Shown here: positions 1-27,424 of the stretch, piece after piece
Numbering within the stretch: position 1 is the stretch's first letter
Layout of the letters: every line of letters starts with the position of its first letter
IMG/VR virus record: IMGVR_UViG_3300028394_000268
Span: 1-27,424 of that record
Length of the DNA: 27,424 nt
Direction: 5' to 3' (one strand)
From: a virus
Program-made: the position numbers and the translations under genes
The notes under the pieces: model-generated
Seen by the model: the letters and a program-made list of their open reading frames with translations, nothing else
Database searches by the model: none
What the model was told of the DNA's origin: nothing

Positions 1-9
1 TATTTAATT

Positions 10-27
10 AAAATATCATGATATTTT
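10..27. repeat. 18-bp perfect palindrome
   Basis: AAAATATCATGATATTTT reads the same on both strands with no spacer. It lies just beyond the 3' end of the tRNA-Asn gene. As RNA it could form a weak AU-rich hairpin followed by no clear U-run, so I do not call it a terminator. A protein-binding or RNA-processing site is possible. Function unknown. Confidence 0.4.
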
Positions 28-60
28 TGCCAGAACATTTTAAATAGTTATAATAAGAAA

Positions 61-132
61 CTCCACAACCTGGATTCGAACCAGGGACCAAGTGATTAAC
101 AGTCACCGACTCTACCGCTGAGCTATTATGGA
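61..132 (-). tRNA. tRNA-Asn(GUU)
   Basis: The minus strand folds into a standard cloverleaf. The acceptor stem is TCCATAA/TTGTGGA, with one G·U pair. The T-loop is TTCGAAT, the anticodon loop CTGTTAA gives GUU, and the discriminator is G. The 3' CCA is not encoded, so host or phage CCA addition is needed. It is the last gene of the RNA island, 22 nt after tRNA-Gly. Confidence 0.95.
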
Positions 133-154
133 ATAAATTATCCCAAAAAGGGAA

Positions 155-226
155 AGCGAAATAGCGGATTTGAACCGCTGACATCTAACTTGGAAGGATA
201 GCGTTCTACCACTGAACTAATTTCGC
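155..226 (-). tRNA. tRNA-Gly(UCC)
   Basis: The cloverleaf has a fully paired acceptor stem GCGAAAT/ATTTCGC, T-stem AGCGG/CCGCT, anticodon loop CTTCCAA (anticodon UCC) and discriminator T. CCA is not encoded. A strong sigma70-like promoter (235-263) ends 8 nt upstream, so this gene and tRNA-Asn can be transcribed apart from the tmRNA. It reads GGA codons. Confidence 0.95.
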
Positions 227-234
227 ATAAAGTA

Positions 235-263
235 ATCATAAATTATTTCATTGTGTTTGTCAA
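235..263 (-). promoter_or_regulatory. sigma70-like promoter for tRNA-Gly and tRNA-Asn
   Basis: On the minus strand TTGACA (258-263) is followed by a 17-nt spacer and TATGAT (235-240). That is a consensus -35 and a good -10 with ideal spacing. Transcription would start around 228-229, just before tRNA-Gly. The -35 abuts the 3' end of tRNA-Thr. Confidence 0.75.
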
Positions 264-264
264 G

Positions 265-337
265 AGCCCCCATTCAGAATTGAACTGAACTCTCCGCTTT
301 ACAAGAGCGGTACATCGCCACTTAATGCTTATAGGGC
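265..337 (-). tRNA. tRNA-Thr(UGU), degenerate acceptor stem
   Basis: The anticodon stem CCGCT/AGCGG with loop CTTGTAA (anticodon UGU), the D-stem GCAT/ATGT and the T-stem TTCAG/CTGAA are all intact. The acceptor stem reads GCCCTAT against TGGGGGC. The outer five pairs form (one T·G), but pairs 6-67 (A/G) and 7-66 (T/T) are mismatched. Position 8 is A rather than the usual T. CCA is not encoded. The gene lies directly downstream of the tmRNA terminator. It may be functional but decaying. Confidence 0.8.
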
Positions 338-339
338 AT

Positions 340-362
340 AAAAAAGGGGCACGAATACCCCT
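340..362 (-). terminator. intrinsic terminator of tmRNA, overlapping its pseudoknot
   Basis: On the minus strand AGGGGTA-TTCG-TGCCCCT forms a 7-bp stem with a UUCG tetraloop, followed by six T. It ends the permuted tmRNA transcript. The same bases can instead form an H-type pseudoknot: ACGAAT (370-375) with ATTCGT (351-356), and GGGG (358-361) with CCCC (346-349). tmRNAs normally contain such knots after the tag stop codon. Confidence 0.75.
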
Positions 363-560
363 CAATTTAATTCGTCAGAGTTCTATACCAAAGAAGGTAC
401 AGAAGTCCTCGAAAATGCAACAATTTTGTTTGCGTTTGTTTGTTTGTTCCGTCAACAGATAAAACCTTTATACCCCGTCGAAACCTTGGCATCCCCGTGC
501 AATGGAGATGAGCGGAGTTGAACCGCTGTCCGAAGCATCAGAATTCTTATCCTCTTGAAC
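345..560 (-). ncRNA. ssrA: circularly permuted (two-piece) tmRNA, cyanobacterial type
   Basis: Read along the minus strand, the acceptor half comes first. The T-arm AGCGG-TTCAACT-CCGCT is followed by acceptor strand CATCTCC and A (503). Six nt later comes the coding half, GGGGATG (496-490), then CCAAGGTTTCGACGGGG, the conserved tmRNA 5' signature. GGGGATG pairs with CATCTCC over 7 bp. TTTTATC of the coding half can pair with GATAAGA of the acceptor half (helix P2). Next come the tag frame (433-383), an 8-bp helix TCTGTACC/GGTATAGA holding the stop codon, and an H-type pseudoknot. tmRNA with SmpB rescues stalled ribosomes and adds a tag. Cyanobacterial hosts have two-piece tmRNA, so capture from the host is likely. 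CCA is not encoded. The 5' and 3' ends given are approximate. Confidence 0.93.
383..433 (-). other. tmRNA tag reading frame, ANKIVAFSRTSVPSLV-stop
   Basis: From resume codon GCA (433-431) the frame runs 16 codons to TAG (385-383). The predicted tag is ANKIVAFSRTSVPSLV. From memory, the Prochlorococcus tag is ANKIVSFSRQTAPVAA; the first nine residues differ at one position only (S to A). The C-terminus differs where it matters: host tags end in Ala-Ala, which ClpXP recognises, and this one ends Ser-Leu-Val. Confidence 0.88.
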
Positions 561-565
561 ATCAA

Positions 566-597
566 TATTTATAGCACGATTTATGGGGAGGTGTCAA
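566..597 (-). promoter_or_regulatory. dual early/late-type promoter of the tmRNA
   Basis: TTGACA (592-597), an 18-nt spacer and TATAAA (568-573) form a sigma70-like promoter. The -10 is also part of an exact T4 late-promoter motif TATAAATA (566-573). The tmRNA could therefore be made both early and late. The first 13 nt, TTGACACCTCCCC, are identical to the promoter at 21006-21034. Confidence 0.7.
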
Positions 598-600
598 ATA

Positions 601-673
601 TCGGTGTAGCGGGATTCGAACTCGCACTGGAGCGATTTTAAGTCGCTTATCTCTGCCGTTGGATTACACACCG
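601..673 (-). tRNA. tRNA-Leu(UAA), compact form without long variable arm
   Basis: The acceptor stem CGGTGTG/TACACCG has discriminator A. The anticodon stem AGCGA/TCGCT encloses CTTAAAA (anticodon UAA). The T-arm is GCGAG-TTCGAAT-CCCGC with one A/C mismatch. Bacterial tRNA-Leu normally has a long variable arm (about 85 nt in total); this gene is 73 nt with a variable region of about 5 nt. The D-stem has only three Watson-Crick pairs. Leu identity rests on the anticodon and A73. It sits 3 nt after tRNA-Arg, so the two are probably co-transcribed. Confidence 0.85.
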
Positions 674-676
674 GAG

Positions 677-750
677 CGTCCCGAGCTGGATTCGAACCAG
701 CGACCAATTCATTAGAAGTGAATTGCTCTAATCCACTGAGCTATCGGGAC
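677..750 (-). tRNA. tRNA-Arg(UCU)
   Basis: Canonical 74-nt cloverleaf: acceptor stem GTCCCGA/TCGGGAC, discriminator G, D-loop with the AGTGGATTAGAGC pattern, anticodon loop CTTCTAA (UCU), T-arm GCTGG-TTCGAAT-CCAGC. CCA is not encoded. It reads AGA, a codon favoured in AT-rich phage genes. It is the first gene of the RNA island, 14 nt after the stop of the upstream coding sequence. Confidence 0.95.
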
Positions 751-764
751 ATAAACCTAATATA

Positions 765-1181
765 TCACTTTTTAGGACACGAGTCAACCCAAGGAGCACA
801 GATTCTTAGTTCACCTCCGAGTGCCTTACAGTCTTTAGTATAGCACACGGATTTGTCTATTGGATATTCGACATATCTTTGTTCGTATTTCTTATCATAC
901 TCGGAAATAATCCGATTATACTTTGGATTTACGGCATCGATTGCCCTGTTCAAATCTCCTTTGATTCTGCGATCTAAAAGAATTGGGTCAGTAATAATCC
1001 AATCATTCAAAGGTTTTCCTGGTATTTTTCTTTGAATTTGATCGACAATATCGTAAATTTGTTCTTCAGGAATATGAATACACTGCGATATTCCCGTTAC
1101 AACAGAAGTCAATATGACTCCTATAATCGCATATCTAAAAATACTTGATTTCTTTTTACCAAATTGGAAATCAAATTTCAT
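765..1181 (-). CDS. membrane-anchored hypothetical protein
   Basis: A 138-aa protein I do not recognise. After a short basic N-terminus with KKK comes one hydrophobic segment at about residues 15-33 (FRYAIIGVILTSVVTGIS), which could be a signal peptide or a membrane anchor. The remaining roughly 105 residues would be outside the cytoplasm and contain four cysteines, three of them near the C-terminus (VCYTKDC, RICAPWVDSC), suggesting disulfides. A TTG start 6 nt earlier (1187), abutting the previous stop, is also possible and has AAGG 8 nt upstream. The neighbouring lysozyme gene invites a role in lysis or the envelope, but this is only context. Confidence 0.7.
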   Translation of the reverse strand: MKFDFQFGKKKSSIFRYAIIGVILTSVVTGISQCIHIPEEQIYDIVDQIQRKIPGKPLNDWIITDPILLDRRIKGDLNRAIDAVNPKYNRIISEYDKKYEQRYVEYPIDKSVCYTKDCKALGGELRICAPWVDSCPKK

Positions 1182-1187
1182 AGACAA

Positions 1188-1382
1188 TCAAGATGCCTTT
1201 GCTTCCTTACGGGCATTCTTCTCTTCGGTGATTTCGATTCTTCTTTCCTTTACAGCTTTAGCAACTTCTTGAAGTGCCTTACGAGCACGAGTTCCTGCAG
1301 CATTATTTCCTGCAACAAACTTATCATCCTCATCTTTCCATGCATCTACAGCATCCAAAAGTTTTTGTATTGTTTCTGACAT
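1188..1382 (-). CDS. histone H1-like small basic protein
   Basis: A 64-aa protein that is largely helical and highly charged. The central motif, GNNAAGTRARKALQEV at residues 25-40, matches the AAGTRARKAL signature of small phage and archaeal proteins usually annotated as histone H1-like (related to chlamydial Hc1). That suggests a role in DNA binding or compaction, not shown here. It ends with an Ala/Lys/Glu-rich tail. It starts at an ATG about 35 nt after the terminator of the lysozyme gene. An AT-rich TATATAAATG element lies upstream and could be a weak late promoter. Confidence 0.75.
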   Translation of the reverse strand: MSETIQKLLDAVDAWKDEDDKFVAGNNAAGTRARKALQEVAKAVKERRIEITEEKNARKEAKAS

Positions 1383-1417
1383 TTTTTATAAAAAGTGATT
1401 ACATTTATATATAAAAC

Positions 1418-1444
1418 AAAAAAAGTGGGGAGGTTTCTCCCCAC
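1418..1444 (-). terminator. intrinsic terminator after the lysozyme-like gene
   Basis: Minus strand: stem GTGGGGAG/CTCCCCAC (8 bp), loop AAAC, then seven T. It lies 9 nt past the stop codon of the upstream gene. Confidence 0.9.
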
Positions 1445-1452
1445 CAATCAAT

Positions 1453-2103
1453 TTAGGTATCAAGTACCATCTTGTTGGCATAACGATAGGCAAAGTCGGT
1501 ACGAGCACCGTGATGCCCCCAACGTATCCATCTTGATGCAAGACCCATATAACTGTCAATGGATCTTCCAGGGGTCTTCATTCCCCTCTCAATCATCTTC
1601 CAGTCACTCTCATTCAACATATAGTTGAGTTGAGTATCAAGTGAAGATGGACTACCACCAAGACGGGCAGCATGATTTCCTAAACCATTATATCGTGAAG
1701 AATCTGTCCACTGAATTAATCCATATCCTCCACTTCCACAAGACTCATATTTTATTCTTGCACCACCTTCACAAATATTGGGAACAAATCCAGATTCCTG
1801 TTTTATGTTTCCCATAATGGTGGCAAGGGCATTCTTATCTTTGATTCCTTGTTTTTGTAAGAAATTCAAAGCATAAGTTTCTGTTTGATTACACCCCTTA
1901 CATATCCAAATCTTTTCTTTATTTTCGACCTTCGTTTCTGTAATGTTTAGTTTTTCAGATTTGGTGTCTTTCTGATTCGAGAAGTCTTGAACAGATAGTT
2001 CGAGTCCTTCTTTTTCAGGTACTGGTGGATCACTCACTGGTAAGAGTAGTGGTGATGAAAACGCAGTTAAGACTGAAAGGAGTGTAATTGTTGAAAATAG
2101 CAT
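1453..2103 (-). CDS. phage tail lysozyme-like endolysin with N-terminal anchor
   Basis: The C-terminal domain (last 120 residues or so) has the hallmarks of the phage tail-lysozyme family: MGNIKQESGFVPN with the likely catalytic Glu, then GGYGLIQWT and a downstream WIRWG segment. It should cleave peptidoglycan glycan strands. From the ATG at 2103 the protein is 216 aa and opens with a hydrophobic stretch (MLFSTITLLSVLTAFSSPLLL), a signal or anchor sequence, followed by a polar linker and a CxxC (ICKGC). The frame stays open to a GTG at 2172, adding 23 residues, but no good ribosome site decides between them. It stands alone between two terminators with its own consensus promoter. It could be a lysis enzyme or a virion-associated enzyme. 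Confidence 0.82.
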   Translation of the reverse strand: MLFSTITLLSVLTAFSSPLLLPVSDPPVPEKEGLELSVQDFSNQKDTKSEKLNITETKVENKEKIWICKGCNQTETYALNFLQKQGIKDKNALATIMGNIKQESGFVPNICEGGARIKYESCGSGGYGLIQWTDSSRYNGLGNHAARLGGSPSSLDTQLNYMLNESDWKMIERGMKTPGRSIDSYMGLASRWIRWGHHGARTDFAYRYANKMVLDT

Positions 2104-2203
2104 TAAGTTTAATAGAATTCGGCATCCGTATAGAAGAGGGGTACACCACCTCTCTCGAAGGGCATCTTCCACGGCTCTAGGTTGTCACGTCAAAATCTCA
2201 TAG

Positions 2204-2232
2204 TAAAAAAGCAATCTTTTTAAGGATTGCTT
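2204..2232 (-). terminator. terminator or leader hairpin
   Basis: AAGCAATC/GATTGCTT form an 8-bp stem with an 8-nt loop, followed by six T on the minus strand. It should end the nrd and SegE transcript. However, the predicted start of the next promoter (2237-2265) falls at about 2230, so the same hairpin would open the lysozyme mRNA. Confidence 0.8.
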
Positions 2233-2236
2233 AACA

Positions 2237-2265
2237 ATTATATTTTATTATTTAGGTTTTGTCAA
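2237..2265 (-). promoter_or_regulatory. perfect-consensus sigma70 promoter for the lysozyme gene
   Basis: TTGACA (2260-2265), exactly 17 nt, TATAAT (2237-2242). Both hexamers match the bacterial consensus in full. The -35 lies just beyond the stop codon of the 66-aa gene. Transcription would start about 130 nt upstream of the lysozyme ATG. Confidence 0.85.
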
Positions 2266-2274
2266 GAATCTGGT

Positions 2275-2475
2275 TTACCGAACATCAATTTCCTGATCTC
2301 CAAAGGTACTATCATCTTCCAGGCAAATATAAGAAATCTCATCTTGACCCTCAAGATCTAACCATTCCTCAAATTCACCTGCGATGGCACGGGCAGTATC
2401 ATAATCCTCTGCTGTTCGAATTCGTTCAATTGCCCAGTCACGAACCCGCACAATGGGTTCAATTTGTGTTTCCAT
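2275..2475 (-). CDS. acidic hypothetical protein, 66 aa
   Basis: Starts at an ATG at 2475, inside the last codons of the SegE-like gene (17-nt overlap), preceded by GAAAAGA as a plausible ribosome site. The protein is predicted helical, with the segment VRDWAIERIRTAEDYDTARA followed by an acidic C-terminus (EEWLDLEGQDEIS, LEDDSTFGDQE). I do not recognise it. The frame is open further upstream to 2691, but that part overlaps the SegE-like gene and reads as low-complexity S/T/K sequence, so I reject the longer form. Confidence 0.65.
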   Translation of the reverse strand: METQIEPIVRVRDWAIERIRTAEDYDTARAIAGEFEEWLDLEGQDEISYICLEDDSTFGDQEIDVR

Positions 2476-2902
2476 AATAATCTTTTCGGAAGTATCGAGA
2501 GAGGATATTGCTATTATACCAGGCTGGTGTTCCGTCGTCAAGGGATTCTGTGAGGACGTTGTTGATAAAGAGTTGTCGGGTCTCTTCGAAATTTGTTTTT
2601 CCTTTTGTTCTGTGAAGTGAAAGAATATTTCTTGTAAAATTTTCTTTACCAAATTTCTGAATGTCTTCTTTAAGTTCCGGACAGGATCCATAATATTTCT
2701 TCCAATCTGACTCTGATTTTACTTTTCTATTTTTTCCTTTTGGTGTTCTGAACTGCCACAGATACTTTCTACCAATATAACTCCGATGATTGAGAGTATT
2801 TCGTATAAGATATACAAACCCGTAATAATCTTGGATCTGATCTGAGTCAAATATTTTCTCTTCATAAATCCAAGGATTATCGTAGTTACATCCTATACTC
2901 AT
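2459..2902 (-). CDS. SegE-like GIY-YIG endonuclease
   Basis: A 147-aa protein with the GIY-YIG core: GFVYLIRN at about residues 28-35 and SYIGRKYLW about ten residues later. Next come the TPKGKNRKVKSESDWKKYYGS and FGKENFTRNILSLHRTKGKTNFEE segments typical of the T4 SegE family, and a late NSNILSRYFRK. These are site-specific DNA endonucleases, often homing enzymes. Here it is a free-standing gene in the nrd operon, overlapping the 54-aa gene upstream (17 nt) and the 66-aa gene downstream. A TTG at 2905 is an alternative start. Whether it still homes or has been domesticated cannot be read from the sequence. Confidence 0.8.
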   Translation of the reverse strand: MSIGCNYDNPWIYEEKIFDSDQIQDYYGFVYLIRNTLNHRSYIGRKYLWQFRTPKGKNRKVKSESDWKKYYGSCPELKEDIQKFGKENFTRNILSLHRTKGKTNFEETRQLFINNVLTESLDDGTPAWYNSNILSRYFRKDYYGNTN

Positions 2903-3050
2903 CAATAATGTTAAGAACTTCGTCCAAATATTTATGAGCCAGAACCTTGGGATTCGTAATAAGTTGATTTACTTGATCTTCATATAACTTATGTTTTAAT
3001 TTCAATACACGAACTTTGAGTTCGTCTTTACTCATTTCATTTCTTGGCAT
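2886..3050 (-). CDS. small hypothetical protein, 54 aa
   Basis: An uninterrupted frame from ATG (3050) to TAA (2886). The product begins MPRNEMSKDELKVRVLKLKH and ends NIIDEYRM. It is predicted all-helical and contains a KxKVRVLKLKHKLYEDQ amphipathic stretch. The gene starts directly after the T-run of the nrdB terminator and overlaps the SegE-like start by 17 nt. The compact overlap, normal codon use and lack of other content in this gap make it a likely real gene. Function unknown. Confidence 0.65.
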   Translation of the reverse strand: MPRNEMSKDELKVRVLKLKHKLYEDQVNQLITNPKVLAHKYLDEVLNIIDEYRM

Positions 3051-3078
3051 AAAAAAGGGGAGTGTTGATTACTCCCCT
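3051..3078 (-). terminator. intrinsic terminator after nrdB
   Basis: Minus strand: stem AGGGGAGT/ACTCCCCT (8 bp), 7-nt loop, six T. The T-run touches the ATG of the following 54-aa gene, so that gene needs read-through. Confidence 0.88.
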
Positions 3079-3092
3079 ATCTATACTTGATA

Positions 3093-4238
3093 TTAAAGTT
3101 TGAAACCGCTGAATGTGTCTTTTTTCACATCTTGTCTGATTCCACCAACCACATAACTTTCAACTTCCGTTTCCTGGGGTGCAACCTGGAGACCTTTAGA
3201 GGAAATCCAGTGCTGAGTCCAAGGAAGTGGGTTATTGTTTGCTGCAATATCATATTGTGGTTTTAATCCTATTGCCTTGAGTCTGCGATTTGCAATCCAC
3301 TCAACATATTGCTGAAGAAGTTTATCGTTTAATCCGATCATACTACCATCCTTAAAAAGATAGTCAGCCCATCTTTTCTCTTCGTTGACGGCACGATCAA
3401 ACATTGCATAAACCCACTCTTCTTCTTCCTTTGCAATCTGTTGCATTTCGGGATCATCACCTTCTCTCCACTTATTCATAATATTTTGAGTAAGTGCTAG
3501 ATGTTGATTTTCGTCTCTTGCGATAAGGCTAATGATTTTAGCTGATCCTTCCATAAGCTTAAGTTCGCCAAAGGCGAAACTACAAGCAAAACTAACGTAA
3601 AACCGAATTCCCTCAAGAATGTTAACATTTGCAATTGCTCTGTACAACTTTCTTTTGACATCATTGAGTGTATCTTTTGCGAGAGGAACGTCTTCAAGTT
3701 GATACATCCATTGATTGGATGCTCCATAATTCTGTGCTGCGGTTATAAAATCATCATATGATTCTGTAACACTCTTAGCGCGTTCAAGAATGCGCTCATC
3801 AGTAATAATTGTATCAAACACTTCAGATGGATCTGAGTATATGTTTTTGATTATATACGTATAAGAACGACTATGAATCATCTCCATGAACTCCCAGACA
3901 GTCATACATGCTTCCAGTTCCGGTAAAGAACAATATGGAAGAAATGCTAATCCGGGACCACGACCCTGTACACTATCTAGCATAATTTGGTACTTCAAAT
4001 TAGATGTGTAGATATGTTTTTGTTCGTCTCTTAACGTTTGATAATCACCTCGATCCTTTTGCAAGGAAACCTCTTCAGGTCTCCAAAAATACCCTAGTTG
4101 CTGAGTTGTTAACTTGTCAAAGATTGGATACTTATAAGAATCATAACGTTGAATTCCCAAAGGTTTTCCAAAAAACATTGGTTGTTTTTTGTTGTTGACT
4201 TGTTCTGTATTGAAAACAGTCATGCCTTTGACTTGCAT
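3093..4238 (-). CDS. nrdB: class Ia ribonucleotide reductase, beta subunit
   Basis: Makes the tyrosyl radical used by NrdA to turn ribonucleotides into deoxyribonucleotides for phage DNA. All diiron ligands of the E. coli enzyme can be aligned: D88, E119, H122, E209, E243, H246. The radical Tyr is Y126 in IHSRSYTY. Further landmarks are PMFFGKPLGIQRYD, FWRPEEV, LDSVQGR and the C-terminal tail FSGFKL that docks on NrdA. I chose the ATG at 4238 because GGAG lies 6 nt upstream; a GTG at 4280 with AGGAGG upstream and an ATG at 4223 are alternatives. It follows nrdA directly. Confidence 0.96.
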   Translation of the reverse strand: MQVKGMTVFNTEQVNNKKQPMFFGKPLGIQRYDSYKYPIFDKLTTQQLGYFWRPEEVSLQKDRGDYQTLRDEQKHIYTSNLKYQIMLDSVQGRGPGLAFLPYCSLPELEACMTVWEFMEMIHSRSYTYIIKNIYSDPSEVFDTIITDERILERAKSVTESYDDFITAAQNYGASNQWMYQLEDVPLAKDTLNDVKRKLYRAIANVNILEGIRFYVSFACSFAFGELKLMEGSAKIISLIARDENQHLALTQNIMNKWREGDDPEMQQIAKEEEEWVYAMFDRAVNEEKRWADYLFKDGSMIGLNDKLLQQYVEWIANRRLKAIGLKPQYDIAANNNPLPWTQHWISSKGLQVAPQETEVESYVVGGIRQDVKKDTFSGFKL

Positions 4239-4260
4239 CTTGTTCTCCGTGGAAGAAACT

Positions 4261-6561
4261 TTAGATTGTACAAGATTCACACTCTCCCTCCTCTACTTTG
4301 CTTAACTCATGAATTAGGTCATTTAAACTGGGTTTCTTTTCTTCTATCACTTCATCAGTTTTAATGTCATAGGTATTCTGATAGTAAGAAGTTTTCCACC
4401 CATACTTGTATGTAGTCAGAAAATCATTTGCCATTATTGAAACTGGAACTTCATTGTCTGAATAATTTTCTGGATTATAAGACCAGTTTCCAGAGATGGC
4501 CTGGTCAAAAAATTTCTGCATCATCGCAACAATTTTAATATATCCATCATTACTTTTCATATCCCAGAGCAACGTATAATTATTTTTAAGTGTTGCGTAT
4601 TGAGGAACAATTTGTTTCAGTGGACCCTTCTTGGATTTCTTGATGGATAGAAATCCCCGAGGAGGTTCGATACCATTAGTTGCGTTAGATACCACAGAAC
4701 TGCTCTCGGAAGGCATCTGTGCGGACAGTGTGGAGTGTCTGAGACCGTGTTTCAGAATCGATGATCTGAGTCTTTCCCAATCGTGTTGAAGTTTGACTGA
4801 AGAGATTTCATCCACATCTTTCTTATAGGTATCAATCGGGAGTAGACCTTGAGAATACTTGGTGCGTCCAAAAGATTCACAGTATCCCTTTTCTTGAGCA
4901 ATCTTATTTGATGCCTTGAGAAGAAAATATTGAAAGGATTCTGAAAGTCCGTGAACCGCATCCCATGCTCCTTGAGAGTCGTATTTGAACCCCAGTTTGG
5001 CAAGGTAATGTGCCAGACCAATATAACCGATTCCAAGAGATCTACGTGCCTTTGTGGCAACTTCTGCTGCCAGTACAGGATACTTTTGATAATCTATCAG
5101 TTCTTCGAGAGCACGAACAGAAAGTTCACAAAGTTCTTCGAGTTCTTCATCGGACTTGACTTTACCAACATTAATGGCAGAAAGAATACACAGTGCGATT
5201 TCTCCTGTGGTTTCATCAATATGCTGAATTGGAAATGTTGGCAAAGTAATTTCTTGGCAAAGATTACTCATCTCAATCTTATCAATAAAAGAACTATGAG
5301 TATTACAGTGATCTATATTCATAATATAGATTCTACCCGTTTCTGCTCTTTCTTTGAGAAGATTGAGAATAAGTTCTTGTGCTTTAACAGTCTTCTTTGG
5401 AATGGATGGATTGTTCTCAAATCCAAGGTAGAGACAGTCAAACTCAATTGTTCCGAAAGAATCATATAGTCCAGGTACATCGTGCGGGGAGAAAAGCGTA
5501 ATCTCACCATCTTGAATAAATCTTTCATAAAATATTCTACTAATTTGAATTGAATAATCTAACTTACGAACACGATTGTCTTCCGTACCTTTGTTATTTT
5601 TGAGAACTAATATATCATTTATTTCTTGGTGCCAGATTGGAAAGTGGACAGTAGCACTTCCACCACGAATCCCGTTTTGTGTACAGCACCTAACAGTTGA
5701 CTCAAACTTTTTGAGGAATGGGATAACACCTGTATGCTGAACTTCTCCACCTCGGATTTTACTGTTGATGCCACGGATTCTGCCTGCGTTGATACCGATA
5801 CCAGCCCTTTGTGAGACATACCTGCCAATAGCCATATCACTGCTAAAGATACTATCGAGGGAGTCATCAACATCAACCAGAACACAAGATGCAAATTGAC
5901 GAAGGGGGGTTCTGACCCCTGCCATGATTGGTGTCGGAATGTTGATTCTGTGTCTTGATATTGCGTCATAATACCTCTTGACGTATGAAAGTCTGGTTTC
6001 TTTGGGATATTCCGCAAATATTGTGAGTGCGATCATAACGTACATAAACTGTGGAGTCTCATATACTCCACCACCACTACGATCCTGTACAAGATACTTA
6101 TCAACTACCTGACGCAATCCTGCGTAGGTAAACAGATAATCACGATCATGACGAATAAATGAATTTACAGCATCAATATCTTCCTTGGAGTATTTATTGT
6201 AAATATCAGAATCATAAACTTCTGAGGAAACGCAGTCCATAATATGTTTCTCAAGATGTGGAAGTTCCTGCATCTTTCCATAAAGTTGCTTACGAATTGA
6301 AAATAGAAGCAGACGAGCAGCAACAAATTGATAGTTCGGATGTTCTAAATCAATCAAATCTGATGCAGAACGAATCAGAATCTCCTGAATTTCTGAAGTT
6401 GTAATGCCGTCATAAAACTGAATTCCAGACTGTATCTCAACTTGTGATGCAGAAACCCCTGCAAGACCCTTACATGCTTCATCAACCATTAAATGCATCT
6501 TATCAAGATCTATTTGCTCAACGTGACCACTTCTTTTTTTAACCTTAAGACCGTTACTCAT
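4261..6561 (-). CDS. nrdA: class Ia ribonucleotide reductase, alpha subunit
   Basis: Catalytic subunit, 766 aa, reducing NDPs to dNDPs. An N-terminal ATP-cone (residues about 5-95, VKKRSGHVEQIDLDKM onward) carries the activity switch. The three active-site cysteines are present: C226 in QFASCVLV, C435 in NLCQEITLP (thiyl radical site) and C458 in EIALCILSA. The C-terminus ends ECESCTI, a redox CxxC that re-reduces the active site. The start is the ATG at 6561, overlapping the primase stop as ATGA; an upstream TTG at 6573 is less likely. Cyanophages commonly carry nrdAB to raise the host dNTP supply. Confidence 0.97.
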   Translation of the reverse strand: MSNGLKVKKRSGHVEQIDLDKMHLMVDEACKGLAGVSASQVEIQSGIQFYDGITTSEIQEILIRSASDLIDLEHPNYQFVAARLLLFSIRKQLYGKMQELPHLEKHIMDCVSSEVYDSDIYNKYSKEDIDAVNSFIRHDRDYLFTYAGLRQVVDKYLVQDRSGGGVYETPQFMYVMIALTIFAEYPKETRLSYVKRYYDAISRHRINIPTPIMAGVRTPLRQFASCVLVDVDDSLDSIFSSDMAIGRYVSQRAGIGINAGRIRGINSKIRGGEVQHTGVIPFLKKFESTVRCCTQNGIRGGSATVHFPIWHQEINDILVLKNNKGTEDNRVRKLDYSIQISRIFYERFIQDGEITLFSPHDVPGLYDSFGTIEFDCLYLGFENNPSIPKKTVKAQELILNLLKERAETGRIYIMNIDHCNTHSSFIDKIEMSNLCQEITLPTFPIQHIDETTGEIALCILSAINVGKVKSDEELEELCELSVRALEELIDYQKYPVLAAEVATKARRSLGIGYIGLAHYLAKLGFKYDSQGAWDAVHGLSESFQYFLLKASNKIAQEKGYCESFGRTKYSQGLLPIDTYKKDVDEISSVKLQHDWERLRSSILKHGLRHSTLSAQMPSESSSVVSNATNGIEPPRGFLSIKKSKKGPLKQIVPQYATLKNNYTLLWDMKSNDGYIKIVAMMQKFFDQAISGNWSYNPENYSDNEVPVSIMANDFLTTYKYGWKTSYYQNTYDIKTDEVIEEKKPSLNDLIHELSKVEEGECESCTI

Positions 6562-7526
6562 ATTTTTTTCCAAGTAGTAAATTTAAGTGTTGCTTCTAAT
6601 CCTACATATGTATTTGATTCAATCATTTCCTTAACGTTGTGTCCAGAAAGAATCATATCATTAATATCTTTTTCGTGAATATTATTGGGCCAGATTACAA
6701 CTTTTTCTCCACGATCAATGCACTTTGAGATTCTTGAGTGAATTTCAGAATTTCGTGGTTCATTATCATAGATCCACACAGGATCGCAAATCCCCCACTT
6801 ACTAATATCACCATCAGCTCCGCACAGAGCAATCGCATTTGAAAGGAATGTGGAATCAAACGGTCCTTCAGTAACGTAAACAGTTTCGTCTTTTTTAACA
6901 TCATCAAGTCCATAAATTTTTGGTGCATCTTCGTAGAGCATTACAGTAATATATTTAATCTTATTAATACCCAGCGATCTTCCCTGAAATCCAATTAAAG
7001 TCTTTTCATAAAACATTGGAATGATGATCCTTGGTTCATCATACTTCGTATCATCAAAGGTTTTTTTAAGAGAATTTGTCCATTTCTTAAACTTTTCGGC
7101 ATAATAAAACTTATCTGGATTTAATTTTCTACCTTGTAAATATCCAGATGCACTTGAGTTTTCAGATGCTCTTGGTAAATCTATCTTTGATTTGAATTCA
7201 GGAGTCTTAAATTCAAATTTAGGTTCTTCAACCACAAAGTTTTTACCGGTGTGTCCTTCTTTAAACTTCTCAAAAGAATATTGTTTGTGAATCTCTACAT
7301 CAATCTGTTTTAGAAAATTGCTAAAAGAGATGTTGATACCACAATTGTGACACTTGAAGTTTGTATTATTTTTGACCTGATACAAATACCCCCGTGCCTT
7401 ACTTTTGTTTTTTTGAGAATCTCCACAAATCGGACAACGAAAGTTATAAAGATTATTCTTGACTCTTTTAAACTTCTGAAAACGAGCAGAAATCAGATTG
7501 ATGTATTTTACATCAATAAAATCCAT
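6558..7526 (-). CDS. 61: DNA primase gp61
   Basis: A 322-aa T4 gp61-type primase that makes lagging-strand primers with helicase gp41. The N-terminal zinc-binding domain has CPICGDS and CHNCG (C31, C34, C59, C62). A TOPRIM-like catalytic core follows, with VTEGPFDS and a downstream WIYDNEPRN. I use the ATG at 7526 (MDFIDVKY), which fits the T4 protein; the frame continues 14 codons upstream to 7568. The stop overlaps the nrdA start (ATGA), linking primer synthesis and nucleotide supply in one transcript. A sigma70-like promoter lies at 7551-7578. Confidence 0.93.
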   Translation of the reverse strand: MDFIDVKYINLISARFQKFKRVKNNLYNFRCPICGDSQKNKSKARGYLYQVKNNTNFKCHNCGINISFSNFLKQIDVEIHKQYSFEKFKEGHTGKNFVVEEPKFEFKTPEFKSKIDLPRASENSSASGYLQGRKLNPDKFYYAEKFKKWTNSLKKTFDDTKYDEPRIIIPMFYEKTLIGFQGRSLGINKIKYITVMLYEDAPKIYGLDDVKKDETVYVTEGPFDSTFLSNAIALCGADGDISKWGICDPVWIYDNEPRNSEIHSRISKCIDRGEKVVIWPNNIHEKDINDMILSGHNVKEMIESNTYVGLEATLKFTTWKKI

Positions 7527-7550
7527 AATAAAAAGATAATCATTAATACC

Positions 7551-7578
7551 AGTATAACAGATTATCAAATCTTGTCAA
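7551..7578 (-). promoter_or_regulatory. sigma70-like promoter for primase-nrdAB
   Basis: TTGACA (7573-7578), 16-nt spacer, TATACT (7551-7556). The spacer contains a short inverted repeat, AGATT-4-AATCT (on either strand), which could be an operator. The promoter lies about 20 nt upstream of the primase ATG. The 7527-7699 stretch otherwise holds only a doubtful 34-codon frame. Confidence 0.7.
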
Positions 7579-7699
7579 GACATAGACTTGTAATGATTGC
7601 TGTCCACTTGACAATTGAATTGGTAAGTTTTTGAAGTGAATAGATTGTCGTTTTCTTTTGAGTTTTCATTGGCCTGAAATAATGCCAACACTCTTTTAT

Positions 7700-8116
7700 T
7701 TATTTTATACGAGTCTGTTCTATACGACGATGATCTTCCATTCCACTTGGAGTAAACCAACCAGATGCCAAACTTGCAAAAAGTGCTACTAATACAGTTA
7801 GAACTGCTCCGGTACCAACAGTCATCCATTTGATTTTTGAAATTTCACCAACTTGATCTTCCAAACCATCAATTCTATCCGATGTTTTTTTATGCTCTTT
7901 TTGATTTTCTTCTTTAAGGTTATCAATCATTTTTAAAATTAAGTCATCGGTTCTTTGACCATATTCAATTTTTTCATCGTGAACTGCAAGCATTTTAATT
8001 ACATTCGTATTAACTTCACTCATTTTTTGAATCGCATCATCAAGTTTGTTGACTATATTTGCAAAGTCAGCAAACTTTTGTTCTAATACGGCAACTTTTA
8101 CGATTTCTTCTGACAT
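7700..8116 (-). CDS. coiled-coil protein with one membrane segment, XhlA-like layout
   Basis: A 138-aa protein. Residues 1-95 form a long charged, heptad-like coiled coil (KFADFANIVNKLDDAIQKM and onward). A hydrophobic segment at about 100-118 (VGTGAVLTVLVALFASLAS) is followed by a short polar tail. This layout resembles the hemolysin XhlA/holin-accessory family, and similar coiled-coil-plus-TM proteins are common in cyanophages. The function is not proven: it may act in lysis or in the virion. An AATAAATA late-promoter-like element lies about 65 nt upstream (8184-8191). Confidence 0.7.
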   Translation of the reverse strand: MSEEIVKVAVLEQKFADFANIVNKLDDAIQKMSEVNTNVIKMLAVHDEKIEYGQRTDDLILKMIDNLKEENQKEHKKTSDRIDGLEDQVGEISKIKWMTVGTGAVLTVLVALFASLASGWFTPSGMEDHRRIEQTRIK

Positions 8117-8182
8117 TTTTTTAAGAGCAAAGTTAATATGTTAGATAAGGAGCACTTTGCAAATATTAATTATCATCTGTGA

Positions 8183-8380
8183 CTATTTATTCTTTAAATA
8201 ATCCAACCAAGGTTTTCTCTTTCCCTTAAAAAACTTCTTTGGTTTCATTGTGGGATCAAATCCGGCAACCGGTCCTTGTGGATTTGCAGATCCACTAAAT
8301 CCACCTTGAGAACCTGGAGCATTTGCTACCATATTTTCTCTAATAATAGAAATTATTCTATTCAGTGCCTTTTTTTCCAT
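8183..8380 (-). CDS. small conserved cyanophage protein with GPVAGFDP motif
   Basis: A 65-aa protein. A helical N-terminus (MEKKALNRIISIIREN) precedes a Gly/Ser-rich flexible stretch, ending in NPQGPVAGFDPTMK and a basic tail KKFFKGKRKPWLDYLKNK. The GPVAGFDP plus basic tail pattern occurs in several small proteins of T4-like cyanophages next to structural genes, so a virion role is likely, but this is from memory and context. It overlaps the upstream gene by 23 nt. Confidence 0.7.
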   Translation of the reverse strand: MEKKALNRIISIIRENMVANAPGSQGGFSGSANPQGPVAGFDPTMKPKKFFKGKRKPWLDYLKNK

Positions 8381-8753
8381 TATAGATTTTGTAAAGTTCT
8401 TCTAGACAATCTAAATCAACCTGAATATTATGAATATCTGATTTTGGATACTCTGGAAGTTTTCCAAGAAAAATAATAAAACTTTTAATAGGAGACCAAA
8501 GTTCTTTTTCAATTTTGAAAAATAACATTGGTGTTGTTGCCTCACCAAAAATATTATAAAGAATAATGAAATGATTTAGAAGAAGATGAATTTTTAGTTC
8601 ATCTCCATTCTTATACTTTCGCAGCAACCTTTTAATATATTTAAAATGATTTAAATCTTTATCAAAATCTTCTTTTGTTACTGCCTGTGGGTTTTCATAA
8701 TTTTTAACTGCGAAGAGAAGAAAATTATCACTATTCAATTCATTAAAAATCAT
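8358..8753 (-). CDS. conserved hypothetical protein, possibly DUF7207
   Basis: A 131-aa all-helical protein. The central motif LLNHFIILYNIFGEATTPMLFFKIEKELWSPIKSFIIFL (residues about 57-95) is typical of a small T4-like phage family, which I believe is DUF7207. Its function is unknown. It starts one base after the stop of the MALWGIST structural protein, so it is translated from the same late mRNA. Confidence 0.75.
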   Translation of the reverse strand: MIFNELNSDNFLLFAVKNYENPQAVTKEDFDKDLNHFKYIKRLLRKYKNGDELKIHLLLNHFIILYNIFGEATTPMLFFKIEKELWSPIKSFIIFLGKLPEYPKSDIHNIQVDLDCLEELYKIYNGKKGTE

Positions 8754-8754
8754 A

Positions 8755-9780
8755 TCATGCAGTTACAGTTAATGTTGTGGTTCCAATACCAACTCCAGAG
8801 AATACTGTTCCTGCACCACCAACATTACGAATAATATCAGAAGTGAATGAACTCGTCACACCGGCACCACCGGAAACATCAGTAATCACTCCAATAAATC
8901 CTCTTGGTACATCAATAAACAGTTTAGTTGCATTCGTGCGAGTGCTGAATGTCACTACAGTTCCAATACCAATCACACTTGCAACTGTAGATGCAGTACC
9001 AATTTGAACAAATGTAGATGCAACAGAAACAATTGGTCTAGTGGTAATTGTACCTGGTCCTACTACACTGATGGAACTTACACCGGCAACAACTCCGGTT
9101 GTATCAGCAACAAAAATATTGGTTGCTCCAATTGCAACGGTTGCATTAATAGTTGTTGTAAGGAAATTCACATTTGCAGCAAGAACCGTAGATGGTGCGG
9201 TGAATGCAAATGCTACACGATTTGTAATCTGTCCGTTAAAACTTGTATTACCAACAATTCCAGTACCATTAATATAATTAAAGACAGTAGATCCGTTCGA
9301 AAAAGATCCTGCTGTTGCAACAATCGCAGTTGTTTCGTTTGCATTATTTGCATCAAGGGCACGAAGGCGAACTGTTGCACCTGCAGAAACATACACTAGT
9401 TCATTAAATACTAAATGAACATATCCAGTTGAACCAGTTGTAATTCCAGTAGTTCCACCAGCACCAATAGAAATCGGAGAAGCAAGATTTACATCTTCAA
9501 AGAAAACAGCAACTGGGGTTGCAATTGCAAGTCCAGTAGATCCAAGGTCAGATGGAACACCAGCAGTATTCAGACCTGCAACTGGAATAAGTATCTCATC
9601 ATAATAATCTGTAGAGAGACCTGATTGTTGAGAAGTACCATATTTCCTATAAACCCATCCACGAACGTCTGCAAAGCAGTTGTGTGGAGTGTTATTTCTA
9701 TCAGTGTCCTGTAAAAACTTGGGAATAGCATAATTATTATCAGATGTTTCAGTAGTCGTGGAAATTCCCCAGAGTGCCAT
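8755..9780 (-). CDS. virion structural protein (MALWGISTTTE family)
   Basis: A 341-aa protein. The N-terminus MALWGISTTTETSDNNYAIP and the segment HNCFADVRGWVYRKYGTSQQSGLS are signatures of an abundant structural protein of T4-like cyanophages. The rest is Gly/Thr/Val/Ala-rich with almost no charge (ATNIFVADTTGVVAGVSSISV, GIGTVVTFS), as in beta-sandwich or fibre-like proteins. AGG lies 8 nt before the ATG, and a T4 late promoter TATAAATA lies about 33 nt upstream. The exact location (head decoration, tail or fibre) is not evident. Confidence 0.85.
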   Translation of the reverse strand: MALWGISTTTETSDNNYAIPKFLQDTDRNNTPHNCFADVRGWVYRKYGTSQQSGLSTDYYDEILIPVAGLNTAGVPSDLGSTGLAIATPVAVFFEDVNLASPISIGAGGTTGITTGSTGYVHLVFNELVYVSAGATVRLRALDANNANETTAIVATAGSFSNGSTVFNYINGTGIVGNTSFNGQITNRVAFAFTAPSTVLAANVNFLTTTINATVAIGATNIFVADTTGVVAGVSSISVVGPGTITTRPIVSVASTFVQIGTASTVASVIGIGTVVTFSTRTNATKLFIDVPRGFIGVITDVSGGAGVTSSFTSDIIRNVGGAGTVFSGVGIGTTTLTVTA

Positions 9781-9812
9781 TCTTTTTACCTATAATTCGT
9801 TAATCTAAAAAG

Positions 9813-9820
9813 TATTTATA
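9813..9820 (-). promoter_or_regulatory. T4-type late promoter
   Basis: Exact TATAAATA on the minus strand, starting where the T-run of the preceding terminator ends, about 33 nt from the structural gene's ATG. In T4, gp55 with gp33 and the gp45 clamp recognise this motif. It implies late expression of the structural protein and the small genes after it. Confidence 0.8.
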
Positions 9821-9854
9821 AAAAAAGAGACCTCGTTAATTTGAGAGTCTCTTT
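9821..9854 (-). terminator. intrinsic terminator fused to a late promoter
   Basis: Minus strand: AAAGAGAC (9847-9854) pairs with GTCTCTTT (9824-9831), with an inner CTC/GAG extension past a bulged T. Seven T follow. The stem overlaps the stop codon of the 50-aa gene, and the T-run leads into TATAAATA. Confidence 0.85.
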
Positions 9855-10005
9855 ATTTTTTTGCAATAATCATCAAAACATTTCTGACAAATTGATAAAC
9901 ACTATTTGCCTTTATGTTTTGATTTTGCCCAATGTATTCTGATAGGGAGAATAACAGTCCAAAGGCAACTGTGAATCCCCAGTTTGCGAGAAAGCAAGTA
10001 ATCAC
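9853..10005 (-). CDS. small membrane protein, 50 aa
   Basis: GTG start at 10005 overlapping the stop of the 57-aa gene (GTGA), so translation is coupled. The product begins MITCFLANWGFTVAFGLLFS and ends VRNVLMIIAKK. It has one hydrophobic segment at about residues 3-20 followed by SEYIGQNQNIKANSVYQFVRN. Small proteins with GFxxxFGLxxxLSEYIG patterns recur in marine T4-like phages. A holin-like or virion role is possible but unproven. Reality is supported by the overlapping start, a terminator placed exactly at the stop, and the TM-plus-helix design. Confidence 0.72.
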   Translation of the reverse strand: MITCFLANWGFTVAFGLLFSLSEYIGQNQNIKANSVYQFVRNVLMIIAKK

Positions 10006-10175
10006 TTACAGTTCTTCAGAAGAGCAACTCTTACAGTAGAGGCAATTACATTATCAATATCATTATCAGTGGTCTTTACATAACGGTCAATCAAATCTAC
10101 AACCAGTTTCTTTACCTGGCAGGAATTGAGAAACTGAATCAAAATTGGCTTAATTAAATTTACTACGTTTGCCAT
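10002..10175 (-). CDS. small conserved cyanophage protein, 57 aa
   Basis: ATG at 10175 with AGGA 8 nt upstream. The frame is uninterrupted to TGA at 10002. The helical product begins MANVVNLIKPILIQFLNSCQ and continues VKKLVVDLIDRYVKTTDNDID, ending VALLKNCK. This sequence pattern (IQFLNSCQVKKLVVDLL...TTDND) is one I associate with a small protein of T4-like cyanophages near structural genes; the function is not known. A CTAAATA element, a possible late-promoter variant, lies about 25 nt upstream. It is coupled to the 50-aa membrane protein, suggesting a functional pair. Confidence 0.75.
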   Translation of the reverse strand: MANVVNLIKPILIQFLNSCQVKKLVVDLIDRYVKTTDNDIDNVIASTVRVALLKNCK

Positions 10176-10226
10176 TTTAAAAATCCTATTACAACAATTC
10201 TATTTAGAGATTTTACCTAATTTTAA

Positions 10227-11861
10227 CTATTTTTTAGGATGCATAACTTTTTTAGGGTCATAGTTAGGACTATTAGGATTACTGGGAGAATTCTTCCACC
10301 CTTTTTCAAACGCAGGAGTGTTCATTGCATTTACTCTATCAACAAACATTTTTGTATTATCCTGTCGTTCCACTTCAGAAATCTGCTCACCTTCTGGTTG
10401 ATAAGATGCTTCTAAAGGAAGTTTTCCAGACTTCTGCATTTGAAGTTTTTGACGATCAATTTGCTGCTTTTTTTGCTGAATCATTTTTAGGTTAGCAATC
10501 TTAGACTTGTCCAGAAGTTCTTTTTTTTTGTCTACCATAGAATTTACTGGTTCTGTGGTGGGTTCAGGAAGCATTTGTTCCGAAACTTTCTTTTCTGGAA
10601 GTCCTTTGTGCTTTGTCTTTGCAAAATCCTTTGCTTGTTTCGTAGTCATTCCTGCAGCAGCAGATGCAACTTCTGATGATGGTGCTTTCATTTCACCACT
10701 TTTTGTTGCATAAACCATACCCATAAAACGTTGTTGGGCTTTGCTTAGTGCCTTTTCATCAATCTGCATTTGCTCATTCTGAATAGAACCAATCAGATCG
10801 TCAAGTTTAGATCTTTTTCTTTTTGGTGCTGGTTTTGCCTTTGCCTTTGGTGCTGGTGCTGGTTTTGCCTTCTTTTGAGTGGGTGGGGTATAAGAACCAC
10901 TACTTACTCTTTCCTTGGTTCCTGCACCTGCACCACGATATGTTGATGCAGATCTAGGTTTTGTCTGTGCAGGACTTGGAGTAGTGTCTCCACCTTCCAT
11001 TTTACGAGCAACACCCAGAGCACCCTTTGCGACTTTTCTTGCTCCTGTTGCGACTGCTTGTTTTGCCGACTTCTTAAGGTTAGAAAGATATTTTTTTGCT
11101 GTTCCTAAAAGTCCTTGCTTTTTCTTTTCTGTGGTCGGAGTATCGTGTCCAAAAGTAACCTTTGCTTCGGTTAGAGCATATTCAAGTGCCTCTTCAATTT
11201 CATCCTCATCATATCCGTCATCTAAAAGTTCAGTATAAACATTTTCAACAATATAATCCAACTCATCAAGTTCAACAATTTCAAGCAGAGTTCCACCAAG
11301 ATTTTCTACAGAATCTTTGATTGTTGGATTAATCGTGATTTTGTTTTTTATATTTTTTTTTTCTTCAACTTTTTTTGCTGCCTCAATATCATCCATTACT
11401 TCGGCAAGGTCATTTCTCCAGTTTGAGAAACCTTCCTTCACTTTCTTCTTTGAGATTGCCTTACCAACTACTTTGCGACGATTGTGAAGATACTTATCTG
11501 ACTTATCGGTATCACCATCATTATCAATATCAGCATCTTCTTGGCCTACTGGGTCAAGTTTTTTCTTTGCCTCACCAACAAACTCTTCATTATGTGCTGG
11601 TGATTTCCCCAGTCTCTTAAATCTTTTATCTTCATCATCACTAGAAATTGCAGATACAAGTTTTACCATTCTATTCATAGCAGCATCTCTCTTTGCTGCA
11701 TACTTTTTAGTTTTAGGAGTAGAAACTACTTCACGACCAAGGTTTCCTGCCTTGCGTTGCATCTCATTTTTGTTTCTTTGCTTGAGTTCTACTTTGCCCT
11801 CATCAACGGCAACTTGCTCCAAATAAACCTTTGAAATATCGTTAAGAATATTATGAGACAT
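10227..11861 (-). CDS. internal-head or prohead-core-like protein, 544 aa
   Basis: A highly charged, low-hydrophobicity protein. Residues 1-100 are basic and helical. Residues 111-122 ([12 protein letters not shown]) form a perfect 12-residue EF-hand/dockerin-type calcium loop with Asp at 1, 3, 5, 7, 9 and 12. Residues about 185-232 are a strongly acidic helical domain ending in LTEA, which fits the T4 gp21 protease rule (L/I-x-E, cut). The part after it is basic with Pro/Ala/Lys repeats ([20 protein letters not shown]). An acidic pro-part cut from a basic DNA-binding part suits a scaffold or internal protein, by inference. The gene overlaps the upstream nucleotidyltransferase gene by 11 nt. 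The C-terminus ([22 protein letters not shown]) is a separate module. Confidence 0.75.
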
Positions 11862-13161
11862 TAGAATAAGTGCTTTCTTTTATTTTTCTATATTTATTTA
11901 TGAATTCTTTTACATTACTATAACCTTTATAAGGTTTTGCTCCGTGTTGTAGATTTGTTTTATCACCTTTTTCAAATCCCGGAGTCATATCTGATGCATA
12001 CTTAAAATACCCAGAGGTGCCGACAAGAGTATTTGGTTTTCCAGGAAGTCTTTCCTTTCTGCTCATTTTTGTTTCTGTATATTCCATTACATCCTTTATC
12101 CAGGATTTAAACATATAGTCTTGTTCAGTAACACAAATCAAATGATTGGTACCTCTACGGGTAATTCTACCAACCAGACCAGTATTTAAGTTCTCTACAA
12201 TATCACCAAGTTTATAGATTTTTTCTTTTACATAATTTTCACGAAGATTTTTCATATCGTACTTCGGAGCAATCTGCCATAACTCAACAACTTCTTTTTT
12301 CTTTTTCTTTGCTCCCATTCCTTGACGAACTGCATTAAAAAGACTTTGCGTATCTGCATCATTTAGTGTTTTTGGAGTTCCTCTGCGGAAAGAATCAAAA
12401 TCATTATCTAAAACTGCCTTTCTCATTTTAGATGCAGACATTCCTTCCACACCATCAGCATCAGCATCTCTTACTCCTGCAGAAACTACACGAATTAAAT
12501 CAAAGTTATAAAGATCTCCATTATACTTCTGTGCAAGATTATCAAACTCTGCCTGACGATCTGATCCAACAACAATATTCACATTTGAATATCCTTCTTC
12601 ATTTGCAGCAATCAAAACATCAAAAATAGATCTCATATCATTATCATTAACAATCATTTCTTCAAAATCAGGAAACATCTTCTTCATAAATGAAATCTTC
12701 ATATCAGGATCTAAAGGATTTTTCTTTGGATCTTGAGTTCTTGATGGATAAATTTTAACATCTCCACCAGAAGATATTCTCTTTGCAGATTTAAGAAGTT
12801 TATCGTGTCCAATTGTTGGTGGATTAAAACGACCAAATACAATCGTCAGAGGTTGAGTTTCTTGTGATTGATCTTCAGGAGAAGGTGATGCTTTTTTTAA
12901 TTGTACTGGTTCAACAACTGATGCTGCTTTTGATTTAATTGCGGGAGAAATATTTCGTTGAGTATCTACTTCTGGTTCTTCTTTTTGTTTTGGGGATTTC
13001 TTACCCGAAAATTTTAGTTTTCCATTTTCAGTTCTTGCAACAATTTTACCAGACCTATCAATCCACCCACCATGACCATCTCCAGACAATCCAAGTTTAT
13101 GAGCTTGCATTGATGCCTGAGATTCTGCTGCTTCAGATAAAAATTGGAAAAATTTTTTCAT
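11851..13161 (-). CDS. virion-targeted nucleotidyltransferase (NMNAT-like)
   Basis: A 436-aa mosaic protein. Residues 1-10, [10 protein letters not shown] followed by A, resemble the T4 capsid-targeting sequence (MKTYQEFIAE, cut after E10 by gp21) in length and cut site. Residues about 17-52 ([21 protein letters not shown]) are a module seen in other cyanophage proteins. Residues 105-290 are a nucleotidyltransferase fold: [10 protein letters not shown] (110-119) is the HxGH-type site, SDR is at 200-202, and SASKMR (242-247) is the ISSTxxR-type site, as in nicotinamide-nucleotide adenylyltransferases. A KOW-like part (about 318-362, [19 protein letters not shown]) and a basic C-terminal module follow. 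The product could be NAD or another nucleotidyl compound. The substrate is not certain. Confidence 0.82.
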
Positions 13162-13184
13162 ATTGTGTTTTGGTATACCTTTAT

Positions 13185-13382
13185 TTATTTCTCATTTCTC
13201 AATTCATTTTTAATCTCATTTTTCAATCTTTTACGATTTTCAATTTCTGATGTTCTTTGTCTTTGAGCATCAGCAGAAGATCTAGATTTCTCTTTAAATC
13301 TCTTCTGTTGATCTAATGACCTTTGACGTAGTTCTATTCTACGTTGCTCAATATCCTCAGAAAACTGATGATATGTTTTCAT
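13185..13382 (-). CDS. small basic protein with capsid-targeting-like N-terminus
   Basis: A 65-aa, nearly all-helical and very charged protein (about 22 Arg/Lys). It starts MKTYHQFSED, close to the T4 internal-protein targeting sequence MKTYQEFIAE, then continues EQRRIELRQRSLDQQKRFKEK. Its start overlaps the stop of the 291-aa gene (ATGA). Size, charge and N-terminus fit a packaged internal head protein like T4 IPI-IPIII. This is inference; no enzymatic motif is visible. Confidence 0.72.
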   Translation of the reverse strand: MKTYHQFSEDIEQRRIELRQRSLDQQKRFKEKSRSSADAQRQRTSEIENRKRLKNEIKNELRNEK

Positions 13383-14254
13383 TTGTAAGCAACTTTTTTG
13401 AGATCAGGATTTCTTTTTCTTGCTGTTCTTTGGATAGGTAATTCTGGAATTGAATTTTTTTTAGAATCAGGACGTTGAGGTTTTTCTTCGGCATCAAGTC
13501 TATCACGAATTCTTTGTACAGTAGCAAGTTCACTTGGTTTAAGTGGGAATGAATATTTTTTCTCAACAATATCATCCCTCCACTCTTCACTCATATTCAC
13601 CATAATGCATTCTGCTGCTTCTTCAGTATCAGCATAACCTTCATCAATCAAGTGTGAAAGAATAATGTTGTATAGATCTGTTTCCTCAGTAAATCCTTTT
13701 GCAAAGGCACGGGCAGCATTTCCAACCTTACCTGCGGTTACTTTAGTTGCCGCACCCATTCCGGAAGTGGCAGCCTTGTGTCTTTCAATACCCTTAAGAA
13801 CAGCACCGGCAACACGATCCAAAAGTCCTTTCTTTTTTGGTTGTTGCTTTGATGCACTAACCATAGCATCTTGTCTTTGAAGTGCTGCTTTCATTCCAGA
13901 AGGTCGTTCAGATGATTCTGCTTCTTTTCTTTCTTCCTTTTTCTTACGAAGTCTTTCTAAAGATTTTCCAGTAGGTTTTCCACTTTTAAATGGTGTTCCT
14001 TTAGCGGTAACTGGTTCAATTCTAACTCTACCAGCCCTTGCTTCTGTCAAATAATAATTTTCAGAAATATCATAAACAAACTCGACAAATTCTTCTACAC
14101 CAAGTTCTTCAATCAGAATTTCAACACCAATTTCATTTAAACCCATTTCACAAAAATAATGAGAGGCAATTTCTACTTCTTTTTCATTAGATTGTTCATT
14201 TTTATAAACATTCAAATATGCTTCTTGTAAATTACGGAGTTCTTGTACGTTCAT
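13379..14254 (-). CDS. prohead-core/internal-protein-like, 291 aa
   Basis: Begins MNVQELRNLQEAYLNVYKNE, a common opening of cyanophage virion proteins. An acidic helical domain (residues about 37-68, LNEIGVEILIEELGVEEFVEFVYDIS) ends in LTEA at 69-72, a potential gp21 protease site. A basic region rich in Lys, Arg, Ser and Ala follows (KSLERLRKKKEERKEAES). A second helical module (about 190-235) begins DLYNIILSHLIDEGYADTEE. The acidic-domain, LTE/A, basic-tail plan is shared with the 544-aa protein. It is the first gene after a late promoter, leading the virion island. The exact role is unknown. Confidence 0.75.
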   Translation of the reverse strand: MNVQELRNLQEAYLNVYKNEQSNEKEVEIASHYFCEMGLNEIGVEILIEELGVEEFVEFVYDISENYYLTEARAGRVRIEPVTAKGTPFKSGKPTGKSLERLRKKKEERKEAESSERPSGMKAALQRQDAMVSASKQQPKKKGLLDRVAGAVLKGIERHKAATSGMGAATKVTAGKVGNAARAFAKGFTEETDLYNIILSHLIDEGYADTEEAAECIMVNMSEEWRDDIVEKKYSFPLKPSELATVQRIRDRLDAEEKPQRPDSKKNSIPELPIQRTARKRNPDLKKVAYK

Positions 14255-14273
14255 CTTATAAAAACTTTTTAAT

Positions 14274-14281
14274 TATTTATA
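14274..14281 (-). promoter_or_regulatory. T4-type late promoter of the virion island
   Basis: Exact TATAAATA on the minus strand, 19 nt upstream of the ATG at 14254. It begins in the last bases of the mazG terminator's T-run, so the replication transcript ends where late transcription begins. Confidence 0.8.
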
Positions 14282-14304
14282 AAAAAAATCCCCAGAAGAG
14301 GGGA
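14281..14304 (-). terminator. intrinsic terminator after mazG
   Basis: Minus strand: stem TCCCC/GGGGA (5 bp), loop TCTTCT, followed by eight T. It lies 9 nt past the mazG stop. The stem is short but the T-run is long. Confidence 0.78.
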
Positions 14305-14313
14305 GTGAATATT

Positions 14314-14742
14314 TTATAAATCTCCTTTGATCCGATTTTCACTTCGGAACACATCAAAAGTTCCCTCTGGGTATCTTGCCGAAAGTTTCTCAAAGTTCAT
14401 TTGTAAAATTTCCTCAAAGTTAGTATCAAGTGCCATACAGGCTTGTGCGATATACCAACAGATATCACCGAGTTCTCTCTTTAGGTGAAATACATTTTCA
14501 TCATTATAAGGTTTTCCCTGAAGAATAATCTTCTTTACAACTTCGGTGAACTCACCTGCCTCGGCACTCATACCAAATGCGGCAGTTATAAGACGAGGAA
14601 TATCAGCATCATTCTCAACCTCAAGTTCAGTCATACGAGCAAGAAGTGCTGCGAAATCACTACTTGCAGGACTTGTGGTCTCACGAACGAATTCAATATA
14701 TTTTTTTGTGTCGATGGTTTTTGATTGATTTTCGGTAGTCAT
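14314..14742 (-). CDS. mazG: MazG-like NTP pyrophosphohydrolase
   Basis: A 142-aa all-alpha NTP pyrophosphatase. The metal-binding motifs EAGEFTEVVKK (E..E) and ELGDICWYIAQ (E..D) are intact, and the C-terminus RYPEGTFDVFRSENRIKGDL is the standard cyanophage ending. It hydrolyses (d)NTPs to NMPs and pyrophosphate. A role in ppGpp control was proposed for cyanophage MazG, but biochemical work on one favoured dGTP/dCTP as substrates. The start overlaps the upstream stop by ATGA. It is the last gene of the gp43-uvsX-gp41 transcript. Confidence 0.93.
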   Translation of the reverse strand: MTTENQSKTIDTKKYIEFVRETTSPASSDFAALLARMTELEVENDADIPRLITAAFGMSAEAGEFTEVVKKIILQGKPYNDENVFHLKRELGDICWYIAQACMALDTNFEEILQMNFEKLSARYPEGTFDVFRSENRIKGDL

Positions 14743-14966
14743 ACAATAAAAGGTTCTAATTCGGATTGGGGTAGAATTTTTTGTTCGGAAAGTTGTAAAT
14801 CATCTGCTAGTTTTATACAAGAGACATTTACAGTTTCTGGATTAATATTTTTAATTTGACGATATGTTCTGTTTTCTCCAAGTTCGACCAGCATTATAGC
14901 ATCTTTTATACTTGCACAATCAGAAATTTTTTTACCATTTTTATCAAACACAGAATAATAATTCAA
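14739..14966 (-). CDS. hypothetical protein, 75 aa
   Basis: I do not recognise this protein. It begins MNYYSVFDKNGKKISDCASI and is a small mixed alpha/beta protein without membrane segments. The start is TTG at 14966, overlapping the gp41 stop as TTGA, and its own stop overlaps the mazG start as ATGA. It is therefore tightly coupled between helicase and mazG, which argues that it is real despite the rare start codon. Confidence 0.72.
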   Translation of the reverse strand: MNYYSVFDKNGKKISDCASIKDAIMLVELGENRTYRQIKNINPETVNVSCIKLADDLQLSEQKILPQSELEPFIV

Positions 14967-16342
14967 AACTTAAATCCCTCAAATGATTTTTTAGGTTTTC
15001 TTTGTTCTTCATCATTATACTCATCTTCTTTACCAGAGTCAAGTATATCTTTTTGAGCATCTTGCTCTACATCATAAAGTCTCATTTTGGCACGATCAAT
15101 ACCAACAACAAATCTTTTATTGACTGTTGGATCATTATATCGGTTCTTAAGTTGCTTGACTAATATCTGTCCAAGATTCTCAAGTTCTTCTGTAGATATG
15201 AGGGCAAACATCAGATCGGCAGTTGCAGGAAGACCAAAGGATTCTGAAGTATCGGTTAGTTCAACATCAGAAGAACCAAAACCACTTCTTGTAGTCTGTG
15301 TCGCAGAAACAATCGGTACATTAAACTCCACAGCAAGTCCACGAAGTTCTTCTGCGATTGACTTTACAAGTGTATAAGAGTTGATGTTACTACCACCTTT
15401 AAATCTTGATGAAGAACAAATATTCAAATAGTCAATAAAGATAATATGAGGTCTGAATGATTTCTTAAGTGCCAACTCATTTAGAAGTGCCTTAAAGTGT
15501 CCCGAATGTGCAGATGCAGTTGGATACTCCTTAATGATAAATGTACCCTGTGTTTTCTTCGCAAGACTATTCACCTTTGTCTCAAACATTTGTTTGGGCA
15601 ACTCATTAAGTTGTTGAATAGGAATGTTCAGAAGGTTTGCATCAATTCTTTCAGCAATACGTTCCTCTGCCATTTCAAGAGTGATGTAGAGAACATTCCT
15701 GCCTTGTAATAAGACGGAAGCAGCCACATGACACATAAAGAGACTTTTTCCAACACCTGTACCAGCAAGAGCGATATTGAGAGTCTTATTAGGAAGACCA
15801 CCTTTTGTAATTTTGTTAAAAAATTCCAGGTCGAATTCAATTTTTTCCTCCTTTCGGTGATAAGATTCATATCTTTTCTCATAATCTAACAGATAATCGT
15901 GTCCGATGTTTGGATCAAAAGATACAGCAAGAGCATCAGAAAGAATTGATGGAATACTATCACGATTTTTCTTTTCATCCTTACCATCTGCAATATGTAT
16001 GGATTCCATCAGAGCAATATATATCGCACGATCACGACACCACTTTTCGGTTGTGTTGACTAACCAATCAATCTCTGTAGGATCATCATCAAGATTCTCA
16101 ATCAAATTTGAAATTTGCTTGAAACTATCCTCATTAATATCTTTACGATTTTCAACTTCAATAGAAAGAATTTCCTTTGTTGCAAGTTGATTATATTTTT
16201 GAACGAAGTTTAGAATCTCTTCAAATATAACTTTTTGACTTGTATCCTCAAAATATTCTGCCTTAATAAAGGGAAGGACTTTTCTTGTAAACTGTTCATT
16301 ATGTAAAAAGTTTCTTAAAATCAAAAACTCAATCTTGTCCAT
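14963..16342 (-). CDS. 41: replicative DNA helicase gp41
   Basis: A 459-aa hexameric DnaB-family 5'-3' helicase. The N-terminal helical domain reaches to about residue 165. The RecA-like motor has Walker A AGTGVGKS (193-200), Walker B IIFIDYLN, and the H4-like SATQTTRSG. It unwinds the fork and works with primase gp61. The acidic/basic C-terminus (EDEYNDEEQRKPKKSFEGFKF) is flexible. I use the ATG at 16342; a GTG lies 3 nt earlier. It overlaps the 2OG-oxygenase gene by 14 nt. Confidence 0.95.
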   Translation of the reverse strand: MDKIEFLILRNFLHNEQFTRKVLPFIKAEYFEDTSQKVIFEEILNFVQKYNQLATKEILSIEVENRKDINEDSFKQISNLIENLDDDPTEIDWLVNTTEKWCRDRAIYIALMESIHIADGKDEKKNRDSIPSILSDALAVSFDPNIGHDYLLDYEKRYESYHRKEEKIEFDLEFFNKITKGGLPNKTLNIALAGTGVGKSLFMCHVAASVLLQGRNVLYITLEMAEERIAERIDANLLNIPIQQLNELPKQMFETKVNSLAKKTQGTFIIKEYPTASAHSGHFKALLNELALKKSFRPHIIFIDYLNICSSSRFKGGSNINSYTLVKSIAEELRGLAVEFNVPIVSATQTTRSGFGSSDVELTDTSESFGLPATADLMFALISTEELENLGQILVKQLKNRYNDPTVNKRFVVGIDRAKMRLYDVEQDAQKDILDSGKEDEYNDEEQRKPKKSFEGFKF

Positions 16343-16910
16343 CACTTACTTTATGCTGTGGGTTGTTTGGAGAATGTAAAATATCAAATACAAATGTTAT
16401 TCTGACTTCATCTGCGATATTAACTGTTCCGTGTGGTAATTTATTATTAAACCAAAAAAGTGTTCCTGGGTCAACTATAACAGTTTCGTTTCCAACAAAG
16501 TATTGATATCTTCCCGATATTGATAAATGATAACGATCTCTTGTAAGATAGTAAGTTCCTTCATCAATATGTGCTCCGACAATCTCATCAATCGGAAGAG
16601 AAAGAAATCCACACCGATGAATTTCTTGACCACCAAATTCTTTTTTTAGAATCTTTCGTATTTCACTATGATGTTGATATGCAGGAGTCTTGGTGCAAAT
16701 TTCAGAATCTCCAACAAGTTGCCCTGGTTTTTCAATACCACCCATTATCAATTGAAGAACATCAACACTTGTAATATGAGTATGTGGATCTTTAAGTTCC
16801 ACATTTTCAAGTTTTTGTTGAGATCCCCAGTCTTCTGGATATTTCTCAAGTTGTTTAATTACCTTTGATACATCTATTTTATCCTTTATAATCTTGATAC
16901 ACTTACCCAT
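16329..16910 (-). CDS. 2OG-Fe(II) oxygenase, aspartyl/asparaginyl hydroxylase-like
   Basis: A 193-aa protein with a double-stranded beta-helix signature: HID at residues 114-116 (GAHIDEGTYYLTRDRYHLS), a distal His in NNKLPHGTVN (H160), and an Arg for 2-oxoglutarate (R170, VRITFVFD). This is the Asp/Asn beta-hydroxylase-like family (also used for other protein or small-molecule hydroxylations). The substrate cannot be inferred. The start at 16910 overlaps uvsX by 8 nt; the frame extends to 16940 but without reason to prefer that. Placement between recombinase and helicase is a cyanophage-type insertion, since T4 has other genes there. Confidence 0.85.
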   Translation of the reverse strand: MGKCIKIIKDKIDVSKVIKQLEKYPEDWGSQQKLENVELKDPHTHITSVDVLQLIMGGIEKPGQLVGDSEICTKTPAYQHHSEIRKILKKEFGGQEIHRCGFLSLPIDEIVGAHIDEGTYYLTRDRYHLSISGRYQYFVGNETVIVDPGTLFWFNNKLPHGTVNIADEVRITFVFDILHSPNNPQHKVSDGQD

Positions 16911-17901
16911 AACTAAACTCTTTTTGTGCAGTTTCGTCAAGTGCTTGCATTACTTCTGGAGTAAAATACTTATCTACGTCTTTTAGTATATCCTTACCAT
17001 AGATTTTTTTACCATCCATTTCATATCTTCCTGCCACATTTTTCCAAAGTCCACCAATTTCACCAAGTTCAAGTAATCCATAGTACTTATCAAGTCCACG
17101 TTCATCATAAAATAAACGAATTTGAACTTCCTTATTTTCTTTGCTTAATCTTGATTTTTGTGTTTTTGCACGAATAATATTTCCTATAACTTCTGTTCCA
17201 TCTTTTTCTTTTGACTTTGATAAGTATACGATTGTAGATGATGCATATTGCAATCCAGACCCACCTGACATTTGCTTACCACCATAAAGACTCATACTTT
17301 CATATGTGTGATTGGTGACTATCATAGGAATATTTGCCTGACCCAACTTAAGAGTCAACATTCTAAAAGCACCCTTAATCAGTTGTGCCTTAGTCATATC
17401 ACGAGTATCTTTCTCGGCAAGTGTATCTGTGATTTCTTTATTAGTAGAGAGCATACCCAAAGAGTCAAGTACAAACATACAAGGACTCCTTTCACTCTTT
17501 GTCTTTTTTAGATACATATCAACTGCCTTCAGAGTCTTATTACGGAAATCTTCAATCGTGACTACATTGACAACCACCAGGCGAGTTGTGTCAATTCCCC
17601 TACCTTCCAAAAGGGACTTTGTGATTGCTGCTTCAGTATCAAAATACAAACAGTATCCAGTAGGATTATTATCAAGGAAATTTTTAACGACGGCAAGACT
17701 GAAGAAAGTTTTTCCAGTAGAAGTTTCCCCTGCGATTGCAGTAATCTTGTTCCCAGAAACACCACCAAAGATGCTACCAGATACAAGAGCGTTAAAAATG
17801 TAGCTGCCAGTATCCACATACGTTTCAGTTTCGTCAATCTCTGATGCCAGTTGTGTGTATTCTCCACCAATTTCTTTTACAATATCTTTTAAGAAATCCA
17901 T
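16903..17901 (-). CDS. uvsX: UvsX RecA-like recombinase
   Basis: A 332-aa strand-exchange protein for recombination-dependent replication and repair. Walker A is GETSTGKT (58-65). The Walker B-type strand MFVLDSLGML, the loop VTNHTYESMSLYGGKQMSGG and the segment GSGLQYASSTIVYLSKS are intact. The ATG shares one base with the gp43 stop (TAATG), giving coupled translation with DNA polymerase. Length and motifs match T4-like UvsX. Confidence 0.95.
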   Translation of the reverse strand: MDFLKDIVKEIGGEYTQLASEIDETETYVDTGSYIFNALVSGSIFGGVSGNKITAIAGETSTGKTFFSLAVVKNFLDNNPTGYCLYFDTEAAITKSLLEGRGIDTTRLVVVNVVTIEDFRNKTLKAVDMYLKKTKSERSPCMFVLDSLGMLSTNKEITDTLAEKDTRDMTKAQLIKGAFRMLTLKLGQANIPMIVTNHTYESMSLYGGKQMSGGSGLQYASSTIVYLSKSKEKDGTEVIGNIIRAKTQKSRLSKENKEVQIRLFYDERGLDKYYGLLELGEIGGLWKNVAGRYEMDGKKIYGKDILKDVDKYFTPEVMQALDETAQKEFSYG

Positions 17902-20396
17902 TAGTTAAAAAAAGAATCAAGGGTTGCTGTTTTTGTAACCTCCCATCCAATACAATCAAGAATTGATTTGAGAGGGTCTAAAAATGCTTTCTCAAATTGT
18001 AACTCATAATCTATGTATTTGTCAAGGTTGAGTTCCTTTGGGAATTGTTGAATAAAGGAAATGATGTTTTCGTGAATTGGATTTGGTTTTTTCAAATAAC
18101 AAAACTTAATCTTTTCACCATTATTGATTATTGAATATTTATGAGAGAGTTTTTTCTCCTTTACATAATAATTATATAAGAGAGCACCACGAACGTGAAT
18201 GGGAGTTCCTTTTGAATATATTGTTGCTGGAGATTGATACTTCTGAACGTCTGATACCGAGCGGGGGAAAGATATTTGCTCTGGTGGAAGTTTTTCAAAC
18301 TTTTCACGACATTTTTCAATATAAGCAATCACCTCATCTTCTGTTCCACTCATCATCAGTTTCAGAGCATCCTTAATCATTTGACGACAGGGTGCTGGTG
18401 TAGAAGATTTGACTGCCTCAATACCCATCATTTTGAGTTTGGGTTCTTCATATCGCACACCTTCACTATCCCAGACATTGAGAATGTATCTTTTTTTAGC
18501 AGTCCAAATTCCACGATCAGCAATATTCTCACGTTTCATTTGCATCTTTTGATCATATGCATTTACATAGTTGGCCAGTTCTTGGTAGCAACCTTCAATA
18601 TACTTCTCAAGTTCCACCTCACAGATCTTATCAAGGAATGTGACAATGCTCTCAGTAGTTTTCTTTCTTCCTTTGTATACATCTTCAACCAAAGGACCCA
18701 AGTTGAGGTAAATACTATCAGTGTCAGAAGCAATAACATAATCAACTCCATCTGTCTTAAGAATTCTATTTAAATATTGATTCATTTTATTTTCAATCCA
18801 ACGAATCGCAACCTGCCCACTTAAAGTAATTGCCTCGGCATTTTCAAGTTTATAATATCGGAAGTATTGATTACCTACGGCACCATAAGCAGAGTTCAAA
18901 GAAATCTTCTTTGCCATCTGAATATTATTACATCGGGCAATTTCTTTAAGTAATTGTTTATCTTTGGTTTTTTCGTATTGTTTTTTTGCCTCAATCATCT
19001 TCTTCTTAAAGATGACACGTTCGTTATACATTTTTTCCATTAGTTCAGGAAGAAATCCACGAACATCCTTGCGATACATTGCACCATTTGCACATACTGC
19101 ATAATCCTTATATTCTTCAAAATCAAGTTTTTGATTTAAGATTTTATCTACCGAAACCGTTGGATGACGTTTATCAATCAAAGTTTCAGGTGAAATATTA
19201 AATTGCATAATCAAATGTGGATATAGGGAGTTTAAGTCAAAATTGACAACCCAATCATATATTCCAGGTTTTGGTTCTTTTACATAAGCACCGGCATATT
19301 TTTCATTCTTGGAAGAACGATTTTTTTGAGGAATAACAATATTTCTTTTCTTCAGGTAATTGTAAATGATATTATCCCACATACGAACCTGATAGAATAC
19401 ATCAGTAAAATTGACTCGGGCATCAAATGCCATCGTCAGTGCCAATTCAATCAGTTTCATCTTGTCTTCCAATCGGTCAACAAGTTCCACGTCAACAATA
19501 TTATACTCAATAAACTTCTGCCAGTTTTTAGTATAAAACTCTTTGAAGGTTTCATACTCGGAGTGATCTAGTTTTTTCTGTCCAAGTTCAACTTCGGCAA
19601 TATAATCCAACCGATAAGATTCTTGTGTCTTATAAGTAAATTTCTTATAAAGATCCATATAATCAAGTTGAGTCACTCCACCAATATCAAATGTCGTATG
19701 TTTACGTCCATTAATAAAGACCTCACCTTCACTCACAAGTCCCCAAAGAGACATTCTCTTCATCAACTTTTCACCAAGAACACGATTTAGTCGTTTACAG
19801 ATATAAGGAATATCATAGAGTTGTAGATTCCATCCCGTCACAATTTCGGGAGTATTATCCATCCAATACTGAATAAAAGTGTTTAGAAGAGCAAACTCTG
19901 ATTCACAATAATGATAAATCAAATCACTACGATTGTGAGTAAATGGTTTGACTCCCCAACTCACAATCTTCTTTGTGGCATAATCTTGTATGGTAATCGC
20001 AAGAATTTCTTCCGAGCAGGACTCAACATCAGGGAATCCATTTTCAGAAGCAACCTCAATGTCTATGGTTACAAGTTTGATTTTGTTAATATCAAACTTT
20101 ATCTCTTCCTCAGAATACTTATCTGAGATGTATTGATAAATGTATCTTTCATTTCCATAAATTTCAAATCCATCTACATTCTCATACTTCTTCAGAAACT
20201 CACGACAATCTTTTACAGTTCCCGGTTGAACCGCATCAACAACCTCACCAGATAATGTTCTGTATTTGCTTTCCTTTTTGGATTTTACAAAAAGAGTTGG
20301 TTTAAATTCTTCTCTAAATTCAATGTGCTTTCCATCTTCATATGCCCGAACCAAGAAATAATTTCCAATTAACTGAACATTAGTATACCAACGCAT
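17901..20396 (-). CDS. 43: DNA polymerase gp43 (family B)
   Basis: An 831-aa replicative polymerase with proofreading. Exonuclease motifs: ExoI VTIDIEV (D112, E114), ExoII GWNLQLYDIPYI (from 188), ExoIII YNIVDVELV (from 298). Polymerase motifs: A DLNSLYP (387-393), B KKISLNSAYG (496-505), C ASDTDS (556-561). A C-terminal FLDPLKSILDCIGWEV...LDSFFN resembles the clamp-binding tail. It is about 65 residues shorter than T4 gp43, as usual for cyanophages. There is no sign of inteins, introns or splitting. The start overlaps the upstream stop by one base. Confidence 0.97.
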   Translation of the reverse strand: MRWYTNVQLIGNYFLVRAYEDGKHIEFREEFKPTLFVKSKKESKYRTLSGEVVDAVQPGTVKDCREFLKKYENVDGFEIYGNERYIYQYISDKYSEEEIKFDINKIKLVTIDIEVASENGFPDVESCSEEILAITIQDYATKKIVSWGVKPFTHNRSDLIYHYCESEFALLNTFIQYWMDNTPEIVTGWNLQLYDIPYICKRLNRVLGEKLMKRMSLWGLVSEGEVFINGRKHTTFDIGGVTQLDYMDLYKKFTYKTQESYRLDYIAEVELGQKKLDHSEYETFKEFYTKNWQKFIEYNIVDVELVDRLEDKMKLIELALTMAFDARVNFTDVFYQVRMWDNIIYNYLKKRNIVIPQKNRSSKNEKYAGAYVKEPKPGIYDWVVNFDLNSLYPHLIMQFNISPETLIDKRHPTVSVDKILNQKLDFEEYKDYAVCANGAMYRKDVRGFLPELMEKMYNERVIFKKKMIEAKKQYEKTKDKQLLKEIARCNNIQMAKKISLNSAYGAVGNQYFRYYKLENAEAITLSGQVAIRWIENKMNQYLNRILKTDGVDYVIASDTDSIYLNLGPLVEDVYKGRKKTTESIVTFLDKICEVELEKYIEGCYQELANYVNAYDQKMQMKRENIADRGIWTAKKRYILNVWDSEGVRYEEPKLKMMGIEAVKSSTPAPCRQMIKDALKLMMSGTEDEVIAYIEKCREKFEKLPPEQISFPRSVSDVQKYQSPATIYSKGTPIHVRGALLYNYYVKEKKLSHKYSIINNGEKIKFCYLKKPNPIHENIISFIQQFPKELNLDKYIDYELQFEKAFLDPLKSILDCIGWEVTKTATLDSFFN

Positions 20397-20638
20397 TATG
20401 CAATTAAGTCCTCGTATTTTTCAAGAAGAGTAGGAGTTGGATCTGCAAGAGTTAAGATTTTATCAGAACTTATCATAAAGGTGTCTTGCTTCGTAACTTT
20501 GTGTAAAAGTGCTTGTAGTGTGTGTTCACCTTCCTTATATTCAGTTACAATATGTGGATTTATCAGTTTACAATCTGGTTCTCCAATATCTGCACCAATC
20601 TCTTCAATCTGTGAGATTAATATTTGATTGTTCACCAT
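20396..20638 (-). CDS. small Sm-like fold candidate, 80 aa
   Basis: From the ATG at 20638 the product begins MVNNQILISQIEEIGADIGE; an ATG at 20656 would add six residues. The recognisable piece is IGEPDCKLINPHIVTEY, followed by a strand-rich part (TFMISSDKILTLADPTPTLLEKYEDLI). The layout (strand, EPDCKLINP, strand, ISSDKILTLADP) resembles short phage proteins with an LSM/Sm-like beta-barrel. It overlaps the preceding gene by 35 nt and the polymerase start by one base. Function unknown; the constant position next to gp43 suggests a replication-time role. Confidence 0.7.
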   Translation of the reverse strand: MVNNQILISQIEEIGADIGEPDCKLINPHIVTEYKEGEHTLQALLHKVTKQDTFMISSDKILTLADPTPTLLEKYEDLIA

Positions 20639-20984
20639 CAACAGAATCTTTATCATCTTTTCCATAATTCATTACGTCCTCAATGTACATTTGTGTTAGT
20701 CGGGCAATTGGTTCAACAATCGTCACAACCCAATCCGAAGGAACTGGTATGACTTTATCAACCGTTAATGGCATCCAAGGATATAAAGATACTTGAAATG
20801 CTGATTTTTTTTGTTCTTCTGTGGATTCTTCGGTCAGAAGAGTCGGTTCTCGCATTTTTACAATACAAGGTTTATTTAGAAAATATCCGATTACGTGACG
20901 ATTTTCATCTTCTCCAGAAACCATCTCTGAAATATCTGCGATCAAATCTTCTCCAGATTTTAAAAGCAAAAGTTTTACTGTCAT
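20604..20984 (-). CDS. conserved cyanophage protein upstream of gp43, 126 aa
   Basis: Starts MTVKLLLLKSGEDLIADISEMV. The pattern of strand, VIGYFLNKPCIVKMRE, FQVSLYPWMPLTVDKVIPVPSDWVVTIVEPI is one I associate with a conserved protein of T4-like cyanophages near the polymerase gene, possibly an Sm-like beta-barrel. The N-terminal KLLLLKSGEDLIADIS parallels the neighbour's NQILISQIEEIGADIG, so the two may be diverged paralogs. The ATG at 20984 is preceded by GGAG 5 nt upstream, downstream of a consensus promoter. The acidic C-terminal tail (GKDDKDSVDGEQSN) is probably disordered. Function unknown. Confidence 0.8.
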   Translation of the reverse strand: MTVKLLLLKSGEDLIADISEMVSGEDENRHVIGYFLNKPCIVKMREPTLLTEESTEEQKKSAFQVSLYPWMPLTVDKVIPVPSDWVVTIVEPIARLTQMYIEDVMNYGKDDKDSVDGEQSNINLTD

Positions 20985-21005
20985 TTACACTCCATATCTC
21001 CTCTT

Positions 21006-21034
21006 ATTATACACAAAAAAAGGGGAGGTGTCAA
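21006..21034 (-). promoter_or_regulatory. perfect-consensus sigma70 promoter for the gp43-uvsX-gp41 operon
   Basis: TTGACA (21029-21034), 17-nt spacer, TATAAT (21006-21011). The -35 lies in the stem of the hsp20 terminator, and the spacer is its T-run. The sequence TTGACACCTCCCC is shared with the tmRNA promoter. Start would be about 21000, some 16 nt before the ATG of the 126-aa gene. Confidence 0.88.
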
Positions 21035-21059
21035 TCTGGGTTTTGCCAGATTACCTCCC
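21015..21059 (-). terminator. intrinsic terminator after hsp20, interlocked with a promoter
   Basis: Minus strand: GGGAGGT pairs with ACCTCCC and, inside, AATCTGG with CCAGATT. A 3-nt bulge (GAC) and a 6-nt loop separate the parts; then C and seven T. The bulge and stem bases are also the -35 of the next promoter. Confidence 0.9.
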
Positions 21060-21102
21060 GTATAGGCAACAATAGTTAATGGGTGGCCCCACGCAATACT
21101 AT

Positions 21103-21537
21103 TTAGAACCAGACTTTCTTTTTCTGATGCTCTGGAATAATGCGTGTGAGTTTAATCACAAGTAGTCCATCATCAAACTCAACTCCGGTGACTTCTACAT
21201 CATCAGAAATCGTCCATACTCTGGTGAATGATCTTTTTGCAAGTCCCTGATGTAAATATTCACCATCTTCTGTGGAGTCTTTTTGACCTTCCACAAATAA
21301 CTTATTGTTTTCTGTATAAACAGAAATTTCTTTTTTCTTAAATCCTGCAAGAGCAATCTCAACTCTTGTGGCAGTATTACTTTCTTTAACTACATTATAT
21401 GGTGGATAGTTTGACTCTGTTTGATGTAGAGAGTTAAACCGATGAATCCATTCATCCATACCAATAGAATATTTGTCAATATCATTGAGAAACTTCTCAA
21501 TGTTTCCAGCATTATATTTTGCGAGTGTTGGGTACAT
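21103..21537 (-). CDS. hsp20: small heat-shock protein Hsp20
   Basis: A 144-aa alpha-crystallin-type chaperone, which binds unfolding proteins without ATP. The N-terminus MYPTLAKYNAGNIEKF leads to NYPPYNVVKESNTATRVEIALAGFKKKEISV, the start of the alpha-crystallin domain. The domain ends in GLLVIKLTRIIPEHQKKKVWF, with an IxI/V-like motif (RIIPE). The ATG at 21537 is set by AAGGAG 7 nt upstream; a longer frame to 21558 lacks support. It stands alone between two terminators with its own -10 element and a structured leader. Phage Hsp20 may protect capsid proteins or the host photosynthetic apparatus. Confidence 0.95.
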   Translation of the reverse strand: MYPTLAKYNAGNIEKFLNDIDKYSIGMDEWIHRFNSLHQTESNYPPYNVVKESNTATRVEIALAGFKKKEISVYTENNKLFVEGQKDSTEDGEYLHQGLAKRSFTRVWTISDDVEVTGVEFDDGLLVIKLTRIIPEHQKKKVWF

Positions 21538-21594
21538 AATGGTTCTCCTTAAAAGCAAGAGTGTGTAAATATCAGACCCGAAGCATCTGATATT
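21538..21594 (-). promoter_or_regulatory. structured 5' leader of hsp20, possible RNA thermometer
   Basis: A 9-bp stem AATATCAGA/TCTGATATT (21586-21594 with 21568-21576) with a C(UUCG)G-like tip sits at the very 5' end of the predicted mRNA. Just before the ribosome site, TTGCT (21558-21554) can pair with AGGAG (21549-21545) across a UUUA loop, with one G·G mismatch. That is the arrangement of ROSE-type thermometers (UYGCU against the SD). Confidence 0.45.
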
Positions 21595-21598
21595 ACTA

Positions 21599-21604
21599 AT
21601 TATA
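21599..21604 (-). promoter_or_regulatory. -10 element for hsp20
   Basis: Perfect TATAAT on the minus strand between the regA terminator and hsp20. At 16-17 nt upstream only terminator-stem sequence is found, with no clear -35, so an activator or another sigma factor may be needed. A start near 21592 would place the leader stem-loop at the 5' end. Confidence 0.5.
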
Positions 21605-21614
21605 CACCAATCAT

Positions 21615-21639
21615 AAAAAAACGGGGTAGTGAACCCCGT
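21615..21639 (-). terminator. intrinsic terminator of the gp45-regA operon
   Basis: Minus strand: stem ACGGGGT/ACCCCGT (7 bp), 5-nt loop, seven T; 6 nt past the regA stop. Confidence 0.9.
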
Positions 21640-21645
21640 ATGATT

Positions 21646-22080
21646 TTATTCGGTTTCTGCTGTCTTTCCCTTTTTACCAATATTATACTTCTGTTCTAAA
21701 ATCCAATCACTTTTGTCCTTGTATGCTAGTACTTTGATTTGATTGAGGGGTGCAATATCCAATATTCTGTCTTCATCTACGACTGTTACAAGTCCCCAAT
21801 CTAAAAGTAAACGAACAATACGATTTCTTCTCTGAACATCGTTTACAGTCAGATTTGCGTGTTTACCATCAAGAGCAAACAACTCTTTGAAATGAACAAT
21901 AAAATATCTACCTTGCTTATGAAGAATGTGGCAAGATTGATAGAGTTTTTTCTCTTTACGAGATGCCACTCCAATACGTGTCAAAGTTTCACGAACCTTT
22001 AGGAAGTCGTCAGGCTCATTCAAAATCACTTCTACCATTTGGTCTTGAGACCATTCAACGATAGGTTCTATCGTATTCAT
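21646..22080 (-). CDS. regA: RegA translational repressor
   Basis: A 144-aa protein closely matching T4 RegA: EVILNEPDDFLKVRETLTRIGVAS, LYQSCHILHKQGRYFIVHFKELFALDGK and RIVRLLLDWGLVTVV. RegA binds AU-rich sites at the start codons of early mRNAs (in T4 these include 44, 45 and regA) and blocks ribosome binding. Compared with T4 there is an N-terminal extension of about 14 residues (MNTIEPIVEWSQDQ). The ATG at 22080 has GGAGG 6 nt upstream and overlaps the gp62 stop as ATGA, so the extension is probably real. Confidence 0.95.
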   Translation of the reverse strand: MNTIEPIVEWSQDQMVEVILNEPDDFLKVRETLTRIGVASRKEKKLYQSCHILHKQGRYFIVHFKELFALDGKHANLTVNDVQRRNRIVRLLLDWGLVTVVDEDRILDIAPLNQIKVLAYKDKSDWILEQKYNIGKKGKTAETE

Positions 22081-22460
22081 TTTGTTCCTCCAGTATCAAG
22101 TCGTTGTTTAATAAAGTTAATCTGATCTTTTGATAAAATTTTCAGTGCCTGAGATGCCTTTTCATTACTATATCCATAGTATTGTTTTATACACTCCAAG
22201 TCCTTGACTTTATCTTTATGGAGCCAGGGAGAAAATCTCTTCCGTTTCCTTACAGTATTTAGATAAAATGAATATTGCATATCTTTATCTAAAGAATGGT
22301 GAAGATTCATTTCATTTGTAAAGAGAATACAATCAATACTTCCAGATAAACATTTGTTAATAATGTAGGGCAAATACTCACGAATACTATCAGAATCAGT
22401 TTCCATAATATTGTTTTTTGTCTGATTGATAGAGTTTAACCAATCTTTAAGTTCAATCAT
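22077..22460 (-). CDS. 62: clamp loader small subunit gp62
   Basis: A 127-aa subunit that joins a gp44 tetramer to load the gp45 clamp. Diagnostic parts are MIELKDWLNSINQTKNNI at the N-terminus, YLPYIINKCLSGSIDCILFTNEMN, and VRKRKRFSPWLHK...IKQYYGYSNEKASQALKIL. It is shorter than T4 gp62 (187 aa), normal for cyanophages. I choose the ATG at 22460; a TTG lies just before it. It overlaps the dam stop by 8 nt. In T4 it directly follows gp44; here dam intervenes. Confidence 0.93.
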   Translation of the reverse strand: MIELKDWLNSINQTKNNIMETDSDSIREYLPYIINKCLSGSIDCILFTNEMNLHHSLDKDMQYSFYLNTVRKRKRFSPWLHKDKVKDLECIKQYYGYSNEKASQALKILSKDQINFIKQRLDTGGTK

Positions 22461-23415
22461 CAACTAATCCCTCACTTTTTAATTTATTATAATTATAGCA
22501 TCCATCAAAAGCAAGTTGAATTTTTGGATTTTTGTCATAAAAATCCTCCAAGGGTCCTACTTTTTCAGTTGGATAATTTGTCACTAAAAGTTCCACTTTT
22601 ACATTATCTTCAGTACCTTTTTCTCCACGATGCGCCATAGAGTATCGCAATTTCCATTCACGAAGATAATAATCCTTATATAAATCAAGAAGTTTTTCGT
22701 TTACATTATAAGTAATCATAAACTTATGAGGACACTTGTATACATTTTTTGCAAAAAGATCATGATCAAAAGATTTGTGCATCTCACGATTTTTTCCATA
22801 TAGGAAATCTTTAATATCATATGGAGGATCTAAAAAGACAAATACATCATTCCCATCAGCATTCATTACTTCAGAGTAATCAATATTTGTAATCTTCCAA
22901 TTTTTCATCAGTTTAGAAAACTCTTTAAGTTTTTCAATACCTACAAATGAAAAATTAGAACGAGAAGCAGTTGGTGAAAATGTGCTATTCTCAGTCAACC
23001 CAGAAAAACTACATTTATTAAGAATAAAAAAACTTACTGCTCTTTCTAATCCATCTTGGTTATTAATGTCTATTCGAGTTTGGTTGAATAATTCTTTATG
23101 TGCTTCATCTTTCTTATCTTGAGTCTCAAAGCCAGAAGATTTACTTTTAATTTCTTTTAGTCGTTCAGAAAGTTCTTCTCCATTATCCCGTAGTTGAACC
23201 CAGAAATTATATAAAGGAACATAGAGATCATTAATCCAAATAGGAATATCTGGATATGCCTGAGTAGTATAAAAAGCAACAGAACCTCCCCCAATAAATG
23301 GTTCACGATATTCTTTGAAGTTTTCTGGATACCAAGGTGCAAGAGTCTTAGTTGCTTTAGATTTACCTCCAGGATAACGGAGACAAGTTTTTAGAGGGAA
23401 AGTTTTGAGTTTCAT
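22453..23415 (-). CDS. dam: DNA adenine methyltransferase (Dam, D12 class)
   Basis: A 320-aa N6-adenine methyltransferase using S-adenosylmethionine. RYPGGKSK (13-20) and FIGGGS (40-45) form the cofactor site, and DPPY (196-199) is the catalytic motif IV; this order fits the alpha (D12/Dam) group. The likely target is a short palindrome such as GATC, but the recognition loop does not settle it. The gene is spliced neatly into the clamp-loader operon. Its start overlaps the gp44 stop (ATGA) and its stop overlaps the gp62 start, so methylation would be made together with the replisome. It may protect against host restriction or mark phage DNA. Confidence 0.92.
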   Translation of the reverse strand: MKLKTFPLKTCLRYPGGKSKATKTLAPWYPENFKEYREPFIGGGSVAFYTTQAYPDIPIWINDLYVPLYNFWVQLRDNGEELSERLKEIKSKSSGFETQDKKDEAHKELFNQTRIDINNQDGLERAVSFFILNKCSFSGLTENSTFSPTASRSNFSFVGIEKLKEFSKLMKNWKITNIDYSEVMNADGNDVFVFLDPPYDIKDFLYGKNREMHKSFDHDLFAKNVYKCPHKFMITYNVNEKLLDLYKDYYLREWKLRYSMAHRGEKGTEDNVKVELLVTNYPTEKVGPLEDFYDKNPKIQLAFDGCYNYNKLKSEGLVDD

Positions 23416-24356
23416 TTAAAATTACTCTCAATCATAATTTCGGTAAGAGCAGCAAGTAAGTTAATCTCTTGGTCTGCTACAAATGCTGATTGGTATTGAT
23501 ATTTTGCCACAATAAGAACACAAGCAGCAATACTGGGACCATCCAGATGTTCATATAGAGCATCATACACCATACGAAGAATACTACTGGCATCATTATC
23601 AAGATTGGCAGCAATCCATTTACGAACTTCCGGAAAGTTCTTTTCTTTGAGATGTTTAATGAGATCATTTACTTTAATGTCAGAGAAAGTAGCAAGAATG
23701 GCAGAATCAATGCTACCAGATACAGAATAACGTTGGCATTCATTTAAGACTCTTCTCCAATCAGGAAAATGCTTATTTATCAGTTGAACGAGAACCTTAT
23801 CATCTGCCTCAACTTTCTCCTGATCCAGGATCTTTTTGAGTCTTTCAAAGAACTTTGCTGCGATTTTTGGTCGATCTTTGGACTTAATACCAAATTCGAC
23901 AACGGCACATCGAGAGTGAAGGGGTTCGATGATTTTGTTTTTGTAGTTACAGGTGAAGATAAATCGGCAGTTGCTATAAAATGCCTCAATATTTGCCCGT
24001 AAGAGGAGTTGAACATCGTTCCCTGTGTTGTCGCACTCGTCAATGATGATAACTTTGTGTTTGCCAGTTGCTTGAAGTGAAACGGTCGAAGCAAAGTTCT
24101 TTGCCTGGTTTCGTACCGTGTCGAGAAATCTTCCCTCATCAGATCCATTAATGACATAAAAATCAACTCCTAATTCATTACATAGTGCTTTGGCAACTGT
24201 TGTCTTACCAACCCCAGGAGGTCCGGCAAGTAATAGATTTGGTATTTGTCCTTGATCCACAAAATCCTGAAAGGTTTTTTTGATACTTTCAGGAAGAATA
24301 CAATCTTCAATTTTCTTTGGGGCATATTTTTCTACCCACAAGAAATCATTATTCAT
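23412..24356 (-). CDS. 44: clamp loader large subunit gp44 (AAA+)
   Basis: A 314-aa ATPase. Walker A is GPPGVGKT (45-52), Walker B IIIDECDN (from 103, D106/E107), and the SRC arginine-finger motif is at 148-150 (LHSRC). The N-terminus LWVEKYAPKKIEDC is the classical clamp-loader opening. Four copies plus gp62 open and load gp45. It starts 7 nt after the small 40-aa gene and ends in ATGA overlap with dam. Confidence 0.96.
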   Translation of the reverse strand: MNNDFLWVEKYAPKKIEDCILPESIKKTFQDFVDQGQIPNLLLAGPPGVGKTTVAKALCNELGVDFYVINGSDEGRFLDTVRNQAKNFASTVSLQATGKHKVIIIDECDNTGNDVQLLLRANIEAFYSNCRFIFTCNYKNKIIEPLHSRCAVVEFGIKSKDRPKIAAKFFERLKKILDQEKVEADDKVLVQLINKHFPDWRRVLNECQRYSVSGSIDSAILATFSDIKVNDLIKHLKEKNFPEVRKWIAANLDNDASSILRMVYDALYEHLDGPSIAACVLIVAKYQYQSAFVADQEINLLAALTEIMIESNFK

Positions 24357-24363
24357 AATCTAT

Positions 24364-24486
24364 TTAAATCCAATTAGGTTTTTTCAATTTACAACTTGGG
24401 ACAATTTCCCACCATTCTTCACCATCAAACACATACAACTTGTGTGTATCTTTGTCGAGAAAAAAGTCACCTTTTTTATAGGTCAT
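24364..24486 (-). CDS. small protein, 40 aa, between gp45 and gp44
   Basis: ATG at 24486 overlaps the stop of the upstream 170-aa gene (ATGA), and the frame ends with TAA 7 nt before gp44. The product begins MTYKKGDFFLDKDTHKLYVF and continues DGEEWWEIVPSCKLKKPNWI, i.e. a small beta-rich unit (GDFFLD..THKLYVFDG..WW.IV) like the short repeats found in phage structural or accessory proteins. Coupled position and the codon use of its neighbours support it. Function unknown. Confidence 0.72.
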   Translation of the reverse strand: MTYKKGDFFLDKDTHKLYVFDGEEWWEIVPSCKLKKPNWI

Positions 24487-24995
24487 ACCCATTCTGGTCG
24501 GCGTTGTGGCATACGAAGATAATTAGATGCAACCCAAGGTTTGGATGCAATATACATCTTGTAAGCAGTAAAAGTGTCAATGCTGTCGTCAAGTTTATAT
24601 TCATCGGGCATCGCACGGGCAAATGATGTCACTTTGTCAATCTTACCTTTGGGAAACAAATAGTATGCTTGCAGTAAGGTATTATAGCAGGAGTGAGTTT
24701 TATTATATCGTAAAGTATATTCATCACACAAGTTCATTCCCCATTTGATTAACCAGTAGGCATTATCAATTGTTTTTGCTGCCCATAAAGTACAAGGGTG
24801 ATTACGGAATGCTCCCTTCTCTGTCTTGTAAGGGGTTCCATCGGTCTTGGGCAGAGTTCCGTATCCGTGCCCCCATTTCTCTGATGCCACGATAGAGAGC
24901 ATTTGGCATGTCTCTAAGGGCATTTTGACTATGTGTTTGTCTGGAAGACAAGTGGCACTTTCGGCAGGAAATGGGGAAGTGACAAAGATGTTCAT
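24483..24995 (-). CDS. conserved phage protein, MNIFVTSPFPxESA family
   Basis: A 170-aa protein of a family I have seen in several T4-like phages but cannot name with certainty. Conserved features are MNIFVTSPFPAESATCLPDK at the N-terminus followed by HIVKMPLETCQMLS, a central GAFRNHPCTLWAA, and LIKWGMNLCDEYTLRYNKTHSC. The His, Asp and Glu distribution (DKH, NHP, EY, KTH) suggests a metal- or nucleic-acid-handling enzyme. It is coupled to gp45 (ATGA), which suggests a replication or repair role; a link to DNA-glycosylase-like families is only a guess. Confidence 0.78.
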   Translation of the reverse strand: MNIFVTSPFPAESATCLPDKHIVKMPLETCQMLSIVASEKWGHGYGTLPKTDGTPYKTEKGAFRNHPCTLWAAKTIDNAYWLIKWGMNLCDEYTLRYNKTHSCYNTLLQAYYLFPKGKIDKVTSFARAMPDEYKLDDSIDTFTAYKMYIASKPWVASNYLRMPQRRPEWV

Positions 24996-25657
24996 TCAAA
25001 AGTAGAATCAGGCTCCATAGCAATATAATACTTCAAATCTCTGTCGGTGCTCGTAAATCGTGATAAAAGTTTTTGTGAGATGACAACCTCATAAGCACCA
25101 GGAAGAATCTTGATATTCTCCACTTTAAAATTGAACGTAAAGACACTATCGGTTTCACCAACCACAATGGAAAAATTGTTTGATGTGTCATTCTTTTTAT
25201 CTCTTACTACCAGTTTGATCACACCGGCATCACCAACAGCAGAAAGGTCGGGAAGTTGATAAATCGCAGATGCCTTGAGTAACTTATCTAACTGTTGAGT
25301 ATTCAACTCAAAGCATACATCCTCACTCGGAAGAGTGATTTCTTTATCTGGTGGAATCACGATTACACTTGGATCAGCAAAGAAATACTTGGATCGCATT
25401 TTACCTTCACGAATCACCACATAACCATCATTATCAAAATCCAATTCGGCATTTTGATGAAGATTAAGTCCATTTAGGAATTGATTCAGATCGTAAATAC
25501 CAAAGTCCTTTGGAAACTCTTCGGTAATCTCTGCTTCGGCAAGAATGTTCTTCATCACAGAAATTGTGCGAAGTTTGTTTCCTTGCCTGAACAAAATTGA
25601 TTGATTGATGCCAGAGAAATTCTTCAGCAGTGACAGTGTTTTATCAGAAAGTTTCAT
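24992..25657 (-). CDS. 45: sliding clamp gp45
   Basis: A 221-aa trimeric processivity clamp, which in T4 also couples replication to late transcription through gp55/gp33. MKLSDKTLSLLKNFSGINQSI, IYDLNQFLNGLNL, FFADPSVIVIPPDKEI, NTFNF-like VFTFNFKVENIKILPGAYEV and the C-terminal AMEPDST all align with T4 gp45. The ATG at 25657 is preferred because it gives the T4-like start; ATG 25678 (MKLKNQT...) is the alternative. The TATAAATA late promoters in this window are consistent with clamp-dependent late transcription. Confidence 0.94.
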   Translation of the reverse strand: MKLSDKTLSLLKNFSGINQSILFRQGNKLRTISVMKNILAEAEITEEFPKDFGIYDLNQFLNGLNLHQNAELDFDNDGYVVIREGKMRSKYFFADPSVIVIPPDKEITLPSEDVCFELNTQQLDKLLKASAIYQLPDLSAVGDAGVIKLVVRDKKNDTSNNFSIVVGETDSVFTFNFKVENIKILPGAYEVVISQKLLSRFTSTDRDLKYYIAMEPDSTFE

Positions 25658-26189
25658 AGTTTGATTTTTGAGTTTCATTATTAAATCCGGCAAAATGATA
25701 TAGAAGAACACCGTAGTGTATAATCTTCAGTGCATCAAGTTTTGACATTCCATCCTTCTTACCAAAACGAGAAGAATACTTAATTAGATTATCACGACAG
25801 AAGGGGACTCCATCATCAATCGCATCAATCATATCCAGAACCTGAACCTTTGACTTATCAGAAGCATAGTGTCCATTGTAAGTTCCCTTAATATATTCTT
25901 CTACAACTTTCAGAGTCTTTCCTTCACTAAACTTCCAGAAGTGATCTGAATTTAGTGATGGTTTTACCTCATAAGAAGTGAAAGATGATGTAATACTTGG
26001 AAGGGGTGAATAAGGATATCCAGTAAAACTAATATGATCTTCTCCCATACCTCCTGGAAGATGAGTATTTCCAAAAACTATTGTATCGGGAGAAGCATAA
26101 GGATTTCCAGTTATACTAATTCCATCTTCCTCCCAAAAATCTTGGTTTGGAATTGAACTTTCATAATCGGTTTCAAAATTTTCAGTCAT
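25644..26189 (-). CDS. DUF3310-like protein with N-terminal repeat region
   Basis: A 181-aa protein. The C-terminal half has the DUF3310-type pattern EEYIKGTYNGHYASDKSKVQ, VLDMIDAIDDGVPFCRDNLIKYSSRFGKKDGMSKLDALKIIHYGVLLYHF, often found in phage nucleotide-metabolism or replication regions. The N-terminal half is Pro/Gly/Ser-rich with two imperfect copies, ISITGNPYASP and ISFTGYPYSP. It leads the replication operon, starting 37 nt after a promoter, and overlaps gp45 by 14 nt. Biochemical function unknown. Confidence 0.8.
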   Translation of the reverse strand: MTENFETDYESSIPNQDFWEEDGISITGNPYASPDTIVFGNTHLPGGMGEDHISFTGYPYSPLPSITSSFTSYEVKPSLNSDHFWKFSEGKTLKVVEEYIKGTYNGHYASDKSKVQVLDMIDAIDDGVPFCRDNLIKYSSRFGKKDGMSKLDALKIIHYGVLLYHFAGFNNETQKSNYETF

Positions 26190-26225
26190 AAAGTTTCACA
26201 ATCAAAGAGAGTTTTATCTTTTAAT

Positions 26226-26254
26226 ATTATATCAGTTTGAGAGAGTTGCGTCAA
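26226..26254 (-). promoter_or_regulatory. sigma70-like promoter for the gp45-44-dam-62-regA operon
   Basis: TTGACG (26249-26254), exactly 17 nt, TATAAT (26226-26231). One mismatch from consensus overall. The -35 and spacer lie inside the last codons of cobS. Start near 26219, about 30 nt before the next ATG. Confidence 0.8.
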
Positions 26255-27347
26255 CTGCTTCTGGGGTAGAAGGCATTATAAAATCAGCATCAATCTTGTC
26301 ATAAAGTTCCAAGAATGCCTGTTTGGTTTCATCATCAAAACGATTTACACAAACCTGTATTGCCTTTGCTTTATCACCAAAGATGCTATAGGCACGAATG
26401 ATGTGAACGAGACGGCGGGTGCTGATGATTTCCTCAATACCACCATCATAGAAGGTCTTACGGATCACATCACCCCAATCAACAAGTCTCTTACAGAAAT
26501 CACGATCCTCAAGACCAAGATCCAAAGAAATACCCTCTAAGATCTTTTGCTCAACCGCAGGAGCAGGATAAGATTGTTCAAAGGTCACAGGAAATCTTTC
26601 TAAGAATGCTTCGTTGAGCACATTAGTTCCGATGAATCGTCCATCCTCAGAACCTTTACCTTTGGTATTTGCAGTCGCAAAAACATTGAATCCAGAAGAG
26701 GGTTTTACAAACTTACCAATCTTTTTCAGAAAGACACCTTTACCTTCCAATACAGATTGAAGACAAAGTATTTTATTAGAAGCAAGATCAATCTCATCCA
26801 AAAGTAAAATAGCACCACGTTCGAGTGCTTCAATCACAGGTCCATTATGCCAAACAGTTGCACCATCCACAAGACGAAAACCACCAATCAAATCATCTTC
26901 ATCAGTCTCAATCGTAATATTCACACGAATCAATTCACGACCAGTCTGAGCACAAGCTTGCTCCACAGAGAACGTCTTACCATTACCCGAGAGACCCGTA
27001 ATAAACGTTGGGTAAAAAATACGGGACTGAATAATTTTTTTAATATCGTTGAAGTTACCAAACTTGACGAAAGTATCATCTTTATCAGGAATAAGATTTT
27101 GTTCCAAAGCAGGAAGAGCAGCAGGAGAAGAAAAACTACGTTCTATTTCTTTTACCTTTTCTTGTGTCACTTCTAAATTCCACTTACCACGAGAAGTCTT
27201 ATATTTTTCAAGATTTTTTGTAACGGTTTGATAGGCACTTCCATTACTAGCACACCAACCACGAATGTCAGCACCAGTAATTTCTGACCCAAAAAGTGAT
27301 CTCAGAGAAGAAACGATATAATCGGGAGTCATTTTGAGACGGAGCAT
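26232..27347 (-). CDS. cobS: CobS-like AAA+ ATPase (cobalt chelatase subunit family)
   Basis: A 371-aa MoxR/CobS-type AAA+ protein. Walker A is GLSGNGKT (118-125), Walker B AILLLDEIDLA (D184/E185), with FNVFATANTKGKGSEDGRF as sensor 1 and LERFPVTFEQSYPA after it. The N-terminal 60 residues (MTPDYIVSSLRSLFGSEITGADIRGWCASNG) are a small helical domain found in cyanophage versions. In bacteria CobS works with CobN and CobT in cobalt insertion for B12; no CobN or CobT partner is visible here, so the phage role is unproven. A second ATG at 27332 is an equally possible start. Confidence 0.92.
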   Translation of the reverse strand: MLRLKMTPDYIVSSLRSLFGSEITGADIRGWCASNGSAYQTVTKNLEKYKTSRGKWNLEVTQEKVKEIERSFSSPAALPALEQNLIPDKDDTFVKFGNFNDIKKIIQSRIFYPTFITGLSGNGKTFSVEQACAQTGRELIRVNITIETDEDDLIGGFRLVDGATVWHNGPVIEALERGAILLLDEIDLASNKILCLQSVLEGKGVFLKKIGKFVKPSSGFNVFATANTKGKGSEDGRFIGTNVLNEAFLERFPVTFEQSYPAPAVEQKILEGISLDLGLEDRDFCKRLVDWGDVIRKTFYDGGIEEIISTRRLVHIIRAYSIFGDKAKAIQVCVNRFDDETKQAFLELYDKIDADFIMPSTPEAVDATLSN

Positions 27348-27373
27348 AGTGAGTGGTTTGTTTCAACATAGTC

Positions 27374-27379
27374 ATTATA
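27374..27379 (-). promoter_or_regulatory. -10 element upstream of cobS
   Basis: TATAAT on the minus strand, with a predicted start about 20 nt before the cobS ATG. No good -35 is found at 16-18 nt, so this is only a candidate. Confidence 0.4.
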
Positions 27380-27424
27380 ACAGCAATCAGAGTCTCAGAA
27401 TCACCCTACTGGACGGTTTCCAAA

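Follow-up and report, generated by a model that had tools for sequence, protein, structure and literature searches.

A tmRNA gene of the permuted cyanobacterial type in a T4-like cyanophage, with a tag end that may weaken coupled proteolysis

The DNA analysed here, a 27.4-kb virus record taken over its whole length of 27,424 nucleotides (hereafter the window), carries on its minus strand (574-346) a circularly permuted tmRNA gene of the cyanobacterial type, whose tag, ANKIVAFSRTSVPSLV, ends in SLV, without the Ala-Ala end found in the hosts. Terminal Ala-Ala is what ClpX reads, and it is the signal for ClpXP. Our main reading, to which we give a probability of roughly 0.55, is that this phage tmRNA, chargeable with alanine, would recycle ribosomes together with the SmpB of the host, while its tag would weaken turnover by ClpXP. 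The reading starts from what is directly observed, namely the gene, its structure, the tag sequence, the selection acting on the tag and the contrast with the hosts. Most sampled viral lineages with a cyanobacterial-type tmRNA possess non-AA ends, and these are of several kinds. The pattern suggests that the virus keeps rescue and drops disposal.

A covariance-model search of the minus strand, suggested in an earlier, sequence-only reading of this DNA, was run with Rfam and gave matches above the gathering thresholds for both RF01851 (cyano_tmRNA; 574-346, 95.9 bits, E 6.2e-25, gathering 70) and RF04321 (tmRNA_permuted; 552-389, 82.8 bits, E 1e-14, gathering 47). ARAGORN, which is independent of Rfam, predicts a permuted tmRNA at 292-592 on the same strand with the tag ANKIVAFSRTSVPSLV*, and the permuted gene claimed by that reading is thus borne out. 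Its placement of the acceptor half before the coding half, with A73 at 503, G1 at 496 and 6 nt between them, proved exact (Table 1). A spacer of 6 nt is also the commonest length among hosts (72 of the 118 host genes, among the matches listed).

The acceptor helix is formed by CATCTCC (510-504) and GGGGATG (496-490), with seven pairs including G3-U70. Together with the T-arm, the GGTTTCGAC signature, P2 and the helix holding the stop codon, this 7-bp stem had been drawn in the sequence-only reading, and all these elements were recovered by Rfam, folding and pairing. The unconstrained fold of 346-574 returns acceptor helix, T-stem and P2 (z -2.4; 2 of 200 shuffles as stable), and the stop codon lies inside a 9-bp hairpin (z -4.6; 0 of 200 shuffles as stable), in which the related locus L251 shows a compensated change. 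The H-type pseudoknot of the earlier drawing held only in part: it can be drawn in the window (ACGAAT 375-370 with ATTCGT 356-351, plus GGGG/CCCC), where its score was reached by 1 of 100 mononucleotide shuffles, but among the nine related rows tested it is present in four (window, L013, L021 and L022) and absent from L251, L275, L207, L239 and L290. A clade-wide pseudoknot was therefore rejected and, because of this distribution and of the overlap with a terminator-like hairpin at the end of the tmRNA gene, we regard the element as partly supported.

Table 1. Positions in the window of the tmRNA gene, its parts and its upstream neighbours
Feature	Position	Strand	Evidence or remark
tmRNA gene, permuted cyanobacterial type (precursor)	346..574	-	RF01851 95.9 bits; ARAGORN 292-592
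Acceptor piece, A73 at 503	503..574	-	Rfam, pairing, fold; 5' end tentative (592 by ARAGORN)
Acceptor piece: 5' strand of P2	552-547 and 538-532	-	
Acceptor piece: T-stem	527-523 with 515-511	-	
Acceptor piece: acceptor 3' strand	510-504	-	
Intervening spacer TTGCAC, 6 nt	497..502	-	CCA not encoded
Coding piece from G1 (496)	346..496	-	3' end inferred
Coding piece: acceptor 5' strand	496-490	-	
Coding piece: GGTTTCGAC signature	485-477	-	
Coding piece: 3' strand of P2	476-470 and 462-457	-	tag and 3' hairpins come after
Tag reading frame	383..433	-	resume codon GCA 433-431, tag ANKIVAFSRTSVPSLV 433-386, stop TAG 385-383
Hairpin around tag end and stop codon	371..413	-	inner 9 bp 404-396 with 389-381
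Possible H-type pseudoknot and overlapping terminator-like hairpin, then T run	344..375	-	part of the clade only
tRNA-Leu (taa), upstream neighbour of the tmRNA	601..673	-	ARAGORN, Rfam
tRNA-Arg (tct), upstream neighbour of the tmRNA	676..750	-	ARAGORN, Rfam
Promoter-like site before the run of tRNA-Arg, tRNA-Leu and tmRNA	759..787	-	

Across the 71 distinct viral sequences among the matches listed, standard pairs are found in 95.3% of the cells of 25 named pairs; when the partner was slid by 1-3 columns as a control, pairing fell to 47-57%, a comparison that favours the unslid version to some degree because the pairing model was drawn on the window row. Changes on both sides occur, in at least one of these sequences, for 15 of the 25 pairs. 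No cell of the acceptor stem or T-stem is left unpaired in any of the 71, and G3-U70, the alanine identity pair, is present in the window and in 71/71 (again among the matches listed). This pairing analysis covers all 71 distinct sequences; a separate parse of the acceptor stem covered 82 of 104 viral stems.

The viral set, assembled from contig scans with ARAGORN, homologue records and the window, comprises at least 104 loci of cyanobacterial type and at least 71 distinct sequences, and homologues were found in S-CAM1, S-CAM3, S-CRM01, AG-345-P14, S-SSM7, S-SSM6a, Sf-FS3 and S-CBWM1. BLAST of the tmRNA of one further locus, L272, against named phages matched a single record. The host set comes from a scan of genome contigs with ARAGORN and comprises at least 120 picocyanobacterial loci, 118 of them readable, a count that leaves out the truncated L131 and L135 and three surplus ARAGORN predictions that lack the NNIV-F-R motif.

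All 118 readable host loci among the matches listed have tags ending in Ala-Ala. For viral tags of the cyanobacterial type the AA end is found in 17 of 71 distinct sequences, corresponding to 9 of 44 distinct tags and 29 of 104 loci (among the matches listed), and the other ends are LV, AV, TV, SV, TA, PA or AL, some of which keep the last alanine (-ATA, -VTA, -VPA, -SCA). Concerning the named phages, S-CAM1 and S-CAM3 keep AA (...STVAA), S-SSM7 and S-SSM6a end in ...ELVTA, Sf-FS3 in ...ELATA, S-CRM01 in ...SLVAAL, S-CBWM1 in ...VSCA and AG-345-P14 in ...QLATA. Five further cases (S-SSM7, S-SSM6a, Sf-FS3, S-CBWM1 and the locus L377) are all non-AA.

The tags vary also elsewhere: many phage tags have extra residues before a host-like core (ANTSDSA-ANNIV..., AKSSDTA-ANNIV...) and in some of them the core is followed by a long insert (ILTREFARTDELVTA), these forms being found in L008-L010, L014, L145-L187 and S-SSM7 (L307).

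Three possible artifacts were considered and rejected. Pattern bias does not account for the non-AA excess, as with tag-neutral patterns only, 51 of 74 viral loci are non-AA and the AA end is found in 15 of 52 distinct viral sequences (both among the matches listed); L007, a piece of the window, was dropped from this count, and L205 and L206 repeat S-CAM3 and S-CRM01. Nor are AA tags hidden in the 34 viral loci that ARAGORN left uncalled, for which a looser reading gave L249 only (QTV) and no AA. Finally, host DNA among the viral contigs is contradicted by the flanks, where homologues of S-CRM01 proteins were found at 62 of 102 viral loci versus 0 of 118 host loci (among the matches listed), and by the position of the hosts in a separate clade; for the remaining 40 of the 102 viral loci the viral status rests on the IMG/VR classing and on the tree. 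The latter was built without the last tag codons, from 45 of the 75 distinct host rows and 70 viral rows, and places the 45 host rows in one clade (100/100) with the 70 viral rows outside, the bootstrap being not settled. On this tree the distribution of AA and non-AA tag ends requires at least nine changes.

Viral permuted tmRNAs of other types end in AA in 37 of 42 loci and in non-AA in 5 of 42, and GGGGCTG-type tmRNAs on viral contigs in 69 and 10 of 79, respectively (both among the matches listed). The GGGGCTG-type scan gave at least 116 loci, 37 of them without an ARAGORN tag, and L377, one of its ten non-AA cases, is itself of the cyanobacterial type. Host DNA flanking prophages may account for some of the AA-ending tmRNAs counted as viral in these other types. 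Counted as distinct tags, AA is found in 9/44 of the cyanobacterial-type viral tags versus 24/28 of the other viral tags (Fisher, p = 5e-8) and versus 12/12 of the host tags (p = 5e-7), p values that serve as a guide only since related tags are not independent. Among one-piece tmRNAs, we observed that the tag predicted for Bacillus phage G (L301), AKLNITNNELQVA, ends in -QVA and not in -AA. Such non-AA ends outside the cyanobacterial type, rare as they are, and that of phage G count against our main reading.

From the pattern of substitutions, the tag frame is under purifying selection as a peptide. Estimated roughly, from equal-length pairs chosen greedily as nearest neighbours, pN/pS of the viral tags is 0.25 in frame versus 1.43 and 1.48 in the other two frames (24 nearest pairs), and in the last three codons of non-AA tags it is 0.22 (9 synonymous, 4 non-synonymous, 18 pairs; Fisher p = 0.01). 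The final valine is encoded by GTT, GTA, GTC or GTG, and the preceding leucine by TTG, CTA, TTA or CTT.

In the mechanism that we propose, the tmRNA is probably transcribed with the neighbouring tRNAs and its precursor would be cut into two pieces by host tRNA-processing enzymes; it would then receive alanine from the host AlaRS through G3-U70 and, bound to the host's SmpB, would release ribosomes that have stalled on broken mRNA in the infected cell. With -SLV in place of -Ala-Ala at the end of the tag, the tagged polypeptides should be poor or slow substrates of host ClpXP, rescue being kept and the coupled proteolysis weakened. As for the benefit, mRNA breakdown could leave many ribosomes stalled, and the phage may gain if proteases or its truncated proteins are spared. 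The sequence-only reading had concluded that the phage manages ribosome rescue itself. This stands for the full permuted tmRNA in a T4-like phage, but SmpB was found in none of 19 tmRNA-bearing records, mostly fragments: there is no PF01668 match in the window contig, itself a fragment, and none in 18 other such viral records, five of which exceed 170 kb. Since no SmpB was found in these records, that of the host would be needed.

Molecules with a comparable behavior have been engineered. According to the available text of PMC10107115, the E. coli tmRNA-DD and tmRNA-His rescue ribosomes and induce proteolysis poorly, and the phage tmRNA would work alike; unlike it, however, they are one-piece molecules with charged or histidine tag ends. 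In Synechocystis three tags have been compared, with a strength that falls from LVA through AAV to ASV (review PMC3446811, available part). This order supports a weak turnover of V-ending tags, which in Synechocystis are weaker and not inert, and, LVA being strong, it also implies that degradation may persist for some non-AA tags that retain a single alanine at the end. A broader proposal, to which we would give somewhat less than even odds, is that cyanophages have uncoupled trans-translation from proteolysis on several lines, with a tmRNA under selection for ribosome rescue and for the addition of a tag that is stable or has a new destination, and that theirs is a natural counterpart of tmRNA-DD.

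It could also be hypothesized, with less probability, that this is an ordinary tmRNA, whose products host proteases degrade at about the host rate and in which changes of the tag end are tolerated and have no special function. The AA end kept by S-CAM1, S-CAM3 and the rest of the 17 (of 71 distinct viral sequences, among the matches listed) counts against our main reading and fits such an ordinary tmRNA, as do the single alanine kept in some non-AA ends and the strength of LVA in Synechocystis (PMC3446811, available part). We nevertheless consider it unlikely, because hosts, with 118/118 AA ends among the matches listed, have no such tolerance and because the non-AA ends are conserved as peptides (pN/pS 0.22).

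PDZ domains read hydrophobic C-termini of the kind seen here. Ends such as -SLV, -ALV and -VAV might then direct the products to another protease or partner, for example of the PDZ-domain Deg/Ctp kind, and V or LV ends do recur and are under selection. However, the whole range of ends is diverse (LV, AV, TV, SV, TA, PA, AL) and a ClpP homologue was found in 0 of 10 viral records, and we judge such retargeting to be quite improbable.

A constraint by RNA structure, in which the stop-codon hairpin and not the peptide determines the last codons, is very improbable. In the window clade these codons do lie in a strong hairpin, with the compensated change of L251, but hosts pair the last six tag nucleotides more than non-AA phages do (mean 4.88 of 6, n=65, versus 3.39, n=46) and yet keep AA, and the selection is frame-specific; we therefore rejected RNA structure as an explanation of this end. 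The stop codon is paired at 2.85 of 3 nucleotides in hosts, 1.39 in non-AA phages and 0.65 in AA phages. We give least credit to a decoy, an RNA mainly titrating SmpB or blocking host trans-translation, for which a precedent exists in the nearly tag-less tmRNA-like sequence of mycobacteriophage DS6A and in the inhibition of tmRNA by a similar molecule (PMC4131195 and PMC11915505, available parts), since a decoy would not need a complete tag under frame-specific selection.

What is new here is the altered tag end, which the sequence-only reading had passed over; the gene itself is of a known kind, since two-piece tmRNAs of marine phages, the cyanobacterial lineage included, are already in print (PMC9004378). 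The sequence-only reading had left undecided whether the permuted cyanobacterial type was known in phages. The available part of PMC9004378 answers this, reporting 53 two-piece forms among 133 distinct phage tmRNAs (Melnitz, Mosig, AG-345-P14 and others), naming Prochlorococcus phage AG-345-P14 as a tmRNA carrier and grouping host and phage tmRNAs of cyanobacterial lineage together in a tree. As possible roles it offers maintenance of the translation machinery or the tagging of host proteins for degradation, the second of which fits poorly with the tag ends seen here; the ends themselves are not discussed in that part of the article. Among the titles and abstract beginnings listed for the open-licence PMC literature, none concerns phage tmRNA tags with altered degrons, and the available parts of PMC3037559, PMC2784084, PMC9382816, PMC2518516, PMC5587285, PMC7194413, PMC8138137, PMC9964418 and PMC6409571 contain nothing on cyanophage tmRNA.

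Compared with known genes, the tmRNA gene of the window resembles the ssrA of Prochlorococcus and Synechococcus (RF01851) in gene order, acceptor helix with G3-U70, GGTTTCGAC, P2 and short spacer, and the tag type A-N-[NK]-I-V-x-F-x-R is common to host and phage. The differences from the hosts are the position outside their clade, a region ahead of the tag that is shorter in the window clade, and the SLV end in place of AA. The permuted form is shared with the marine-phage two-piece tmRNAs, of which that of Melnitz is, unlike ours, of alphaproteobacterial type (PMC9004378, available part), whereas the tmRNAs of mycobacteriophages and of Bacillus phage G, phage-borne as well, are one-piece (PMC4131195, available part). 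Huge phages carry a tmRNA and also their own SmpB, as far as the accessible text of PMC7162821 goes, while no SmpB was found with the cyanophage tmRNA in the 19 records above. In 25 bacterial tmRNAs the tag consists of Ala-Ala alone (PMC11915505, in the part available), and these bacteria keep just the end that the phages have dropped.

If our main reading is true, the release of the ribosome and the condemnation of the product, the two jobs of tmRNA, can be separated in nature, and what a lytic phage chiefly wants is the release. Short reporter tags in cultured cyanobacteria would then allow a direct test of why phages carry tmRNA, and isolated phages with non-AA tags exist (S-SSM7, S-SSM6a, Sf-FS3, S-CRM01 and S-CBWM1).

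The window is a fragment of a T4-like cyanomyovirus. Ribonucleotide reductase, primase, DnaB-like helicase, DNA polymerase, clamp loader and CobS-like proteins are among the products of ten large ORFs scanned, and the 384 phage records matching by megablast are named Synechococcus (312), Cyanophage (50), Prochlorococcus (14) and Marine (8). Of 40 records searched for T4 gp23, 5 have it, namely those longer than 170 kb, all the others being fragments below 100 kb. In transcription order, ARAGORN finds Arg, Leu, tmRNA, Thr, Gly and Asn in the tRNA array. A promoter-like site precedes this run (Table 1), and such sites are no commoner in the window than in shuffles (4 found versus 4.3 expected). 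For tRNA-Thr (tgt), ARAGORN calls one at 266-337 on the minus strand that does not attain the Rfam tRNA threshold; L013 and L021 have a regular tRNA start at the corresponding place, and the window copy may be degenerate.

The annotation of cyanophages would also be corrected. Of nine cyanophage records inspected at the tmRNA region, one bears no annotation whatever, and a tmRNA feature is missing there in the other eight. Genes for a 'hypothetical protein' lie on top of the tmRNA at 2985-3125 in L003 (S-CAM3), 1000-1125 in L005 (an S-CAM1 isolate), 1033-1251 in L307 (S-SSM7) and 690-851 in L308 (S-SSM6a), and they look like misannotations. In S-CAM1 (L002, 5592-5688) a wcaG RNA element (RF01761, 83.5 bits) is located about 2.3 kb downstream of the tmRNA. 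Stenotrophomonas phage BUCTxx99 (L006, 975-1177) also has a permuted tmRNA that is not annotated (RF04321, 100.1 bits), with the AA-ending tag ANDDVYVVALAA.

Follow-up and report, generated by a model that had tools for sequence, protein, structure and literature searches.

A conserved nucleotidyltransferase bearing a T4-type capsid-targeting leader in marine cyanophages: a probable late cargo of the phage head

In the T4 internal protein IPIII, residues 4 and 7 of the N-terminal leader are the main determinants of targeting, and residues 8 and 10 those of processing (PMC9026906, a review of L. Black's work). A second body of relevant work concerns T4-GC190, a core protein of the marine T4-like cyanophages (PMC3037559), the label carried in S-SM1 and P-SSM2 by a gene of family phrog_395. 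Mass spectrometry of purified virions has placed the orthologue in S-SM1 (PMC3037559), and purified virions of S-SCSM1 (ORF91; PMC9602691, marked in NC_070962) and S-SZBM1 (S-SZBM1_140, the sole enzyme among 30 proteins; PMC9146016) likewise contain it; a cytidylyltransferase was detected with 3 peptides in virions of S-CREM2 (PMC10665884), and the enzyme was not detected in those of S-PM2 (PMC3037559). Its level in S-SZBM1 virions is low (emPAI 0.26 against 2.83 for the portal; PMC9146016), the S-SCSM1 virion list includes a translation repressor (NC_070962), and carry-over was named as possible by the authors of both the S-SCSM1 and S-CREM2 studies (PMC9602691, PMC10665884). Cyanophage virion proteomics has kept finding this enzyme, and its authors were unable to separate cargo from carry-over; virion presence itself, having already been published for orthologues, is not new. 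No paper tying the enzyme to a capsid-targeting sequence or cut site was found in the literature searched, and none of it appears to name the leader as the enzyme's route into the head.

The window analysed here, a virus fragment of 27,424 nt taken as a whole, has a cyanophage-type gene content (ribonucleotide reductase, primase, helicase, UvsX and DNA polymerase), and also codes for a clamp, clamp loader, MazG and a CobS-like protein. The open reading frame singled out in a preliminary description was confirmed, with an ATG start and on the minus strand, and the leader, HIGH-type motif and SASKMR site reported there were all found in its translation (Table 1). The product matched phrog_395 (E 8e-106, residues 98-398), with relatives in 532 phage records, mostly of cyanophages. 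An AlphaFold model returned the succession of helix, small module, disordered stretch (residues 55-100), core and beta domain set out in Table 1, with a pLDDT of ~90 within the core. No other protein encoded by the same genomes was found to contain the C-terminal domain.

Table 1. Features of the enzyme gene and its surroundings in the 27,424-nt window (residue numbers are those of the enzyme; here and in the text a slash within a sequence marks a cut position, mostly presumed).
Feature	Coordinates	Strand	Basis
Leader-bearing nucleotidyltransferase gene (phrog_395)	11851..13161	-	436 aa, 532 phage records match
Leader, residues 1-10; cleavage predicted to precede A11, helix predicted at 2-12	13132..13161	-	sequence, pattern, alignment, model
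Small N-module, residues 15-51, SQASMQAxKLxLxxDGHGGWxDxxG...	13009..13119	-	alignment; pLDDT ~85 at 21-50
Variable low-complexity linker, residues 52-101	12859..13008	-	alignment; pLDDT <50 at 55-100
Nucleotidyltransferase core, residues 102-285, adenylyltransferase fold	12307..12858	-	profile, model, structure comparison
HIGH-type motif, residues 110-119	12805..12834	-	247/247 relatives
GSDR, residues 199-202, G-x-D motif	12556..12567	-	sequence, alignment
SASKMR, residues 242-247, ISSTxxR-type motif	12421..12438	-	sequence, alignment
C-terminal beta domain, residues 303-360	12082..12255	-	model, relatives
T4-type late promoter motif AATAAATA, begins 28 nt before the enzyme ATG	13182..13189	-	motif scan; motif from PMC2984593
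Downstream neighbour, coding for a mosaic protein of 544 aa that is related to gp280, a virion protein of S-SCSM1; preceded by a late promoter	10227..11861	-	
Upstream neighbour, 291 aa, start MNVQELRNLQE/AYLNVY, late promoter upstream	13379..14254	-	

The leader pattern, M[KR]x[FYLIMV]xx[FYLIMV][LIMVFY]xE[AGST], was sought at every possible start in all six frames. The whole T4 genome gave exactly two matches, annotated ipII and ipIII, as expected of an expression built from T4 and the present leader, so that its informative part is its rarity elsewhere; T4 IPI and Alt are missed by it. Bellamy, S-SM1 and Syn9 each yielded a single match, the orthologue of this enzyme, and S-SCSM1, S-SZBM1 and P-SSM2 yielded two to four, the enzyme leader of S-SZBM1 (MRFRQFIIE/A) being one residue shorter and found by a length-flexible form of the pattern. 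By chance, 0.004 matches per genome would be expected when judged from internal density, and 0.015 when judged from shuffled N-termini.

When relatives were gathered with seeds from the enzyme core only, leaving the leader unused, 77 of 78 complete N-termini proved to carry it, the lone exception reading MKTFFSFLTE/V. Throughout 318 mutually non-independent relatives from three main clades, the spacing F-x-x-F-[LI]-x-E/A was nearly invariant: F4, F7, L/I8, E10 and A11 never or hardly change and positions 3, 5, 6 and 9 vary, and in the alignment of relatives the leader and cut site are conserved whereas the linker is not. The invariant sites include those that matter in IPIII, so that, judged by sequence, the leader resembles that of IPIII by position and not just in appearance; it has the ~10 residues, the targeting and processing residues and the [LI]xE/[AGS] end of T4-type capsid-targeting proteins. 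The likeness to a T4 internal-protein leader asserted in the preliminary description holds in pattern specificity, rarity and conservation, and head targeting with cutting by the prohead protease is very likely. A recognisable leader with a defined cut site renders the choice between cargo and carry-over decidable by one peptide.

Sites near residues 50-65 of the major capsid proteins, where the propeptide would end, read FLSE/A in P-SSM2, FLAE/A in S-SCSM1, ILTE/A in S-SZBM1 and FLTE/A in T4; in the capsid proteins of S-SM1, Syn9 and Bellamy, T or Q follows the presumed cut glutamate. S-SZBM1, S-SCSM1 and P-SSM2 thus combine (F/I)LxE/A capsid sites with gp21 and gp22 homologues, genes that lie outside the window, and the motifs suggest that capsid protein and enzyme may share a cut rule. 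An excess of cut motifs in gp22, assessed with composition-controlled shuffles, was clear in T4 and S-SCSM1 (0/2000), weak in S-SZBM1 and Bellamy, and not significant in S-SM1, Syn9 and P-SSM2; being significant in some phages only, it was not relied upon.

The cyanophage late promoter is of T4 type and reads NATAAATA (PMC2984593). Twelve copies of the motif were present in the window, all on the coding strand, a number close to what chance would give at this high AT content (mean 9.5, both strands counted). Position relative to genes was more telling: copies lay within 80 nt of the start of the enzyme gene (-28), its upstream (-27) and downstream (-41/-37) neighbours and the gene at 8755-9780 (-40), and of one further gene (7700-8116, at -75), and before none of the 23 others. 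The motif thereby precedes 4/4 virion-type genes against 1/24 others, with a p value (2.4e-4) that is only indicative because the choice of virion-type genes drew partly on the S-SCSM1 comparison. An independent check in S-SZBM1 placed the motif before 11/30 virion genes established by mass spectrometry against 7/188 others (p 9e-7), in S-SCSM1 it precedes the enzyme and 4/5 neighbouring virion genes, and 113/156 same-clade relatives have it within 60 nt of the enzyme start. A direct late promoter is absent before the enzyme in the S-SM1 clade and nearly absent in the S-SZBM1 clade. Positions 9813-14280 of the window form an island of late-promoter motifs inside a block of replication genes, marking virion-type genes. 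By its promoter motif, the enzyme would be expressed in time for head assembly.

The head packing proposed in the preliminary description is supported by the specificity and conservation of the leader, the matching capsid cut motif, the late promoter and published mass spectrometry, which for orthologues contradicts an absence from virions; the cut at A11 and the injection stand by analogy. Packaging of a conserved cyanophage enzyme by way of a T4-type capsid-targeting leader is strongly supported. In the favoured model the gene would be transcribed late from the NATAAATA promoter, and the first ten residues, serving as a capsid-targeting sequence of T4 type, would attach the enzyme to the prohead core, after which the shell would form. 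A gp21-type prohead protease would cut after E10 and digest the core, DNA would be packed around the freed 426-aa enzyme, kept in the head at low copy, and the enzyme would enter the next cell together with the DNA. In that cell it would work as a nucleotidyltransferase, with NMN or NaMN as the most likely substrate for adenylation. We infer the cleavage at A11, the injection and the action before phage gene expression from T4, and likewise infer the substrate and the benefit; read as a whole, as a late, leader-targeted head cargo that is cut, injected and likely to act on NMN or NaMN, the model is probably correct. Should NAD synthesis at entry prove to be its activity, the phage head would be carrying a metabolic enzyme that works ahead of phage gene expression.

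With respect to catalysis, GRFNPP[TH]xGH, S[AS]SxxR and GxDR were intact in 247/247 distinct relatives, so that the replacement of catalytic residues envisaged in the preliminary description was not encountered, and the HIGH and SxSxxR motifs lie on a Rossmann-like adenylyltransferase fold, as in the HIGH superfamily of nucleotidyltransferases. Profile matches among 40 relatives leaned towards NadD (TIGR00482, 29/40) and NadR (TIGR01526, 27/40) as against CoaD (3/40), but no member shown scored above ~25 bits: the present protein reached 12.4 bits and the S-SZBM1 orthologue 25.3 and 20 bits, against cut-offs of 112.45 (TIGR00482) and 341.15 (TIGR01526). It is accordingly best named a HIGH-superfamily nucleotidyltransferase, NMNAT-like at best, since the profiles fall below cut-off and the structural comparisons come close to a tie. 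A sequence search of solved structures returned nothing significant.

That the enzyme is packaged and injected and yet acts on another substrate, such as phosphopantetheine or a different nucleotide acceptor, is a substantial possibility, albeit one falling short of even chances. PPAT gave the best structural match (Z 13.7, against 12.3-13.0 for NadD, NadM and NMNAT) and its profile was also reached, at E 0.047, and the curated NAD-family scores are as low as stated; the G-S-D motif and the preponderance of NadD and NadR over CoaD profile matches point the other way. Foldseek/VIA-align was discarded as a substrate discriminator, since PPAT and NadD/NMNAT were not separated among the families compared. 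NMN or NaMN is our best guess from sequence. Seven phages, namely T4 and six cyanophages, gave no match to the NAMPT/NAPRT family (PF04095) while controls were detected, the window being a genome fragment, and a lone NMNAT would therefore need host NMN or NaMN. NAD supply at entry is possible, and rescue of NAD against NAD-depleting defences is speculation. Elsewhere in the window, the product of 2459-2905 (minus strand) has as its best PHROG family phrog_447, 'NAD synthetase', its other matches being homing endonucleases and its sequence GIY-YIG-looking; the label is probably wrong, and hence provides no NAD context.

It is unlikely that the protein is instead a head-core component serving assembly, held in the prohead core by its leader, with an activity that is a relic or is exercised only before lysis. 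Its emPAI in S-SZBM1 virions resembles those of residual protease (0.30) and core protein (0.19), and other core proteins are conceivable in cyanophages, which are without gp67 and gp68 (review PMC2984593); the catalytic motifs, however, are kept in every one of the distinct relatives, which is unexpected of a relic, and what the leaderless relatives of other phages have retained is the core by itself. In ACG-2014e and S-CAM3 (Charybdisvirus/Chalconvirus-type) the core is a leaderless 187-aa protein and the C-terminal domain a separate adjacent gene (L234 1507-2324, L238 1513-2348). The leader is likewise missing from the relatives encoded by phages K64-1, Munch and Cr30, so that other lineages have the enzyme without this leader. 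The annotation of the split C-domain gene, ribonucleotide reductase subunit, is likely wrong. Less likely still is a cytoplasmic auxiliary metabolic enzyme, abundant at lysis and contaminating virions, with an N-terminal motif of some other role, for the carry-over conceded in PMC9602691 and PMC10665884 and the location of the gene among replication genes are opposed by detection in independent virion studies, as the only enzyme in that of S-SZBM1, by conservation of a T4-type leader and cut site but not of the linker, and by the marking of virion genes here with late promoters.

A leader-targeted head cargo would extend the T4 capsid-targeting rule to an abundant marine virus group, and offer a route to finding other injected proteins there. 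The product of the upstream neighbour is weakly related to S-SCSM1 virion protein gp089, which has the same kind of start. Upstream of the enzyme, 52 distinct relatives begin in this way (L-x-E/A-Y-x-x-V-Y), none departing from the E, the A or either Y, and a late promoter precedes 55/59 matches; the bodies are mosaic and varied in length, and are not claimed to be unrelated because single-linkage clustering merged 51/52 through shared modules. From its sequence this start is possibly a second leader type. The region beside the enzyme looks like a cargo region. More tentatively, and rather doubtfully as yet, the Kyanoviridae may possess a general head-cargo system with two or more leader types: F-x-x-F-L-x-E/A, borne by this enzyme and by variable small proteins encoded just upstream in relatives, and L-x-E/A-Y-x-x-V-Y, borne by the mosaic late proteins beside it. 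The enzyme would be the conserved cargo of such a system, providing NAD, or some other adenylated cofactor, as the phage enters and ahead of phage gene expression.

Several further proteins were recorded in the course of this survey. A charged 65-aa open reading frame at 13185-13382 (minus strand; MKTYHQFSEDIEQRR...), conserved in relatives, resembles the T4 leader in residues 1-4 and 7 but has D as its tenth residue, a substitution which in T4 IPIII blocks cutting and still allows targeting (PMC9026906). In related contigs, at a distance of ~2 kb upstream from the enzyme, lie genes for small proteins (137-158 aa) whose leaders nearly match that of T4, namely MKTFSEFIAEA (L214), MKTFSDFILEA (L221), MKTFYQFMMEA (L226) and MKTFLEFISEA (L213). 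A late promoter accompanies three of these genes, and by their sequences all four products are internal-protein candidates. Leaders MKSFKSFLSES and MKTFKQFMSES occur in S-SZBM1_191 and S-SCSM1 44215-44535 (phrog_1742), near the large terminase gene, and P-SSM2 (NC_006883) encodes at 169737-171458, shortly after nrdB, a 573-aa hypothetical protein with leader MKSLSQFIIE/T. The small leader-bearing proteins S-SZBM1_191, S-SZBM1_192 and that at S-SCSM1 44215 are not in the published virion proteomes, and a correlation of leader with virion presence is not shown, S-SCSM1 and S-SZBM1 each having two or three leader proteins of which the enzyme alone was detected. S-SZBM1_141, S-SM1_189 and S-CAM9 L231 236-1438 represent a different neighbour, DUF6267 (PF19782), with a KWDGAP motif like that of nucleic-acid ligases; phrog_455 matches both this neighbour and the nucleotidyltransferase.

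Compared with described systems, the NARP1 pathway of phage NAD+ rebuilding (Adps and Namat) shares the proposed benefit, a supply of NAD against NAD-depleting defence, but its enzymes differ from the cyanophage enzyme, and the seven phages searched held no NAMPT/NAPRT-family gene. NadD, NadR, NMNAT and PPAT (CoaD) have the HIGH fold and the (T/H)xGH and SxSxxR motifs in common with the enzyme, which differs in its 10-18% identity in structural alignments, its scores below curated cut-offs and its extra phage-specific domains. The T4-GC190/phrog_395 proteins, annotated as cytidyl- or nicotinamide-mononucleotide adenylyltransferase (S-SM1, S-SCSM1 ORF91, S-SZBM1_140), are orthologous, have the same leader type and occur in virions, the papers found on them naming neither targeting leader nor cut site. 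T4 Ip1-3, which have only this leader in common, are injected and block GmrSD nucleases (PMC12373910). With T4 IPII and IPIII (MKTYQEFIAE/A) the enzyme shares a 10-residue leader, the arrangement [FY]4 F7 [LI]8 E10 / A11 and a phage group with gp21 and gp22 homologues; the T4 cargo, by way of contrast, is a small variable inhibitor, whereas the predicted cyanophage cargo is an enzyme, conserved and about 290-490 aa long.
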